NCBI RefSeq assembly: GCF_000426305.1
Contig: NZ_AUFC01000001.1
Coordinates: 1-64,000 of the forward strand
Origin: Anaerovorax odorimutans DSM 5092
GTDB lineage: Bacteria > Bacillota > Clostridia > Peptostreptococcales > Anaerovoracaceae
DNA: 64,000 bases
Direction of reading: 5' to 3'
The notes below the pieces were generated by a model that searched no databases, was not told the DNA's origin, and saw nothing but the letters and a program-made list of their open reading frames with translations. Positions 1 through 64,000 of this stretch are shown here, in pieces. Position 1 is the stretch's first letter, and each line of letters opens with the position of its first letter. A program made the position numbers and the translations under genes.

Positions 1-206
1 ATTATCTTTAATAATTTTAGTGCATCACATTTTGGGCGACCTGTTCTGCAGCCTTCCTCTGCAAAGTATGGTGTTAGGTCAATATGATCCACTACATCAC
101 AAAAGGTATACATTGGATCAGACAAATCAATAAGTTTTTCTAAATCCAGTGGTAATTTTAACTGTCTTGTTGTAAAATTAAAGTTGGTATTTTTGTTTTT
201 TTGCAT
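1..206 (-). CDS. IS1182-family transposase, N-terminal part (cut by window edge)
   Basis: An ATG at 206-204 opens a minus-strand frame that stays open to the window edge (about 68 codons visible). The visible protein contains DPMYTF, then VDHIDLTPYF, then GCRTGRPKCD before LKLLKI. This matches the opening of IS1182-type transposases (DUF772-type N-terminal domain), where the first 60-70 residues precede the DDE catalytic core. The catalytic residues are outside the window, so it is unknown whether the gene is intact. It is separated from the next gene (469, plus strand) by the presumed IS end. Confidence 0.72.
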   Translation of the reverse strand, partial: MQKNKNTNFNFTTRQLKLPLDLEKLIDLSDPMYTFCDVVDHIDLTPYFAEEGCRTGRPKCDALKLLKI

Positions 207-221
207 AAATAAATTATACCA

Positions 222-258
222 AAAACCCGCTATGGTTTCTATGACCACAGCGGGTTTT
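222..258. terminator. Hairpin inside the IS end
   Basis: AAAACCCGCT (222-231) pairs perfectly with AGCGGGTTTT (249-258); a second ATGGT/ACCAC-like section extends the stem. It lies just upstream of the transposase start. Such hairpins near IS ends commonly block read-through transcription into the transposase. A plus-strand T-tract is weak here, so the role is inferred. Confidence 0.5.
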
Positions 259-468
259 CTATTTGGGGAGTTTTTTTACAGCCCCTTTTTTTAATGAAAA
301 ATATAGTCTCTCATAGATAAAATACAGATTATTAAATTATAAATTAAAAAATATGTACAAACAGAAATTTTAATTTAGTAATTTGCATTTTTTTTATTTG
401 TGTACATATATTTAAATGGAATCAATAAAAATAGTTTTCGATATGAGAAAAAATAGGAGGACAAATTT

Positions 469-777
469 ATGGTTAGTACACAAGATATAAAAAATAAAGA
501 AGTTATAAATATTTATGATGGCAAAAGTTTAGGGTTTGTTTATGATATCGAAGTAAACTTGGAAAGTGGTACAATTGAAGGTATTATAGTACCTGCACAG
601 AGGAATAGTTTTTTTAATATTTTCGGAAGAGATCAAAATGACAGCTTTATAAAATGGAAAGATATTAAAAGGATAGGTGATGATGTGATACTTGTAGACG
701 TTTCGGGTATTTTTGATTCAGAAGTAAATTATGAACAAAATAATGAAAATATTATTAATAATACGGAAGAAGAATAA
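469..777 (+). CDS. PRC-barrel protein, YlmC/YmxH family
   Basis: This 102-residue protein is a single PRC-barrel-like domain (about residues 1-80), with the typical opening in which the strand KEVINIYDGKSLGFVYDIEV is followed by a strand for an externally interacting face. The last 20 residues are acidic and Asn/Glu-rich. YlmC/YmxH proteins are common in spore-formers and have been linked to sporulation, but no biochemical activity is established. A good ribosome site (AGGAGG) precedes the ATG. It stands alone between the IS end and nrdR, about 100 bp from the latter. Confidence 0.75.
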   Translation: MVSTQDIKNKEVINIYDGKSLGFVYDIEVNLESGTIEGIIVPAQRNSFFNIFGRDQNDSFIKWKDIKRIGDDVILVDVSGIFDSEVNYEQNNENIINNTEEE

Positions 778-878
778 TAAAAAAACTTGATAAAACCACA
801 ATATGTAGTAGAATAGATGTATTAGAATAACCATTATACTAATACTAAATATAAAATATAGGCTATGGAGGTGAATCT

Positions 879-1352
879 ATGAGGTGTCCATTTTGTGAAA
901 ATGCCGATACAAGAGTAATTGACTCAAGACCTACGGAAGAAGGACAGGCTATAAGACGCAGAAGAGAATGTGATAATTGTAATAAACGTTTCACTACTTA
1001 TGAAAAAGTTGAAGAAATGATGTTTATGGTTATAAAAAAAGATGGCAGTCGTGAAGCTTTTGACAGAAATAAGGTGATGAATGGTATAATTAAAGCTTGT
1101 GAAAAAAGAGCTGTTTCTATGGCTTCTATTGAAAAGATTGTTGATGATATTGAACGTGGGTTAAACAACATGATGGAAAAAGAAGTAGAAAGTCATCTTA
1201 TTGGTGAAGTAATTATGGAACATTTGAAAGAACTTGATGAAGTTGCATATGTAAGATTTGCATCAGTCTATCGTCAATTTAAAGATGTAAATACATTTAT
1301 TTCAGAAATTGAGAAGCTTTTAGGAAGGGATTTACCGAGGAAAAAAGAATAA
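879..1352 (+). CDS. nrdR: Transcriptional repressor NrdR
   Basis: NrdR is the zinc- and nucleotide-binding repressor of ribonucleotide reductase genes. The 157-residue length is normal. The N-terminal zinc ribbon is clear: CPFC at residues 3-6 and CDNC near 31-34, followed by KRFTTYE. Residues from about 47 onward are the ATP-cone ([16 protein letters not shown]). GGAGG lies 7 bp before the ATG. It is followed after 17 bp by cmk, so both nucleotide-metabolism genes probably share a transcript. No NrdR box was searched for exhaustively, and no nrd gene is in the window. Confidence 0.96.
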
Positions 1353-1369
1353 TCAGCGAGGAATTAATA

Positions 1370-2020
1370 ATGAATAAAAAAATAAGAATAGCCCTTGATG
1401 GTCCGTCGGGTGCAGGTAAAAGTACAATTGCTAAAAATGTGGCAAATACATTGGGTATCGATTATATTGATACGGGAGCTATGTATAGGGCTGTAGCTTA
1501 TAAAATTATACAAAGTGGTTTAGATGTTGAAAACAAGAGAGATTTAGTGGAAATGTTAGAGAATACTGACATAGATTTTTCAAAAGGAAATATTATTTTA
1601 GATGGAATAATAATTAATGATAAAATAAGAACTTCTGAAATAACAAAGATGGCATCTATTTGTTCTGCATATTCGGAAGTCAGAGAAAAGCTTGTATCAC
1701 TTCAGAGAAAAATGGGTCAGTCAAAGAGCATTATTATGGATGGAAGAGATATCGGAAATAATGTGCTTAAAGATGCAGAATATAAATTTTTTATGACGGC
1801 GTCTACAAAAGAACGAGCTAAAAGAAGATGGATTGAATTAACCGAAAAAGGTGAAAATATAACTTTGGAAGATGTAGAAGAAGATATTCGTCAAAGAGAT
1901 TATAAAGATACTACAAGAGAATTAAATCCATTATGTAAGTCGGATGATGCCATAGAAATTGATACTACAGGTTTGTCCATAGAAGATGTTACTAAAGCAA
2001 TTTTAGATAAGATAAAATAA
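1370..2020 (+). CDS. cmk: Cytidylate kinase
   Basis: This enzyme phosphorylates CMP and dCMP with ATP in the cytoplasm. The Walker A motif GPSGAGKST lies at about residues 11-19, followed by the substrate-binding segment YIDTGAMYRA. MDGRDIGN (about residue 124) and the lid region with RAKRRW are both present. The 216-residue length is that of short-type bacterial CMP kinases. The start is 17 bp downstream of nrdR with a GAGG ribosome site. Nothing unusual is seen. Confidence 0.96.
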   Translation: MNKKIRIALDGPSGAGKSTIAKNVANTLGIDYIDTGAMYRAVAYKIIQSGLDVENKRDLVEMLENTDIDFSKGNIILDGIIINDKIRTSEITKMASICSAYSEVREKLVSLQRKMGQSKSIIMDGRDIGNNVLKDAEYKFFMTASTKERAKRRWIELTEKGENITLEDVEEDIRQRDYKDTTRELNPLCKSDDAIEIDTTGLSIEDVTKAILDKIK

Positions 2021-2072
2021 TACACAAGTTAGTTTAAAAACCAGCAATATATAGTAAAAGGAGAGAAGAAAC

Positions 2073-3314
2073 ATGGCAATAGTAAAACCGTTTCGTGCAG
2101 TAAGACCAAAGAAAGAATATGCTGAAAAGGTAATTTCATTACCTTATGATGTTATGAATAGAAAGGAAGCATCTAAAATGGCAGAAGGAAATCCTTACAG
2201 TTTTCTTCATATATGCCGTTCTGAAATTGATTTGGAAGATATTGATGATCCATATACAGAGGTGGTTTACAAAAAAGCTAAATCAAATTTAAATGGTTTT
2301 TTAGCCGACGAAGTGATGATCAGAGATAAAAAACCTATGCTTTATATTTATCGTCAAACTATGGATGGAAGAGTGCAGACCGGAATTGTAGGTTGTGTGT
2401 CTGTGGATGATTACCAGAATAATGTTATTAAAAAACATGAATTTACAAGAGTTGAAAAAGAGCTAGACAGAATAAATCACTTTGATATATGTAATGCTAA
2501 TACAGAGCCTGTTTTTTTAACATACCGAAATGATAAAAGAATAAAAACAATTATCGAGGGATGGATTAGTAAAAATAAACCTGAATATGATATTGTTTCA
2601 GAAGATGGAATCGGACATACATTATGGGTTATAAATGATGAAAATACAATTGATTTGTTGACAGGATTGTTTGCTGAACTTGATTCTTTTTATATTGCAG
2701 ATGGACATCATCGCTCTGCATCAGCAGTTAAAGTTGGTATGAAACGCAGAGAAGAAAACCCAAATTACACAGGCGGTGAAGAGTTTAACTTTTTTATGTC
2801 AGTAATTTTCCCTGATGAAGATTTAAAAATATTCGACTATAACAGGGTAGTTAAAGACTTAAATGGATATACAAAAGAAGAATTTTTAAATAAAATCTCA
2901 GAAAAATTTACAACGGAAAATTACGGTAGTAAAAGGTACGTACCGGAAGTGAAACATTCTTTCGGAATGTATTTAGATAATGAATGGTATAAAATAACCA
3001 TAAAGCCTGAATTTGTTGACGATAAAGATTTAATTCAATCTTTAGATGTTTCTGTTTTACAAAATAATCTTTTGGACCCAATTTTAGGAATAAAGGATCC
3101 GAGAACAGATAAGAGAATTGATTTTGTCGGAGGAATAAGAGGCTTGGAGGGTCTTGAAAAAAGAGTTAATGAAGATATGAACATAGCATTTGCACTTTAT
3201 CCTGTTGCGATTTCAGATTTACTTGCTGTATCAGATAATGATATGGTAATGCCGCCAAAATCCACATGGTTTGAACCTAAATTAGGAAGTGGATTATTTG
3301 TGCATGAGCTTTAA
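2073..3314 (+). CDS. DUF1015 family protein
   Basis: The full-length 413-residue protein matches the DUF1015 family. Recognisable blocks are the N-terminal FRAVRPKKEYAEKVISLPYD, the central KKHEFTRVEKELDRI, and YIADGHHRSASA near residue 208-219. It has no signal peptide or membrane segment, so it is probably cytoplasmic. The biochemical function of the family is not settled; in Clostridia members often lie near serine-biosynthesis genes, but no such gene is next to it here. It follows cmk by about 50 bp with its own GGAG ribosome site and may be co-transcribed with it. Confidence 0.85.
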   Translation: MAIVKPFRAVRPKKEYAEKVISLPYDVMNRKEASKMAEGNPYSFLHICRSEIDLEDIDDPYTEVVYKKAKSNLNGFLADEVMIRDKKPMLYIYRQTMDGRVQTGIVGCVSVDDYQNNVIKKHEFTRVEKELDRINHFDICNANTEPVFLTYRNDKRIKTIIEGWISKNKPEYDIVSEDGIGHTLWVINDENTIDLLTGLFAELDSFYIADGHHRSASAVKVGMKRREENPNYTGGEEFNFFMSVIFPDEDLKIFDYNRVVKDLNGYTKEEFLNKISEKFTTENYGSKRYVPEVKHSFGMYLDNEWYKITIKPEFVDDKDLIQSLDVSVLQNNLLDPILGIKDPRTDKRIDFVGGIRGLEGLEKRVNEDMNIAFALYPVAISDLLAVSDNDMVMPPKSTWFEPKLGSGLFVHEL

Positions 3315-3418
3315 AATGCATATATTATCTTTTATATATAAAGAAATACAGACCTTTTCATAAAACGTATAAATACCCTTGACTATGGAAAAAATAATAA
3401 TAGTCAGGGGGTTTTTTT

Positions 3419-5044
3419 ATGAAAAAAAGATTATTATTTTTAATAATATGTATAGTCCTTTTGTTGGGAGCTTTAATTACAAGATTGGTTTTTATACAAA
3501 TTGTAGATACTGAAAAGTATGCATCTGTAACGGCAATGCAACAACGAATACGATTAGATGGAATTAATAAAAGAGGTACTATATATGACAGAAACAATAT
3601 ACCTTTGACTGGAGATACTCAGGAGTATGTTTATATTATAGCTAAAAATAAAATTGATAATAAAATAGAAAAGTTATTCAAATCAATAAACGGTAGGAAG
3701 GTAGTAAACCAAAATAAACGATATGAAGTGTATAGTAGTACAACTTTTGATAATGAGGTAGCTTATAATTTAAGAAAAAATTACGAAGCTTTTATTATAA
3801 AAGCTGAGAGAAGATATGCAAAAGACCAACCTGCAGTACATATTGTAGGTTATATTAATCAAGTAGATGAGGCTGGTGCCTGCGGTCTTGAAAAAGATTA
3901 TAATGAATATCTCACGAAAAAGAAAAAGGTAGTCTATGCTTCCACAGATGCAAAGGGAAATATTATACCAGGTAAAGGAATAACTACAAAGGAAGAGAAG
4001 ACAGACAGTGGAATTATTACTACCTTGGATGTCGAATTACAAAAAAAAGCAGAAAAAATAATGGAAGAATCAAATTACAATGGAGCGATGGTTATATTAG
4101 ATGCAAAAAGTGGAGAACTACTTTCAAGTGTCAGTACCCCCTCTTATAATCCTTATGAAATAGAAAAATATTTAGAGAGTGATAATACGGAATTTATAAA
4201 TAAAGCAACTCAAAGCTTATATCCACCAGGATCAACATTTAAAATTATTGTAGCTGCAGCTGCCTTAGAAAAGGGAATTGTAACACCGGAAACTAAATTT
4301 GAATGTAAGGGATATGAAGAAATTAATGGTGTAAGGATAAATTGCAGTTCGCTTAAGGGACATGGAATATTAACTTTCAGGGAAGCATTTGCCAAGTCGT
4401 GTAACAGTGTTTTTATACAACTAGGGATGCAATTGGGAGGTAAAGAGATTCTGGATATGGCTAAAAAATTCGGATTATCTGAAAAAGCGGTATTAAGTAT
4501 ATCTGGAGAGAAAAAAGGAAATTTACCTTCACTCTCCGACTGCCAAGGTGCAGGAATTGGGAATTTATCTATTGGACAGGGAAAAGTTTTGGTAACACCA
4601 GTGCAAATAGCTAAAATAACTGATGTTATAGCTAATGGCGGAATTAAAAAGAATATATTACTTGTTAAGGGAACTACTTGTGATGGAAAAACTGAAAAAG
4701 TTGAAGACAGCGTATCGGAAAGAATCATATCACAAAAAACGGCAGAGACAATAAAGGAATTAATGGCTGGAGTTGTTGATTTCGGTACAGCTAGGAGCTT
4801 AAACGTGGAATATAAAAATGAAGATTCAGGCAGTAAAATGGGAGAAAAAATAAGAATAGCCGGAAAAACAGGTTCTGCGCAGGCTAATTACAATGGTGAA
4901 GAAACGGTTCATGGTTGGTTTACAGGATTTTTACCAGTTGATGATCCTAAATATGTTATTACTGTATTTGTACAAGATGGAGGATCTGGAAGTGGAGCAG
5001 CAATACCATTGTTTGAAAAAATAGCACAGAGTTTATATGAATAA
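3419..5044 (+). CDS. Class B penicillin-binding protein (peptidoglycan transpeptidase)
   Basis: A 541-residue D,D-transpeptidase anchored by one N-terminal membrane helix (residues 4-24). The dimerisation domain begins with RGTIYDRN. The transpeptidase motifs are all present: S272-T-F-K275 (SxxK), S327-C-N329 (SxN) and K483-T-G485 (KTG). This is the short class B architecture (PbpA/FtsI-like) without PASTA repeats. It stands alone, not in a dcw or mre cluster, so its process (growth, division or sporulation) cannot be assigned. A hairpin terminator follows at 5127. It is distinct from the much larger PBP2 at 21150 and PBP1A at 47599. Confidence 0.9.
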   Translation: MKKRLLFLIICIVLLLGALITRLVFIQIVDTEKYASVTAMQQRIRLDGINKRGTIYDRNNIPLTGDTQEYVYIIAKNKIDNKIEKLFKSINGRKVVNQNKRYEVYSSTTFDNEVAYNLRKNYEAFIIKAERRYAKDQPAVHIVGYINQVDEAGACGLEKDYNEYLTKKKKVVYASTDAKGNIIPGKGITTKEEKTDSGIITTLDVELQKKAEKIMEESNYNGAMVILDAKSGELLSSVSTPSYNPYEIEKYLESDNTEFINKATQSLYPPGSTFKIIVAAAALEKGIVTPETKFECKGYEEINGVRINCSSLKGHGILTFREAFAKSCNSVFIQLGMQLGGKEILDMAKKFGLSEKAVLSISGEKKGNLPSLSDCQGAGIGNLSIGQGKVLVTPVQIAKITDVIANGGIKKNILLVKGTTCDGKTEKVEDSVSERIISQKTAETIKELMAGVVDFGTARSLNVEYKNEDSGSKMGEKIRIAGKTGSAQANYNGEETVHGWFTGFLPVDDPKYVITVFVQDGGSGSGAAIPLFEKIAQSLYE

Positions 5045-5126
5045 AATTGTAAATAATATTTATTAATTGTTTATGATTATTGAATAATAATAATAAAATA
5101 TTTTAATAAATAAATTGTAAATTATC

Positions 5127-5168
5127 AGCAAATAAGAATCTATGATTGCTTATTTGCTTCTTTTTTTG
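5127..5168 (+). terminator. Rho-independent terminator after the class B PBP
   Basis: AGCAAATAAG (5127-5136) pairs with CTTATTTGCT (5149-5158) and is followed by a T-rich tract. It ends transcription of the PBP gene before the hydrogenase promoters. Confidence 0.8.
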
Positions 5169-5195
5169 ATTAATTTAAGATAAAAACGTTATAAA
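5166..5195 (+). promoter_or_regulatory. Distal promoter (P1) of the hydrogenase operon
   Basis: TTGATT (5166-5171), an 18-bp spacer and TATAAA (5190-5195) form a sigma-A-type promoter. Its start site would be near 5202, directly before the perfect Rex operator at 5209. The leader to hydC would be about 290 nt. Confidence 0.45.
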
Positions 5196-5208
5196 TACAG
5201 AGTGAATT

Positions 5209-5226
5209 TTGTTAATTTATTAACAA
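5209..5226. promoter_or_regulatory. Rex operator, perfect match
   Basis: TTGTTAATTTATTAACAA matches the Rex consensus TTGTTAANNNNTTAACAA at all 14 defined positions and is a dyad. Rex is the NADH-responsive repressor of fermentation genes in Firmicutes: high NADH releases it. The site sits a few bases downstream of the P1 start site, where binding would block transcription. Confidence 0.88.
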
Positions 5227-5403
5227 AACAAACAAAATCTATTTTTTTTTATTAAAAAACGTTTTGAAATCAATTCAAATTTATTATAAAAAAATGCCTA
5301 TATATATTGAAATGCCACATAATCATAATTTATAAACATTGGAAAATAAGTTATAAAACAATTAATTGAAAATTATAACAACTGGAAATTAAACAAAAAA
5401 ATC

Positions 5404-5432
5404 TTGTAAATTTAAATTGAATATAATATAAT
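5404..5432 (+). promoter_or_regulatory. Proximal promoter (P2) of the hydrogenase operon
   Basis: TTGTAA (5404-5409), a 17-bp spacer and a perfect TATAAT (5427-5432). The start site would be near 5439, inside a second Rex-like site, giving a leader of about 50 nt to hydC. Confidence 0.65.
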
Positions 5433-5436
5433 AAAA

Positions 5437-5454
5437 GTGTTAAAAAAATAACAA
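5437..5454. promoter_or_regulatory. Second Rex-like operator
   Basis: GTGTTAAAAAAATAACAA matches 12 of 14 defined Rex positions. It overlaps the predicted start site of P2, the same geometry as the sites at 5209 and 34256. Confidence 0.65.
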
Positions 5455-5491
5455 AATTGATAAGTAGTATTTATCCAAAGGAGGCTATTTT

Positions 5492-5974
5492 ATGAAACAA
5501 ACAATAGAGTATGAAAAAATTGATGAAATTTTAGCTCAACATTCAAATCAAAAACCCCCTATTGTTGCAATTTTACAGGACATTCAGGAAGAATACAGAT
5601 ATCTTCCGAAAGAAATTTTTCCGTATTTATCAGAAAAATTAAAAGTTAGTATTGCTAAAATTTATAGTGTTGCAACCTTTTATGAAAATTTTTCTTTATC
5701 ACCAAAAGGTGAGTACATTATAAAAATTTGTGATGGTACTGCTTGTCATGTAAGAAAATCAATTCCCATCTTAGATGCATTAAGAAAAGAATTAAAACTT
5801 TATGAAGGGAAAAACACAACTGATGATCTAAAATTTACTGTGGAAACAGTTTCTTGCCTTGGAGCATGTGGATTAGCGCCGGTTATTACTGTGAATGATA
5901 AAGTTTATGCTGCAATGACTCCCGAGAAAGCAGTAAAATTGCTTAATGAACTTAGAAATGGAGAAGGCAAATGA
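5492..5974 (+). CDS. hydC: NADH-dependent [FeFe] hydrogenase, NuoE-like subunit HydC
   Basis: A 160-residue thioredoxin-fold [2Fe-2S] protein of the NuoE family, the small subunit of trimeric electron-bifurcating hydrogenases (HydABC/HndABCD). The cluster ligands are C80, C85, C122 and C126 (CDGTAC and SCLGAC). A perfect AAAGGAGG precedes the start, and the stop overlaps the ATG of hydB by 4 bp, indicating translational coupling. Expression is probably under Rex control through the two operators upstream. In family members the complex couples NADH and reduced ferredoxin oxidation to H2 production. Confidence 0.93.
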   Translation: MKQTIEYEKIDEILAQHSNQKPPIVAILQDIQEEYRYLPKEIFPYLSEKLKVSIAKIYSVATFYENFSLSPKGEYIIKICDGTACHVRKSIPILDALRKELKLYEGKNTTDDLKFTVETVSCLGACGLAPVITVNDKVYAAMTPEKAVKLLNELRNGEGK

Positions 5975-7848
5975 TTATAAAAGACAGAAATGAATTAATT
6001 GATAAAAGACAAAGCTTTTTTAATGAACTCGAAAAGCAAAAAAAGAAAATATATGTTTGCGCAGGAACGGGATGCGTTGCTGGTGGTTCCCTAGAAATTT
6101 ACGCAAAATTAAAGAATATTTTAGAAGAAAAACAAATTCCTTGCGAGATTTTGCTTGACATAGAAAAAGAAGGAGACAAAGTAGGTTTAAAGCAGAGTGG
6201 ATGTCATGGCTTTTGTGAAATGGGTCCTCTTCTCAGAATTGAGCCCGCTAAGCTTTTATATCTTAAGGTTTCTGTTGATGATTGTGAAGAAATTATAGAA
6301 AAATCTATTCTTAAAGATGAAGTAATAGATCGCCTTGTATATAAAAAGAATGGTGTTTCTTATCCTATGCAGGAGGAAATACCCTTTTATAAAAATCAAA
6401 AGAGATTAGTACTTGAAGATTGTGGTCAAATAGATGCTGAATCCATAGAGGAATACATAGCTTATGGTGGCTATAGTGCTTTGGAAAAATGTCTGTTTGA
6501 TATTACAGAAGAAGATATAATTAAAATTATATCCGATTCCACACTTAGAGGCAGAGGAGGCGGAGGTTTTCCTGCTGGAAGAAAATGGACTCAGGTAAGA
6601 CTACAAAAAGATTCTGTTAAATATGTAGTGTGCAATGGTGATGAGGGAGATCCGGGTGCCTTTATGGACAGAAGTATTATGGAGGGAGATCCTCATAAAA
6701 TGCTTGAAGGAATGATGATCGCAGGAGTTGCATCAGGGGCTAAAGAAGGATATATCTATGTTAGAGCAGAATATCCTCTTGCAGTAAAAAGGTTGAAACA
6801 AGCAATAGACGATGCTAAAAGAATAGGTATCCTTGGGGAGAATATATTAGGAACTGATTTTAGCTTTGATATAAAAATTGTAAAAGGTGCAGGTGCGTTT
6901 GTATGCGGTGAAGGAAGTGCTCTTACTGTTTCTATAGAAGGGGATAGAGGTATGCCTAGAGTAAAACCTCCTAGAACCGTAGAACAAGGACTGTATGGAA
7001 AACCAACTTTGCTTAATAACGTAGAAACTTTTGCAAATGTACCTATGATTATTAAAAACGGTGCAGATTGGTATAAAAGCATCGGTCAAGAAAAGAGTCC
7101 AGGGACAAAAGCTTTTGCTTTAACCGGAAATATTGAAAATACAGGTTTGATTGAAGTACCAATGGGAACAACTTTAAGAGAGATAATTTTTGATATAGGC
7201 GGAGGAGTAAGAAACGGTAAAGCCTTTAAAGCGGTTCAAATCGGGGGACCTTCAGGTGGATGTCTAACAGAGGAGCACTTAGATCTGCCTCTTGATTTTG
7301 ATAGCTTAAAAAAAGTAGGAGCGATGATTGGATCAGGTGGTCTTGTAGTTATGGATGAAGACACTTGCATGGTTGAAGTTGCTAGGTTTTTTATGAACTT
7401 TACACAAAATGAATCCTGCGGAAAATGTGTACCTTGCAGAGAAGGCACAAGAAGAATGAGAGAAATATTAGAAAGAATTGTTCAAGGTAAGGGAAAACTT
7501 GAAGATTTAGATATTCTTGAACAGTTAGCCCAAACTATTACTGCAACAGCACTTTGCGGACTTGGAAAAACAGCTGCAAATCCTGTGGTTTCAACATTGA
7601 AATATTTTAAAGATGAATATATTGCACATATTGTTGACAAAAAATGTCCAACCAAAACTTGTCAGGCTTTAAGAACAATCTATATTGATGAAGAGCTTTG
7701 CAAGGGATGTACAAAATGTTCTAGAATTTGTCCGGTAAATGCTATCTCCGGTAAAGTTAAAGAACCATTTGTAATTAATCAGGATAAGTGCATAAAATGC
7801 GGTGCTTGTATTGACAGTTGCAGTTTCAATGCAATCAAGGAGGCTTAA
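5971..7848 (+). CDS. hydB: NADH-dependent [FeFe] hydrogenase, NuoF-like flavoprotein HydB
   Basis: This 625-residue subunit binds NADH and FMN. It has an N-terminal thioredoxin-like [2Fe-2S] domain (C30, C35, C78, C82), then the NuoF core with GRGGGGF at 194-200 and the FMN/NADH segment NGDEGDPGAFMDR at 222-234. A [4Fe-4S] site follows at ESCGKCVPC. Two C-terminal ferredoxin motifs (CKGCTKCSRICP and CIKCGACIDSC) complete the HydB layout. The usual GEET of the flavin loop is changed to GEGS (CGEGSAL). It overlaps hydC by 4 bp and is followed by hydA with 2 bp between, consistent with one operon. Confidence 0.95.
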   Translation: MIIKDRNELIDKRQSFFNELEKQKKKIYVCAGTGCVAGGSLEIYAKLKNILEEKQIPCEILLDIEKEGDKVGLKQSGCHGFCEMGPLLRIEPAKLLYLKVSVDDCEEIIEKSILKDEVIDRLVYKKNGVSYPMQEEIPFYKNQKRLVLEDCGQIDAESIEEYIAYGGYSALEKCLFDITEEDIIKIISDSTLRGRGGGGFPAGRKWTQVRLQKDSVKYVVCNGDEGDPGAFMDRSIMEGDPHKMLEGMMIAGVASGAKEGYIYVRAEYPLAVKRLKQAIDDAKRIGILGENILGTDFSFDIKIVKGAGAFVCGEGSALTVSIEGDRGMPRVKPPRTVEQGLYGKPTLLNNVETFANVPMIIKNGADWYKSIGQEKSPGTKAFALTGNIENTGLIEVPMGTTLREIIFDIGGGVRNGKAFKAVQIGGPSGGCLTEEHLDLPLDFDSLKKVGAMIGSGGLVVMDEDTCMVEVARFFMNFTQNESCGKCVPCREGTRRMREILERIVQGKGKLEDLDILEQLAQTITATALCGLGKTAANPVVSTLKYFKDEYIAHIVDKKCPTKTCQALRTIYIDEELCKGCTKCSRICPVNAISGKVKEPFVINQDKCIKCGACIDSCSFNAIKEA

Positions 7849-7850
7849 TT

Positions 7851-9545
7851 ATGAATAAGAAATATATAACTATAGATGGTATTCTGGCTCCTATAGAAGG
7901 AGAAAAAAACATTTTAGATATTATAAGAAAAATTGGTATTGAACTTCCTACCTTTTGCTATAATTCTGATTTATCAGTATATGGGGCTTGCAGAATGTGT
8001 GTAGTAGAAGATAAGCATGGAAACATTATGGCTTCTTGTTCTACACCTCCAAGATCAGGTATGGAAATTAAAACAAATACACCTAAATTACAACAACACA
8101 GAAAAATGATTCTTGAATTGATTTTAGCGGATCATTGTCGTGATTGTACTACTTGTGAGAAAAACTTCAAGTGTAAGTTACAAGATATAGCTCAAAAATT
8201 TGGACTGAGAGAAGTAAGATTCGAAAACTATAGTCCTTGGGAAGAAAAAGATACTTCTTCGCCGTCTATTGTAAGAGATTCAAATAAATGCATTCTTTGT
8301 GGAGACTGCGTTAGAATGTGCTCTGAAATTCAAAAAGTTGGAGCCATTGATTTTGCCTACAGAGGATCAAATATGGAGATTACCCCGGCTTTTAAAATGC
8401 CTATTGCTGAAACCAATTGTGTAAATTGCGGACAATGTTCAGCAGTATGCCCTACTGGTGCAATTGTTGTCAAAGATGATACAGAAAAAGTTTGGCATGA
8501 TCTTTATGATGATAATGTAATTATGGTTGCACAGATTGCTCCTGCGGTAAGAGTTGCTCTTGGAGATGAATTTGGAATACCTGAGGGCAGTAATGTTATG
8601 GGGAAAATTGTAACAGCACTTAAACGAATGGGTTTTGATGATGTATATGATACTGCAACAGGTGCGGATCTTACTGTAATAGAAGAAGCGAATGAATTTG
8701 TAGATCGTTTAGAAAACGGAGGTAAATTACCGTTATTTACATCATGTTGTCCAGCTTGGTTTAAATATGCGGAAATAAATCATCCTGATATAACGGATAA
8801 TATTTCAAGCTGTAAATCTCCTATGCAGATGTTTGCTTCCGTTTTAAAAGAACAGGCAAGAAAAGAAAGACCAAAGAAAAAAGCAAAAAAGACTAAGGTT
8901 GTGGCAATAATGCCATGTACAGCAAAAAAATATGAGGCAAACAGAGAAGAATTTAAATTTGAAGACGATCAGGCTGTTGATTATTCCATAACAACACAAG
9001 AATTAGCAAATATGATTAGAGAATCAGGAATAGTATTTTCTGAAATATTACCTGAAGCTGTGGATATGCCTTTTGGTATAGCTAGTGGTGCAGGAGTAAT
9101 TTTTGGAGTTACCGGTGGTGTAACTGAAGCAGTAATTCGTTATGTATTAGGACCTGAAGCAAAGAATTCTTTAAAAGCTATTGCATTTACAGGTGTTAGA
9201 GGATTCGAAGGTGTTAAGGAAGTTATAATACCTTACAAAGAAACAGAACTAAAAATTGCCATAGTCAGTGGATTAAGTAATGCAAATAATTTAGTTGAGA
9301 AGATAAAATCAGGAGAATGTTATTATGACTTTGTGGAAGTAATGGCATGTCCTGGAGGATGTATCAGTGGAGCTGGTCAACCTTCTACTACTGAAAAAAG
9401 AACAAGAAACAAAAGGGCTGAAGGCATGTATGAGGCTGACAGAATGTCCAATGTAAAGATATCCAGTGAAAATCCTACTACTTTGAGTTTATACAAAGGA
9501 ATTCTTAGGGGTCATAAAGCTCATGAATTATTACACTATAAATAG
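7851..9545 (+). CDS. hydA: [FeFe] hydrogenase catalytic subunit HydA
   Basis: The catalytic subunit of the trimeric hydrogenase, 564 residues. An N-terminal [2Fe-2S] domain (about 1-80) is followed by a His/Cys [4Fe-4S] segment and two ferredoxin clusters (CILCGDCVRMC and CVNCGQCSAVCP). The H-cluster motifs are complete: TSCCPAW with C299/C300, MPCTAKKYE with C356, and MACPGGC with C500 and C504. I chose the ATG at 7851, which has AAGGAGG 7 bp upstream, over an upstream in-frame ATG inside hydB. A terminator-like hairpin follows. No maturation genes (hydE, hydF, hydG) are in the window. Confidence 0.96.
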   Translation: MNKKYITIDGILAPIEGEKNILDIIRKIGIELPTFCYNSDLSVYGACRMCVVEDKHGNIMASCSTPPRSGMEIKTNTPKLQQHRKMILELILADHCRDCTTCEKNFKCKLQDIAQKFGLREVRFENYSPWEEKDTSSPSIVRDSNKCILCGDCVRMCSEIQKVGAIDFAYRGSNMEITPAFKMPIAETNCVNCGQCSAVCPTGAIVVKDDTEKVWHDLYDDNVIMVAQIAPAVRVALGDEFGIPEGSNVMGKIVTALKRMGFDDVYDTATGADLTVIEEANEFVDRLENGGKLPLFTSCCPAWFKYAEINHPDITDNISSCKSPMQMFASVLKEQARKERPKKKAKKTKVVAIMPCTAKKYEANREEFKFEDDQAVDYSITTQELANMIRESGIVFSEILPEAVDMPFGIASGAGVIFGVTGGVTEAVIRYVLGPEAKNSLKAIAFTGVRGFEGVKEVIIPYKETELKIAIVSGLSNANNLVEKIKSGECYYDFVEVMACPGGCISGAGQPSTTEKRTRNKRAEGMYEADRMSNVKISSENPTTLSLYKGILRGHKAHELLHYK

Positions 9546-9561
9546 TTAGATATTATGAAAT

Positions 9562-9587
9562 AAAAGCGCCTTTTAGGCGTTTTTATT
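9562..9587 (+). terminator. Hairpin terminator between hydA and the sensory hydrogenase
   Basis: AAAAGCGCC (9562-9570) pairs with GGCGTTTTT (9576-9584), with a T-run. It should separate or attenuate transcription between the catalytic hydABC genes and the downstream sensor genes. Confidence 0.75.
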
Positions 9588-9613
9588 CAATTTAATTTAA
9601 AGAGGTAATTATT

Positions 9614-11359
9614 ATGGGAATAATTCAATTTAAAAAAGCAAATTGTAAACATTGTTATAAATGTGTGCGTAAATGCTATGTAAAAGCTATAGCTTTAAAA
9701 GATGAGCAAGCTCAAATTATAGAACGAGAATGTATACTATGCGGACAATGTTTTTTAGTTTGCCCGCAGAATGCAAAATACATAAAGACGGATATTTATA
9801 AAATAAAAAATTATATAAAACGAGGCGAAAAAGTATATGTTAGTTTAGCTCCTTCATTTGCTTCAGCTTTTGATGGAATCTCTTTCAGAGTAATGTCTTC
9901 TGCTTTAAAGCGATTAGGCTTTATGGGAGTAGAAGAAACTGCTATTGGAGCCGGAATGGTAACAGCAGAGTATGAGAAAATTCTTAAAAGTGGAAAGATG
10001 AGAAATATGATTACTACATGCTGTCCCACAGTAAATCTTCTTATAGAGAATTATTTTCCCGATTTGTTACAATATGCTGCACCGGTGGTTTCTCCTGCAA
10101 TTGCTCATGGCCAGGTATTAAAAAAAGTTTATGGAAAAGATATTAAAGTGGTCTTTGTTGGACCTTGTATATCAAAAAAATACGAAGCGGAGAAAAGTAT
10201 TTCAATTAATGCAACTTTAATGTTTGATGAACTTTTAAACTGGCTTGAAGAAGAGAATATTTCCTTAAATAAGCTTGATGAAAATCCAACAGAAATGCAT
10301 GGTATTGTAAACAGGTTATATCCAATTCCGGGGGGGATTTTAAAAACGGTTTCAAATGATAGTAAGAAAACATATAAATCTATAGCAGTAGATGGTCTTG
10401 ATAGATGTATTCAAATGTTAGAAGCTTTAAGAGAAGATCTTTATGCAAGAAAGGAAATAAAGGGATATTTTATAGAAATGAGTGCTTGTCCGGGTTCATG
10501 CAGTTACGGACCTGCTTTAAAAGATTATGATAAACCATTACTTCTTGCCAGGGAAAATATAATAGAAAATGCCAGGAAATGTACTCATACAAAAATACCT
10601 AAAACAGAAACAGAAAAAGTAGATTTATTTTATGAATATGAAAACTTACAAGCACCGGAAGATCTACCAAGCGAAGATGAATTAAATGCAATTTTGGAGT
10701 CTATGGGTAAGACTTCAGAAAAGAATATATACAATTGCGGAGCATGCGGCTATGACACTTGTAGAGAAAAAGCCATAGCTGTTTGGCAGGGAAAAGCTGA
10801 AATAAAAATGTGCGTTCCATTTATGTGGGAAAAAATGGAGTCGTTTTCAAATCTAGTTATGGATAATGCTCCTAATGCAGTGATTGTTGTGGATAAAAAA
10901 TTTGATATTGTAGAATATAACAAAGCTGCTGTTTCTATGTTTAATTTATATAAATTTAGCCATGAAGGTCTTCCGCTGGAAATGGTTTTTGACTGTACTC
11001 ATATACAAATTGAAGCTAGACTTGGGAATAATGTTTATGATGAAATACAATTTGTTGAGGATGTTAAGAAAACTGTAGAAATTACGTCAATTAAAGCTGA
11101 CATAGGGGAGAATTATGTTATTTTTGTAAAAGATATTACAGAAGATATGGTTCAAAAAGAGAAGATAGTTAAAATGAGAGAAGAGACTTTAGATACAGCA
11201 CAGAAAGTTATTGATAATCAAATGCGTGTAGCTCAGGAAATTGCCAGTCTTCTTGGTGAAACCACAGGCGAAACAAAGGTTGCCTTGACGGACTTAAAAA
11301 AATCCATATTGAAAAGTGAAGAAATAGAGGAATCAGTCATAAACAGTAAGAGGTGGTAA
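9614..11359 (+). CDS. Sensory [FeFe] hydrogenase with PAS domain (HydS type)
   Basis: This 581-residue protein starts with two ferredoxin motifs (CKHCYKCVRKCYV and CILCGQCFLVCP). A divergent H-cluster domain follows, with TTCCPT instead of TSCCPAW, GPCISKKYE instead of MPCTAKK, and ACPGSC instead of ACPGGC. After residue 370 comes a further Cys-rich segment (NCGACGYDTC), a PAS domain (about 410-505) and a coiled C-terminal tail. These substitutions and the PAS domain are typical of group C (HydS) hydrogenases, thought to sense H2 or redox state. It is followed after 1 bp by a PP2C phosphatase gene, its likely output partner. Substrate and target are inferred. Confidence 0.88.
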   Translation: MGIIQFKKANCKHCYKCVRKCYVKAIALKDEQAQIIERECILCGQCFLVCPQNAKYIKTDIYKIKNYIKRGEKVYVSLAPSFASAFDGISFRVMSSALKRLGFMGVEETAIGAGMVTAEYEKILKSGKMRNMITTCCPTVNLLIENYFPDLLQYAAPVVSPAIAHGQVLKKVYGKDIKVVFVGPCISKKYEAEKSISINATLMFDELLNWLEEENISLNKLDENPTEMHGIVNRLYPIPGGILKTVSNDSKKTYKSIAVDGLDRCIQMLEALREDLYARKEIKGYFIEMSACPGSCSYGPALKDYDKPLLLARENIIENARKCTHTKIPKTETEKVDLFYEYENLQAPEDLPSEDELNAILESMGKTSEKNIYNCGACGYDTCREKAIAVWQGKAEIKMCVPFMWEKMESFSNLVMDNAPNAVIVVDKKFDIVEYNKAAVSMFNLYKFSHEGLPLEMVFDCTHIQIEARLGNNVYDEIQFVEDVKKTVEITSIKADIGENYVIFVKDITEDMVQKEKIVKMREETLDTAQKVIDNQMRVAQEIASLLGETTGETKVALTDLKKSILKSEEIEESVINSKRW

Positions 11360-11360
11360 A

Positions 11361-12527
11361 ATGAATTTATGTACTGAAATCAGTTATGGCAGCTTAATTA
11401 AGAGAGAACAGGAATTATGTGGTGACAAGGTTGAATTATTTCAAGGTGAAGACGAAACAATACTGGTACTTTCTGATGGATTGGGAAGTGGTGTTAAAGC
11501 AAATATACTTGCTACTTTAACAAGCAGAATAATAATGACAATGTTATTAGGTGGAACAAGTATAGACGAAGTGGTGGAAACAATAGTAAACACTCTTCCC
11601 ATATGTAAGGAAAGAGGAGTAGCTTATTCTACTTTTACAATACTTAGAGTTAAAGCTGATGGAACTGCCTATTTGGTTGAATATGATAATCCGGATATGA
11701 TTCTTGTAAGAAATGGAGAGGAATATTTTTTAGAAAAGGAAAAAATGATTCTTCATGGTAAGGAGATTCAAGAAGCAAACTTTAAACTTTTACCGGGAGA
11801 TATTTGTGTTTTAATGAGTGATGGGGTAGTATTGGCAGGTCCCAATCAATTTGTGAGATTTGGATGGAAACGTGAAAATGTTGTGAATTTCATATATGAA
11901 AATATTTCTTTAAATGATTCCGCTTTTGCTATTAAAAAGAAGGTATTAGAAGAGTGTGATAAACGTTATCTTGGTAATATCAGAGATGATTCTACTGTTG
12001 CAATTTGCAAATTACAGCATGAGAGCAGGACTAATATGATGATAGGGCCTCCTTTAGATACGAAGGATGATATCAAGATTGTTGAAAAATTTATGGATAC
12101 TTATGGCAAAAAGATTATATGCGGAGGCAGGACATCTCGCATAGTAGGTTCTGTTATAGGCAAAAAAGTTAGTCTTTTAAAAACCGAAGATATTATAGAT
12201 ACACCTCCTATGGCTTTAATAGAAGGTATAGATTTAGTAACGGAGGGAATTGTAACAATATCAAATGCAGTGGAAATTATAAAGGAAATAGATGAAATAT
12301 CAACTTTTGAGTATGATAAAATGAGTAATTCTGAAAATGGTGCAGAAAGGCTTGTTTGGTTTCTCATGGAGGGAGGAACACATATTACAGTATTTATGGG
12401 AAGGGCAAATAATGTGGCACATGACAGTAATAAAGGAATTGAATTTGGACAAAAAATAAGATTGGTGGAGGAATTGGCTGACAATTTAAAAAAGCAGCAT
12501 AAAAGAGTAACTATATATTATTGTTGA
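11361..12527 (+). CDS. PP2C/SpoIIE-type serine phosphatase, partner of sensory hydrogenase
   Basis: A 388-residue soluble protein. Residues about 1-215 form a SpoIIE-like PP2C domain with metal-binding Asp motifs VLSDGLGSGVKAN and LMSDGV and the late RDDST motif. The C-terminal 170 residues (from IGPPLDTKDD) are a second conserved domain that I recognise as usual in hydrogenase-linked phosphatases but cannot name. Its start is 1 bp after the hydS stop with the ribosome site inside hydS, so the two are translationally coupled. It probably dephosphorylates a Ser/Thr-phosphorylated regulator in response to the hydrogenase sensor; the target is not visible here. Confidence 0.85.
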   Translation: MNLCTEISYGSLIKREQELCGDKVELFQGEDETILVLSDGLGSGVKANILATLTSRIIMTMLLGGTSIDEVVETIVNTLPICKERGVAYSTFTILRVKADGTAYLVEYDNPDMILVRNGEEYFLEKEKMILHGKEIQEANFKLLPGDICVLMSDGVVLAGPNQFVRFGWKRENVVNFIYENISLNDSAFAIKKKVLEECDKRYLGNIRDDSTVAICKLQHESRTNMMIGPPLDTKDDIKIVEKFMDTYGKKIICGGRTSRIVGSVIGKKVSLLKTEDIIDTPPMALIEGIDLVTEGIVTISNAVEIIKEIDEISTFEYDKMSNSENGAERLVWFLMEGGTHITVFMGRANNVAHDSNKGIEFGQKIRLVEELADNLKKQHKRVTIYYC

Positions 12528-12606
12528 AAAATAATATTGTTCTATTAAATCAGACTGCTAAACTTTAATTTCTAATGATTAATTATTGCAAAAGAGGTAA
12601 TACTAA

Positions 12607-12624
12607 CCAAAGAAAAAACTTTGG
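12607..12624 (+). promoter_or_regulatory. Small hairpin next to the rubrerythrin ribosome site
   Basis: CCAAAG (12607-12612) pairs with CTTTGG (12619-12624); the last two bases belong to the TTGGAGG ribosome site. A 6-bp stem with an A-rich loop could modulate translation, but it is short. Confidence 0.3.
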
Positions 12625-12633
12625 AGGTTAATT

Positions 12634-13230
12634 ATGTCAGTAGAATTCAATAACAGTAGAACAAAAGAAAATTTAATGAGAGCTTTTGCGGGTGAAAGCC
12701 AAGCAAGAAATAGGTATACATTTGCGGCATCTAAGGCAAAGCAACTGAAACTTCATGTAATTGAATCAATCTTTACTTTTACTGCAAATCAGGAGAAAGA
12801 ACATGCAGAAATATTTTATAAACATTTGAAGGATTTATCGGGGGGAAATATATCTGTAGATGGTTCATATCCTGTGGATATGTATGATGATGTATTAAGT
12901 CTTCTTAAAGCAGCGAAGCATAATGAGTATGAAGAGTATAATGATGTTTATAAAACTTTTGGAGACATTGCAAAAGAAGAAGGCTTTGAAGATATTGCTT
13001 CTTCTTTTCATATGATTGCTGAGATTGAAAAAACACATGGGGATAGGTTTGGACGTTATGCTGATAAAATAGAACAAAATAAACTATTCTCACAAAATGA
13101 AGAATCAATGTGGCTTTGTTTAAATTGCGGACATATTCATACAGGTAAAGAGGCACCACAAAATTGTCCTGTCTGCGATCATAATCAGGGATATTTTATT
13201 CTTTTGGACGAAGCACCATATCATAGTTAA
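12634..13230 (+). CDS. Rubrerythrin
   Basis: Rubrerythrin reduces hydrogen peroxide to water in anaerobes. The 198-residue protein has the ferritin-like four-helix domain with diiron ligands in GESQARNRY, ANQEKEHAE and AEIEKTHGDRF. A C-terminal rubredoxin domain carries CLNCGHI and CPVCDH. GGAGG lies 6 bp before the ATG. Its stop is 3 bp from the stop of the convergent sigK 3' half, with no terminator between, so the transcripts may overlap. No PerR box was found in the short upstream region. Confidence 0.96.
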   Translation: MSVEFNNSRTKENLMRAFAGESQARNRYTFAASKAKQLKLHVIESIFTFTANQEKEHAEIFYKHLKDLSGGNISVDGSYPVDMYDDVLSLLKAAKHNEYEEYNDVYKTFGDIAKEEGFEDIASSFHMIAEIEKTHGDRFGRYADKIEQNKLFSQNEESMWLCLNCGHIHTGKEAPQNCPVCDHNQGYFILLDEAPYHS

Positions 13231-13233
13231 AAT

Positions 13234-13593
13234 TTAATTTTCAATTTCATCACTAAAGGCTTCCCTCATTCGAAGGACGGCCTTTTTTTCAATTCTTGAA
13301 ACATAGGAACGGGAAATTCCAAGTTCTTTTGCAACTTCTCTTTGCGTCTTAGGCTCCTGACCTTCTAGTCCATAACGTTTTATAATTATTAAGCGCTCTC
13401 TGTCGCTTAAAATATCATGAATAGCACGATACAATTTTTTTACCTGCATTTTATTATCTATATCATCAATAATTGTATCTGCATCAGTACCTAAAATATC
13501 ATTAAAGCTTATCTCATTGCCGTCTTTATCTGTACCGATGGGATCATTTAGAGAAATTTCAATTTTATTTTTCTTTGTGGTACGTATATTCAT
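13234..13593 (-). CDS. sigK: sigK 3' half (RNA polymerase sigma-K, C-terminal part; spoIIIC equivalent)
   Basis: This encodes sigma-70 region 3/4 of the late mother-cell sigma factor. The segment SLNDPIGTDKDGNEIS and the C-terminal helix-turn-helix with TQREVAKELGISRSYVSRIE are diagnostic of sigma-K. Region 2 is missing and is found 3.5 kb away on the same strand (17049-17432). The coding frame actually extends upstream of the ATG into the 11-bp att core. Joining at that core gives NEI followed by LMNIRTTKK with no gap, so the gene is interrupted, not decayed. It has no ribosome site of its own and should be expressed only after excision of the element. Confidence 0.95.
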   Translation of the reverse strand: MNIRTTKKNKIEISLNDPIGTDKDGNEISFNDILGTDADTIIDDIDNKMQVKKLYRAIHDILSDRERLIIIKRYGLEGQEPKTQREVAKELGISRSYVSRIEKKAVLRMREAFSDEIEN

Positions 13594-15248
13594 TAATATT
13601 TCATTTGCAATACAGAATCTACGGAAACATTTTCATCAATTAAAATTATATCTATATTTTTGCCATCCCAAACGATTGATTTTGTAAGACTTTTTATAAG
13701 GTTTCTTTTATCTTCTACACTTAGAGCATCAATTGTACTACTTAAATTTTCAAGCATGGCTTTTATTTTATCTGTTTTACAGTCAATTGGATTTTCTTCT
13801 TCGGATAATTGATTTAATTGTAAGAGTCTTGAATTTAATGATTCTTGCTCTTTGTCTAATTCTTCAATTTGTTCAATAAAATATTTAGCAGCAGAACTTT
13901 CATCTGATGAAGTTAAGGTATTAATTAATTTTTTTATTATTTTTTTATTATTTTTTATTACATTTTCAATTTGTATTATTTCATTATGTAAAGTTGATTT
14001 TTCATAAATTATTGATTTTCTTGAAGTTAAACTAAGCAATATATAAGAGTTCTCTAAAGATAATTTTTTTATTTCATCTAAAACCAATTGATCTAATAAA
14101 TTACCTTTTATATTTTTAGAAGAACATAAATGCTTTTTACTTTTTTCTTTTAATTCACACATGTAATAATACTGCATAACACCATCTTTATTTATTCTGC
14201 CTGTACGTGGCCTCATGAAGGAGCCGCAATCTTTACAGCGAAGTATACCCGAAAGAATTGCAGAAGTATTTTTTACAGTCCTGAAATTTTTAGAGCTGTT
14301 ATGTTTTATAAGATTTTGAACTTCAACCCATTTTTTACCAGATATAATACCATTGTGTTCTCCAACTGCTATGATCCACTCATTAGGTTTTCGTATTTGA
14401 TTAGTAGCATGCTTTTTTTGAGATGTTTTATTATAAGCAATAATTCCATTTACATTATTAAACTCAGAAATAGATGATGAAATTGAATAACCGTTTGAAG
14501 TAAAATAATCATACAAATATTTATCCCCTATGGCATATACAGGGTTTGTCAATATTGATTTAATTGCAGTGGAAGTAAAATTAATATTTTTTCTTGTTTT
14601 AATACCATTTTGAAGGCAGTATGACTGAACTTTTGTTAAAGATTTCATTTCTAAGAACTGATTAAAAATTATTAATACTTTATTAATTTCTGATTTTATG
14701 GGAGTTAGTTTAAATCTCTTTTTATATTTACCGCCTAGACTAGAACAAACAATAGAATCGGATTTATACCCTAGAGGAGTAATTCCCCCTAACCAGCGGC
14801 CTGTTTTAGCAAGCTGAAGCATATTATCTCTAATACGTTCAGCTGTTGTTTCTCTTTCCAGTTGGGCAAAAACACTGGCAATAAACATCATAGCTCTTCC
14901 CATGGGAGTAGTTGTATCGAAATGTTCTTTTATAGACACAAAAGATACATTATATTTTTCAAAATCGTCAATCAGTGCAGAAAAATCACTTATATTACGG
15001 CTTATTCGATCTAAACGATAACAGATTACTATATCAAAAGTTTCATTTCTTATTGATTTCAGAAGAGATTGGAAAGCCGGTCTTTCAGTATCCTTTCCTG
15101 AAAAGCCTTCATCTTCAAAAATATCTCTATCAAAAACATCAGTATCAAAATTTTTTATTGCATATTCACGACATAAATTAATTTGATTTTCTATTGATTC
15201 TCCTTTATCTGTAAGTTTGGATTTTCTTGAATATATAGCAATTCTCAT
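13593..15248 (-). CDS. spoIVCA: Large serine site-specific recombinase of the sigK skin element (SpoIVCA type)
   Basis: A 551-residue large serine recombinase. The resolvase domain (1-150) has the catalytic serine in IYSRKS and the arginine-rich YRLDRISRN motif. A recombinase domain follows, then a zinc ribbon with CKDCGSFMRPRTGR and a second Cys pair around C378/C387, then a C-terminal coiled coil (about 415-480). Its last codons run through the att core and its stop codon lies on the sigK side, so the stop changes on excision. A sigma-E-like promoter lies upstream. By position and strand it is the equivalent of SpoIVCA, which excises skin in the mother cell. Confidence 0.94.
   Translation of the reverse strand: MRIAIYSRKSKLTDKGESIENQINLCREYAIKNFDTDVFDRDIFEDEGFSGKDTERPAFQSLLKSIRNETFDIVICYRLDRISRNISDFSALIDDFEKYNVSFVSIKEHFDTTTPMGRAMMFIASVFAQLERETTAERIRDNMLQLAKTGRWLGGITPLGYKSDSIVCSSLGGKYKKRFKLTPIKSEINKVLIIFNQFLEMKSLTKVQSYCLQNGIKTRKNINFTSTAIKSILTNPVYAIGDKYLYDYFTSNGYSISSSISEFNNVNGIIAYNKTSQKKHATNQIRKPNEWIIAVGEHNGIISGKKWVEVQNLIKHNSSKNFRTVKNTSAILSGILRCKDCGSFMRPRTGRINKDGVMQYYYMCELKEKSKKHLCSSKNIKGNLLDQLVLDEIKKLSLENSYILLSLTSRKSIIYEKSTLHNEIIQIENVIKNNKKIIKKLINTLTSSDESSAAKYFIEQIEELDKEQESLNSRLLQLNQLSEEENPIDCKTDKIKAMLENLSSTIDALSVEDKRNLIKSLTKSIVWDGKNIDIILIDENVSVDSVLQMKY
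13596..13606 (-). repeat. Skin attachment site at the sigK 3' half (core plus arm)
   Basis: Minus-strand AAATGAAATAT, identical to 17084-17094, contains AATGA, the crossover core described for Bacillus subtilis skin. Thirteen bases inside the element lies the arm TACGGAAACATTT (plus strand, 13620-13632), inverted relative to the arm at 17065-17077. Confidence 0.9.
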
Positions 15249-15263
15249 AATCTCACCCCAATT

Positions 15264-15294
15264 ATGTATATGCTGAAATTTGCTTGTGATATTC
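15264..15294 (-). promoter_or_regulatory. Sigma-E-like promoter of the skin recombinase
   Basis: On the minus strand, GAATATC (15294-15288) and CATATACAT (15272-15264) are separated by 15 bp. This resembles the sigma-E pattern KMATATT-N14-CATACANT. The position, about 16 bp before the recombinase start, and the known mother-cell expression of spoIVCA fit. No experiment supports it. Confidence 0.45.
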
Positions 15295-15385
15295 GGATTA
15301 AGACTGATTATAATGAGAATTGAAAATGAAAAATGCTTTGTAATTTAAGACTTAATATTGTAGAATACTTGGGGGTGATGTCAAA

Positions 15386-16387
15386 TTGAGAGAAATTATT
15401 ATAGAAAAAGCAATATTACATATATTAGATACAACTGTAGATACAACGGTATTATCAGAAGAGCTGTTAAATCTATCTGAAACAGAAGAATTTTTACAAA
15501 AACATATAATCAAACTTTTAAAAGATAGTGAAATTAAAGAATGTATATTTGAAAAAGAAGGGAATCAGATAAGGGAGAATATACGGAGTTTAAATGATGA
15601 TAATTTTATTTTCCAGTCACAGCAGATAGCCAATACATTACATTCCTTTATGTTATCTAATATAGATATACCTGCAGCTGATGTTGTTTTCTGCATTTTT
15701 AAAGAAGAACAAAATAGGTATATTGGTATATTAAAGTTTAATTATAAAGAAGCTTATACACATAGTCTAAATATAGAAGATGATAAACAGACAGTAAGTC
15801 TTATGAAATATAAAACTATATTAGCAAATGATACTCAAAAAATAGATGAATGTATATTTATAAATTTGAATGACTTTTCATTAAAAATAAAAGAAAAAAA
15901 ATACGAAATTAACGGACAAAAGGATTATTATATTTCCAATTATTTGTTAAAGGCACAGCCGGCACATTCTTATAAAGAACAATATAAAATAGTAGAAAAA
16001 TCAGCAGAAGAGATTGTTAAAAAGTATTATCCGGGAGATTCTATGAAGCAGGCTGAAGTAAAAATAGCTATAAAAAATAACGTAGATGAAAATTTAGAAG
16101 TTGATATAGACAATATAGCTAGAGAGGCATTTTCAGACAGTGAGGATATGCAGAATCAATATAAATCTGAAATTTCACAAAATGGTTTTGTAGAAAAGAA
16201 AATAAAAATTAACGAACAAATTTATGAAAAACTAGAAAAAAGTCATAAAATTATTACTGATGTAGGAATAAAAATGGATATACCAACTGATTTATTAAAA
16301 GATAAAAGAAAAGTTGAATTTATTGTTAATCAAGATGGAACCATGTCTATATTAATAAAAAATATAAATGAAATGAAGAACAGATAA
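15386..16387 (+). CDS. NdpA-like 37-kDa nucleoid-associated protein, skin cargo
   Basis: A 333-residue protein starting at TTG with GGGGGTGATG upstream. The opening IIIEKAILHILD, the central segment VVFCIFKEEQNRYIGILKFNY and the later YYPGDS block match the 37-kDa nucleoid-associated protein family (NdpA/YejK, PF04245). Such proteins bind or associate with DNA. It is soluble, with no membrane segment. It diverges from the recombinase gene inside the skin element with a 137-bp shared intergenic region. A role in element biology or simple cargo cannot be decided from sequence. Confidence 0.75.
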   Translation: MREIIIEKAILHILDTTVDTTVLSEELLNLSETEEFLQKHIIKLLKDSEIKECIFEKEGNQIRENIRSLNDDNFIFQSQQIANTLHSFMLSNIDIPAADVVFCIFKEEQNRYIGILKFNYKEAYTHSLNIEDDKQTVSLMKYKTILANDTQKIDECIFINLNDFSLKIKEKKYEINGQKDYYISNYLLKAQPAHSYKEQYKIVEKSAEEIVKKYYPGDSMKQAEVKIAIKNNVDENLEVDIDNIAREAFSDSEDMQNQYKSEISQNGFVEKKIKINEQIYEKLEKSHKIITDVGIKMDIPTDLLKDKRKVEFIVNQDGTMSILIKNINEMKNR

Positions 16388-16490
16388 ATTTTGTTTTTTA
16401 ATATAAAAATTTAAAATAAAAAATTAAATTTAAATTTAGTAAAACTAAAATTATTAAATTTTCAATTTATCATTGGCCTTTTTCGTATAA

Positions 16491-16554
16491 ACCTCCTATA
16501 TTGAGATATAGGACAAAACGAGGGTTGCATATAATTGTAGAACTTATAGGAGGT
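16491..16554 (+). promoter_or_regulatory. Two competing hairpins, one covering a ribosome site
   Basis: ACCTCCTATA (16491-16500) is complementary to TATAGGAGGT (16545-16554), which is the ribosome site of the 62-residue gene. The same left arm (16494-16500) can instead pair with TATAGGA at 16507-16513. If transcription starts upstream of 16491, the two folds are mutually exclusive and would switch translation off or on. From the nearer promoter at 16528 the left arm is absent, so translation would be open. Confidence 0.4.
16508..16535 (+). promoter_or_regulatory. Sigma-E-like promoter of the 62-residue skin gene
   Basis: CATATAAT (16528-16535) matches the sigma-E -10 element CATACANT except one base, and ATA (16508-16510) lies 17 bp upstream, the same spacing as in the recombinase promoter. 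The -35 flanks are weak. Confidence 0.38.
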
Positions 16555-16559
16555 GTTGT

Positions 16560-16748
16560 ATGGCTAAAATAATTAATATAAGAGTACAAAAATCAACAAC
16601 GGAAAAAGGAGAACTTTTATTACAGAAGAAATTTGCAGATTGTATTGCCACAGGCATAATTAATATCATAAAAAAAGCACCTGTATCAAGTCGTATTGAA
16701 ATATATGAGAATTTGATTGAAAATATAAAAAAAGGCTTATTTAATTAA
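16560..16748 (+). CDS. 62-residue orphan protein of the skin element
   Basis: I do not recognise this protein. It is 62 residues, basic, without cysteine clusters (one Cys), without a membrane segment, and predicted mainly helical in its second half (VSSRIEIYENLIENIKKGL). The ribosome site TATAGGAGG is 5-6 bp before the ATG and is very strong, so the gene is probably real. It lies inside the skin element with a sigma-E-like promoter of the same spacing as the recombinase. In C. difficile a small skin-encoded protein is the directionality factor required for excision; this one is the best candidate here by size and place only. Confidence 0.6.
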   Translation: MAKIINIRVQKSTTEKGELLLQKKFADCIATGIINIIKKAPVSSRIEIYENLIENIKKGLFN

Positions 16749-16803
16749 TATTTTTAATGTTTAAGTAAATAATATATTTAACATTAATAAGGAGGTGCTG
16801 TAA

Positions 16804-16992
16804 ATGAAGGCAATAATTGACGAAAGCGGTTGTATAGGATGTGGTATTTGTGTAAATACTTGTCCTCAGGTATTTCAGTTAGGAGAAAATGGACTTGCAC
16901 AAGTAATAAATGATAAAATATCTTCAGATCTTGAAAATGTTGTAGAAGATGCAAAAAATGAATGTCCTGTATCTGTTATTTCCATAAAATAA
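16804..16992 (+). CDS. Single-cluster [4Fe-4S] ferredoxin, skin cargo
   Basis: A 62-residue ferredoxin. Ligands C10, C13, C16 (CIGCGIC) and C54 (ECPVSVI) form one [4Fe-4S] site; C20 is part of the CP turn of the degenerate second half. AAGGAGGTG precedes the ATG. A hairpin (TTAATGTT at 16754-16761 and AACATTAA at 16780-16787) lies just upstream. It is the last gene before the sigK 5' half, whose transcript converges on it. A metabolic ferredoxin as skin cargo is unexpected, and its partner is unknown. Confidence 0.85.
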   Translation: MKAIIDESGCIGCGICVNTCPQVFQLGENGLAQVINDKISSDLENVVEDAKNECPVSVISIK

Positions 16993-17048
16993 TAATTGTA
17001 AAATTAAGGTATAATTTTATTTTTATATCTTAATTTTTTATTTTGAAT

Positions 17049-17432
17049 TTAAATATTATCATATAAATGTTTCCGTAAACTATATATTTCATTTTCTATA
17101 CATTTGGCAGCATAAGTAGCTAATCTGACACTTTTATTTCTGTTATAAGTATTTACTGATTTAATAAGTCCTATTGTGCCTATTGAAATTAAATCATCAG
17201 GATCTTTTCCGGTATTAGAATATTTTTTTGCTATATGAGCAACTAATCTTAAATTACGTTCTACCAAAATATTTTTAGCACACATATCACCTTGTTCATA
17301 GCAAGTTAAATAATAATCTTCTTCTTTCTCAGTAAGCGGTTTGGGAAAAGAATTACCAAGTGCTACATAAGAAGAAAGCAATACTAAAGGATTTGAAAAT
17401 AATAGGGATGCTAAAAGAAAAGATATACTCAT
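17049..17432 (-). CDS. sigK: sigK 5' half (RNA polymerase sigma-K, N-terminal part; spoIVCB equivalent)
   Basis: This encodes the pro-sequence and sigma region 2 of sigma-K. The N-terminal 33 residues are hydrophobic and align with the B. subtilis pro-sequence including SYV and FPKPL, so SpoIVFB-type processing is likely. Region 2 shows [29 protein letters not shown] and [13 protein letters not shown]. The genuine sigK frame ends at I116; the last 11 codons ([11 protein letters not shown]) and the stop are supplied by the skin element. A GGGG-type ribosome site precedes the ATG. Excision joins I116 to the 3' half at 13234-13593. Confidence 0.95.
17084..17094 (-). repeat. Skin attachment site at the sigK 5' half (core plus arm)
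   Basis: Minus-strand AAATGAAATAT, a direct repeat of 13596-13606. Six bases inside the element lies the arm AAATGTTTCCGTA (plus strand, 17065-17077), the exact inverse of the arm near the other end. The two arms are 30 bp apart in the predicted excised circle, with their centre of symmetry inside the core. Confidence 0.9.
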
Positions 17433-17456
17433 TATGTAAACCCCTTTCAGTGTTTA

Positions 17457-17494
17457 ATATACTGTTTATCATTTTATGCCTGATAGCAGTATAT
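17457..17494. promoter_or_regulatory. Inverted repeat upstream of the sigK 5' half
   Basis: ATATACTG (17457-17464) and CAGTATAT (17487-17494) are an 8-bp inverted repeat about 25-60 bp upstream of the sigK start. Minus-strand CATAAAAT inside the repeat resembles a sigma-E/sigma-K -10 element, but no well-spaced -35 was found. It may be a regulator site for sigK; this is inference. Confidence 0.35.
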
Positions 17495-17554
17495 GCACTT
17501 TAAGGGGTCGAAGTGCCTGACCTTATTAAATAAGGATAAGGGTATTAAATTATT

Positions 17555-17710
17555 TTATTTTAGTTCAAAAGACAGACAGTCAACACATTGACATTCAGTT
17601 GGGTTTGATTCATGTGTACCTACTTGAATTGAACCTAATTCACAATATCTTTCATTACTATTATATTTACATTGCTGAACGGAACATTTAATACTTGGAT
17701 TTGAAGCCAT
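17555..17710 (-). CDS. DUF1540 small cysteine-rich protein
   Basis: A 51-residue protein read from ATG 17710-17708 with AAGGAGG 8 bp upstream. It contains KCSVQQCKYN, CELGSIQVG and ECQCVDCLSF, the cysteine pattern of DUF1540 proteins found widely in spore-forming Clostridia. Seven cysteines suggest metal binding. The function is unknown; the family is often sporulation-associated. It is divergent from radC and lies directly upstream of sigK, on the same strand as sigK. Confidence 0.85.
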   Translation of the reverse strand: MASNPSIKCSVQQCKYNSNERYCELGSIQVGTHESNPTECQCVDCLSFELK

Positions 17711-17733
17711 TTTTCTACCTCCTTAAAAAAATT

Positions 17734-17753
17734 TTGTACAATCTCTTGTACAA
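17734..17753. promoter_or_regulatory. Tandem TTGTACAA palindromes before the DUF1540 gene
   Basis: Two copies of the 8-bp palindrome TTGTACAA (17734-17741 and 17746-17753) are 12 bp apart centre to centre. They lie within 45 bp upstream of the DUF1540 start, where a repressor or activator would bind. The protein is unknown. A single TTGTACAA also occurs at 55730. Confidence 0.4.
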
Positions 17754-17904
17754 ATTTATTATTTGAGAATTTAATAATAATATTGAAGGTAATTTTTTGT
17801 TTTTTTAATGGAAGAATTAGTAAAATATAATAAAAAAATTTAAGTTAGATAATACTTAAAAAAGATTTAAAAAAAATTTACGATCTTAAAGAGAGCTTTT
17901 ATGC

Positions 17905-17933
17905 TTGTATTGAGCACTTCAAAATGATAAAAT
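17905..17933 (+). promoter_or_regulatory. Promoter of the radC-mre cluster
   Basis: TTGTAT (17905-17910), a 17-bp spacer and TAAAAT (17928-17933), with a start site near 17940 and a 46-nt leader to radC. It is a good sigma-A match. Confidence 0.6.
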
Positions 17934-17985
17934 ATAAGTTACTCGTTGAGCGGTTAAAAAAAGGGGCCCAAGGAGATATATACAA

Positions 17986-18684
17986 ATGAATAAAGTAACA
18001 ACTTATACTACTATTAAGGAGCTTCCACAGGATGAAAGACCAAGAGAAAAGCTAATCAAACATGGTTCGGGATTTCTTTCCAATTCAGAGCTTTTAGCTA
18101 TTTTAATAGCTACCGGAACAAAAGACAGTTCAGCTGTTATGTTGGCAAATAAAATTCTGTCTCTGAATAAAAAGGGAATATCGTATTTAGTTGATTGTAC
18201 AATTGAAGAACTTTCAAATATACCGGGTATTGGCATTGCTAAATCTACTCAGATTGTTGCGGCTATAGAACTGGGAAAAAGGATTGCCACAAAACCGAAA
18301 GAAAAGCGTATTAATATTAAATCTCCAAAAGAAGTTGCGGATTTATTTATGGAGGAGATGAGGTATTTAAGGAAAGAATTTTTAAAAGTTCTGCTATTGA
18401 ATGCAAAGAATGAAATTATTTCAATTGAAAACACATCTATTGGTGATTTAAATAGTTCCATAGTCCATCCAAGGGAAGTATTTTGTAGTGCTGTTAAAAA
18501 AAGTGCAGCATCTATAATTGTAGTACATAATCATCCAAGCGGAAATCCAATGCCAAGCCAGGAAGATATTAATATTACAGTAAGACTTGCGGAAGCGGGA
18601 AGAATATTAGGTATAAATATATTGGATCATTTAATTATTGGAGATGGGAATTTTGTAAGTTTAAAGGAAAAGATGTTGATATAG
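17986..18684 (+). CDS. radC: RadC family protein (JAB/MPN domain)
   Basis: The 232-residue protein has a helix-hairpin-helix region (LSNIPGIGIAKSTQIVAAIELGK is the core, near residues 68-90) and a C-terminal JAB1/MPN-like domain with HNHPSGNPMPSQED holding the metal-binding histidines. Its cellular function is unsettled; an early link to DNA repair has not held up. It is immediately upstream of mreB with 18 bp between, the classic Firmicutes order radC-mreBCD. Confidence 0.95.
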   Translation: MNKVTTYTTIKELPQDERPREKLIKHGSGFLSNSELLAILIATGTKDSSAVMLANKILSLNKKGISYLVDCTIEELSNIPGIGIAKSTQIVAAIELGKRIATKPKEKRINIKSPKEVADLFMEEMRYLRKEFLKVLLLNAKNEIISIENTSIGDLNSSIVHPREVFCSAVKKSAASIIVVHNHPSGNPMPSQEDINITVRLAEAGRILGINILDHLIIGDGNFVSLKEKMLI

Positions 18685-18702
18685 TCGGAGGAGATAGACA
18701 AA

Positions 18703-19749
18703 ATGTTTATGAAGTTTTTTACTAAAGATATGGGAATAGATTTAGGAACAGCTAATACACTTATTTATGTTAAGGGAAAAGGAATTTTGATTGATGAACC
18801 TTCTGTAATTGCAATGGACAAGTACACTAAGAAAATATTGGCAGTTGGTAAAGAAGCTAAAGAAATGTTAGGAAAAGCACCTAATACAATAAGTGTTATA
18901 AGACCATTGCAGGATGGTGTTATTTCAGATTTTGAAATGACAGCAGCAATGCTTAGAGAATTTGTTAAAAAAGTTATGACTGAAAACTCAATGTTTACAA
19001 GAGTTAGAATTGTTGTAGGAGTACCTGCTGGTGTTACTGAAGTAGAGAAAAGAGCTGTAGAAGAAGTAATTAGACAGCTTGGAGCTAAAGATGTTTTTAT
19101 TTTAGATGAACCAATGGCTGCTGCCATAGGTGCAGGTATGAATGTTGATGGGCCTGAAGGTTGTATGATTGCAGATATTGGTGGAGGTACTGCGGATATT
19201 GCCATAATTTCTCTTGGTGGAATTGTTACAAGTGTTTCACTTAGACATGCAGGAGATAAATTGAACGAGGCTATTGTGGCGTATATGAGAAAAACATATA
19301 ATTTATTAATTGGAGAGGGCACAGCAGAACAAATAAAAGTAAAGATAGCTTGTGTGTATAATGATGAAGAGAATCCTGAAGACATAGAATATATGGATGC
19401 AAAAGGAAGAGATTTAGTAACAGGTCTTCCCAAAGTAGTTAATATAAGTTCCTTAGATGTTATGAAGGCATTGGAAGAGTCAATATGGGTTATAATAGAT
19501 GGTATAAAGAGTACATTGGAACAAGCACCTCCTGAAATTTCCGCGGATATTGTAACCAATGGAATGGTTCTTTCAGGAGGCGGAGCATTGATAAAGGGGC
19601 TTGATAAGCTCATAGAAGCAAATACAGGTATGAAGGTAATTATTGCCGAAAATGCTTTAGAGGCTGTCGCACAAGGTACTGGAATGAGCTTAGCCAGTAT
19701 TGAAAACATTCACAAATATGTCAGAGCTAAAGTTAATTATTATAGATAA
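18703..19749 (+). CDS. mreB: Rod shape-determining protein MreB
   Basis: A bacterial actin that organises lateral-wall synthesis under the membrane. The 348-residue length is normal. Phosphate-1 motif GIDLGTANTLIY, phosphate-2 IADIGGGTADIA and adenosine motif LSGGGALIKGL are present. The start ATGTTTATG leaves two options (18703 or 18709); GGAGGAG lies upstream. It heads mreBCD-mrdA, with mreC 30 bp downstream. Confidence 0.98.
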   Translation: MFMKFFTKDMGIDLGTANTLIYVKGKGILIDEPSVIAMDKYTKKILAVGKEAKEMLGKAPNTISVIRPLQDGVISDFEMTAAMLREFVKKVMTENSMFTRVRIVVGVPAGVTEVEKRAVEEVIRQLGAKDVFILDEPMAAAIGAGMNVDGPEGCMIADIGGGTADIAIISLGGIVTSVSLRHAGDKLNEAIVAYMRKTYNLLIGEGTAEQIKVKIACVYNDEENPEDIEYMDAKGRDLVTGLPKVVNISSLDVMKALEESIWVIIDGIKSTLEQAPPEISADIVTNGMVLSGGGALIKGLDKLIEANTGMKVIIAENALEAVAQGTGMSLASIENIHKYVRAKVNYYR

Positions 19750-19779
19750 GAATAGGGTATTTAAGGGTAGGGATAATCG

Positions 19780-20613
19780 ATGAAATGGTTTAGAAATCAC
19801 AAACAAATATCCATTATAGTCACAGTAATGATAGTATTGATGTTTATTATCGTATCATCTTATTCTAACGCAGGAAGTTCATTTTTTGGCGGACATGTGA
19901 TACATAATATCATTACATTTATACAAAAGCCAATTTCTGGATCTGCTAATGGCGTGGAATCGGGATTAAAGGGAATTTTTAAATTTCGAACTATTATTAA
20001 GGAAAATGAAGCATTGAAAGATGAAAATTCAGCATTAAAATTAGAAAATATTAAGCTTAAGTTAAATAAAAAGGAATTAAAAGATCTTAAAGATCTTTCA
20101 AATATATTAAACTATAACAGTGTAAATGACAATTATAATTATGTTACGGCAGATGTTACATCTATGGATGGTTCCAATTGGTTTAATATATTTACAATTA
20201 ATGCAGGAAGTAAAGATGGCCTTTATAAAGATGCTGTTGTAATGGATGGATATGGACTGATTGGAAGAGTTTTGGATTTGGGATCTAATTGGTCAAAGGT
20301 TATTTCAATTATTGATGAATCTAATTCTGTAAGTTTTAAGGTGCAAAGAGAAAAAGATAAAGACTTGCTGGGTATATTATCAGGGGATGGTAAAGGAGGT
20401 CTTACAGGCTTTATGTTGGACCCGGAAGCTGCAGTTGTTGAAGGAGATTTATTAATAACTACTGGAATGGGAATGTATCCCGAAGGTATTGCCATTGGCA
20501 AGGTGGATAAGATAGAACTTAATCCAGATACCTTGCTTAAAACTTTAAAAATTGAATCCACAGTGGATTTTAAAAGTATAGAAAAAGTAACGGTTATTAT
20601 TTCTAAAAGTTAA
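19780..20613 (+). CDS. mreC: Cell shape-determining protein MreC
   Basis: A 277-residue membrane-anchored protein of the elongasome. One N-terminal transmembrane helix (about residues 9-26) is followed by a coiled coil (about 75-112, Leu/Lys/Glu-rich) and the beta-barrel MreC domain with VVMDGYGLIGRV and GLLITTG-like strands near the end. It is between mreB and mreD in the canonical operon order. Confidence 0.95.
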   Translation: MKWFRNHKQISIIVTVMIVLMFIIVSSYSNAGSSFFGGHVIHNIITFIQKPISGSANGVESGLKGIFKFRTIIKENEALKDENSALKLENIKLKLNKKELKDLKDLSNILNYNSVNDNYNYVTADVTSMDGSNWFNIFTINAGSKDGLYKDAVVMDGYGLIGRVLDLGSNWSKVISIIDESNSVSFKVQREKDKDLLGILSGDGKGGLTGFMLDPEAAVVEGDLLITTGMGMYPEGIAIGKVDKIELNPDTLLKTLKIESTVDFKSIEKVTVIISKS

Positions 20614-20638
20614 TTATATTTTGTATTGGGAGGCAATA

Positions 20639-21157
20639 TTGAAATATTTTATTGCATTTGTTATATTTTTATTAGGATTTGTATTACAATCTACGTTGCT
20701 TAATAATATAAGTATATTAGCAATTACACCAAATATTATATTATGCTTGGTAATTATTTTTACATTTTTGTATGATGGTTATTTTGGCATTGTATTTGGT
20801 GTGTTGTTTGGATTGGTACAGGATCTTTTTTTTGGTCCAATAGTAGGAATTGCAGCTCTTTGTTATTTTATTATTAGTTTATTAATATATGGGACAAAAA
20901 AATATATTAATAAAGAAAATATTTTTTCAGCATTAATACTTACTATAATCGGTACGTTGTTATATAATTTATCTTATTGGCTTTTAACTACTTTATTTGG
21001 ATCTAGTTATTCTGTTAAGGTTATGCTGAAGGTGGATGCTGTTACATTAGTATATAATATTATAATATCGATTATATTATATTTTATTTTAATTAAAAAA
21101 GTTGTGAGACATCCGACAGATAAATATATAAAAGGAACTTTTATTAACTATGAATAG
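20639..21157 (+). CDS. mreD: Rod shape-determining protein MreD
   Basis: A 172-residue membrane protein with about five transmembrane helices. FDGYFG-type (FLYDGYFGIVFGVLFGL) and FFGPIVGI segments are typical of MreD. I chose the TTG at 20639 because GGGAGG lies 7 bp before it; an upstream in-frame TTG at 20621 precedes that ribosome site. The end overlaps mrdA by 8 bp, indicating coupling. Confidence 0.9.
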   Translation: MKYFIAFVIFLLGFVLQSTLLNNISILAITPNIILCLVIIFTFLYDGYFGIVFGVLFGLVQDLFFGPIVGIAALCYFIISLLIYGTKKYINKENIFSALILTIIGTLLYNLSYWLLTTLFGSSYSVKVMLKVDAVTLVYNIIISIILYFILIKKVVRHPTDKYIKGTFINYE

Positions 21158-23909
21158 ATGGATGAAAACCAGAAATGGTCAAATATTATTGTTGATTATA
21201 ATTCTTATGTCAGTGTTAGGTATAAGATTATTTGTATTAACTGTTTTACAATATCAAGATTGGGATACTGCATCGCGAGATATTAGTACGAAGAGTATAT
21301 ACACATCAGCGCCTAGAGGAAGAATATTAGATAGATATGGAAGGCTTTTAGCAGGAAATATTTCCAGCTTTACAGTACAGTTTAGTGCTGGAGATTTGGA
21401 ATCAAAGGAGATCAATAAAATTTCTTCTAACTTAATAAAAGTATTAGAACGAAATGGCGACGAATATGATGATAATTTTCCTATAATAATGGAAAATGGT
21501 AAATTTTATTATACTTATCAAAAAGAAATTGAAGAATGGTTATCTTCTCAAAATATGCCATCTAATTTAACTGCAGAACAAGCATTTGAAGAGCTAAAAA
21601 GTAAAAACAATATTGAAGAATCTATGGATAAGTACGAAGCTCAGGTACAGCTTCAAACCGTATACAATATTTACCCTCCTATTTCTGTAAGGAATTTTCA
21701 ATATTTAAGAGATTTGGATAAACAGAGTTTTTTAGGCAGATTTAAATTGGATTTAGACTTAACTGCTAAAGAGGCTTTTTATGAGCTTAGAGATCAATTT
21801 GAAATAGACCCAAATTTGTCAGATGAAGAAGCAAGAAAAATTATGATTATAAGAAATCATATTTCATCCCAAGGGTACAGAAAGTATATGCCAGCAAAGA
21901 TAGCTTACAATGTTTCGGATGAAACAGTTGTCATATTGAAAGAAAAAAGCGAAGATTTAAAAGGGGTAGAAGTTGTCGCTGAATCTGTAAGATATTATCC
22001 AAATAATAATCTTGCTTCCCATGTCCTAGGGTATCTTGGTAAAATTTCTGAAAGTGATAAAGAAAAATACGTGGATGAACTTGGCTATAATGCCAATGAT
22101 ATGATTGGCAAGGAAGGTATAGAAAAAGTAGAAGAGTCAACATTAAAGGGCAAGGATGGCGTACAGCGTGTACAAGTAAATGCTAATGGCGAAAAAGTAA
22201 AAGTTATTGAAGAAACGGAACCTGAAAAAGGTAAAGATGTTTATCTTACTTTAGATTTGGAGCTTCAAAAAATTGCAGAAGAAACATTGAAAGAAACCCT
22301 TACAAAATTACAAGTTGGCGGTACTTATGAAAGTCCTATGGGATTAGGAAATTATAAATTTAATAAAACATTGCCAAATGCAAATACCGGAGCGGTTGTT
22401 GTATTGGATGTTGCGACAAGTGATGTACTTGCTATGGCAAGTTATCCTAATTTTGATCCTAATTTATTTGTAACTGGAATAAGCAAAGAAGATTGGAATT
22501 CTTTGCAAAGTAAGAATCCTAGAGATAAGTTGGCTCCGTTACCTTTATATAATGTTGCTGCACTCACTGCTGTACAGCCAGGATCTACTTTTAAAATGGT
22601 AACTGCAACTGCAGGTCTTGAAAATGGTTTGGATCCTAATAGGAAGTTGTATGCAAATGGTGTGGTGAACATAGGAACGCAATCCTATGGTTGCCTAATC
22701 TGGAATGATCATAGAGGAGTTCATGGATATATAAACCTTATGGAAGCTTTAGAAGTATCTTGTAACTATTATTTCTTTGATGTGGCAGCAGGAAAGGATT
22801 TTTACAATAATAAATCATTAGGCTTAAACGGTCCTATGGGTATTGAAAATATTTCAAAATATGCTAATCAATATGGTTTAGGTCTGGATACCGGAATAGA
22901 AATAACCGAGCGTGTAGTTCCAGTTCCAAGTGAAGAAAGAAAAATTAAGCAAAAAAAAGCTACACTAAGGAATGTATTAATTAGTAATGCAGAAATATAT
23001 TTTAAATCCAGTGTACTGAAAGATAAGGAATTATTAGAAAAAAATATAGATACTATAGTCAGTTGGACTGAGGAAAATCCTAAAAGAAGAGAATTAATTA
23101 AAAGGATGAGTAATATTGGTATAAAAGATGAAAAATGTGAAGCTGTAGCTGATTTATGTAAATTTGATTATTTTAATAATGCTAATTGGACTACTGGTGA
23201 TGTGTTAAATATCGCTATTGGTCAAGGTGAAAATGCATATACTCCTCTACAGATGGCAAATTATGTAGCAACAATTGGTAATAAAGGTGTTCATAATAAA
23301 GTAAGTTTAATAAGAGGTTTGGAAGGCAAAGGTATTATAGAAAGAGAAAAAGGTAATAAGATTGATGTTTCTGATCAATCTCATTTAGATGCTATTATTG
23401 ATGGGATGAAAAGAGTTGTATATGGTCAAAGAGGAAGCTTGAAAATATTGTCATCTCTTCCAGTGGAAGTAGCTGTAAAAACAGGAACCGCAGAAAGAGA
23501 AGGTAAGATAGATCCTCCAGACGAAGCAGAATACATTAAATCAAATTTACAAAGAATTGATTCTAAATTATCGTGGGATGCTGTTGAAGCAGAAATTAAA
23601 AGACTCATGAAAGAATATCCTGATACGTATACATCAAGGGATATAGCAGTAAGGAGAGCAGTTATTAACCTTAGTAATGGATCTGTTACTTATGCTAAAA
23701 TAGATGCTTATAAAGCCGATTATGATAATTTTGCGTGGGTTGTAGGCTTAGCTCCTGCAGATGATCCTAAAATTGCTATTGCAGTACTTTTAGTACAAGG
23801 AAATACGTCAACTTATACAGGACCAATGGTAAGAGATATTATTGCAAAATATTTGGAGCTTGATAAGACTTATACTGACTATGATTTAAATACAAATATC
23901 ACACAATAG
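21150..23909 (+). CDS. mrdA: Penicillin-binding protein 2 (elongasome transpeptidase), enlarged
   Basis: This is the class B transpeptidase of rod growth. At 919 residues it is well above the usual 600-700. It has an N-terminal helix (10-32), the pedestal domain starting APRGRILDRYGR, and catalytic motifs S479-T-F-K482, S537-C-N539 and K777-T-G779. The extra length lies in three places: a helical insertion around residues 110-230, one around 590-690 between SxN and KTG, and about 70 charged residues directly after KTG (EREGKIDPPDEAEY onward) before FAWVVGLAP. It follows mreD with an 8-bp overlap and precedes minD. Confidence 0.93.
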   Translation: MNRWMKTRNGQILLLIIILMSVLGIRLFVLTVLQYQDWDTASRDISTKSIYTSAPRGRILDRYGRLLAGNISSFTVQFSAGDLESKEINKISSNLIKVLERNGDEYDDNFPIIMENGKFYYTYQKEIEEWLSSQNMPSNLTAEQAFEELKSKNNIEESMDKYEAQVQLQTVYNIYPPISVRNFQYLRDLDKQSFLGRFKLDLDLTAKEAFYELRDQFEIDPNLSDEEARKIMIIRNHISSQGYRKYMPAKIAYNVSDETVVILKEKSEDLKGVEVVAESVRYYPNNNLASHVLGYLGKISESDKEKYVDELGYNANDMIGKEGIEKVEESTLKGKDGVQRVQVNANGEKVKVIEETEPEKGKDVYLTLDLELQKIAEETLKETLTKLQVGGTYESPMGLGNYKFNKTLPNANTGAVVVLDVATSDVLAMASYPNFDPNLFVTGISKEDWNSLQSKNPRDKLAPLPLYNVAALTAVQPGSTFKMVTATAGLENGLDPNRKLYANGVVNIGTQSYGCLIWNDHRGVHGYINLMEALEVSCNYYFFDVAAGKDFYNNKSLGLNGPMGIENISKYANQYGLGLDTGIEITERVVPVPSEERKIKQKKATLRNVLISNAEIYFKSSVLKDKELLEKNIDTIVSWTEENPKRRELIKRMSNIGIKDEKCEAVADLCKFDYFNNANWTTGDVLNIAIGQGENAYTPLQMANYVATIGNKGVHNKVSLIRGLEGKGIIEREKGNKIDVSDQSHLDAIIDGMKRVVYGQRGSLKILSSLPVEVAVKTGTAEREGKIDPPDEAEYIKSNLQRIDSKLSWDAVEAEIKRLMKEYPDTYTSRDIAVRRAVINLSNGSVTYAKIDAYKADYDNFAWVVGLAPADDPKIAIAVLLVQGNTSTYTGPMVRDIIAKYLELDKTYTDYDLNTNITQ

Positions 23910-23947
23910 AAGGACATAATAGGAAAAACGATATAAAGGAGCAAAAT

Positions 23948-24664
23948 ATGGGAAAGGTAATATTGGTGGCCTCTGGAAAAGGTGGGGTTGGAAAAACTGT
24001 ATTTACTACAAATATGGGAGTAACATTGGCTCAACAAGGGAAAAAGGTTGTTCTTATAGATATGAATATGGGACTTAGGAATCTTGATATTTGTTTAGGT
24101 CTTGAGAGTAAGATAGTTTATGATGTGGCAGATGTTCTTGGAGGAATGTGCAGAATAAAACAGGCTCTTGTAAGAGACAGGAGATTTCCGCAGCTTTATC
24201 TGATGTCTGCTGCACAATATAAAGAAAAAGTTGAAATGACACCTTTGCATATGAAAGTATTATGCCAAAAATTAAAAAAGAATTTTGACTATATAATTAT
24301 AGATGCACCTGCAGGTATTGATGATGGACTTTCATTAGCTGCAGCAGGTGCAGATAGTGCAGTTATTGTAACTGTCCCGGAATATGCAGCAGTTAGAGAT
24401 GCAGATATGGTAGATAAAGAACTTTTGGAGCTTGGAGTAAAAGAAAGATGTTATGTTGTGAATAAATTAAAATTAGAATTATTTTATACAGAATTGGTTC
24501 CTAGCTTAAATGATATTGCAGAAAATTTAAAGCCTGATATAGCTGGAATTATACAATATGATGAAAATATTCATATTTCATCAAACAATGGAATTCCTAT
24601 TGTTACTCAAGAGGGGACTTATATTCAAGAAAATTTCTCAAATATAGTAAAACGAATAATATAA
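23948..24664 (+). CDS. minD: MinD-like septum-site ATPase
   Basis: A 238-residue P-loop ATPase with the deviant Walker A motif KGGVGKT (residues 11-17), the switch region IDMNMGLRNLD and DAPAGID as Walker B. It matches MinD, which restricts division sites. The C-terminus ends ENFSNIVKRII, a short possible membrane-targeting helix weaker than the usual KGFLAKLFG-type end. Neither minC nor minE is next to it, although minC usually precedes minD in mre clusters. It could be a MinD paralogue with another partner. Confidence 0.85.
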   Translation: MGKVILVASGKGGVGKTVFTTNMGVTLAQQGKKVVLIDMNMGLRNLDICLGLESKIVYDVADVLGGMCRIKQALVRDRRFPQLYLMSAAQYKEKVEMTPLHMKVLCQKLKKNFDYIIIDAPAGIDDGLSLAAAGADSAVIVTVPEYAAVRDADMVDKELLELGVKERCYVVNKLKLELFYTELVPSLNDIAENLKPDIAGIIQYDENIHISSNNGIPIVTQEGTYIQENFSNIVKRII

Positions 24665-24668
24665 TAAA

Positions 24669-24716
24669 ATAGTTATTTAAAACGCATTCTAATTAGAATG
24701 CGTTTTAAATAACTAT
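24669..24716. terminator. Perfect 48-bp palindrome, bidirectional terminator
   Basis: Every base of 24669-24692 pairs with 24693-24716; the core is CATTCTAATTAGAATG. It lies between the convergent minD and rodA genes and has T-rich flanks on each side, so it should terminate both transcripts. No loop bases remain unpaired in the DNA form. Confidence 0.85.
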
Positions 24717-24738
24717 AAATCATAACTTATGACTATTT

Positions 24739-25842
24739 TTAAAAATTAATAATTTTACTTCTGATTCCTATGTTTAAAACTAATCCAAGTGCCAGCATGT
24801 TCGTAACTACCGAAGAACCGCCGTAGCTGATAAAGGGAAGTGTAATTCCTGTTACTGGCATGATTCCCATTACCATTGCAATATTTTCAAAGATTTGGAA
24901 TCCAAACATTGCTGAAATTCCAATAACTACTAGAGCACCATACATATCTTTTGCATTATCTGCTATTTTGACGATTCTATAAAGAAACGTTGTATATAGT
25001 GCAATAATCAGCAATCCGCCCAACATTCCAAGTTCTTCTATTATTACAGAAAAAATAAAATCAGATTTTTGAACAGGTAAAAAATTTAATTCTTTTTGTG
25101 TTCCTTGAAAAAGCCCTTTCCCTAAAAAGCCACCGGAGCCAATAGCAACTTTTGACATCCATACTTGATAATTAGCACCTATAGATGGGTTGTCCGGATG
25201 CAGGAAAGCGTCAATTCTTTCCTTCTGATGTGATGCCATAAATCTATACATAATAGGTGTGGCAATACAGAACAATAAAGTAAGCTTACCGAAAATCTTC
25301 ATATCAATACCAGCATAAAATATCATTGCGACAAACATACAGCACATTACGATTGTAGTACCCAAATCTTCCAGTATTATTATTCCAATAAAAGGAGCAG
25401 CATATAGAAAGGCATAGACAATACCTTTAAATGTTTTTAAACTTCCTCTGTTTCTTGATAAATAATTTGCGAATAACAGTGTGAATGATATTTTAACCAG
25501 TTCTGATGGTTGCATATCAATTACACCCAAATCAAGCCATGATCTTGCTCCATAATGTTCTACACCAAGAGGTGTATAGACAGTTAAAAGGAATAAAATG
25601 GAACCAATATAAAGAATTTTTTCAAATTCTTTAAAATTTTTATAATCGTAAAGTAATATAAGACACAAAGCTATTGCTCCAATTATATATGCTGCAAACT
25701 GAACTTTAATATCTTTATTAAGAATAAATTCACCATCGTATGCAATACTTCCAATCATAAGGATACTAATGATTAGAAAACATAAAGGTAAGATTATTAA
25801 AACTTTGTCTATATTTTTAAGTAAATTCCAAAAGTAGCTCAT
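24739..25842 (-). CDS. rodA: RodA/FtsW-family peptidoglycan polymerase
   Basis: A SEDS-family glycosyltransferase of 367 residues with about ten transmembrane helices. GARSWLDLGVIDMQPSE, DLGTTIVMC and the C-terminal PFISYGGSSV are diagnostic motifs. Location next to mreBCD-mrdA supports RodA rather than FtsW or SpoVE. It is transcribed toward minD and separated from it by the perfect palindrome. Its start region is divergent from the rny promoter. Confidence 0.94.
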   Translation of the reverse strand: MSYFWNLLKNIDKVLIILPLCFLIISILMIGSIAYDGEFILNKDIKVQFAAYIIGAIALCLILLYDYKNFKEFEKILYIGSILFLLTVYTPLGVEHYGARSWLDLGVIDMQPSELVKISFTLLFANYLSRNRGSLKTFKGIVYAFLYAAPFIGIIILEDLGTTIVMCCMFVAMIFYAGIDMKIFGKLTLLFCIATPIMYRFMASHQKERIDAFLHPDNPSIGANYQVWMSKVAIGSGGFLGKGLFQGTQKELNFLPVQKSDFIFSVIIEELGMLGGLLIIALYTTFLYRIVKIADNAKDMYGALVVIGISAMFGFQIFENIAMVMGIMPVTGITLPFISYGGSSVVTNMLALGLVLNIGIRSKIINF

Positions 25843-25863
25843 TTATATACCCCTCATTTTCCT

Positions 25864-25892
25864 TGACAATTTGTTATATAAAACATTATAAT
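25864..25892 (+). promoter_or_regulatory. Consensus promoter of rny
   Basis: TTGACA (25864-25869), 17 bp, TATAAT (25887-25892): a perfect sigma-A promoter directed at rny. The start site near 25899 puts both possible rny start codons within about 100 nt. Confidence 0.85.
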
Positions 25893-25999
25893 ATATGTTG
25901 TGTAGTTATATCAATATTTAATTACGTAATGCTGATATTTAGTTATTTGCCCTTGAAATTATGGGCGTTTATTTCATTAAAACTTTAAAAAGGAGGTGC

Positions 26000-27553
26000 A
26001 TTGAAATAAGTATAGAAATAGGTGTAGTTGTAATCGTTGGAATTATTACCTTAGTTTTTGGACTATTGGTTGGATATATATTCAGAAAAACTGTAGGCGA
26101 AAGAGCAATAGGAAGTGCTGAGCAGAAAGCAAGGAATTTGATCCTTGATGCTGAAAATAAATCAGAAACAATCAAAAAGGAAATAACCATTGAAGCAAAA
26201 GAAGAAGCTCATAGAATGAGAAGCGATGTAGAACGTGAAGTAAGAGAAAGAAGAGCAGAAATTCAAAGAGCTGAAAAAAGGCTTATTCAAAAAGAAGAAG
26301 CAATTGACAGGAAAACAGAAAATCTTGAAAAGAAAGAAGAAGGCATTACAAATAAAGAACAAATATTAATAAACAAGCAAGAAGAATTAGATGGCTTTAT
26401 TAATAAGCAGATGGAGGAACTTGAAAGGATTTCAGGATATACTTCAGAAGAGGCAAAAGCCATTTTGCTATCTAATGTTGAGAAAGAAATCAGGCAAGAA
26501 GCATCTGTAATGATTAAGGAAATTGAATCCAAGGCAAAGGAAGAAGGAGATAAAAAAGCTAAAGAAATTATAACCGGAGCAATACAAAGATGTGCAGCTG
26601 ATCATGTGGCAGAAAGTACAGTTTCTGTAGTTCCACTTCCAAATGATGAAATGAAGGGAAGAATTATCGGCCGTGAAGGTAGAAATATCAGAGCTATTGA
26701 GACTTTGACAGGAATTGATCTAATTATTGATGATACACCGGAAGCTGTTATTTTATCCGGTTTTGATCCTGTAAGACGTGAGATAGCAAGATTATCCCTT
26801 GAAAAGCTCATAGTAGACGGAAGAATACATCCGGCTAGAATTGAGGAAATGGTAGAAAAAGCGGAAAAAGAAGTTAATAGTATTATAAAAGAAGCTGGGG
26901 AGCAAGCTACCTTTGATGTTGGCATACATAATCTTCATCCAGAATTGGTGAAATTACTTGGCAGGTTAAAATACAGAACAAGCTATGGTCAAAACGTATT
27001 AAAACATTCCATAGAAGTAGCACATTTAGCAGGTCTTATGGCTGGTGAATTAGGGTTAGATGTTAAGAATGCTAAAAGAGCCGGACTATTACATGATATT
27101 GGTAAAGCAGTAGATCATGAAGTAGAAGGCACTCATGTGGATATTGGTATTGATTTACTTCGTAAGTATAAAGAGAATGAAACAATTATTAATGGTATGG
27201 CTGCTCATCATGGCGACTATGAACCAAAGACATTAGAAGCAGTACTTATAGCGGCAGCAGATGCTCTTTCAGCTGCAAGACCTGGAGCAAGAAGAGAAAC
27301 TTTAGAAACTTATATTAAAAGATTAACAAAACTTGAACAAATTGCTAATACAACTCCTGGAGTAGATAAATCTTTTGCAATTCAAGCTGGTCGTGAAATA
27401 AGAATAATAGCAAGACCGGAAGAGGTAAATGATGAGGGAATTGTATTCTTAGCCAGAGAGATTAGTAAGAAAATAGAATCTGAACTTGAGTATCCTGGCC
27501 AGATTAAAGTAAGCGTAATAAGAGAGACAAGATCAGTAGATTATGCAAAATAG
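26000..27553 (+). CDS. rny: Ribonuclease Y
   Basis: RNase Y starts mRNA decay at the membrane. It has an N-terminal helix (about residues 6-24), a long coiled coil (to about 190), a KH domain ([15 protein letters not shown]) and an HD domain with HDIGKA. The start is uncertain. An in-frame ATG at 25961 has no ribosome site, whereas AAAAAGGAGGTG (25986-25997) lies inside that reading and points to a start at ATT 26000 or ATA 26006. Starting at 26000 gives 517 residues, close to the 520 of B. subtilis. No ATG, GTG or TTG lies in frame right after the ribosome site. Confidence 0.93.
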
Positions 27554-27584
27554 TAATTTATTAGGAATGATATTTAAAAATTTT

Positions 27585-27615
27585 AGGTAGATAAGATAAA
27601 ACTTATCTGCCTTTT
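27585..27615 (+). terminator. Terminator after rny
   Basis: AGGTAGATAAG (27585-27595) pairs with CTTATCTGCCT (27602-27612) with one wobble pair, followed by a T-run. Confidence 0.75.
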
Positions 27616-27725
27616 ATTATTTATTTAATAAGATAAGAGATATCAATTCTTGTAAATATTAGAAAATTGTATATAATAGAATAGAATAAATTCATGAAAT
27701 AAATATTAATTAAAAAGGAATAGTT

Positions 27726-28889
27726 ATGTTTGTATATTTAGATAACAGTGCAACAACAAAACAATATGAAGAAGTAAATGAATCAATTCTTCAAATGATG
27801 AAGTTTGATTTTGGCAATCCTTCTTCGTTACATCGACTTGGAATAAATGCAGAAAAAGCTGTAAAAGAAGCAAGGAAAAATATTGCACAATCAATTGGTG
27901 CAAATAATGATGAGATTTTTTTTACATCTTGTGGCACAGAAAGTGATAATATGGCATTATTTGGTGTAAGCGAAGCAAGAAAAAGACGTGGAAATAAAAT
28001 TATTGTTTCAGAAATAGAACATCCTGCAGTACTTGAACCTTGTAAGAAATTGGACAAAATGGGTTTCAATATTCAATATATAGGGGTTGATACAAAAGGA
28101 TTTGTAAATATTAATGCTCTTGAGGAAGCTATTGATGATAAAACTATTTTAGTTTCTGTTATGCATGTAAACAATGAAGTGGGAAGTATACAGTCTCTTG
28201 ATAAAATAAAAGAATTAATAAACAATTATAATAAAAAATCAGGTACTGAAATTCTTTTTCATACAGATGCCGTTCAGTCATATGGTAAATTACCTGTTCA
28301 GACAAGTTATGCTGATTTAATTACTTTGAGTGGCCATAAGATTCATGGTCCAAAGGGAATTGGCGTATTATATATAAAAAAGGGTATTAATATTGAGCCT
28401 TATATATATGGAGGCATGCAAGAGCGGGGAATGCGCTCTGGTACGGAAAATGTACCAGCCATAGCAGGTATAGGCAAAGCTTCAGAAATATGCTGTAAAA
28501 GCCTAAAAACACGCTATAATACTATGACAAATGTCAAGAAGTATCTTTTGGAGGGTATTAAAAATGAAATACCGGATATTAAAGTTAACAGTCCGTATGA
28601 GAATTGTATATCATCAGTTTTAAATATCAGTTTCCTTGGAGTGAGAGGTGAAGTTCTTCTTCATACTTTAGAGAACTCTGATATTTATGTTTCTACAGGT
28701 TCAGCGTGTTCTTCAAACAAAAAAGCAAACAGCCATGTGCTGAGAGCTATGGGTCTTTCGGATAAGGAAATAGAAGGTGCTGTTAGATTCAGTTTTAGTG
28801 AATTTAATACTATAGAAGAAATGGATTATGTTTTACATCATTTGAAAAAAGGTGTAAGTCAATTTAGAAAGCTGGGAAGCTTTAGATAA
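27726..28889 (+). CDS. Cysteine desulfurase (NifS/IscS class), ThiI partner
   Basis: A 387-residue PLP enzyme that moves sulfur from cysteine to a persulfide on its own cysteine. It shows YLDNSATT at the N-terminus, HTDAVQ, the PLP lysine in SGHKIHGPKG, and the catalytic cysteine in STGSACSS. It is followed after 44 bp by thiI. In B. subtilis the dedicated desulfurase NifZ is paired with ThiI for 4-thiouridine in tRNA, and the same role is likely here. The lack of iscU or suf genes nearby supports this over bulk Fe-S assembly. Confidence 0.92.
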   Translation: MFVYLDNSATTKQYEEVNESILQMMKFDFGNPSSLHRLGINAEKAVKEARKNIAQSIGANNDEIFFTSCGTESDNMALFGVSEARKRRGNKIIVSEIEHPAVLEPCKKLDKMGFNIQYIGVDTKGFVNINALEEAIDDKTILVSVMHVNNEVGSIQSLDKIKELINNYNKKSGTEILFHTDAVQSYGKLPVQTSYADLITLSGHKIHGPKGIGVLYIKKGINIEPYIYGGMQERGMRSGTENVPAIAGIGKASEICCKSLKTRYNTMTNVKKYLLEGIKNEIPDIKVNSPYENCISSVLNISFLGVRGEVLLHTLENSDIYVSTGSACSSNKKANSHVLRAMGLSDKEIEGAVRFSFSEFNTIEEMDYVLHHLKKGVSQFRKLGSFR

Positions 28890-28933
28890 CCCTATTCATC
28901 ATATAAGAATTGATTTTTAAGGAGAAATAATTA

Positions 28934-30118
28934 GTGGAAGATAGAAATACATTTATAGTAAGATGCGGAGAAGTTGCATTAAAAGGTTTAAATAAGCCAT
29001 ATTTTGAAAGAATGCTCGTTGAACGCATTAAAAAAGTTCTAAAAAAATTTGAAAATACTGAAGTTAAAAGGCATGAGGGATTAATATTTGTTAGAACTCC
29101 AGAGGACCTTAACTCAGAAATGGTAATAAAAGAAATTTCGAAAGTGTTTGGAGTTGCATCCATCAGTCCGGCTGTAGAAACAGTATCGGATATTGATGAA
29201 ATTGGAAATGCTGCAGTGGAGTATATGCTTGATATCATTAATAAAAGAGGAATTAAAACATTCAAAGTGAATGCAAAACGAGCAGATAAAAATTTTCCTG
29301 TAAAGTCTCCTGAAATAGGTAGAATTATAGGAGCTAAAGTACTTAAAGGTTGTAAAGTTTTGAAAGTTGATGTTCACAATCCGGAATGTATGTTGTTTGT
29401 AGATGTAAGAAGAGATAAGTCATATATTTTTGAACAAAAAATATCAGGATTTGGTGGCTTGCCTCTCGGAACTAATGGTAAAGGTATGGTTCTTTTATCC
29501 GGGGGTATAGACAGTCCTGTGGCTGCTTGGATGATGGCAAAACGAGGTATGCTTATTGAGGCAGTTCATTTTCATTCTTATCCGTATACAAGTGAACGGG
29601 CACGAGAAAAAGTCGTTGATTTAGCTAAGCTTGTGGCAGGATATTGCGGTAACTTTAAAATGCATATAGTTAATTTACTGCCAATACAGGAAATGATTGT
29701 TCAGAATTGCCCGGAAGAAGAAACTACAATTTTAGTCAGGAGATTTATGATGAAGATTGCAGAAAAAATAGCTCTTGAAACGGACTGTGGGATGTTGATT
29801 ACTGGTGAAAATTTAGGTCAGGTGGCAAGCCAGACGGCAGAAGCTCTTATTGTAACTGATGAATCTGTAAAAATGCCAGTTATGCGCCCGTTGATTGCAC
29901 TTGATAAGGTAGATATTATGGATATAGCTAAGAATATAGGTACTTTTGAAACATCGATTTTACCTTATGAAGATTGTTGTACAGTGTTTTTACCAAAACA
30001 CCCCACAACTAAACCTAAATTAGCAAAGATACTTGAATCAGAGGGCAAAATTGACGTAGATAAGTTAATTGAAGATGCCATAGCGATAAAAGAAGTTATT
30101 TCAATTTATCCTGATTGA
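28934..30118 (+). CDS. thiI: tRNA 4-thiouridine synthase ThiI
   Basis: It adenylates U8 of tRNA and transfers sulfur. The 394-residue protein has an N-terminal ferredoxin-like/THUMP region (about 60-165) and a PP-loop domain with LLSGGIDSPVAAW. The C-terminal rhodanese domain of enterobacterial ThiI is absent, as usual in Firmicutes, which agrees with a dedicated upstream desulfurase. It starts at GTG 28934 with GGAGAAA upstream. Confidence 0.95.
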   Translation: MEDRNTFIVRCGEVALKGLNKPYFERMLVERIKKVLKKFENTEVKRHEGLIFVRTPEDLNSEMVIKEISKVFGVASISPAVETVSDIDEIGNAAVEYMLDIINKRGIKTFKVNAKRADKNFPVKSPEIGRIIGAKVLKGCKVLKVDVHNPECMLFVDVRRDKSYIFEQKISGFGGLPLGTNGKGMVLLSGGIDSPVAAWMMAKRGMLIEAVHFHSYPYTSERAREKVVDLAKLVAGYCGNFKMHIVNLLPIQEMIVQNCPEEETTILVRRFMMKIAEKIALETDCGMLITGENLGQVASQTAEALIVTDESVKMPVMRPLIALDKVDIMDIAKNIGTFETSILPYEDCCTVFLPKHPTTKPKLAKILESEGKIDVDKLIEDAIAIKEVISIYPD

Positions 30119-30154
30119 TTAATTATTTACAGCAAATATTAATAAAAAAATTGA

Positions 30155-30186
30155 CAAGACCATTCTATAAATATAGAATGGTCTTG
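30155..30186. terminator. Perfect hairpin between thiI and the GH18 gene
   Basis: CAAGACCATTCTATA (30155-30169) pairs with TATAGAATGGTCTTG (30172-30186). A T-tract follows on the minus strand but not on the plus strand, so it may be a weak plus-strand terminator or a protein-binding dyad. It lies 38 bp before the GH18 start. Confidence 0.55.
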
Positions 30187-30223
30187 ATGTATTATTTAAT
30201 TAAAATGAGAAAGAGGAATATAT

Positions 30224-31597
30224 ATGAAAAAGTTTAAAAGATTATTAATTGTAGCTCTTGTTATTATAATTTCTTTAGTAAATGTCAATTTTGTATTTGC
30301 GGATGAATCCAATTTTAAAGTAGTTGGATATTATTCGGCAGGATTATTTGATGAGCCCCTTGATAGTTTACAAATTGAGAAACTGACACATGTTATGTAC
30401 GCGTTTTTAATCCCAAAAGAGGATGGATCTTTAGAAGATATTGACAAGCCTGACAGGTTAAGAGAAATAGTAGAAAAAGGGCATGAAAATGGTACAAAGG
30501 TATATATTTCACTTGGAGGATGGTCATACAAAGAGACTCCTTTATACACTACCTTTGAAAAATTGGCATCAACAGAAAAAAGTAGAGCTAATTTTATAGA
30601 CAATGTATTAGAATTTGTTAATGAATATAATTTGGATGGTGTGGAGATTGACTGGGAATATCCAAACGAGAACTCTATACAAAATTATGAAAGTCTAGTT
30701 GTAGAGTTAAGCAAGCGTTTAGAAGATAAAGGAAAACATCTTACCGCAGCATTAAATGGGGCTTGGTCTGCTACTGAAGGTCCGCAGGTATCTAAACTTA
30801 TTACTGACAGATGCTTAGATTCTTTTGATTTTATCAGTGTTATGGCATATGATATGAACAATGAAGATCACAGCCCACTTTGGTTTGCAAATACTTCAAT
30901 TGACTATTGGATAAACCGTGGTGTACCGAAGGAAAACATTGTTATTGGCGTTCCTCTTTATGCAAGGCCAAGCTGGCTGCAATATAGGCATTTAGTTGAG
31001 CAAAATAGAGAAAACGCTTATGTGGATTATGCAGAAACTACACCATTAAAATCTTATTATAATGGATTAAATACGTTAAGAGAAAAAACTATTATAGCCT
31101 TAAGAAAAGCAGGTGGTGTAATGCTTTTTGATGTAAATGAAGATACTTTAGATGAAACAAGTGCGGTATCTATGATTGATACTATATTAGGGAGAATCAA
31201 AAAAATGGATAATCCTGATGTGTCAAAATATATTACAGTAATTTTAAATAATAGAGAGCTTGTATTTGATATTGATGAGGGTATGGGAATTCCATTTATT
31301 GATGAAAATAACAGAACTTTGCTACCACTGAGAAAACCTCTTGAAGCTATTGGGGCTGTAGTTAAATATGATGAAAAAAATAAATCTATATCTGTAGAAA
31401 AAGATAAAATAAATATTAAAGTATTTATAGATAAAAATGAAATTTATATTAATGAAAATCCTACAACTATGGATACTAAAGCTATTATAAAAGATAATCG
31501 TACATATATTCCCCTTAGAAGTATTTTTGAAGCTTTCGGATATAAAGTTGATTGGCATAATGTCAGTCATACTGTTTATTTAGATAAAGTAGAATAA
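30224..31597 (+). CDS. Secreted GH18 glycosidase with C-terminal copper-amine-oxidase-like repeat domain
   Basis: A 457-residue protein with a signal peptide (residues 1-27, cleavage near VFADE). The glycoside hydrolase 18 barrel spans about 30-330; the catalytic motif is D138-G-V-E-I-D143-W-E145, with E145 as proton donor. Residues about 340-457 match the copper amine oxidase N-terminal-like domain (PF07833), a probable wall- or stalk-binding module in Clostridia, with LLPLRKPLEAIG and YIPLRSIFEAFG repeats. It may be a peptidoglycan or spore-related hydrolase (YaaH/YdhD type) or a chitinase. It has no LysM domain. It precedes the spoIIA operon by 190 bp. Confidence 0.87.
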   Translation: MKKFKRLLIVALVIIISLVNVNFVFADESNFKVVGYYSAGLFDEPLDSLQIEKLTHVMYAFLIPKEDGSLEDIDKPDRLREIVEKGHENGTKVYISLGGWSYKETPLYTTFEKLASTEKSRANFIDNVLEFVNEYNLDGVEIDWEYPNENSIQNYESLVVELSKRLEDKGKHLTAALNGAWSATEGPQVSKLITDRCLDSFDFISVMAYDMNNEDHSPLWFANTSIDYWINRGVPKENIVIGVPLYARPSWLQYRHLVEQNRENAYVDYAETTPLKSYYNGLNTLREKTIIALRKAGGVMLFDVNEDTLDETSAVSMIDTILGRIKKMDNPDVSKYITVILNNRELVFDIDEGMGIPFIDENNRTLLPLRKPLEAIGAVVKYDEKNKSISVEKDKINIKVFIDKNEIYINENPTTMDTKAIIKDNRTYIPLRSIFEAFGYKVDWHNVSHTVYLDKVE

Positions 31598-31672
31598 ATA
31601 TTTATATAAAATATAAGAAACAACAATCTGGAAAATGGTGAAGTGCCTAATTGATTATGAAATTATATCTAC

Positions 31673-31679
31673 TTCGACA
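31673..31679 (-). promoter_or_regulatory. Spo0A box upstream of spoIIAA
   Basis: TTCGACA on the plus strand is the exact complement of the 0A box TGTCGAA. It lies about 110 bp before spoIIAA and about 30 bp upstream of the promoter-like sequence at 31710. Spo0A~P activates spoIIA in Bacillus and Clostridium, so the assignment is reasonable. Confidence 0.65.
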
Positions 31680-31709
31680 AAAATAGAACAGATTCATCTT
31701 ATTCTCTTA

Positions 31710-31738
31710 AAGACATGCTCATGACACAGTTGTATAAT
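31710..31738 (+). promoter_or_regulatory. Candidate promoter of the spoIIA operon
   Basis: AAGACA (31710-31715), 17 bp, TATAAT (31733-31738). In B. subtilis spoIIA is read by sigma-H; I saw no clear sigma-H element here. A sigma-A-like promoter activated by Spo0A is the alternative. Confidence 0.4.
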
Positions 31739-31788
31739 TTATAGAGAGGGTTAAATATATAGTTTTACACGTACAAAGGAGGAAAACT

Positions 31789-32166
31789 ATGCATGTAAGT
31801 TTTGAGATAACAGATGAAATATTAATAGCAAGTCTTGATGGTGAGCTTGATCATCATACAGCAGCTCAAATTCGAGAAGAAATAGATAAAAAGATTGATA
31901 ATTTTCATTGTAAACATTTAATTTTTAATTTTAAGAAAGTTTCTTTTATGGATAGCTCAGGAATTGGCGTAGTGATGGGAAGATATAATAAAATGAAAGA
32001 ATTAGGCGGTAGAGTGATGGTATCCGGATGTAGCTCGTATATAGACCGAATTTTAAATATGTCGGGTATATATACTATTGCACCTAAGTACAATAATGTT
32101 AATGAAGCCTTAAAGGTTGTTAAAAATAAAGTTAACGAAAAAGTAAATACAGAGGGGGTGCAGTAA
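31789..32166 (+). CDS. spoIIAA: Anti-sigma-F factor antagonist SpoIIAA
   Basis: A 125-residue STAS protein. The phosphorylatable serine is in MDSSGIGVVMGRY (about residues 56-68). Unphosphorylated SpoIIAA frees sigma-F in the forespore. It is the first gene of the spoIIA operon, preceded by AAAGGAGG and a 0A box, and its stop directly abuts the spoIIAB start. The C-terminal tail of about 12 residues beyond the usual end is charged. Confidence 0.95.
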   Translation: MHVSFEITDEILIASLDGELDHHTAAQIREEIDKKIDNFHCKHLIFNFKKVSFMDSSGIGVVMGRYNKMKELGGRVMVSGCSSYIDRILNMSGIYTIAPKYNNVNEALKVVKNKVNEKVNTEGVQ

Positions 32167-32634
32167 ATGTTACAGTCGAAGGTAGATGATAAGAGTTTTG
32201 ACAATAAAATGAAGCTGAAATTTTTAAATAAATCTCAGAATGAAGGATTTGCAAGGATTTCAGTAGCTGCTTTTGTAGCTACATTGGATCCGACGCTAGA
32301 AGAACTTACAGAAATAAGAACAGCTGTATCAGAAGCTGTAAGTAATTGCATTATTCATGCGTACAAAGAAGATGAAAAAGGAATTATTCAAGTTGAATGT
32401 TGGACAGATGAAGACAGAAATGTTATTATTTCTGTTACTGATGAAGGTGTGGGAATTGAAAATATTGAAAAGGCAAAGGAACCTTTATTTACATCAAAAT
32501 CAGATGAAGAACGTTCAGGAATGGGCTTTACAGTAATGGAAAGCTTTATGGACAGACTAGAAGTTGAATCGGTAAAAGGTGAGGGAACAAGGGTCACAAT
32601 GATTAAAAAGCTGGATATAGTATATGAGCTGTAA
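32167..32634 (+). CDS. spoIIAB: Anti-sigma-F factor / SpoIIAA kinase SpoIIAB
   Basis: A 155-residue GHKL-fold kinase that binds sigma-F and phosphorylates SpoIIAA. The N box EAVSNCIIHAY, the G1 box VTDEGVGIE and the G2-type SGMGFTVM are present. It starts on the base after the spoIIAA stop, and its end overlaps sigF by 11 bp. The N-terminal 20 residues are longer than usual. Confidence 0.95.
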   Translation: MLQSKVDDKSFDNKMKLKFLNKSQNEGFARISVAAFVATLDPTLEELTEIRTAVSEAVSNCIIHAYKEDEKGIIQVECWTDEDRNVIISVTDEGVGIENIEKAKEPLFTSKSDEERSGMGFTVMESFMDRLEVESVKGEGTRVTMIKKLDIVYEL

Positions 32635-33355
32635 TTATACGGCCATAAGCAAAGAAGATACATATAATTTGATTCATGAAGCAAAAAGTGGAAATGAAGA
32701 AGCAAAAGAACAATTAGTTAATCAAAATACTGGATTAGTTAAAAATATTGCACTTAAATTTGTTGGAATTGGTTATGAGCTTGAAGATCTGCTTCAAATT
32801 GGTTTTATAGGACTTTTAAAGGCAATTGACAGATTTGATATGAGTTATGATGTTATGTTTTCTACATACGCTGTTCCAATGATTTTAGGTGAAATAAAGA
32901 GATATATAAGAGATGATGGAAGAATTAAAGTAAGCAGACAAATAAAGCAAGATATTAAATCTATGAATCATTTTCAAGAAAAGTTTTATAATGAAAATGG
33001 AAGACAACCTAAAATTAGTGAGTTATCCAAGTTAATGGAAACAGACAGTGATAATATTCTTATGCTTATGGATGCTAAAGATGCTTTGAACAATTTGGAA
33101 AGCCTAGATGACCCTGATAGGCAGGAAAGACAAGGAAAAGAACAATATACAGAGATAGAAGACCGGCAAATCGATATGATAAGTTTAAAGAGCATAATCG
33201 GAAGTTTAGCAGAAAAAGAAAGACAAATTATTGTACTTAGATATTTTAAAGATATGACACAGCAGCAAATAGCAAATGTCATTGGAATTTCTCAGGTGCA
33301 AGTATCACGAATAGAGAAAAGAGTTTTACTGACATTAAAAAAAGAGATGGAATAA
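32624..33355 (+). CDS. sigF: RNA polymerase sigma-F
   Basis: The first forespore sigma factor, 243 residues. Region 2 shows NIALKFVGIGYELEDLLQIG and FSTYAVPMILGEIKRY; region 4 has MTQQQIANVIGISQVQVSRIEK. Gene order spoIIAA-spoIIAB-sigF and the 11-bp overlap with spoIIAB are canonical. A bidirectional hairpin terminates the operon at 33365. No spoVA genes follow here; they are at 45686. Confidence 0.96.
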   Translation: MSCNYTAISKEDTYNLIHEAKSGNEEAKEQLVNQNTGLVKNIALKFVGIGYELEDLLQIGFIGLLKAIDRFDMSYDVMFSTYAVPMILGEIKRYIRDDGRIKVSRQIKQDIKSMNHFQEKFYNENGRQPKISELSKLMETDSDNILMLMDAKDALNNLESLDDPDRQERQGKEQYTEIEDRQIDMISLKSIIGSLAEKERQIIVLRYFKDMTQQQIANVIGISQVQVSRIEKRVLLTLKKEME

Positions 33356-33364
33356 GTGAAAAAT

Positions 33365-33390
33365 AAAAGGTGGATATTATACCACCTTTT
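33365..33390. terminator. Bidirectional terminator between sigF and the lipoprotein
   Basis: AAAAGGTGG (33365-33373) pairs with CCACCTTTT (33382-33390). The two flanking genes converge on it. Confidence 0.75.
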
Positions 33391-33404
33391 GATTTTGACT
33401 TTTT

Positions 33405-34049
33405 CTAGTAATGCATTTTGTTCCATTGGTCGCTGTCACGGTTCCATTCTGGATAATCTTTAATTTCAGGACATGGATAATCAATACCAAGTATCGCCGT
33501 AATATTTCCATTACTATCATAAATAGGTGCATATGCTGACCAGCAAAGTTGATTATTATTGTTATTCCAAGCGGATAGTGATGCAGTAGGATACCCATTT
33601 GTTGCATCAGTAATAGCTCCTTCAAGTTTGTAAGCTTTCATGAAATCATCAGTATCTTCATCAGTATCTTCATCAGTATCTTTATCAGTATTAATAATGA
33701 CATTATAATTCTCATCGTTTTTATCTGCATCAATCAATGTATAAACTTGATAGGCCTCGATTTCATTTTGGATAGATTTTAATTTTTCAAGCATATTGGA
33801 GTATTCTAAATAGTCTTTTCCCTGATTTGATGCAATTAAAGCATTAAGTTGATCTCCGAATTCTCCGTTGAGCTGAAGAGCATAATCTGTGGCATAATTT
33901 ACTACTTTGTCTTTTACTTCTTGAACTTCATCAGGAACTTTAGGTAGATCTTTTACTTCAGATTCTTCCTTATCTTTGCATGCTGAAAAAGTTCCCAAAA
34001 TTAGAATTAATGTTAATAAAACAACAAATAGTTTTGAATTTTTTTTCAT
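33405..34049 (-). CDS. Lipoprotein with Cache-like extracellular sensor domain
   Basis: A 214-residue protein with an N-terminal lipoprotein signal; the lipobox TFSAC gives a lipid-modified C24. Residues 60-110 are helical, followed by an acidic repeat (DTDEDTDEDTD, encoded by 12-bp repeats at about 33650-33690). The C-terminal 75 residues with WSAYAPIYDSNGNITAILGIDYP resemble the distal part of a Cache ligand-binding domain as seen in chemoreceptors and histidine kinases. It has no second membrane segment or signalling domain, so it is a stand-alone lipid-anchored domain. Ligand and partner are unknown. Confidence 0.7.
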   Translation of the reverse strand: MKKNSKLFVVLLTLILILGTFSACKDKEESEVKDLPKVPDEVQEVKDKVVNYATDYALQLNGEFGDQLNALIASNQGKDYLEYSNMLEKLKSIQNEIEAYQVYTLIDADKNDENYNVIINTDKDTDEDTDEDTDDFMKAYKLEGAITDATNGYPTASLSAWNNNNNQLCWSAYAPIYDSNGNITAILGIDYPCPEIKDYPEWNRDSDQWNKMHY

Positions 34050-34215
34050 ATTGTCCCTCCTTTGGAGTTAATAAAAAAATTTTATTTATTTAATCTTACC
34101 ATAGATTTAAGAAAGTAATCAAGGCAAATATTTAAAGTGCCAGAAACGTCTGAATATTCAGGCGTGAAATACACAAAAAAACATAGAAAAATCATATGTT
34201 TTAAGTTAAAAACAC

Positions 34216-34244
34216 TTGCAAAAAGTCGAATAATGTAGTTTAAT
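34216..34244 (+). promoter_or_regulatory. Promoter of the acyl-CoA dehydrogenase/Etf operon
   Basis: TTGCAA (34216-34221), 17 bp, TTTAAT (34239-34244). The start site would be near 34251, just before the Rex-like site. The rest of 34050-34354 holds no gene. Confidence 0.65.
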
Positions 34245-34255
34245 TTTCTTATATG

Positions 34256-34273
34256 CTGTTAAAATTGTAACAA
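34256..34273. promoter_or_regulatory. Rex-like operator before the acyl-CoA dehydrogenase operon
   Basis: CTGTTAAAATTGTAACAA matches 12 of 14 defined Rex positions and starts about 5 bp after the predicted transcription start. Rex control of crotonate-to-butyrate genes is established in Clostridium. The placement repeats that of the hydrogenase P1 and P2 sites. Confidence 0.7.
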
Positions 34274-34354
34274 AATTTAGTTACAAAATAAAACAAAGAC
34301 ATCTACACCTGAAATAGGGTGCATCAATTAGAAATAATTTAAGGAGGCGTTTAC

Positions 34355-35500
34355 ATGAACTTTCAACTATCGAAAGAACAAGAAATGGTAAGAAAAATGG
34401 TAAGAGAGTTTGCTGTTACCGAAGCGGAACCAATAGCTGCTGATATTGACAAAGAGCACAGATTCCCTGAAGAAACAGTAAAAAAGATGGCTGACTATGG
34501 TTTACTTGGAGTACCATTCCCAACAGAGTTAGGTGGTGCAGGTGGAGATTATATTTCATATGCAATCACAGTTGAAGAATTATCAAGAGTATGTGCATCA
34601 ACAGGAGTAATCTGTTCAGCTCATACATCTCTTTGCTGCTGGCCAATTTTTGCTTGGGGGACAGATGAGCAGAAAGCAAAATATTTACCACCACTACTAA
34701 AGGGTGAAAAACTAGGAGCTTTCGGTTTAACAGAACCTAATGCAGGTACAGATGCTGGTGGACAGCAGACTAGAGCCATTGATATGGGAGACCACTGGCT
34801 ATTAAATGGATCAAAAGTGTTTATTACAAATGGCGGATATGCTGAAACTTTTGTAGTAATAGCTATGACTGATAAGTCAAAGGGAACTAGAGGTGGAATT
34901 TCTGCATTTATCGTAGAAAAAGACTTTGAAGGATTCTCAATTGGTAAAACAGAAGATAAAATGGGTATTTGTGCATCTTCAACAACAGAATTAATTTTCC
35001 AAAACTGTAAAGTTCCAAAGGAAAATCTTCTTGGAAATATTGGAGATGGTTTTAAAGTTGCATTGTCAACTCTTGATGGTGGACGTATTGGTATCGCTTC
35101 ACAAGCATTAGGAATTGCTCAAGGTGCATTTGATATTACTGTTGAATATATGAAAGCTAGAAAGCAGTTTGGAAAGAAACTTTCTCAGATGGAAGCTCTT
35201 CAATTTGAAATTGCTGATATGAAAACAAGAATCGAAGCTGCTAGATTATTAATTTATAAAGCTGCAGATATGAAGGAAAAACACTTGCCTTATGGCCCTG
35301 CTTCTGCAATGGCTAAATTATTTGCCGCAGAGACTGCTATGCATGTAACAACTAAGGCTGTTCAATTACATGGTGGATATGGTTATACAAAAGATTATCC
35401 AGTTGAAAGAATGATGAGAGATGCTAAGATCACTGAAATCTATGAAGGAACATCAGAAGTTCAAAAGATTGTAATTGCAGCATCTGTATTTGGTAAATAA
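34355..35500 (+). CDS. Acyl-CoA dehydrogenase (butyryl-/acyl-CoA reductase type)
   Basis: A 381-residue FAD enzyme. It shows the signature GAFGLTEPNAGTDAGG, the FAD-binding segment FITNGG, RKQFGKKLSQ, and the C-terminal YEGTSEVQ with the likely catalytic glutamate. It is followed by etfB and an etfA with a ferredoxin domain. That arrangement is the one of Bcd/EtfAB and of CarCDE of Acetobacterium, where NADH reduces an enoyl-CoA and ferredoxin together. The natural acyl-CoA cannot be read from the sequence; butyrate kinase genes nearby make crotonyl-CoA plausible. Confidence 0.93.
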   Translation: MNFQLSKEQEMVRKMVREFAVTEAEPIAADIDKEHRFPEETVKKMADYGLLGVPFPTELGGAGGDYISYAITVEELSRVCASTGVICSAHTSLCCWPIFAWGTDEQKAKYLPPLLKGEKLGAFGLTEPNAGTDAGGQQTRAIDMGDHWLLNGSKVFITNGGYAETFVVIAMTDKSKGTRGGISAFIVEKDFEGFSIGKTEDKMGICASSTTELIFQNCKVPKENLLGNIGDGFKVALSTLDGGRIGIASQALGIAQGAFDITVEYMKARKQFGKKLSQMEALQFEIADMKTRIEAARLLIYKAADMKEKHLPYGPASAMAKLFAAETAMHVTTKAVQLHGGYGYTKDYPVERMMRDAKITEIYEGTSEVQKIVIAASVFGK

Positions 35501-35521
35501 GAGAAGAAGGAGGAATTAAAA

Positions 35522-36322
35522 ATGGCATTTAAAATTATCGTACTTGCTAAGCAAGTTCCTGATACTAACGAGATCAAAATTGATCCAGTTAAGAAGACTT
35601 TAATTAGAGAAGGCGTGCCTAGTATTTTAAATCACGATGACGCAAACGCTTTAGAAGAAGCGTTAAAAATAAAAGATATGTTTGATGATGTTCACATTAC
35701 AGTTGTAACAATGGGACCTCCTCAGGCAAAAGACATGTTAGCTGAATGTTTGGCTATGGGTGCTGATGATGGTGTGTTGGTAAGTGACAGAGCAGTAGGT
35801 GGTTCTGATACTTGGGCTACTTCTAATGCACTTGCTGCTGCAATTCATAAAATTGGTAAATTTGATTTACTTTTTGCAGGTCGTCAGGCTATTGACGGAG
35901 ATACAGCTCAGGTTGGACCTCAGTGTGCTGAAAAATTAGGAGTTCCTCAGGTTACTTATGTAACTGAATTTAAAATTGAGAAAAACATGAAAGACATCAC
36001 AGTTAAGAGAGCATTAGAAGATGGATATGAATTAATTAGTATTCAAACCCCTTGTATGTTAACTGCAATCAAAGAATTAAATACACCTAGATATATGTCT
36101 ATAGGCGGAATCTTTGATGTAAAAAATAAGACAATTAATGTTTGGAATGCAAAGGATATTGAAGTAGATCTTGCTACTGTAGGTCTTGATGCATCTCCTA
36201 CTAATGTATTCAGATCATTTACTCCTGCTCCTAAGGGTAAGGGTGTAATGATTGAGGCGGATACAGAAAAAGAAGCTGCTGATAAGCTTTTAATTAACTT
36301 AAAAGCTAAGCATGTAATCTAG
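35522..36322 (+). CDS. etfB: Electron transfer flavoprotein, beta subunit
   Basis: A 266-residue adenine-nucleotide alpha-hydrolase-fold protein. The opening KIIVLAKQVPDTNEIKID and DGDTAQVGPQ and the flavoprotein loop GRQAIDG are typical of EtfB of bifurcating systems, which binds the bifurcating FAD and NADH. It lies 21 bp after the dehydrogenase gene and 21 bp before etfA. Confidence 0.95.
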   Translation: MAFKIIVLAKQVPDTNEIKIDPVKKTLIREGVPSILNHDDANALEEALKIKDMFDDVHITVVTMGPPQAKDMLAECLAMGADDGVLVSDRAVGGSDTWATSNALAAAIHKIGKFDLLFAGRQAIDGDTAQVGPQCAEKLGVPQVTYVTEFKIEKNMKDITVKRALEDGYELISIQTPCMLTAIKELNTPRYMSIGGIFDVKNKTINVWNAKDIEVDLATVGLDASPTNVFRSFTPAPKGKGVMIEADTEKEAADKLLINLKAKHVI

Positions 36323-36343
36323 TAAAGGAGGAAAGAATATAAA

Positions 36344-37624
36344 ATGGCAATTAAAGTTATTAAAGATAAATGTAAAGGCTGTAAATTATGTATAAAAGCT
36401 TGTCCGTTTGATGCAATTGACATGGATGGTAAATTAGCAGTTATCAATGAAAAATGTACAGCTTGTAATCAGTGTATTGCTGCATGTCCTTTTGATGCAA
36501 TTGAAAAGACTGAGGATAACAAAGTTGTAGATTTAAGTGCATATAAGCATGTTTGGGTTTATGCTGAACAAAGAAACGGAAAACTAATGAATGTAGCTCT
36601 TGAATTAATCGGAGAAGGTTATAGATTAGCAAGAGAAATCAGTGAAGATACAAAAGTATGTGCAGTTTTAGTAGGTGATGAAATTAAAGGTTTGGCAGAT
36701 GAATGCTATGCATATGGTGCTGACAGTGTTTATCTATTGGAAGATCCTCTTCTTAAGAACTTTACAACAGATGCATATACAAAAGTTATGGTGGATGCAA
36801 TCAACGAATATAAACCTGAAATCGTACTTTTAGGTGCAACTCACATTGGTAGAGACCTTGCTCCTAGAGTAGCTGCAAGATTAAATACAGGTTTGACTGC
36901 GGACTGTACAAGACTTGACGTTAGAGTATCAAGCTATATTGACTATGCAAACAAGAATACAACTCTTGATACTTCTTCTCTTGATCCTAATGATCCAAGC
37001 ACAGGAATTAAACAAACTCGTCCGGCATTCGGCGGAAACTTAATGGCTACTATTATTTGTCCTAAGACAAGACCACAGATGTCAACAGTAAGACCTGGAG
37101 TTATGCAGAGAAGAGAAAAAGTTGAAGGTGCTAAAGGTGAATTAGTCAATGTTAAGGTTGCGATTTCTGAATCAGATATCAAAACTAAGATTATTGAAAT
37201 TGTTAAATCTGCTAAAGAACTTGTATCATTAACAGATGCTGATATTATCTGCTCAGGCGGAAGAGGATTAGGAGATCCATCTGGATTTAAAGTAATCAAA
37301 GAGTTTGCTGATAAAGTTGGTGGTGTAGTAGGTTCTTCAAGAGCAGCTGTTGATGCTGGTTGGATTGATCATTCTCATCAGGTTGGTCAGACTGGTACAA
37401 CTGTAAAGCCTAAGATTTACTTTGCTTGTGGTATTTCAGGTGCAATTCAGCATTTAGCAGGAATGCAGACTTCAGATATCATTGTAGCAATTAATAAGGA
37501 CGCAGATGCTCCTATTTTCGAAGTAGCTGACTTTGGTATTGTTGGAGACCTTTATAAGGTAATTCCACAAATTATTAAAGAATGGGATTCTGCAGAAGAT
37601 TTATTTGAAGCTTCCTTAAAATAA
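36344..37624 (+). CDS. etfA: Electron transfer flavoprotein, alpha subunit with N-terminal 2x[4Fe-4S] domain
   Basis: A 426-residue EtfA. Residues 1-60 form a ferredoxin-like domain with [12 protein letters not shown] and [12 protein letters not shown]; the EtfA core follows, ending with the FAD site ([20 protein letters not shown] and GISGAIQH). Most EtfA proteins lack the ferredoxin domain. CarE of caffeyl-CoA reductase and some clostridial EtfA proteins have it, where it probably receives low-potential electrons. A strong terminator follows at 37677. The operon is thus a likely electron-bifurcating acyl-CoA reductase. Confidence 0.95.
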
Positions 37625-37676
37625 TATAAATAGAAAATAAAATAATTTAAAACTATTATTGTTTCAAATAATAAAT

Positions 37677-37721
37677 AAAATACCTTATAATAGAGCATAT
37701 ATGCTTATTATAAGGTATTTT
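37677..37721 (+). terminator. Terminator after etfA
   Basis: AAAATACCTTATAATA (37677-37692) pairs with TATTATAAGGTATTTT (37706-37721); an inner GCATATATGC also folds. It is strong and closes the Etf operon. The stretch from there to 37902 shows nothing else. Confidence 0.85.
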
Positions 37722-37902
37722 GCATTTTAGTATTTAAAATTTTTAAAATGAATTTAGTTAATGAGTAATACTTTATTAGATTAATTCCATATATTAAAAT
37801 TTCTAAATGCTACGGTTTCTCATGGTATAAAAATATTGAAAATAGTATTCTTACTTTGCTTGGTTTTCAAAAGGAAAAATATAAAAAACTTTTTTATATT
37901 TA

Positions 37903-37931
37903 TTGACAAATTTAAATAATTAGAGTAAAAT
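37903..37931 (+). promoter_or_regulatory. Promoter of the T-box leader
   Basis: TTGACA (37903-37908), 17 bp, TAAAAT (37926-37931), with a start near 37938 just ahead of T-box stem I. Confidence 0.8.
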
Positions 37932-37950
37932 AAATTTTAATAAAATAAAA

Positions 37951-38183
37951 ACAAAGATGGAGAGAGTAAGGGTTTTTTAAACATTACAGCGAGTGAGGTA
38001 TGGTGAAAGCTCATATTAGTAGAAAAACAACTGAAAATCACTCCTGAGTTGCAGACTGAAATAACAGTAAGTTTTGCCGTTTTTTCCACGTTATAGGAAA
38101 CGCGTATGTTAGTATGTAGTAATTGGTGGTACAGCGATAGTTTTATAGCTTTCGTCCTTTTACAGGGATGAAAGCTTTTTTTA
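37951..38183 (+). ncRNA. T-box riboswitch, isoleucine type
   Basis: The leader has the order of a T-box. Stem I has GGAG (37959-37962) and the AGTA S-turn (37965-37968), matched by GAA (38033-38035), the specifier and CTCC. The specifier reads ATC (38037-38039), for isoleucine; the register is set by GAA upstream and A downstream. AATTGGTGGTACAGCG (38121-38136) is the T-box, with TGGT whose last base pairs with discriminator A73, as in tRNA-Ile. A terminator follows: 38147-38157 pairs with 38166-38176, then a T-run. Uncharged tRNA-Ile would stabilise the antiterminator and allow expression of the downstream oxidoreductase. Confidence 0.88.
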
Positions 38184-38239
38184 TTGTTTTAAATAGTATT
38201 AATGTTTACCAAGGCTACAGAGAAAAAGGAGAACAGAAA

Positions 38240-38824
38240 ATGAGAAAGAACAACATAGTAGAAATTAGATGGCATGGTCGAGGTGGTCAAGGCGCTAAAA
38301 CAGCATGTTTGCTTCTAGCTGATGTAGCTTTTCAATCAGGCAAATATGTTCAAGGGTTTCCTGAATATGGTCCTGAACGTATGGGTGCACCGATTACGGC
38401 CTATAACAGAATAAGTGAAGAAAGATGCAACATTCATTCAAATATTTATGGACCGGATTATGTGGTTGTTGTGGATGAAACATTATTATCTTCTGTAGAT
38501 GTTACAAGTGGTCTTAAAGAAGACGGGGCTGTTATTATAAACAGTGAAAAGGAACCGGGAGAACTACGTCATCTTTTAGGTGGTTATAATGGGAAAATAT
38601 ATACTGTAGATGCGAGAAAAATTTCTGAAGAAACATTAGGAAGAAATTTCCCAAATACACCTATGCTTGCTGCAATGGTAAGAGTAAGCAATATAATTGA
38701 ATCAGAGAAATTTCTCGAAGATATGGAAAAGTCATTCCATCATAAATTTGCAGGAAAGCCTCAAGTAATTGAAGGTAATATGAAAGCACTTAGAAAATCT
38801 ATGGAAGAGGTAAATGCAGGATGA
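38240..38824 (+). CDS. 2-oxoacid:ferredoxin oxidoreductase, gamma subunit
   Basis: A 194-residue POR/VOR gamma subunit, identified by EIRWHGRGGQGAKTA and the segment GFPEYGPERMGAPI. The start is ATG 38240 with AAAAGGAG upstream; an upstream in-frame ATG at 38168 lies inside the T-box terminator and is not used. It is the first of four subunit genes (gamma-delta-alpha-beta), the order of Thermotoga-type porCDAB. Pyruvate, 2-oxoisovalerate or other branched 2-oxoacids are all possible substrates; the isoleucine T-box favours a branched-chain acid. The end overlaps the delta gene by 4 bp. Confidence 0.9.
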   Translation: MRKNNIVEIRWHGRGGQGAKTACLLLADVAFQSGKYVQGFPEYGPERMGAPITAYNRISEERCNIHSNIYGPDYVVVVDETLLSSVDVTSGLKEDGAVIINSEKEPGELRHLLGGYNGKIYTVDARKISEETLGRNFPNTPMLAAMVRVSNIIESEKFLEDMEKSFHHKFAGKPQVIEGNMKALRKSMEEVNAG

Positions 38825-39126
38825 TAAAAAAAGCAAGTGAAATTAATGAATTAACTCCATGGCAGGAAATGACTATTGGCGGAGAAATATATGAAGGAGG
38901 AACAGCATCTCTTGTAAATACAGGTGATTGGAGAACTGCAACTCCTATATTTATTAATGATAAATGTAAACATTGTATGTTATGTGTTCCCTTTTGTCCG
39001 GATAGTGCAATTCCAGTTAAAAATGATAAAAGATTAGATTTTGATTTTATGCATTGTAAAGGCTGCGGTATTTGTGCTGAAGTATGTCCTTTTGAAGCAA
39101 TTTCTTTTGGAAAGGGGAAAAAGTAA
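38821..39126 (+). CDS. 2-oxoacid:ferredoxin oxidoreductase, delta (ferredoxin) subunit
   Basis: A 101-residue two-cluster ferredoxin subunit. CKHCMLCVPFCP and CKGCGICAEVCP are two [4Fe-4S] motifs that carry electrons from the TPP site to external ferredoxin. It overlaps the gamma gene by 4 bp, and its stop shares one base with the alpha start. The N-terminal 40 residues (GGEIYEGGTASLVNTGDWR) are typical of this subunit. Confidence 0.93.
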   Translation: MIKKASEINELTPWQEMTIGGEIYEGGTASLVNTGDWRTATPIFINDKCKHCMLCVPFCPDSAIPVKNDKRLDFDFMHCKGCGICAEVCPFEAISFGKGKK

Positions 39127-40331
39127 TGTCTATAAGAGAAAGATTATCGGGCAATGAAGCAGTAGCTTTTGCCATGAAACAGATTAATCCTGATGTAATG
39201 GGTGCTTTCCCTATTACTCCTTCCACTGAAATTCCTCAATATTTTGCTTCATATGTTGCAAATGGTGAGGTTGATACAGAATACGTTCCTGTAGAGTCAG
39301 AGCATAGTTCTATGTCTGTATGCATAGGTGCTCAAGCAGCAGGAGCAAGGTCTGTTACTGCGACCTCTTCGTGTGGATTAGCTTTGATGTTTGAAATGCT
39401 TTATGTGGCAGCATCATCAAGATTGCCAATAACTTTGGCACTAGTTAACAGAGCACTGTCAGGACCAATTAATATTAATAATGATCATTCCGATTCTATG
39501 GGTGCCAGAGATTCTGGATGGATACAAATATATGCAGAGACTAATCAAGAAGTTTATGATAATTTTATTCAGGCTATGCCTATTGGAGAAAATCCAGAAG
39601 TAAGACTACCTGTTATGGTTTGCCAAGATGGATTTATAACTAGCCATGCTGTAGAAAATATAGAACTTTTAGAAGATGAAAAAGTAAAAAAATTTGTTGG
39701 AGAGTACAATCCGGAAAATTATTTACTTAAGAAAGAAAATCCTCTTGCAGTAGGACCATATGATATTTCTCCTTATTATATGGAACATAAAAAACAGCAA
39801 GCAGAGGCAATGAAAAAGGCAAAAAAAGTTATATTAAAAGTTTCTGACGAATTTGAAAAGATATCAGGAAGAAAATATGGATTATTTGAAGAATATTATA
39901 TGGAAGATGCAGATTTAGCCCTTGTAATTATAGGTTCAAGTGCAGGAACTGCAAAAGCTGCTGTAGATAATTTAAGAAAACAAGGAAAGAAAGTAGGTTT
40001 GGTTAAGATTAGAGTATTCAGACCTTTCCCTATGGAGGAATTAGCACAGGCTTTAAAAAATACAAAAGCTGTAGCTGTTATGGATAAAGCAGAAAGCTTT
40101 TCTTCGTGCGGTGGACCTTTATTTGCAGAAACACGTTCTTCGCTTTATGATGTTGAGAATCGTCCTAAAGTAATAAATTATGTTTACGGACTTGGGGGAC
40201 GTGATATTACAGTATCACACTTTGAGTTTATATATGATCAACTTAATGAGATTGCATTCACAGGAAATACAGGACAAATCTATAGGCATATAGGACAAAG
40301 AGAGAAGGATGGTGATACTAATGAACTATAA
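39126..40331 (+). CDS. 2-oxoacid:ferredoxin oxidoreductase, alpha subunit
   Basis: A 401-residue subunit with the pyrimidine-type TPP domain (GNEAVAFAMKQINPDVMGAFPITPSTEI) and the C-terminal transketolase-like domain. VESEHSSMSVCIGAQAAGAR and SSCGLALMFEMLY are characteristic. The length agrees with PorA/VorA. It overlaps the beta gene by 11 bp. Substrate preference cannot be told from these motifs. Confidence 0.93.
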   Translation: MSIRERLSGNEAVAFAMKQINPDVMGAFPITPSTEIPQYFASYVANGEVDTEYVPVESEHSSMSVCIGAQAAGARSVTATSSCGLALMFEMLYVAASSRLPITLALVNRALSGPININNDHSDSMGARDSGWIQIYAETNQEVYDNFIQAMPIGENPEVRLPVMVCQDGFITSHAVENIELLEDEKVKKFVGEYNPENYLLKKENPLAVGPYDISPYYMEHKKQQAEAMKKAKKVILKVSDEFEKISGRKYGLFEEYYMEDADLALVIIGSSAGTAKAAVDNLRKQGKKVGLVKIRVFRPFPMEELAQALKNTKAVAVMDKAESFSSCGGPLFAETRSSLYDVENRPKVINYVYGLGGRDITVSHFEFIYDQLNEIAFTGNTGQIYRHIGQREKDGDTNEL

Positions 40332-41253
40332 TTTAAAAAGAGAAGTTTCCAAACCTGAAAGATTTGTCGGAGGTCATAGATTATGTGCAGGATGCGGTGC
40401 AGGTATTACTGTAAGAGGTGTATTAAGAGCTTTAGAGCCTACAGATAAAGCGGTTGTTACTAATGCTACAGGATGTCTTGAAGTTTCTTCTTTTTTATAT
40501 CCATATACAGCATGGAATGATAGTTATATTCATAGTGCATTTGAGAATGCAGGAGCTACAACAGGCGGAGCAGAAGCCGCATATAAAGCATTGAAGAAAA
40601 AGGGAAAAATAGATGATAATTATAAGTTTATCGCTTTTGGCGGTGATGGAGGAACTTATGATATAGGGCTTCAGTCATTATCAGGTGCAATGGAGCGTAA
40701 TCATGATATGGTATATGTTTGCTATGATAATGAAGCATATATGAATACCGGAATTCAACGTTCATCGGCTACGCCTATGTTTGCTGATGCAACAACAAGT
40801 CCTGTGGGAAGTATATCAAATGGTAAATCTCAGACCAAAAAGGATTTAACTGAAATTATTGTTGCACACAATATTCCATATGCTGCGCAGACTACATTTA
40901 TAGGAAATTTTAAAGATTTTCATGAAAAAGCATATAAGGCTATTTATACTGAAGGTGCTGCATTTCTCAATGTTTTATCACCTTGTCCACGCGGATGGAG
41001 ATATGAAGCCAAGGATATAGCAAAAATATGTAAGCTTGCAGTAGAGACATGCGTATGGCCTATGTATGAAGTTAATTATGGGGAATGGAAATTAACTTAT
41101 GAACCAAAGGAAAAGTTACCTGTAGAAGTATTTTTAAAGGAACAGGGAAGGTTTAAACATATGTTTAAGCCAGGTAATGAATGGATGATTGAAGAAACAC
41201 AGAAATATGTTGATGAAAAGTGGGAAAAACTGCTTAATCGATGTGAAAAATAA
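40321..41253 (+). CDS. 2-oxoacid:ferredoxin oxidoreductase, beta subunit (TPP-binding)
   Basis: A 310-residue TPP-binding subunit. The Fe-S cysteine pair CAGCGAG is near residue 26, and ATGCLEV and GDGGTYDIG (TPP diphosphate) and NEAYMNTGIQRS are present, with another Cys in LSPCPRGW. The ATG at 40321 is chosen over 40309, which would leave too little space after the GAAGGATGG ribosome site. It is the last gene of the T-box-controlled operon; a terminator follows. Confidence 0.93.
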   Translation: MNYNLKREVSKPERFVGGHRLCAGCGAGITVRGVLRALEPTDKAVVTNATGCLEVSSFLYPYTAWNDSYIHSAFENAGATTGGAEAAYKALKKKGKIDDNYKFIAFGGDGGTYDIGLQSLSGAMERNHDMVYVCYDNEAYMNTGIQRSSATPMFADATTSPVGSISNGKSQTKKDLTEIIVAHNIPYAAQTTFIGNFKDFHEKAYKAIYTEGAAFLNVLSPCPRGWRYEAKDIAKICKLAVETCVWPMYEVNYGEWKLTYEPKEKLPVEVFLKEQGRFKHMFKPGNEWMIEETQKYVDEKWEKLLNRCEK

Positions 41254-41275
41254 ATAATTATAAAAATGTGAATAG

Positions 41276-41319
41276 AAATATCAGTTGCTCATTTAATAAT
41301 AGGTAGCTGATATTTTTTT
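41276..41319 (+). terminator. Terminator after the oxidoreductase operon
   Basis: AAATATCAG (41276-41284) pairs with CTGATATTT (41307-41315) and is followed by T-residues. Confidence 0.6.
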
Positions 41320-41588
41320 ATGATTAGCTGATAATTACTATTTATAGGGAATTTAAATTTATGGCTTAATGTTATAAAAAACTTAAAATCTATTTTGTAT
41401 ACATATTTTTTGAGTATTTGGTAAAACTTTTTGTTATAATTTGTAAATTTAAAAAAATTAGAATTTTTTAATTTATTTTTAAAATCAGACTTTTATTTTT
41501 TTTAATAAAGTGTTATGCTATAAGAAAGTAATGAAACTAGTTTACTAAATTAATTAATTCAAAAATATATTTAATGGAGGTTCAAAAT
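41320..41588. other. Intergenic region before the M20 amidohydrolase
   Basis: A 270-bp AT-rich stretch, with TATAAT at 41433 but no well-spaced -35, and no operator or riboswitch that I recognise. The amidohydrolase promoter should be here. Confidence 0.3.
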
Positions 41589-42851
41589 ATGTATACTTGT
41601 AACAAAGACAGATTGGAAGACAAAATCGTTACATTTAGCAAATTTGGTGATGCAGGTCACGGTGGTATTACTAGATATTCATTATCTCCGGAAGCTCATC
41701 AGGCAAGAGATGAATTTGTAAAAAGAATGAAGGCAATTGGTGCTGAAATTGAAAGTGATGATATGGCTAATTTGTATGCTACTATTCCAGGTTCAGAACC
41801 GGATTTAAAGAGAATTGTAATGGCTTCTCATGCAGATTCCGTAACAAATGGAGGAAATTATGATGGTATTTTAGGAGTTTTAACCGGTATGGAAGTTCTT
41901 GAAACAATAGTTTCTGAGAATATACCTCACAGACATCCTATTACTGTTATGATTTGGACAAATGAAGAAGGTTCTCTTTATCCTCCTGCAATGATGTCTT
42001 CTGGTGTTATTTGTAATGATTATTTGCCAAAAGAAATAGCAAAAAAATTTAAAAAAGAAGATATGCTTGCATCAAAGAGCGCACAAGATCCTTCAGTTAC
42101 TTTCGGAGATGCATTGAATGCTACTCCATATAAAGGAAATGAAAAGAATCGATTAAGTCCTGATAAATATGAAGCTATGTTTGAACTTCATATTGAACAA
42201 GGTCCAATTCTTGAAGATGCCGGAAATGAAGTTGGTGCTGTAACATGCGTACTTGGTATGTTTAATTACAGAATCAAATTCTATGGTCAAGCGGATCATG
42301 CTGGAACTACGCCTATGCATAAAAGGCAAGATGCACTTTATGCAGCTGCACAGGCACTTTGCTACTTACATGAAGAAATAGACAAACTTGGGAGACCAGA
42401 ATTAGTTTATACAACAGGTGAAATTGTATGTCATCCGAATGTTCATACAGTAATTCCTGATTTTATTGATTTTTCAATTGATGTTAGACATGAAGATGCA
42501 GATTTAAGACAGAAGGTCCTTGATATTGTTAAGAGTCTTGAAACAAGAGAATGGGCAAGATGTAAATGTAAGGTTGAGATGGCTTGGGCTAGAGATACTG
42601 TATATTTTAATAAAGAATTGGTTGAATATGTTAAAGGAAGTGCGGATGAATTAAATATTTCAAATCAGTATATTAATAGTGGTGCGGGTCATGATGCACA
42701 GTTTGTATCTTATATGCTTCCTACAACAATGATATTTGTTCCTTCTAAGGATGGGCATAGTCATTGTGAACCTGAATATACCCCTGTTGAACAATGTACA
42801 GCAGGAGCAAGTGTAATGCTTAATGCAGTTCTGAAAAAAGATAAAAAATAG
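41589..42851 (+). CDS. M20 amidohydrolase: N-carbamoyl-L-amino-acid hydrolase / allantoate amidohydrolase family
   Basis: A 420-residue dinuclear metal hydrolase. Metal-ligand regions are MASHADSV, GGNYDGILGV, TNEEGS, HIEQGPILE and SGAGHDAQF. It is a dimer-forming member (AHAGTTPM-type motif DHAGTTPMHKR). The family hydrolyses N-carbamoyl amino acids, beta-ureidopropionate or allantoate; motifs do not decide which. No hydantoinase, dihydropyrimidinase or allantoinase gene is beside it. The ATG 41589 follows TGGAGG; an upstream ATG at 41574 overlaps that ribosome site. Confidence 0.88.
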   Translation: MYTCNKDRLEDKIVTFSKFGDAGHGGITRYSLSPEAHQARDEFVKRMKAIGAEIESDDMANLYATIPGSEPDLKRIVMASHADSVTNGGNYDGILGVLTGMEVLETIVSENIPHRHPITVMIWTNEEGSLYPPAMMSSGVICNDYLPKEIAKKFKKEDMLASKSAQDPSVTFGDALNATPYKGNEKNRLSPDKYEAMFELHIEQGPILEDAGNEVGAVTCVLGMFNYRIKFYGQADHAGTTPMHKRQDALYAAAQALCYLHEEIDKLGRPELVYTTGEIVCHPNVHTVIPDFIDFSIDVRHEDADLRQKVLDIVKSLETREWARCKCKVEMAWARDTVYFNKELVEYVKGSADELNISNQYINSGAGHDAQFVSYMLPTTMIFVPSKDGHSHCEPEYTPVEQCTAGASVMLNAVLKKDKK

Positions 42852-42945
42852 AAACATAAAAATTATTCTAAATTAGTTTTACAATATATAAATGTATTAA
42901 GAAAATCTATAGATATGCTTTATTAAAGCTTAAACAGAAATCTAA

Positions 42946-42982
42946 AAATACCGATAAGTAAAATTTTTACATATCGGTATTT
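42946..42982. terminator. Bidirectional terminator between the amidohydrolase and maf
   Basis: AAATACCGATA (42946-42956) pairs with TATCGGTATTT (42972-42982); both flanking genes run toward it. Confidence 0.75.
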
Positions 42983-43022
42983 AATTTATTTTATATCGGC
43001 TTTTTTACTAAATTTTTTAATT

Positions 43023-43610
43023 TTAATAATTTAAAGCTCTTAATTCTTCTTGTATTCTCTTCCAAGGAAAACCCACTACATTTTCATAATCGCCAATATA
43101 ATGATCTATATATTTCTTCCATTTACCTTGTATAGCATATCCTCCGGCTTTATCCCAGGGTTCACCTGAATCAATATAGTTTTTAATATCATCATGTGTA
43201 TAGTTTTTAAAAATAACTTCTGTTACTTCATAAAATATTTGTCTTATAGGGGTATTGGTTTTTAGAATACATACCCCTGTAGCCACATAATGGTTTGTAC
43301 CATTAAGAGTTTCTAATATTCTTACAGCGTCATTGTAATCTGAAGGTTTACCAATAATTTGATCTTTGAAGACTATAGTATCTGCAGATATAATAGTTTT
43401 ATTTTTTAAACTAGGATTTTCTTTTAAATATTTTTCCTCCACATTTAATGCTTTTTTTAAGGCTAAATACATTACAGCTTGCTGCATATTTAAATTTTTA
43501 GGTATAGTTTCATCTATATCAGATGGCATTACAATTGGATCTATACCATGATTTTTCATAATTTCAATTCTTCTTGGCGAAGAAGAAGCTAATATTATTT
43601 TTTCTTCCAT
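43023..43610 (-). CDS. maf: Maf family nucleotide pyrophosphatase
   Basis: A 195-residue house-cleaning enzyme that hydrolyses non-canonical or modified nucleoside triphosphates. The N-terminal ILASSSPRRIEIM and ISADTIVF are typical, and DKAGGYAIQGK is the C-terminal motif of YhdE-type (dTTP/UTP) Maf. I start it at ATG 43610; an upstream ATG at 43649 would add 13 residues not usual in the family. The start overlaps the end of buk by 16 bp. Confidence 0.9.
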   Translation of the reverse strand: MEEKIILASSSPRRIEIMKNHGIDPIVMPSDIDETIPKNLNMQQAVMYLALKKALNVEEKYLKENPSLKNKTIISADTIVFKDQIIGKPSDYNDAVRILETLNGTNHYVATGVCILKTNTPIRQIFYEVTEVIFKNYTHDDIKNYIDSGEPWDKAGGYAIQGKWKKYIDHYIGDYENVVGFPWKRIQEELRALNY

Positions 43611-44656
43611 ACGCTTGCCTTTTCCTCTCCTTTTAATATTCTCATACATCCAAGAGCTAAAGCTTCCATTTCGTTTTCACCAGGCGAAATTTCAACAGGT
43701 GCCAAAAATTCAATCCTTTTATGAATCATTTTTGTCATCATTTTAGAATAAGCCATACCTCCAGTAAGTATAATATAATCAATTTTTCCGTTTAAAACTG
43801 GTGCCATCTCTCCAATTCCCTTAGCAATTTGATAGGCTTCTGCTTCGTAAATTAATTTAGCTTTCTCATTTCCTTCATTAATCATTCTTTCTACAATACG
43901 ACAATCATCTGTACCTAAATGAGCTTTTATGCCACTAAATCCACGTATCTTTTTTTGCATTTCTTCTTTTGAAAATTTTTCAGAATAACAAATATCTATA
44001 ATATACATTAAAGGGATATTTCCTGATCTTTGTGGTGAAAATGGACCAGAATCATCACGAATAGCATCTATTATTTTGCCTTTTTTATGTACACCTATGG
44101 AAATACCTCCTCCAAGATGCGCAATTATTAAGTTTAATTCTTCATATTTTTTATTATGTTTTTCTGCAATTTTTCTCCCAGTAGCTTTCATATTTAAAAC
44201 ATGACAAAGGCTTTCTCTCTTTATTTCAGGGAAACCTGTTATTGTGGCAATTTCATCAAATTCGTTTGATGAAACAGCATCATAAATATAAGCAGTTATC
44301 CCTAACGGTGAAGCAATTTCATCAGCAAGTAAGGCTCCAAAATTAGAAGGATGTGGAGAAAGTTTTCCACTTAAAATTAATTGCTTTAACGCATTATCTA
44401 CAATGTAGCCACCGGCGTGTATATTAGGAATTAAACCACCTCTTCCAACTACAGCGCTTAAATCTAAAAGGTTAACTTTATGTTTAGAAAGGGTAGAGTT
44501 AATTATATTCACCCGATATTTAAGTTCATTATTATTAAATGTTAATTCATCTGATGTATGTTCAATGTTGTCATTAAAAACCAAATTAGTGCCATTGTAA
44601 AGAGCGATTTTGGTAGATGTTGATCCAGGATTAATACATAGTATATTGTAATTCAT
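43595..44656 (-). CDS. buk: Butyrate kinase
   Basis: It converts butyryl phosphate and ADP to butyrate and ATP. The 353-residue acetokinase-family protein starts MNYNILCINPGSTSTKIALY, has VVGRGG and HLGGGISIGVHKKGK, and DDSGPFSPQRSG. The chosen ATG shares one base with the stop of ptb, so translation is coupled. An earlier ATG at 44680 lies within ptb. With ptb upstream it completes the butyryl-CoA to butyrate branch. Confidence 0.94.
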   Translation of the reverse strand: MNYNILCINPGSTSTKIALYNGTNLVFNDNIEHTSDELTFNNNELKYRVNIINSTLSKHKVNLLDLSAVVGRGGLIPNIHAGGYIVDNALKQLILSGKLSPHPSNFGALLADEIASPLGITAYIYDAVSSNEFDEIATITGFPEIKRESLCHVLNMKATGRKIAEKHNKKYEELNLIIAHLGGGISIGVHKKGKIIDAIRDDSGPFSPQRSGNIPLMYIIDICYSEKFSKEEMQKKIRGFSGIKAHLGTDDCRIVERMINEGNEKAKLIYEAEAYQIAKGIGEMAPVLNGKIDYIILTGGMAYSKMMTKMIHKRIEFLAPVEISPGENEMEALALGCMRILKGEEKASVWKKK

Positions 44657-45561
44657 TATTTTTCCCCTTTCAATAAACACGCTAAAGCTAGTGAGTTTAC
44701 TTTTCCTTCCGGAGTTTCAGCTCTTGAAGTCATTACAATTGGACATTTGGCGCCTAGTATAATTCCTGCCATTTTTGCTCCAGCATAATAGATAAGTGCC
44801 TTACCTATCATGTTTCCTGCTTCAATATTTGGAACAATAAATAAATCTACCATACCACTGATTGCGCTTTTAATGTTTTTATGTGAAGCTGATTCCTGGC
44901 TTAATGCTACATCAAGTGAAATGGGTCCTTCAATTATACATTTTGGGAAATAACCTTCTTGGTTCATATTATAAAGTTTTTTCGCATCAATTGTGGCAGG
45001 CATTTTAGGATTTACAATTTCATTTGCCGTAAGAATTGCAACATTAGGATTTTTTATACCTAAATCATGCATTGCTTTAATTCCGTTACTTAGTATTTTA
45101 ATTTTTTTTTCAAAATTTGGAAACAGATTTATACCTCCATCTGTATAAAATGACAGTTTTTTTTGACCGGGTATTTGGAATGCAGAAAGATGACTCAATA
45201 ATTTATCAGTTTTTAAATTACATGATTCATCTAAAACTGCATTTAGAAAAAGGCTACTGTTTACAAGCCCTTTCATAAGAATATCTGCTTTATCTACATC
45301 AATTAATTTCGCGGCAATGTAGGATGCTTTTTTTGTGTCTTTTTCATCTATGATTTCAGGATTAAAAAAAATACTTTTATTTTTTTTAATCAATTGATTT
45401 ATTTTAATTTTATCTCCAACAAGGATTGATTTTATGGAATATTTTTCATATGCATATATAAGTGCTTTGATTATTGTTTCATCATGCGCTGCAGCAACTG
45501 CAATTGTTAAAGGTTTATTAGATTGCAACACAGAATACATTTGAGAAAAATTAGTATACAT
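44656..45561 (-). CDS. ptb: Phosphate butyryltransferase
   Basis: A 301-residue phosphotransacylase that exchanges CoA of butyryl-CoA for phosphate. The family blocks DILMKGLVNSSLFLNAVLD, FYTDGGIN and PNIEAGNMIGKAL are clear, with CPIVMTSRAETPEGK at the end. It overlaps buk by one base. The order ptb-buk is that of solventogenic clostridia. Branched or aromatic acyl-CoA are alternative substrates. It is divergent from spoVAC. Confidence 0.93.
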   Translation of the reverse strand: MYTNFSQMYSVLQSNKPLTIAVAAAHDETIIKALIYAYEKYSIKSILVGDKIKINQLIKKNKSIFFNPEIIDEKDTKKASYIAAKLIDVDKADILMKGLVNSSLFLNAVLDESCNLKTDKLLSHLSAFQIPGQKKLSFYTDGGINLFPNFEKKIKILSNGIKAMHDLGIKNPNVAILTANEIVNPKMPATIDAKKLYNMNQEGYFPKCIIEGPISLDVALSQESASHKNIKSAISGMVDLFIVPNIEAGNMIGKALIYYAGAKMAGIILGAKCPIVMTSRAETPEGKVNSLALACLLKGEK

Positions 45562-45685
45562 TTAGTTAACACCTCATTTTTTTTTATGTAAATATTATTT
45601 CATATTAGTTTTTTTTTATCAATAAAAATTATTTTTTCTTATTTTTTGGAGATACTAACAAAAGACATATGAGGGAGGAATTTAG

Positions 45686-46159
45686 ATGAATAATCAAGAA
45701 GAAAAACAAAACCAGAAGCAAAAAGAAAAAGTTGCAAAACATTATGAAGATTATGCAAAACAGTTTACACCAAAACCAAAATATTTTTTAAATTGTTTAA
45801 AAGCATTTATTGTTGGAGGACTTATTTGCGTATTAGCCTTATATATTCAGAATTTATTAATAAATAGAGGATTAGATGAAAAAACATCAGGTGCATTTAT
45901 TACTGTAATCTTAATTTGTAGTGCACAATTTTTAACAGGAATAGGAGTTTTTGATTCCATAGCTAAATTTGCTGGTGCAGGGGTAATAGTACCTATTACT
46001 GGTTTTGCCAATTCAATGGTAGCACCTGCTATTGAATATAAGAAAGAAGGTATTGTTTTAGGTGTTGGTGCTAAATTATTTAGTTTAGCAGGACCGGTAC
46101 TTGTATGCGGTATCTTTGTATCTACCATAATTGGTATTGTTTATTATTTTATTATTTAA
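45686..46159 (+). CDS. spoVAC: Stage V sporulation protein AC
   Basis: A 157-residue membrane protein with four transmembrane helices and a charged N-terminal 35 residues. SpoVAC is a mechanosensitive-type channel component for dipicolinic acid uptake and release by spores. The motif GAGVIVPITGFANSMVAPAIE is typical. GGGAGG precedes the ATG. It starts the compact spoVAC-AD-AE operon common in Clostridia. I could not identify a clear sigma-G promoter upstream. Confidence 0.93.
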   Translation: MNNQEEKQNQKQKEKVAKHYEDYAKQFTPKPKYFLNCLKAFIVGGLICVLALYIQNLLINRGLDEKTSGAFITVILICSAQFLTGIGVFDSIAKFAGAGVIVPITGFANSMVAPAIEYKKEGIVLGVGAKLFSLAGPVLVCGIFVSTIIGIVYYFII

Positions 46160-46175
46160 AAATTTAGGAGGTCAT

Positions 46176-47225
46176 ATGAACAATAAATTAGGTAAACAAA
46201 CATTACAATTTTTAAATACACCGCAGATAATCGGTTCTTTTTCTATTGTAGGCGAAAAAGAAGGAAAAGGACCTATGGCAAAATGGTTTGATATGATATT
46301 AGAAGAAGATACTTTTGGAGAAAAAACTTGGGAGAAATCTGAAAGTAAGATGCTGAAACAAGCTATTTTATCTGCACTTCAAAAATCAGGAAGAGATAAA
46401 GAAGATATAGATACAATTTTAAGCGGAGATTTAATAAATCAAATTATGTCTTCTTCATTTATGGCCAGAGATTTATCAATTCCTTTTTTAGGTCTTTATG
46501 GTGCATGCTCAACTATGACAGAATCCCTTATTTTAGGTAGTGTACTTATTGATGGAGGATATGCTAAAAATGTTATAACAGGAGCTTCAAGCCATTACTG
46601 CACTGCTGAGAGACAATTTAGAATGCCTCTTGAACATGGAAATCAAAGACCGCCTTCAGCTCAATGGACAACAACAGCTGCAGGTGCCGCAGTAATTTCA
46701 GACCATGATAAACCTATTGAAATTTTTAATGGGAAAGAAGCAAATAAAATATATGTAACCCATGCCACAATAGGAAAAATTATAGATACAGGTATTAAGG
46801 ATGCTAATCAAATGGGTGCAGCTATGGCTCCTGCTGCTGTGGATACCATAATTACTCATTTAAATGATACAGGCAGAACTCCTGATTTTTATGATGTAAT
46901 TATAAGTGGTGATTTAGGTTTTATTGGCAAGGATATAGCAAAAGATCTTATAAGTGGATTAGGTGCTGATATTGAAAAAAAATTTGATGACTGTGGGGCA
47001 ATGATGTTTAATTTAGATCAGGACACGCATGGAGGTGGCAGCGGATGTGGTTGTTCTGCTTCTATTTTTATGGGATATGTAATAAAAGAAATGAAAGCAG
47101 GAAATATTAATAATGCATTAATTTTATCAACCGGTGCTTTGCTTTCTACAATTAGTTCACAGCAAGGAGAATCAATACCGGGAATAGCACATGCAGTTGC
47201 ATTAACAACAAAAAATAAAAATTAA
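46176..47225 (+). CDS. spoVAD: Stage V sporulation protein AD
   Basis: A 349-residue thiolase-fold protein that binds dipicolinic acid in the spore inner membrane. The motifs GLYGACSTMTESLILG and GASSHYCTAERQFR are present. The ATG 46176 follows TAGGAGG; an upstream ATG at 46131 lies inside spoVAC and is not used. It lies 16 bp after spoVAC. Confidence 0.95.
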   Translation: MNNKLGKQTLQFLNTPQIIGSFSIVGEKEGKGPMAKWFDMILEEDTFGEKTWEKSESKMLKQAILSALQKSGRDKEDIDTILSGDLINQIMSSSFMARDLSIPFLGLYGACSTMTESLILGSVLIDGGYAKNVITGASSHYCTAERQFRMPLEHGNQRPPSAQWTTTAAGAAVISDHDKPIEIFNGKEANKIYVTHATIGKIIDTGIKDANQMGAAMAPAAVDTIITHLNDTGRTPDFYDVIISGDLGFIGKDIAKDLISGLGADIEKKFDDCGAMMFNLDQDTHGGGSGCGCSASIFMGYVIKEMKAGNINNALILSTGALLSTISSQQGESIPGIAHAVALTTKNKN

Positions 47226-47245
47226 AATTGAAGGGGATTAGGAAT

Positions 47246-47602
47246 ATGGAATATTTATATGCTTTTTTAATTGGAGGAATTATTTGTATTATTGGACAAA
47301 TAATTATGGATACAACAAAGCTTACAGCTCCAAGAATACTTGTATTATTTGTGGTTTCCGGTGCAATATTAACATGCTTAGGTCTTTATGAACCTATAGT
47401 TAATTTAGCTAAAAACGGTGCTACAGTTCCTCTACCGGGGTTTGGTTATTCTTTAGCTAAGGGAGCAATGGAAGGAGCTTCAAATGATGGCTTTTTAGGA
47501 GCTATTACAGGTGCAGTAAAAAATACTGCTGCAGGTATAACTGCAGCAGTAGCATTTGGTTATCTTATAGCAATTTTATTTTCACCTAAATCTAAACGTT
47601 AG
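47246..47602 (+). CDS. spoVAE: Stage V sporulation protein AE (SpoVAEb type)
   Basis: A 118-residue membrane protein with about three helices (YAFLIGGIICIIGQIIMD and following). PLPGFGYSLAKGAM is the family motif. I start at ATG 47246 after GGGGATTAGG. Its stop overlaps the end of the convergent PBP1A gene by 4 bp. Confidence 0.92.
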   Translation: MEYLYAFLIGGIICIIGQIIMDTTKLTAPRILVLFVVSGAILTCLGLYEPIVNLAKNGATVPLPGFGYSLAKGAMEGASNDGFLGAITGAVKNTAAGITAAVAFGYLIAILFSPKSKR

Positions 47603-50600
47603 TTGGAAAAATCTAGCCATGATGGAGGTTTACTTCCATCATCTATATCTTTATCTTTGTCATCTTTATTAACATTATTGTTATCATTCTTATTATTATC
47701 ATTATTGTTGCTGTTTTCTTGAATACCGCTTTCGGTTGTATTCTTATTAGGATCAAAGTCTGTATTCAAGGTTGCATCTGGTGAAATAGGGTACTTTGTT
47801 ATATCCGGATTATGCAAATTACAATAAGTTGTAGGTGCTGAATCACTTGAAGAAGAAGCTTTGTTAACAAAAGTTTTTTCTATACAATGAGGACAATATG
47901 GAGTAGCTAAGAATCCACTGTCTTCACAAATTTTTACAGTAGTATGAATATTATCTTTTTTTGTAGGTTCTGTTCCTTTTATAAAATATTCATTTATTGT
48001 ATTTCCACCATTAGGCAGCATTCCTGAGTCTGCATCTATTGCTACAGATATAACATTATTTGGCTTCACAAATGAACTTGTAGGCAAACCTGAATGTACT
48101 TGCTTCATAACCTTAGCAAAAACTTTTGTTGCAGCAGTACTTCCTTGACTTAATTCTATATTTATATCGTTTCCTATCCAAACTGCGGCAGCATATTGAG
48201 GAGTATATCCTACAAACCAAGCATCATAGTTATCTGTTGTTGTACCGGTTTTACCTGCTACAGGCTGAGTTCCAATAGAGGCATTACCGGCAATTCCTGC
48301 GGTAACAGCAGTTCTCATCATATCTGTCATTATGAAAGCAACACCTTTATCCATTACTTGCGTTTTAGTTGATGTATTTTCTAAAATTACTTCATCCATT
48401 TTATTTGTAACTTTTGTATATGATATAGGTGTAGTATACATTCCCTGATTTGCAAATGTTCCGTATGCGGCAACCATTTCCAGAGGTGTTACTCCTTTAG
48501 TCATACCTCCAAGAGCCATAGCAGCTGAATTCATATCATTAACTGATCCGGATTCCACAATTGTGCTTATACCCAATTTTTTTGCAAATTTCACAGATTT
48601 TGAAACTCCAATATCATTTACAACTTTAACAGCACATGTATTTACTGATTGTTCAATTGCAGTACGCATTCTTGTAAGTCCACGATATCCATTATACCAA
48701 TTCTTTGGCCATACTTTTCCATTGTAAGTCATTTTAGAATCATTTATTACGCTTGCTGCTGTCCAGTAATTACCATATAATTCATCTTTATTTTTTACAG
48801 CAGAACTATTACCATTTAATTCATCTACTGAACTTTGAAGTGCAGCACCATAAGCTCCAATTGGTTTCATAGAAGAGCCGGGCTGTCTTGGAGTGTCAGT
48901 TGCACGATTTAATATAAGTCTTCCATTTATATTTCTTCCACCTACCATAGCCTTAATACCACCGTTTTTAAAATCATATATGACCATAGCAGATTGAGGC
49001 TGAATTATTTTTTGTTCTAGAGTATAGTGCTCAGGAGTTACAGTAATACTATTTGAATTTATTTGTAAGAAATTAGGTTCTTTTTGGAAGAACTTTTTAC
49101 TTATTATAAAATTACCATCTGAATCTCTATCTTTATATTCCTGTGGAATTGGAATAACTCCTCCTTGTATGCTGTAGAGAGTACTATTTTCAATAGTATA
49201 CATATTCTTAAACTGAATACTGTAATCGATACCGTCTTGTACTTTAGTTTTATATAAATTTAATCGTTTGCCTTTATATAATATGAGGCTTCCATCATTT
49301 TTAAACTCATATTCGTCAGGTTTTAAAGTAAAATTGCCATTATTATCAAAATAATTATCATATGAGTATAAAAGAACTTTTCCATTTGAATCAATAATAT
49401 TGTTTGCACTGTCTTTGTTTAAATTTACTGCACGAGGGAAATTACTGTTGTTGGAAAATTCTGTTTCCATAATATCCTGCATTTTTGAATTCATGGTAGT
49501 ATAAATGCGAAGACCACCATTATATACCCTAAATTTAGCATCAGATTCACTTAACTTTTGTGTTTCCATCAAATCGTTAACTACCTCTTCTATAACATAA
49601 TCAACAAAGTAAGAAGATGCTTCTTTAATTGTGTCTTCATTTGGATCTATGGAATTACGCAAATCATATTTTATTGCCGTATCATATTGACTTTGAGTAA
49701 TTTTACCTTGTTCTAACATAAATTCAAGAACAAGATCTTTTCTGTCAGAAAAGGAATCATTATAAACATATGTTAAGTTATCACCTCTGTAAACAATGTT
49801 TGGATTATTTTCTTCAATTGTACTTTTATCATATTTTTTAATGAAAGCATATGTATCAGGAGCTTTCGGCAATGTGGCTAGTGCAGCACATTCTTCTAAT
49901 GTTAATTCTGATACATCTTTTGAAAAATAAGCTTGCGAAGCTGCTTGAACACCGTTTGCACCATATCCTAAATAAATAGTATTTAAATATGCTTCTACAA
50001 TTTGTTCTTTAGAAAGTTGCTTTTCAAGAAGTATTGCATAATAAGCTTCTCTTATTTTTCGTGTCATATCATATTTAGATTTTGTTTCTACTAAGTATAA
50101 ATTTCTAGCAAGTTGTTGTGTTATAGTACTTGTACCACTTATCTTTCCCCCCTCAAAAATTCGTTCCTTAATTGCACCTAATATACGTACAAAATTAAAG
50201 CCATGATGTTCCCAAAATGTTTTATCTTCAATAGCAACAAATGCATTTACTAAGTCGGGAGGTAAATCCGAATAAGATACATTTGTTCGCAATCCGTCAG
50301 AAGTAAGCAAACTATCCATTACTTGGCCTGAATCGTCATAAAGTACTGAGTTTTCAGTAAGTACAGAATAAATATCATTTGGATTAATTGTAGGAGCTGT
50401 TACAATAATAGAACCAACTATTCCTAATAAAACTATAAATACAGTTAGTGTTACAGCAAGTATAAATTTAGTAAACTTCTTTTTGTTAAGCGTATGCTTT
50501 TTTTTCTTTTTTGTGGACATATGAACCTCCGTATTATGACTATCCTCTGAGTTGTTTTGCGTAGAAAATTTATTTTTTACTTCGTTTATTTTATATTTCA

Positions 50601-50859
50601 GTTTTGCTAAAGGAGTTTCTTTCTTTGATTCACAAAGTCTCTCTACACGGGTTTTTTGTACTTTAGCTGTAGGGTTTTCAGCTTGATTTAAATTTTTATT
50701 TACTTCATCTTTTAATTCTAGGTAATCATCAAGATCATCTATACTTTCTTCTTTACTTTTATCAAATTCATTACTTATTTTATCAAATTCAGCGAAGTAA
50801 TCATTAATTTGTTTTTTTTCTTTTTCATCGTTATTAAATTTATCTGTCAAATAAATCAC
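47599..50859 (-). CDS. Bifunctional class A penicillin-binding protein (PBP1A), enlarged
   Basis: A 1086-residue glycosyltransferase/transpeptidase. A long charged cytoplasmic region (1-130) precedes one membrane helix (about 131-155). The GT51 domain has EDKTFWEHHGFN and GTSTITQQLARNLYL. The transpeptidase domain has GSSMKPIGAYG, EQSVNTCAV and KTGTT. The last 60 residues are Asn/Asp/Lys-rich low complexity with NNNDNNKNDNNN, probably a flexible wall-spanning tail. Between GT and TP lies a domain of about 180 residues. It converges on spoVAE with a 4-bp overlap. Confidence 0.93.
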   Translation of the reverse strand: MIYLTDKFNNDEKEKKQINDYFAEFDKISNEFDKSKEESIDDLDDYLELKDEVNKNLNQAENPTAKVQKTRVERLCESKKETPLAKLKYKINEVKNKFSTQNNSEDSHNTEVHMSTKKKKKHTLNKKKFTKFILAVTLTVFIVLLGIVGSIIVTAPTINPNDIYSVLTENSVLYDDSGQVMDSLLTSDGLRTNVSYSDLPPDLVNAFVAIEDKTFWEHHGFNFVRILGAIKERIFEGGKISGTSTITQQLARNLYLVETKSKYDMTRKIREAYYAILLEKQLSKEQIVEAYLNTIYLGYGANGVQAASQAYFSKDVSELTLEECAALATLPKAPDTYAFIKKYDKSTIEENNPNIVYRGDNLTYVYNDSFSDRKDLVLEFMLEQGKITQSQYDTAIKYDLRNSIDPNEDTIKEASSYFVDYVIEEVVNDLMETQKLSESDAKFRVYNGGLRIYTTMNSKMQDIMETEFSNNSNFPRAVNLNKDSANNIIDSNGKVLLYSYDNYFDNNGNFTLKPDEYEFKNDGSLILYKGKRLNLYKTKVQDGIDYSIQFKNMYTIENSTLYSIQGGVIPIPQEYKDRDSDGNFIISKKFFQKEPNFLQINSNSITVTPEHYTLEQKIIQPQSAMVIYDFKNGGIKAMVGGRNINGRLILNRATDTPRQPGSSMKPIGAYGAALQSSVDELNGNSSAVKNKDELYGNYWTAASVINDSKMTYNGKVWPKNWYNGYRGLTRMRTAIEQSVNTCAVKVVNDIGVSKSVKFAKKLGISTIVESGSVNDMNSAAMALGGMTKGVTPLEMVAAYGTFANQGMYTTPISYTKVTNKMDEVILENTSTKTQVMDKGVAFIMTDMMRTAVTAGIAGNASIGTQPVAGKTGTTTDNYDAWFVGYTPQYAAAVWIGNDINIELSQGSTAATKVFAKVMKQVHSGLPTSSFVKPNNVISVAIDADSGMLPNGGNTINEYFIKGTEPTKKDNIHTTVKICEDSGFLATPYCPHCIEKTFVNKASSSSDSAPTTYCNLHNPDITKYPISPDATLNTDFDPNKNTTESGIQENSNNNDNNKNDNNNVNKDDKDKDIDDGSKPPSWLDFSN

Positions 50860-50974
50860 CTGCCTTATTAACGTAAGTGTTTGAAAAAATTAATTTATTA
50901 TACCATAATAGAGCATTTGTGTTAACAAATATATTGAATATCATACATTTGTAATAATTAGAAGTTATAATTAT

Positions 50975-51004
50975 TTGATTTGTTACTCTATAACATAGTA
51001 TAAT
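50975..51004 (+). promoter_or_regulatory. Promoter of hutP
   Basis: TTGATT (50975-50980), 18 bp, TATAAT (50999-51004), about 50 bp before the ATG. Confidence 0.55.
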
Positions 51005-51061
51005 AGAATTTATAAATATTACAATAAGTGATTCTTTATATAGGAGGTATGGTGGATAAAT

Positions 51062-51478
51062 ATGTATGATAGTATAGATGTCGCAAGGGCTGCTATTAAA
51101 TTGGCAATTACATCTAACAGAAGTTCAGAAGAACAGCTTCTATTGAAATTGAAAGAAAGAAAGATTTACGGTGCAGCTGTTGATATTGGAGGGGATATTG
51201 TAAATTCAATTCATATTATTATAGAAAGAGCTATCATTGCATCTCGTAAGAGTGGAATTACAAGAGAGTGTCATGTTCAAGACGGTGCTATTGCAGGTGC
51301 AGCAAGGGAAGCATTAATGCAGATTGCAGCTAAAGCCACAGGACTTAACGGTGGAGGAAAAGTTGCTATTTGCAGACATAAAGAGCATATTAGTGTATGT
51401 ATTTTCATGAGTATAGGATTATTACACTTGAATGAAGTCGTAATAGGTCTAGGGCACCGTTCTTTGCCCGAAGATTAA
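51062..51478 (+). CDS. hutP: HutP family RNA-binding regulator
   Basis: A 138-residue protein with the HutP pattern, including the conserved GREALMQIAAKATGLNGGGK-like core (AAREALMQIAAKATG) and histidine pair in CRHKEHI. In Bacillus HutP binds UAG-rich leader RNA when histidine and Mg2+ are present and prevents termination in the hut operon. No hut gene is in the window, so its target in this organism is unknown. TAGGAGG lies before the ATG. Confidence 0.88.
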   Translation: MYDSIDVARAAIKLAITSNRSSEEQLLLKLKERKIYGAAVDIGGDIVNSIHIIIERAIIASRKSGITRECHVQDGAIAGAAREALMQIAAKATGLNGGGKVAICRHKEHISVCIFMSIGLLHLNEVVIGLGHRSLPED

Positions 51479-51567
51479 ATAAATTATAGTAATATTGACA
51501 AAATATGTAAAATAATGTAATGTATACATGAGAGAAAAAGAGGATTGGTTAATATAACTGGGGAATT

Positions 51568-53985
51568 ATGTTTAGAAGACCAATTGTTATAGTTTTTATA
51601 TCTTTTGTTTGTGGCATTGCATTACAATATTTTATTTATGTTAAAATATTTCTGTTAATTCCCATTTTTCTTATGGGGATATTTTTCAAACTTTATTTAA
51701 AGAAAATAGATTCTATTTATGCATTGGCAGGTATTTTTCTTATTGTATTTGCAGTTAGCTCATTATATTTTCAAACTATAGACAGTAAAAAAAGTATGTT
51801 TGAAGATAATGAGGGGCAAAGTACATATATTTACGGGAGAGTATTATCTATTAACATAAAAGATGATAATTTTTGTAAAATTACTGTAAAAACTACTCAG
51901 GGAGAAAAAGTTCTTATTAATGTAAGTGGAGTATTAAAAGAATTAGCTGTTAAAATTCCACAAGATATTACAGGAAGAAATATTAGGGCTAAAGGGGTTA
52001 TTGAGTTACCGTCTTCTAAAAGAAATCCGGGAGGTTTTGATAACAGCCTTTATTTAAAGACAAAGGGAATTAAGATTATCATTAAAAGCAATGTGAATTG
52101 TGTTAGAATAATAAACGGAGATTTAGGTAAATATTCCAAAGTAAATCTTATCATGAATAAATTAGCGCTTCTTAAATATGGCTATTTATCTAAATTAGAA
52201 AGTATACTTGATATAAAAGCATATTCTTTACTGTCGGGCATGCTGTTCGGGGATAAAACCCTACTTGATGATGATATTTATGAAGCTTTTCAGCGTAATG
52301 GTGTTGCTCATATTTTAAGTGTTTCAGGAATTCACGTTGCTATAGTTTATTTATATATTAATAAATTAATGGGAAATAGAAGGAATTGGCTTTTTAGTTG
52401 TATTTCTATTTTATTATTAATATTTTATGCGGCTTTAGCTGAATTTTCAGCTTCTGTTGTAAGAGCTGTATGTATGATTACGGTACATATTTTATCTAAG
52501 CTTATTTACAGAAGGTATGATCTTTTAACAGGCGTTTGCAGTTGTGCATTGGTTATGCTTTTAATAAATCCTTATTATTTATTTAGTATAGGATTTCAAT
52601 TATCATATTTGGCGGTGTTATGTTTATCTGTTATATTACCGTGGATTAACAGGAGAATAGAATTTTTAAGTGAGGGAAGATGTCCTGAATTTATTATAAA
52701 ATTATTGCTTTATTTATCACCTCTTTTAACGATTCAATTGGGATTGATACCTTATACCGCTTATTATTTTAATTATTTTTCTATTGCGGCATTTTTCTTA
52801 AATATTCCTATTATTGCTATTTCAAGTATTATTATACCAATAGGAATTTGCTTGATTCTTATTTATATTTTTTCTTTATTTCCTTTTCTAGAGATTTTTG
52901 TTTCGCATATTTTTGGAATTGGTGCAGTTTGTTTAGAGTTAATGTTAAATATAATGGCTTGGTTAAACGATTTATTTTACAAATCTCAAATGAGTTATGT
53001 CAATGTTGTAAGCCCTTCAGTTTGTTTTCTTTTACTCTATTATATTTTCATCTTTTTTAGTTTGTCAGAGTGGTTTCGTATTATGTACCAAAGAAAAAAG
53101 TGGAGAAAAATAATTTTTATTACAATTTTTTTTGTAACAATATCTTTTATTTTGCCAATTGTTTTTTTGGAGGATTATAGTAAAGTCAGTATCACTTTTC
53201 TTGATGTAGGGCAGGGAGATTGTCTTATTTTAAAAACACCCAAAGGTAAAAATCTTTTATTTGATGGGGGAGGAAATATAAATTATGATATAGGAAAGAA
53301 GGTTTTATTACCCTACCTTTTAAAAAATGGCATAGATGAAATAGATCTTGCATTAGTTAGTCATATTCATGATGACCATTTTTTAGGCATGGCATCGTTA
53401 GCAAAGGAAATGAATATAAAAAAATTAGGAATATATGCTGCTAATAAGTATAGGCAAGATTATATTATCAAAAATACTGGATTAAGTGAAAAAAATTTGT
53501 TATACTTGACAAAAGGGCAAAGAATATTTGTAGAAAATGATATATGGATTGAAGTTTTATATCCATGTTTAAGAATAGAAAATGAATATAAAGAACTTAT
53601 TAAAGAAGATGCAGATGAGAATATGAACAGCTTACTTTTAAAAATACATTATTTAGACTTGGAAATCTTAATGACAGGAGATATGGGTTTTAATGAGGAA
53701 AAAGAAGTTTTAAAAATATATGAATCTGCAGAAGAAAATATATTAAACTCAGATATTCTAAAGGTTGGTCATCATGGAAGTAAATATTCCACAAGTGATG
53801 AGTTTTTAAATGTAATATCTCCAAAACTGGCTGTTATTCAAGTGGGTAAAAATAAATTTGGGCATCCAAGCAAAGCAGTAATTGAAAAATGCAAAAAGTC
53901 AGGTATAATAGTATATAGAAATGATTTAAATGGAGCAATAATGTTTTGGAAAGGAAATCAATGGCATATAAAAACGATGCTATGA
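51568..53985 (+). CDS. comEC: ComEC/Rec2 family DNA uptake channel protein
   Basis: An 805-residue polytopic membrane protein. After an N-terminal membrane region (1-70) and an OB-like segment, the Competence domain (about 220-520) begins near LLSGMLFGDK and SVSGIHVAIVY. The C-terminal metallo-beta-lactamase domain (about 540-800) has LDVGQGDCLIL and SHIHDDHFLGM. It transports single-stranded DNA into the cell in competent bacteria; comEA is not next to it. It overlaps the start of holA by 25 bp. Confidence 0.93.
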   Translation: MFRRPIVIVFISFVCGIALQYFIYVKIFLLIPIFLMGIFFKLYLKKIDSIYALAGIFLIVFAVSSLYFQTIDSKKSMFEDNEGQSTYIYGRVLSINIKDDNFCKITVKTTQGEKVLINVSGVLKELAVKIPQDITGRNIRAKGVIELPSSKRNPGGFDNSLYLKTKGIKIIIKSNVNCVRIINGDLGKYSKVNLIMNKLALLKYGYLSKLESILDIKAYSLLSGMLFGDKTLLDDDIYEAFQRNGVAHILSVSGIHVAIVYLYINKLMGNRRNWLFSCISILLLIFYAALAEFSASVVRAVCMITVHILSKLIYRRYDLLTGVCSCALVMLLINPYYLFSIGFQLSYLAVLCLSVILPWINRRIEFLSEGRCPEFIIKLLLYLSPLLTIQLGLIPYTAYYFNYFSIAAFFLNIPIIAISSIIIPIGICLILIYIFSLFPFLEIFVSHIFGIGAVCLELMLNIMAWLNDLFYKSQMSYVNVVSPSVCFLLLYYIFIFFSLSEWFRIMYQRKKWRKIIFITIFFVTISFILPIVFLEDYSKVSITFLDVGQGDCLILKTPKGKNLLFDGGGNINYDIGKKVLLPYLLKNGIDEIDLALVSHIHDDHFLGMASLAKEMNIKKLGIYAANKYRQDYIIKNTGLSEKNLLYLTKGQRIFVENDIWIEVLYPCLRIENEYKELIKEDADENMNSLLLKIHYLDLEILMTGDMGFNEEKEVLKIYESAEENILNSDILKVGHHGSKYSTSDEFLNVISPKLAVIQVGKNKFGHPSKAVIEKCKKSGIIVYRNDLNGAIMFWKGNQWHIKTML

Positions 53986-55022
53986 AAGAGCATGCATATA
54001 AAATAATAAATAAAGAATTAAAAGAAGGCGGTATTAAAAATTTACTGTTTTTTTATGGAAGAGAACTTTATCTTATTAATTGGGCTGTTGAAAGTATTTT
54101 AAAACAAGTTGTCGATTTATCATATAAGGATTTGGATTTTTGTAAATTAGATGGTAAAATTGTAACTATAGGAGACATTAAAAATAATTGCGAAACTATT
54201 TCTTTAATGTCTAAAAAAAGAGTGGTTCTTTTAAACGAATTTTTGTTGCTTGAGGACGGAAAATCTAAATATTTTAATGAAAAAGATGAAAAAGAATTAT
54301 GTGAGTATCTTAAACATTTACCTGAAAGCTGCATCTTAATTATTGTTGGCAGCGACAAGGCACCGGATAAAAGAAAAAAACTTTATAAGTCTATTTCGGA
54401 AAATGGCAATGTTTATGACTTTTGTCAATTAGAAGAAAAACAATTGAAATTATTTATTGAAAAAAAATTTAAACAAGCAGGAAAAATTGCTAAACCAAGT
54501 ATTATAAAAGAATTTATTATTTTATCAGGTTATTATGATAAAGATTCTGACTATACTTTATATAATTTGGACAATGATATTAAAAAAATTATTGCTCATA
54601 GTGAAGAGCCGGAAATTTTTTTAACAGATATAAATGAGATTATTTCTGGTAATATTAATACAAATGTCTTTGCATTGATAGATGCTTTAAGTAAGAATCG
54701 AAAGGATGAGGCATTTTATCTTCTTCATAATCAATTGAGTTTTGGTGCAAGTCATTATAGATTATTAGCTTTAATATGTACACAATTTGAACTCATTTTA
54801 GCGGTTAAAGAGATGAAGGGAAATGGAATGAGTTTAGATAAAATTAAAGGGACATTAGGTATTCATGAATTTAGAATAAAAAAAGCAGCAATGTTTGCAG
54901 AACGGTATAGTATAAAACATTTGAAACAAATTTTACAGAAAGTTTATGATGTAGATAAGAATATAAAGACAGGTCTTTTAGGATCTTCTTTAGCACTTGA
55001 AATGTTTATTGCAGAAATTTAG
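53961..55022 (+). CDS. holA: DNA polymerase III, delta subunit
   Basis: A 353-residue clamp-loader subunit. The N-terminal AAA-like domain with LLFFYGRELYLINWAVESI and the segment VVLLNEFLLLEDG are recognisable, and the C-terminal collar helices include LLALICTQFELIL. The ATG at 53961 has GGAAAGGA upstream; a TTG at 53946 is possible but lacks a site. In Clostridia comEC and holA are commonly adjacent. rpsT (S20), which often follows, is not here. Confidence 0.92.
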   Translation: MAYKNDAMKEHAYKIINKELKEGGIKNLLFFYGRELYLINWAVESILKQVVDLSYKDLDFCKLDGKIVTIGDIKNNCETISLMSKKRVVLLNEFLLLEDGKSKYFNEKDEKELCEYLKHLPESCILIIVGSDKAPDKRKKLYKSISENGNVYDFCQLEEKQLKLFIEKKFKQAGKIAKPSIIKEFIILSGYYDKDSDYTLYNLDNDIKKIIAHSEEPEIFLTDINEIISGNINTNVFALIDALSKNRKDEAFYLLHNQLSFGASHYRLLALICTQFELILAVKEMKGNGMSLDKIKGTLGIHEFRIKKAAMFAERYSIKHLKQILQKVYDVDKNIKTGLLGSSLALEMFIAEI

Positions 55023-55038
55023 AACATGTGGAGGCTCC

Positions 55039-55713
55039 ATGACAAAACAATTAAAAGCAGAACTCATATTAGTATTAGTAACTTTATTTTGGGGAGTTTC
55101 ATATTTATTAATTAATTTTAGTACAAAAGATATTGAATTTATAGAATTCGATTATTATATATTTATTTCTCTTTTTGTAGCTTTTCTATTTGCATTTCTA
55201 AAGTTTAAAACAATGAATAGGCTTATTTTTAAATATATTTCTATTATTGCTTTTTCACTTATTACCGTTTATTTAAGTACTACTTTCAAAAATAATTTTA
55301 TAAGTTTTTTAGATATAAAATTTTTTTATAGTTTAATATTAATAATTATTATTGTATTAGTCTTTTTTTATAATAAAGAAAAAATAAGTAAAAATTGTAT
55401 TCTGATTATGGCTTTAAGCATAACAGAAAATGTAATACTTATTTTATATAAACAGTTTATACCAGTTATAAATGATATTCTTTGTTTTTTATCTGCATTA
55501 TATAATGATATAAACTTATTGTTTAAAGAAGCATCCATAATAAATAGATTATTAGAATGTTGTTTTGTATTAGGTAATTTTTTTACAGGTTTGGCTTTTA
55601 TTTTTCAAATCTTACTAATGCAGACTTTTAATGCATTTAATAAGAAATTGTATTTATACTGGGATCTGTTTTTTCGCAATTGTAATGTGTATATTAATAG
55701 AGGAGGTGCTTAA
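55039..55713 (+). CDS. Membrane protein with an EamA-like N-terminus
   Basis: A 224-residue protein with about six predicted transmembrane helices. The first 25 residues (KAELILVLVTLFWGVSYLLI) match the opening helix of EamA/DMT transporters. The rest does not show the second EamA repeat and is rich in Ile, Phe and Lys, so it is a diverged or partly decayed member; the length is about two thirds of a normal transporter. GGAGG precedes the ATG, 16 bp after holA. Function unknown. Confidence 0.6.
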   Translation: MTKQLKAELILVLVTLFWGVSYLLINFSTKDIEFIEFDYYIFISLFVAFLFAFLKFKTMNRLIFKYISIIAFSLITVYLSTTFKNNFISFLDIKFFYSLILIIIIVLVFFYNKEKISKNCILIMALSITENVILILYKQFIPVINDILCFLSALYNDINLLFKEASIINRLLECCFVLGNFFTGLAFIFQILLMQTFNAFNKKLYLYWDLFFRNCNVYINRGGA

Positions 55714-56136
55714 ACTTAGGGGTTATATTTTGTACAATATTACTAATGGATAAGCAAGTTATTTATTTTTTAAAATGTATTAAATTAATTTTTTACATTC
55801 AATTTAAATAAAAGATGATTAACAGGATAAAATAAAAAATGGTTAGTATATATGTAAATTTGAAATTTTATTCATATTGTATACAATTACCATGTAAATA
55901 GTATTAAAACTTTTAAATTTTATGCTTTATTTTTTCAGTTAAATTATGAATTCAATAAATAATGAAAAACTATAAAAATGTAAAAAAGTAGTGAAAATAA
56001 TTAATTTTCTGAATTTTCCAACAAAATATCTCTTACAACCCCTTGTTTGTATAAGTATTTTTTGATATAGTTAAACTAATATAGATTGAATTATGCAAAT
56101 AGTTAAAATATTTAGTTTGTTTGGGAGGACAAAATT
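55714..56136 (+). promoter_or_regulatory. Intergenic region with promoter of the second NuoEF operon
   Basis: No gene is seen in this very AT-rich 423 bp. TTGTTT (56043-56048), 17 bp and TATAGT (56066-56071) form the likely promoter of the operon at 56137, giving a 60-nt leader. An isolated GAGGAGGTGC sits at 55701-55710 with no open frame after it. No Rex operator was found here, in contrast to the other redox operons. Confidence 0.5.
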
Positions 56137-56658
56137 ATGACATGCCAAAATAGCAATTGTCAGTGTGGATCTAAAGGGACCTCTGACTTTTCTGAATTAA
56201 CTCCAGTGCTTGAAGAATATGCAAAAGTACCTGGAAGTTTAATTACAATTCTACAAAAAGCACAAGATCTCTATGGGTACCTTTCTATGGATGTAATCAA
56301 TTATATTGCAAATGAAACGGGGATAAAAGCTGCTAAAATTTATGGTGTGGCAACTTTCTATACTCAATTTAGAATGAAGCCAATTGGAAAGTATTTAATT
56401 ATGCTTTGTCAAGGGACAGCTTGCCATGTAAACGGTTCCAAGATGATTGAAGAAGCTATCTGCGAAGAACTTAAAATTAAAGATGGTGAGACTACAGAGG
56501 ACGGAATTTTTACATTAAATAATGTAGCATGTTTAGGATGTTGCAGTTTAGCACCTGTAATGATGGTTAAAACTGTAAATGGTGAAGAAACTTATGGAAA
56601 CTTAACAAAAGAAGCCGTAAGAATAATTTTAAAAGAGATAAGAAATAGAGAAAGCTAG
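56137..56658 (+). CDS. NuoE-like [2Fe-2S] subunit (second copy)
   Basis: A 173-residue paralogue of HydC. The N-terminal 20 residues hold a Cys-rich leader (CQNSNCQCG). The thioredoxin-like domain has CQGTACHV and CLGCCS as the [2Fe-2S] ligand pairs. It is followed by NuoF-like and fused GltD-like subunit genes, forming a three-subunit complex that is not a hydrogenase. It lies 11 bp before the next gene. Confidence 0.9.
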   Translation: MTCQNSNCQCGSKGTSDFSELTPVLEEYAKVPGSLITILQKAQDLYGYLSMDVINYIANETGIKAAKIYGVATFYTQFRMKPIGKYLIMLCQGTACHVNGSKMIEEAICEELKIKDGETTEDGIFTLNNVACLGCCSLAPVMMVKTVNGEETYGNLTKEAVRIILKEIRNRES

Positions 56659-56669
56659 GAGGTGAGGAA

Positions 56670-58418
56670 TTGAAAGTAATTGTTGGTCAAGGTAGTTGTG
56701 GTGTTGCTACAGGAGCTAAAAAAACGGCTGATGAGTTTGAACATCAAATAAAAGAAAAGGGATTAAATATATTTGTCGACAAGACTGGGTGTATTGGTAC
56801 TTGTTATTTGGAACCTATTGTAGATGTGTATGATGATGAAGGAAAAATAACAAGATATGTAAGGGTACAGCCTGATATGGTTTCAGAAATAGTTGATAAA
56901 CATTTGATAAATGGCGAAATAGCAACAAATTTAGAAATTTCTGAAGTTGATAAGGAATTTATATCTAAACAGAAGAGAATAGTTTTAAGAAATTGTGGTC
57001 TTATAAATCCTGAAAAAATTGAAGAGTATATTGCAGTAGGTGGTTATGAGGCAACTAGAAAAGTAATTACTTCAATGACTCAGGACGAGGTTATTGAAGA
57101 AATAAAGGTTTCAGGCTTAAGAGGCAGAGGCGGTGCTGGTTTTCCAACATGGTTTAAATGGAATGCAGCAAAACAATCTCCTGGCAAAGAAAAATATATA
57201 GTATGTAACGCTGATGAAGGTGATCCGGGAGCTTTCATGGATAGAAGTGTATTGGAAGGTGATCCCCATACATTAATAGAAGGAATGATTATAGGAGGCT
57301 TTGCAATAGGAGCATCTGAAGGAGTTATTTATGTTCGTGCGGAATATCCTTTAGCTATTCATAGACTTGAATTAGCAATGGAGCAGGCAAGAAAGAATGG
57401 CTTTCTTGGTAAAAATCTTTTTGGAACAGATTTTAGCTTTGATTTAAGAATTAAAGCAGGTGCAGGTGCTTTTGTATGCGGAGAAGAAACGGCACTTATT
57501 GCTTCACTTGAGGGTGAAAGAGGAATGCCAAGATTAAAGCCTCCATTTCCTGCGCAAAAGGGATATTGGCAAAAACCTACAAATATTAATAATGTAGAAA
57601 CCTATGCAAATATTGCATGGATAATCTTAAATGGTGGAAGTGCTTTTGGAGCAATGGGCACAGAAAAAAGTAAAGGGACTAAAGTCTTTGCTCTTGCAGG
57701 AAAAATTAAAAAGGGTGGATTGATTGAAGTTCCAATGGGGCTTTCTCTAAGAGAAATTATTTATGGAATCGGTGAGGGGATTAAAAATGATAAAGAATTT
57801 AAAGCTGTTCAGATGGGAGGTCCGTCAGGAGGATGTATTCCGGTTGAGCTTATTGATACTTTAGTAGATTATGAACATATTACAAAGACAGGTGCTATTG
57901 TTGGATCAGGTGGTATGATTGTCATGGATGAAAGTACTTGTATGGTAGATATGGCAAGATATTTTCTTGACTTTACAAGAAAAGAATCTTGCGGAAAATG
58001 TAATTATTACCGTATCGGAACAAAAAGAATGTTGGAAATCCTTGAAAGAATTACTCAAGGTAAAGGTAAAGACGGAGATATTGAACTTCTTGAAGAACTT
58101 GCTATAAAAATTAAAGAAGGTTCTTTATGCGGTCTTGGTCAAACGGCACCGAATCCGGTTCTTACAACATTAAAATACTTTAGAAATGAATATGAAGACC
58201 ATATATATAATAAAAAGTGTACAGCAAAATCATGTAAAGCATTACTTAAATTTACTATTACGGATAAGTGCGTAGGTTGTACTCTTTGTGCAAAAAAATG
58301 TCCTGTTAATGCAATTAAAGGTGAACTTAAAGGTAAGCATGTAATAGATCAAGATTTATGTATTCAATGCGGAAAATGTGAAGAATCATGTAAGTTCAAT
58401 GCGATTGAAAGGGATTAG
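56670..58418 (+). CDS. NuoF-like NADH/FMN subunit (second copy)
   Basis: A 582-residue NADH-binding flavoprotein starting at TTG with GGAGGTGAGG upstream. Domains: N-terminal thioredoxin-like segment with only three of the expected cysteines (GSCGVATG and GCIGTC), so its [2Fe-2S] site may be absent; NuoF core with GRGGAGFPTWFKW and NADEGDPGAFMDR; GEETAL; ESCGKC; and two C-terminal ferredoxin motifs (CVGCTLCAKKCP and CIQCGKCEESC). The NYYRIGTKR after the Fe-S site differs from HydB (PCREGTRR). It should oxidise or reduce NAD(H). Confidence 0.92.
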   Translation: MKVIVGQGSCGVATGAKKTADEFEHQIKEKGLNIFVDKTGCIGTCYLEPIVDVYDDEGKITRYVRVQPDMVSEIVDKHLINGEIATNLEISEVDKEFISKQKRIVLRNCGLINPEKIEEYIAVGGYEATRKVITSMTQDEVIEEIKVSGLRGRGGAGFPTWFKWNAAKQSPGKEKYIVCNADEGDPGAFMDRSVLEGDPHTLIEGMIIGGFAIGASEGVIYVRAEYPLAIHRLELAMEQARKNGFLGKNLFGTDFSFDLRIKAGAGAFVCGEETALIASLEGERGMPRLKPPFPAQKGYWQKPTNINNVETYANIAWIILNGGSAFGAMGTEKSKGTKVFALAGKIKKGGLIEVPMGLSLREIIYGIGEGIKNDKEFKAVQMGGPSGGCIPVELIDTLVDYEHITKTGAIVGSGGMIVMDESTCMVDMARYFLDFTRKESCGKCNYYRIGTKRMLEILERITQGKGKDGDIELLEELAIKIKEGSLCGLGQTAPNPVLTTLKYFRNEYEDHIYNKKCTAKSCKALLKFTITDKCVGCTLCAKKCPVNAIKGELKGKHVIDQDLCIQCGKCEESCKFNAIERD

Positions 58419-58436
58419 AGAGGAGAGGTGAAATAA

Positions 58437-61400
58437 ATGAAAAAGTTTAGATTAAATATCGATGGAAAAGAAGTTCAGGGCTTACCAGGTCAGACTATTC
58501 TTGAAGTAGCAAAAGAAAACGATATTTTCATTCCTACTCTCTGCTTTGATGAAAGGACTGAGATTTATGGTTCTTGCGGAATTTGTGTTGTAGAGGTTGA
58601 AGGAAATCCAAAGATGGTTAAAGCATGTGCAACGGAAATTGTACCAGATATGATTATTAAAACAAATACAGAAAGAGTAATAGAATCGAGAAAGACAAAT
58701 TTGGAATTACTCTTATCAAACCATGTTGGAGATTGCAGACCTCCATGCGTCTTAGCCTGCCCTGCTCAGACAGATTGCCAAGGATATGTAGGGCTTATTG
58801 CAAACGGACAATTTAAGGAAGCCATTGAATTAATAAAAGAAACAATTCCTTTGCCAGGTGCAATAGGTAGAGTTTGCCCACATCCATGTGAAGACAATTG
58901 CAGAAGAAAGCTGATAGAAGAGCCTATTTCTATTGCATGGCTAAAAAGATTTGCTGCTGATACTGATTTATTTGGAGAAGATCCATTTATGCCTGAAATT
59001 GCGTTGCCATCAGGTAAGGCAGTAGCTGTTATCGGTGGTGGACCATATGGACTTACAATGGCTTATTTCTTGAGAAGAATGGGGCATGATGTTACTGTTT
59101 ATGAAGCAATGCCTAAATTCGGCGGTATGTTAAGATATGGTATTCCTGAATATAGATTACCTAAAGAAATTTTGGATGAAGAAATTCATCTAATTGAAAA
59201 GATGGGTGTAGAATTAATTGCAAATACAAAGATTGGCGTAGATATTACACTTGACACTATAAGAAAAGATTATGATGCAGTATGCATTGGTATTGGAGCT
59301 TGGGTTTCAACAGGAGTTGGATGTAAAGGTGAGGATGCAGATGGAGTTGTAGGAGGAATTGATCTTTTAAGAAAAGTAGTCAGAAATGAAAAAATCCAAT
59401 TAGGTGAAAATGTTGCTATTGTAGGCGGTGGTAATACTGCTATGGATGCATGTAGAACAGCAGTAAGACTTGGTGCAAAAAAGGTTTATAATATTTATAG
59501 ACGTACAAAAGCAGAAATGCCAGCAGATATGGTTGAAATAGAAGAAGCTGAAGAAGAAGGCGTAATTTTCAAAAACTTAACTAATCCAATAGAAGTAATA
59601 AAAGATGAAAATGGGCATGTAAAACAAGTAAAGCTTCAAATTATGGAACTTGGAGAGCCTGATGCATCTGGTAGAAGAGCACCTAAACCAATTGAAGGTA
59701 AAACAGAAACTATTGATATTGATACTATGATTTTAGCCATTGGTCAGGCTGTTGATTCTTATGGTTTAGAAGACTTGGATTTGACGAGGAAAAAGGGTAT
59801 TGTATATGATACACAGACCTTTATGACTAGTATGGAAGGGGTCTTTGCTGGGGGAGATTGTGGAAATGATAAAATATCCATTGCGATTGAATCTATAGCA
59901 GATGCCAAGAGAGGTGCAGTTGTTGTAGACGCATATTTAGCAGGAGAATCTATTAAATATGAAAAACCATATGTAGTAAAAAGAGATGATATAACAGAAA
60001 AAACTTTTGAAGATAGAGAAAGACAATGCAGACCTAAGATGGAGCATTTGAGTCCTGAAGAAAGAAAAGATAATTTTTCTGAGGTTGTTTTCGGATATAA
60101 CATAGATCAAGCAATGGATGATGCAAGCAGATGCTTAGAATGTGGATGTCATGATTATTTTGAATGTAAGCTTATAGATTTTGCAAATCAATATAAAGTA
60201 GAACCAGAGAGATTTGAAGGTGATGTAAATAAAATTGATGATGATGATGATCATCCGTTTATCGTAAGAGATCCTAATAAATGTATTCTTTGCGGACTTT
60301 GTGTTCGTATGTGCGATGAAGTTATGGGTGTTGGTGCATTAGGTCTTGTATCAAGAGGCTTTGATACTGTTATTAAACCAACATTGGAAAGACCTCTTAT
60401 AGAATCTGGTTGTGTTTCTTGCGGTCAATGCGTAAATGTATGTCCTACAGGAGCTATTCAAGAAAGACTTACGATAAATAAATCTGTTCCTCTTCCAACA
60501 GATGAAACAGAAACAACATGTGCTTATTGTTCGGTAGGATGCAGTATGCATATTGAAACATATGGGAATATGTTGATAAAAGCAATACCGAATAAAGAAG
60601 GTCCGGTAAATAATGGACTTTTATGCGGCAAAGGAAAGTTTGGATTTGATTGTTCAGAATTAGAAGGAAAAATTCTTGATCCAATGATTAAGAAAAATGG
60701 GAATTTTGAAGAAACAGATTATCATGAGGCTTTTGTATTAACCGCTAAAAAAATTCAATCAGTAGCTGCTAAATATGGTAGAGATACTGTAGCGGTGGCT
60801 ATTTCAGACAGATATACTAATGAAGAAGCATATGTAATGAAGAAATTAGCTAAAAGTATTGGAGCAAAGACTCTATGCTTTAATAATAGAGAAAGTGGTA
60901 TAGCTAAGGTTCTTGGTTTTGATGCATCACCAAATACTATTGAGGAATTAATTTCTACAGATGTAATTCTTGTTACTGGGTTTGTTACAAACTTTAATCC
61001 TGTTATACAATTAAAGCTAAGAAAAGCCGCTAGAAATGGCGCAAAAGTAATTTTAATTAATCCACAAGGATATGAGCAAAGCTTTGATTTTGCGGAAAAA
61101 GTTATATATACAAATAATGATAATAACTTCCTTAAGCAGATTGCTAAAGTACTTTGTGAAATGAAGTCTATTGATAAAGATGGATTTGAAGCCTTTTCTG
61201 ATACAGTAAAAAATGTAACTGTAAGTAATGAGGCAAAGGAAATTGCAGAGATTTATAGTAAAGCAAAAAAAGCTATGATTGTGTTCCAGCAAAATTTTGT
61301 TACAACTGATACGGCAACTCTTCTTGCTGATATAGCAGTTATTTCCGGTCATATTGGAAGTCCTAGAGATGGTATTCTCCAAATTAAGCCCAAAAATAAC

Positions 61401-61928
61401 AGCCAGGGACTTATAGATCTTGGAATTAGAAAAGGAGCTGAAGCTATGGAGGGTGTTAAAGCACTTATTATATTTGGCGAAGATCCTGAAATTGATTTAT
61501 CCGATTTGGAGTTCCTAATGGTTTCTGATACTCATATAACTGAAACTGCTAAAAAGGCAGATGTCATAATACCGGGGACAGGATTTACAGCAGCAAATGG
61601 AACATATACAAATACAGAAAGAAGATTACAATCTGTAGAAGCTGCTGTATATGAAGAAATTGACTTTAATAATTGGCAGATTGCCTCTGAAATTGCACAT
61701 GTCTTTGAAGTTGAAATGGGCTTTAAAGATACTTCAGATATTATTTATGAAATGACAGATCAACTTCTTAAATATAAATATTCAGAAATAGGAGAGATAT
61801 TTGGTGGAGTCTTTAAGGCAGAAAAAATAACTTTAGTACCTGTTAAAGATGGAAATTTTGTTGATCCTATAAAATGTACTGATAATTTAATGAATATGAT
61901 AAATGAAAGATTACCAAAACCAGTATAA
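58437..61928 (+). CDS. Fused NuoG-/NfnB-/FDH-like flavo-iron-sulfur subunit
   Basis: This 1163-residue protein fuses several redox modules. (1) An N-terminal [2Fe-2S] domain (C36, C47, C50, C64). (2) A GltD/NfnB-like domain with its Fe-S cysteines at 100-155, FAD motif VIGGGPYG near 198 and NAD(P)H motif VGGGNTAMD near 330, with YRRTKAEMPA suggesting NADPH. (3) Two ferredoxin clusters starting at C616. (4) A molybdopterin-oxidoreductase-like domain from C695 (CAYCSVGC). The part of domain 4 that carries the catalytic Cys/Sec in formate dehydrogenases is shortened, so it is probably not an active molybdoenzyme. With the NuoE/NuoF pair, this resembles Nfn/Stn-type transhydrogenases linking NADH, NADPH and ferredoxin. 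Confidence 0.85.
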   Translation: MKKFRLNIDGKEVQGLPGQTILEVAKENDIFIPTLCFDERTEIYGSCGICVVEVEGNPKMVKACATEIVPDMIIKTNTERVIESRKTNLELLLSNHVGDCRPPCVLACPAQTDCQGYVGLIANGQFKEAIELIKETIPLPGAIGRVCPHPCEDNCRRKLIEEPISIAWLKRFAADTDLFGEDPFMPEIALPSGKAVAVIGGGPYGLTMAYFLRRMGHDVTVYEAMPKFGGMLRYGIPEYRLPKEILDEEIHLIEKMGVELIANTKIGVDITLDTIRKDYDAVCIGIGAWVSTGVGCKGEDADGVVGGIDLLRKVVRNEKIQLGENVAIVGGGNTAMDACRTAVRLGAKKVYNIYRRTKAEMPADMVEIEEAEEEGVIFKNLTNPIEVIKDENGHVKQVKLQIMELGEPDASGRRAPKPIEGKTETIDIDTMILAIGQAVDSYGLEDLDLTRKKGIVYDTQTFMTSMEGVFAGGDCGNDKISIAIESIADAKRGAVVVDAYLAGESIKYEKPYVVKRDDITEKTFEDRERQCRPKMEHLSPEERKDNFSEVVFGYNIDQAMDDASRCLECGCHDYFECKLIDFANQYKVEPERFEGDVNKIDDDDDHPFIVRDPNKCILCGLCVRMCDEVMGVGALGLVSRGFDTVIKPTLERPLIESGCVSCGQCVNVCPTGAIQERLTINKSVPLPTDETETTCAYCSVGCSMHIETYGNMLIKAIPNKEGPVNNGLLCGKGKFGFDCSELEGKILDPMIKKNGNFEETDYHEAFVLTAKKIQSVAAKYGRDTVAVAISDRYTNEEAYVMKKLAKSIGAKTLCFNNRESGIAKVLGFDASPNTIEELISTDVILVTGFVTNFNPVIQLKLRKAARNGAKVILINPQGYEQSFDFAEKVIYTNNDNNFLKQIAKVLCEMKSIDKDGFEAFSDTVKNVTVSNEAKEIAEIYSKAKKAMIVFQQNFVTTDTATLLADIAVISGHIGSPRDGILQIKPKNNSQGLIDLGIRKGAEAMEGVKALIIFGEDPEIDLSDLEFLMVSDTHITETAKKADVIIPGTGFTAANGTYTNTERRLQSVEAAVYEEIDFNNWQIASEIAHVFEVEMGFKDTSDIIYEMTDQLLKYKYSEIGEIFGGVFKAEKITLVPVKDGNFVDPIKCTDNLMNMINERLPKPV

Positions 61929-62010
61929 TAATTATAAACGTATAAAGAAGCGCTGTTTTAATTGATAATTAAATGGATATGTATTTTTTTAGTTTATGTT
62001 TCTCTATAAT

Positions 62011-62048
62011 AAAAAGGATTTAAACTGATTTCAGTTTAAATCCTTTTT
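62011..62048. terminator. Perfect 18-bp hairpin, bidirectional terminator
   Basis: AAAAAGGATTTAAACTGA (62011-62028) pairs perfectly with TCAGTTTAAATCCTTTTT (62031-62048), with a 2-nt loop. It separates the convergent fusion operon and crotonase gene, with T-runs on both sides. Confidence 0.9.
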
Positions 62049-62073
62049 AGTTAATTTTTATGTATAAGTTATA

Positions 62074-62850
62074 TTATTTGTTTTCAAATTTAGCAGCTCT
62101 TTTTTCTAAGAATGCATTCATACCTTCTTTTCTATCATCAGAGCAGAATGGAGCAGCACATGCTTCACCTTCATAAGCTACACCTGTTTTAACATCAAGC
62201 ATAATTCCGTTGTTTACTGCAATTTTAGCGTGCTTAACTGCAATAGGAGCTTTTGACATTATAGTTTTTGCAATTTTTTCACAAGTAGAAATCAATTCAT
62301 CACCAGGTACGATTTTTTCAACTAATCCAATTCTGTAAGCTTCATTTGCATCAATCATTTCAGCTGTCATTATCAAATATTTTCCCATGCCTTTTCCTAC
62401 TAATCTTGGAAGTCTTTGTGTACCTCCAAAACCAGGTATAATTCCAAGATTTACTTCAGGTTGCCCGAATTTGGCTGCTTCAGATGCAACCCTTATATCA
62501 CATGCCATAGCAAGCTCACATCCGCCACCTAGTGCAAAACCGTTTATTGCAGCAATAACTGGCTTTGTAATTTCTTCGATAAAGTTCATGACTTTTTGAC
62601 CTTGCTTCATTAATTCTTGCCCTTCTAAACCGGTTAAGTTTACCATTTGAGAAATGTCAGCACCGGCAACGAAAGCTCTTCCTTCTCCTGTTAAAATAGC
62701 TATTTTAACTTCAGGATTTTTTTCTACTTCTGTAAAAGCTGCAAGCAAATCATCTAATACTTCTCCATTAAGAGCATTTAAAGATTTTGGTCTGTTTACA
62801 GTTATATATGCTATGCTATCTTTTACCTCATACTTTAAATTTTGATACAT
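62074..62850 (-). CDS. Enoyl-CoA hydratase/crotonase
   Basis: A 258-residue crotonase-fold protein that hydrates crotonyl-CoA-type thioesters. The oxyanion-hole segments GRAFVAGADISQM and NGFALGGGCELAM and the catalytic E region VNLGIIPGFGGTQR are present. With the acyl-CoA dehydrogenase/Etf at 34355 and ptb-buk it fits the butyrate pathway, but it stands alone, without thiolase or hydroxybutyryl-CoA dehydrogenase. GGAAG precedes the ATG. Confidence 0.92.
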   Translation of the reverse strand: MYQNLKYEVKDSIAYITVNRPKSLNALNGEVLDDLLAAFTEVEKNPEVKIAILTGEGRAFVAGADISQMVNLTGLEGQELMKQGQKVMNFIEEITKPVIAAINGFALGGGCELAMACDIRVASEAAKFGQPEVNLGIIPGFGGTQRLPRLVGKGMGKYLIMTAEMIDANEAYRIGLVEKIVPGDELISTCEKIAKTIMSKAPIAVKHAKIAVNNGIMLDVKTGVAYEGEACAAPFCSDDRKEGMNAFLEKRAAKFENK

Positions 62851-62879
62851 GAATATACTTCCTTTCTATTGTTAAATTA

Positions 62880-62892
62880 GAGCATAATGCTC
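62880..62892. promoter_or_regulatory. Palindrome and likely promoter in the crotonase upstream region
   Basis: GAGCATAATGCTC (62880-62892) is a perfect palindrome with a single central base, 30 bp before the crotonase start. A minus-strand promoter TTGATT (62946-62941), 17 bp, TAATAT (62923-62918) lies beyond it, so the palindrome would fall in the leader. It could be an operator. Confidence 0.35.
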
Positions 62893-63394
62893 CATATTTG
62901 AATTAAGTTATAAAATTATATTACCATTTAAACTTTAAAAAATCAACGAACAAAAGGATGTATTATGCATGCATGAAATTTTCAGATAATTTACCTGAAA
63001 TATTTGAAAATAGTAGCCACTTCTTCACATCTTAATGATTCAAATTATAAGTATATTTGTTTTTAAGAAATAAAAGTTCCTTAAAAAATAATGAAAGAAT
63101 GAAGACCATATTATGGAATTATATGCATAGCTTTGTGAAGAGAATAATAAGTATTGCTTATTAATAATTGTAAATAATTGTTATTAATTTAGACTTGTCA
63201 TTTTTTTTACAGGCCTTTTTTTTAAAATAAAATTAGAGTATAATATATGAATAAAAAATTATAATATAATCAGATTATGTCAATATTTTAAAAACTATCA
63301 CAAAAGGAGCTTAAAGCTTGGCTTTGAGTTCCTTTTATACTGATTAATTGAAATAATCATTTTTAATATTAATATAAAATAAATGAGGTAATAT
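62893..63394. other. Intergenic region before the MBOAT gene
   Basis: About 500 bp without an open frame. It holds the crotonase promoter (62918-62946), T-rich stretches near 63200 and the hairpin at 63302. I see no riboswitch signature. Confidence 0.35.
63302..63336. terminator. 15-bp hairpin before the MBOAT gene
   Basis: 63302-63316 (AAAAGGAGCTTAAAG) pairs with 63322-63336 (CTTTGAGTTCCTTTT) with two wobble pairs; the loop is CTTGG. It looks like a terminator, but no gene ends here on the plus strand. It may terminate an unseen leader RNA or act as an attenuator for the downstream gene. Confidence 0.5.
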
Positions 63395-64000
63395 ATGGTA
63401 TTTAGCAGTTTAATATTTATATTTAGATTTATGCCGTTGGCTTTTTTGTTGTATTATTTAACACCGAGAAAATATAAAAATTTTTCCTTATTTTTGTTAA
63501 GTTTAATTTTCTATTCCTGGGGAGAAATTCATTATATTCCGGTACTTTTTTTAGCAATAATAGTAAATTTTTATATTTCTAATAAAATAGAAAAGAAATT
63601 TAATAATAAAAGATTGTGCAAGCTTTTATTAAGTATATCTATGATAACTAATTTAGGTATTTTGGGATTATTTAAATATAGTGATTTTTTTATAGATAAT
63701 ATAAATAATTTGTTCAATGTAAGTATATCTAATTTAGAATTAGCTCTTCCTTTAGGAATAAGTTTTTATACATTTCAGATCATGTCTTATAGCATAGATG
63801 TTTATCGGGGAAAAGTAAAAGCAGAAAAGAATTTTATTGATTTTGGTGCATTTGTAGCTTTGTTTCCGCAGTTAATTGCAGGACCTATAGTAAGATATAC
63901 AGATATAAATAAAGAATTAAAGAATAGAAAAGTAGATTTTGATCAAATAAGGGATGGGATAGAATTATTTATTTTCGGACTAGCAAGCAAAGTTTTAATA
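63395..64000 (+). CDS. MBOAT family O-acyltransferase, N-terminal part (cut by window edge)
   Basis: The frame is open from ATG 63395 (GAGGTAAT upstream) to the window edge, 202 codons. The visible protein is a polytopic membrane protein with YYLTPRKYKN, SWGEIHYIP, LPLGISFYTFQIMSYSIDVYRG and LFPQLIAGPIVRY. These are the conserved blocks of AlgI/DltB-type acyltransferases of the MBOAT family, which acetylate cell-surface polymers. The catalytic histidine region lies beyond the window. Confidence 0.9.
   Translation, partial: MVFSSLIFIFRFMPLAFLLYYLTPRKYKNFSLFLLSLIFYSWGEIHYIPVLFLAIIVNFYISNKIEKKFNNKRLCKLLLSISMITNLGILGLFKYSDFFIDNINNLFNVSISNLELALPLGISFYTFQIMSYSIDVYRGKVKAEKNFIDFGAFVALFPQLIAGPIVRYTDINKELKNRKVDFDQIRDGIELFIFGLASKVLI

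Follow-up and report, generated by a model that had tools for sequence, protein, structure and literature searches.

A compact skin-type element interrupting sigK in Anaerovorax odorimutans and its predicted excision

Introduction

The described systems closest to the locus reported here are the skin element of Bacillus subtilis, skinCd of Clostridioides difficile and the gin element of Bacillus cereus. In B. subtilis, as at our locus, sigK is split by an element that encodes a serine recombinase, SpoIVCA, acting together with Skr, and the two parts of the gene are joined in frame (PMC4191935, PMC6957869). That element is, however, prophage-like and about 48 kb long, with a core of five nucleotides (PMC13141910), and skr overlaps the start of spoIVCA (PMC6957869), whereas the small ORF at our locus is separate and divergent. 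The skinCd element likewise interrupts sigK and encodes a serine recombinase; S10A abolishes the activity of CD1231, and CD1234 is a 72-aa recombination directionality factor (RDF) under the control of sigma-E and SpoIIID (PMC5025042). It differs in carrying 19 genes, its insertion site is not that of the B. subtilis skin, and C. difficile SigK lacks a pro-sequence (PMC5025042), whereas the N-terminus at our locus resembles one. The gin element of gerE shares with our locus its gene-intervening position, the absence of phage genes, the pairing of a recombinase (GirC) with a partner (GirX) and a predicted cleavage at AA, but comprises 28.6 kb, 31 genes and three recombinases in another target gene (PMC5595907). 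The likeness of the recombinase studied here to SpoIVCA is one of description, as is that of the proteins to CD1231 and CD1234.

Results and Discussion

The split sigK gene and its attachment sites

The window, the whole 64,000-nucleotide stretch of the A. odorimutans DSM 5092 genome that was analysed, contains a sigK gene broken after codon 116. The intervening 3,488 bp lie between 11-bp direct repeats (ATATTTCATTT on the plus strand, AAATGAAATAT in the sense direction of sigK; copies at 13596-13606 and 17084-17094).

13234-13596, minus strand: sigK 3' part, from LMNIRTTKK to the stop codon (ORF 13234-13593; TIGR02846, 147 bits)
13596-13606, minus strand: attR core, sense AAATGAAATAT, from the repeat and dyad analysis
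13620-13631, no strand assigned: attP arm on the sigK 3' side, plus-strand sequence TACGGAAACATT, from its dyad with the opposite arm
17066-17077, no strand assigned: attP arm on the sigK 5' side, plus-strand sequence AATGTTTCCGTA, from its dyad with the opposite arm
17084-17094, minus strand: attL core, sense AAATGAAATAT, from the repeat and dyad analysis
17085-17432, minus strand: sigK 5' part, codons 1-116 (ORF 17049-17432; TIGR02846, 163 bits)

Both ORFs and their spacing agree with what the initial annotation had proposed. Its claim that joining through the repeat restores the frame also holds: the joined SigK has 236 residues, with CIENEI followed by LMNIRTTKK at the junction, and scores 327.8 bits against TIGR02846, above the family cut-off of 298.65, whereas each half alone falls below it. 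By eye, the 5' part begins with a pro-sequence-like N-terminus. A second intact sigK, which had been named in advance as one finding that would speak against a skin element, was not found in a search of the whole genome, and a copy elsewhere was thereby ruled out. The strongest other SigK-type match (C42:5021-5650, 266.5 bits, below the 298.65 cut-off) directly precedes another sigma-factor match; the pair looks like sigE beside sigG, a naming that we infer.

Together, the ends of the element make up an attP dyad with AA at its centre; 26 of 40 positions are paired, 13 of them consecutively. The same AA was the best of 13 centres tried in all 17 elements parsed within the order, a set without G093, whose 3' part lies on another contig, and G152, whose parts lie on two contigs. 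Outside the order this AA was again the best centre in eight of nine elements tried; the ninth, G482, did not match the anchor pattern, was left unparsed and stands outside the result. The dyads of several relatives are weak, the lowest having 12 of 30 positions paired. A chance repeat was ruled out, since the register of the repeat restores the frame, a dyad flanks it and the same junction is found in relatives. The site seems identical to that of the B. subtilis skin, which we take to be ENEI followed by LM, with an AATGA core.

Genes within the element

13593-15248, minus strand: large serine recombinase, 551 aa (Resolvase, Recombinase and Zn_ribbon_recom domains; phrog_95 integrase)
15386-16387, plus strand: NA37/NdpA-like protein, 333 aa, TTG start (PF04245, E 1.6e-39)
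16507-16534, plus strand: putative sigma-E promoter with a SpoIIID-like box, TATAGGACAA-N11-CATATAA, from a shared motif
16560-16748, plus strand: 62-aa protein, putative RDF, from a held-out profile and a conserved promoter
16804-16992, plus strand: 4Fe-4S ferredoxin, 62 aa (PF13370, E 1.7e-14)

A recombinase accompanied by three small genes only had been described; the total of four genes stands, but one of the supposedly small genes encodes the 333-aa member of the NA37 family. The recombinase shows the order that characterizes large serine recombinases, namely Resolvase, then Recombinase, then zinc ribbon, and Ser10 within YSRKS, located by eye, is its candidate nucleophile. Its 3' end crosses the attR core, so that the stop codon (13593-13595), just beyond the repeat, is sigK sequence. 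The locus combines features by which sigK elements are recognized: two in-frame coding parts with an element between them, a site-specific serine recombinase of the element's own, and att flanks whose recombination would, judged from sequence, restore sigK. Prophage-like gene content, which is typical of such elements without strictly defining them, is absent.

Domain and phage-profile searches revealed no phage structural or transfer gene among the four ORFs, and phage relatives were found for the integrase and the NA37 protein only. The sole phage record with a similar integrase is from Terrisporobacter (45% identity over 74% of the query). Ten phage records match the NA37/NdpA-like protein, with 26-34% identity among the eight matches listed. 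This protein and the ferredoxin are probably cargo.

The candidate directionality factor and its promoter

The 62-aa ORF is preceded by a ribosome-binding site and joins a family of small ORFs that are divergent from such recombinases (E 8.4e-5 with 147 divergent ORFs, the window held out; E 0.42 in a wider set of 2,094 ORFs). The two-helix model of the protein matched no fold in the PDB at E <= 0.001. Searched with a profile, PDB sequences yielded three hits, the best at E 0.2, and no RDF was among them; identification as a known RDF by fold or sequence was therefore dropped. Its family, position and promoter indicate that it is probably an RDF.

With regard to the promoter, the motif was derived by reading 19 upstream regions side by side, that of the window among them. 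It precedes an ORF of 55-82 aa in 19 of 22 distinct copies at the loci compared, a count made in the same elements, window included, from which the motif was drawn, and is absent from the loci of other orders that carry similar elements. The exact motif occurs once in the 3.26-Mb genome. When one mismatch is allowed, it has nine matches against 19 for a reversed control; as it is then rarer than the control, its informative value lies in the exact match only. For single elements, matching against the sigma-E consensus of B. subtilis was ambiguous. Both spoIIID and spoIIAA-AB-sigF are intact in the genome. Taken from sequence, the motif is suggestive of excision timed to the mother cell.

Proposed mechanism and alternatives

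We estimate a probability of about 0.85 that this is a compact skin-type sigK element, devoid of phage structural genes, which would be excised in the mother cell by its recombinase and an RDF. The anatomy of the locus and its conservation in relatives make it well supported that the element would restore sigK upon excision. The sequences show the reading frame, the dyad, the conserved motif and the recurrent co-occurrence of recombinase, small ORF and split sigK; gene expression, the excision event with its timing and cell type, and an RDF function are what we infer. Vegetative cells and the spore line would keep sigK in two parts. In the mother cell of a sporulating cell, sigma-E, probably aided by SpoIIID, would activate the gene for the 62-aa protein, and this protein would act as RDF for the large serine recombinase that the element encodes. 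The recombinase would join attL with attR at AA within GAA-AAT-GAA (Glu-Asn-Glu); the 3,488-bp circle would be lost and an in-frame 236-aa SigK produced, with GAAAATGAAATATTAATG as the predicted joint. The proposed scheme agrees with what has been proven for CD1231/CD1234 in C. difficile.

The alternative that survives best, although unlikely, retains developmental excision but assigns no RDF role to the 62-aa protein: the recombinase would need either no partner or a host factor, and control would lie in the expression of the recombinase itself. The expression of spoIVCA in the B. subtilis skin only in the mother cell, under sigma-E (PMC4191935), is compatible with such control, and the wide search lent the 62-aa protein modest profile support. 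This alternative is at odds with the held-out family membership and conserved promoter of this protein, and the B. subtilis skin also requires an RDF, Skr (PMC6957869).

Even less probable is a mobile element that entered sigK by accident and whose excision is random or stress-driven rather than bound to the mother cell. In its favour, the yin element of C. botulinum is reported to have been excised at every time point (PMC10747680). The NA37-like and ferredoxin cargo genes would fit such an element, as would the presence of other matches to serine recombinases elsewhere in the genome (14 rows, the element's own included, at about 11 places), but the four ORFs include no transfer or phage structural gene, and the sporulation-type motif before the small ORF is conserved across the elements of the order.

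Least probable of all is that the element sits permanently in a decaying sigK, with excision and late sporulation lost: transposable or phage insertions frequently just disrupt genes, and a strong sigK match is missing from 43 of 60 genomes sampled in the family to which the window belongs, which makes sporulation loss common nearby, but the sigK parts, the recombinase, the 62-aa ORF with its ribosome-binding site and promoter, and the att halves all look intact, sigF, spoIIAA/AB and spoIIID are intact, and the identical junction recurs in several families.

Distribution and layouts among relatives

By manual count of rows, sigK is in pieces in 32 of 49 genomes of the order, which had been preselected for carrying the same recombinase type. 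Relatives such as G091, G137 and G479 share the sigK site, the recombinase family and the AA crossover with the window. The relatives' elements range from 1.6 kb upward and occupy two insertion sites, the window's and a second one; some genomes have sigK in three pieces. Unlike in the window's element, genes for NA37 and ferredoxin are missing from many of them, the orientation of the recombinase differs (that of the window's element is unlike most in its order), and some show doubled or inversion layouts. In G075 and G064, as assembled, sigK is repairable by inversion only. Other orders contain sigK elements of 1,634-1,648 bp, and the one that was fully read contains a reading frame for a recombinase, with a single small ORF upstream. 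The search of relatives suggested by the initial annotation yielded many split sigK genes with the same junction, but the window's element is neither unique nor the smallest case. Its reading as a minimal functional element fails, since two of its four genes look like cargo and shorter elements exist in other orders. A related-locus search in a set of genome contigs gave one distant match.

A literature search covering titles and the starts of abstracts, with most subscription journals beyond its reach, brought up no few-kilobase sigK elements, nor any three-piece sigK, inversion-restored sigK or yunB interruption; the described sigK elements for which it gave sizes are phage-like and span tens of kilobases (48 kb, 22 kb). 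On balance, we lean towards the view that Clostridia harbour widespread, long-lived, intron-like developmental elements consisting of a serine recombinase and a small directionality factor. These would have a sigma-E-type promoter in this order, use two sigK sites, sometimes both (giving three pieces), measure down to 1.6 kb, also split yunB, and form a sigK inversion switch in one family. The window's element and its relatives suggest that a pair of genes together with a pair of att sites makes up the working unit, which would open the components required for programmed excision of DNA to direct tests. The elements also supply compact pairs of a recombinase and a candidate RDF whose att sites are defined, and they allow excision to be compared with inversion in natural examples. 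Annotation may miss split or three-piece sigK genes or label them pseudogenes.

In the recombinase tree, the window's protein falls within a clade supported at 99/96, whose 12 rows represent three families; 11 rows lie at the window's sigK site, and the remaining one is at the edge of a contig. Flank labelling in the tree missed G002 and G086, both of which another parsing places at the window's site; G002 spans two contigs and has no element size. Long branches were flagged for L032, L051, L109 and L027. The join search sought joins giving the GNE motif, and its restoration is therefore partly by construction. The G142 run was unlike the others in this GNE-join analysis.

The split sigK gene and its element

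This analysis revealed that the 3,488-bp element of Anaerovorax odorimutans DSM 5092 is a compact skin variant without phage structural genes. It belongs to a wider class, of which no description was found among the titles and abstract openings searched. The anatomy, reading frame and conservation of the element are observed. The main features are the following:

17432-17085, minus strand: 5' part of sigK
17084-17094: 11-bp core, first copy
17066-17077: attP arm AATGTTTCCGTA
16507-16531: promoter motif, 28 nt ahead of the ATG of the 62-aa ORF
13620-13631: attP arm TACGGAAACATT
13596-13606: 11-bp core, second copy, 3,488 bp from the first
13596-13234, minus strand: 3' part of sigK

The splitting of sigK, proposed in the initial annotation, was borne out: the two minus-strand parts, joined through the core, encode 236 aa scoring 327.8 bits on TIGR02846 (cut-off 298.65). 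A whole-genome search for another intact sigK, which that annotation had named as counter-evidence, found none. Intact copies of spoIIAA, spoIIAB and sigF (named by order and sequence) and of spoIIID are present. By eye, the SigK N-terminus looks like a pro-sequence, and proteolysis may therefore form a second layer of control; SigK of C. difficile is described as having no pro-sequence (PMC5025042).

The recombinase (551 aa) comprises Resolvase, Recombinase and zinc-ribbon domains. Its Ser10 stands within YSRKS, and we read it as the putative counterpart of S10 of CD1231, whose activity is reported to be abolished by an S10A change (PMC5025042). The recombinase frame crosses the attR core and takes its stop codon from sigK sequence (window 13593-13606, 17030-17094); with attP read by hand, the excised circle would lengthen the C-terminus by 17 codons. 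The element also encodes a ferredoxin, an NA37/NdpA-like protein with relatives in 10 phage records (eight listed, at 26-34% identity), and a 62-aa protein with no match in Pfam, NCBIfam or PHROGs. Its G+C content is 26.1%, versus 31.2% for the window. Genome-wide, 14 large serine recombinase match rows fall at about 11 places including this element, the others being at C1:86218 and on contigs C5, C6, C10, C13, C15, C22, C25, C28 and C41.

Distribution, size and orientation

Of 247 Peptostreptococcales genomes, 49 carry recombinases of the window's type (E <= 1e-90); in the Clostridia sample 31 of 293 do (E <= 1e-100). By hand count, sigK lies in pieces, some across separate contigs, in 32 of the 49 order genomes, a biased rate as the set was selected for the recombinase; in 16 others a sigK match exceeds the cut-off, and one has no match. 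In a sample of the window's family, sigK exceeds the cut-off in 12 of 60 genomes and has no match at E <= 1e-28 in 43; it is split in the window and in G002, and broken at contig ends in G029.

Sizes of sigK elements in relatives (bp; those of the order from coordinates)
Order: G091 2,246; G142 2,659; G137 2,872; G147 2,917; G168 3,647; G080 5,096; G107 5,117; G162 5,588; G086 6,142; G156 7,155; G132 7,304; G120 about 34.7 kb; G144 about 43.9 kb
Other orders: G299 1,634; G479 1,646; G328 1,648; G523 2,133; G307 2,681; G481 6,595; G449 6,611; G398 6,638

The earlier suggestion that the element is minimal does not hold, given smaller sigK elements down to 1,634 bp; it is small, yet neither minimal nor unique. 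The 1.63-1.65 kb elements (L152, L154 and L155 in G479, G328 and G299) have recombinase frames of 453-455 aa, shorter than the window's. In that of G479, the recombinase frame (454 codons) is accompanied by one small ORF upstream, which by eye resembles the putative recombination directionality factor (RDF) family.

The recombinase tree (n=49) places the window in a 99/96 clade that comprises 12 rows and spans three families; 11 of these rows are at the same sigK junction (site A), and one is at a contig edge. The recombinase of the window and G002 is on the sigK strand, adjoining the 3' part; in most order relatives it is on the opposite strand and usually adjoins the 5' part, except in G086, where it lies 2.9 kb away. 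Within the class loci that were read, the orientation seen in the window prevails.

Probable crossover site

The attP formed by the joined ends is a dyad (26 of 40 positions) centred on an AA inside the core. The analysis was repeated on 17 site-A elements of the order (the window and 16 others, leaving aside G093 and G152). The joined frame reads CIENE(I/L)LM in 17/17, and the same AA was the best of 13 tested centres in all 17 (12 to 22 of 30 matching); the core position was given beforehand, from conserved sigK sequence, and the dyad centre is independent of it. Eight of nine elements tried from other orders could be parsed, and all eight agree on AA. As the crossover orientation at AA is constant in sigK, it is the recombinase gene that has switched sides relative to attP.

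Promoter motif, small protein and proposed switch

Many of the small ORFs encoded divergently to the recombinase are preceded by WATAGKACAA-N11-CATA. Within the genome, this motif is matched exactly only by the window copy; with one mismatch allowed there are 9 matches versus 19 for the reversed pattern, and the exact match alone is therefore informative. Order loci totalling 962 kb (some overlapping, the window left out) contained 36 raw copies, versus 0 when the sequences were reversed and an average of 0.05 for each block shuffle, the motif having been derived from these same elements, window included; 250 kb of other-order loci held none. In one set of loci, 22 distinct copies were counted, the window's included; 19 of them stand ahead of an ORF of 55-82 aa that has a ribosome-binding site. 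Embedded in the motif is GGACAA or GTACAA, which we read as a putative SpoIIID box by the B. subtilis consensus. The motif also resembles the sigma-E promoter of C. difficile spoIIID, given as ATA-N16-CATATATA in PMC3789822, with a spacing of 17 rather than 16.

The divergent ORFs form a family. Against its profile built without the window, the 62-aa protein scored E 8.4e-5 among 147 divergent ORFs, where the best non-family ORF reached 0.15; its score weakened to E 0.42 when the set was widened to 2,094 ORFs. AlphaFold models the protein as two helices (pLDDT 83.7, pTM 0.51), and this model has no PDB match at E <= 0.001.

We infer that the element is expressed and excised and that the 62-aa protein acts as its RDF. 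Most likely, sigma-E and SpoIIID would direct synthesis of the RDF in the mother cell, attL and attR would recombine at AA, and SigK would then be produced, which is the C. difficile scheme described in PMC5025042.

Further sites and target genes

A second sigK site (site B), after GNE in KEGNE|ISL, holds a different recombinase, 20-24% identical to the window's. By tblastn coordinates, the smallest site-B element is about 2.5 kb (G069) and the largest 11 kb (G221). Joining through 6-13 shared bases gives GNE(I/L)SL.DIL in 16/16 tried, which is support and not proof, since the script searched for the GNE motif. Both sites are occupied, leaving sigK in three pieces, in G147 (L083), G142 (L086; second recombinase not seen), G086 (L049/L092), G064 (L042/L122) and G152 (L084/L085; across two contigs).

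In G075 (L048, 7679-10147) and G064 (L042 and L122), two of five genomes examined of one family, the later sigK part is on the strand opposite the 5' part (N>, <rec, <C). In this layout excision cannot restore sigK, and judging from the sequence only inversion between AA-centred sites would. The layout may be an assembly error; both joins are in frame at site A.

Related recombinases also adjoin a truncated GidA/TrmFO-type FAD protein (PF01134; L039 and L137, with L134 by motif) and a gene end that is ABC transporter-like by eye (L047, L129, L136; no family match for L047). Truncated yunB adjoins them in seven tree rows by sequence motif. The three loci checked (L046, L128, L131) match TIGR02832 at 4e-16 to 1e-17, with scores under the cut-off as expected of fragments. 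By motif, L132 and L133 likewise have truncated yunB beside a recombinase of the same family, and in L131 and L133 the promoter motif also occurs upstream of the recombinase start.
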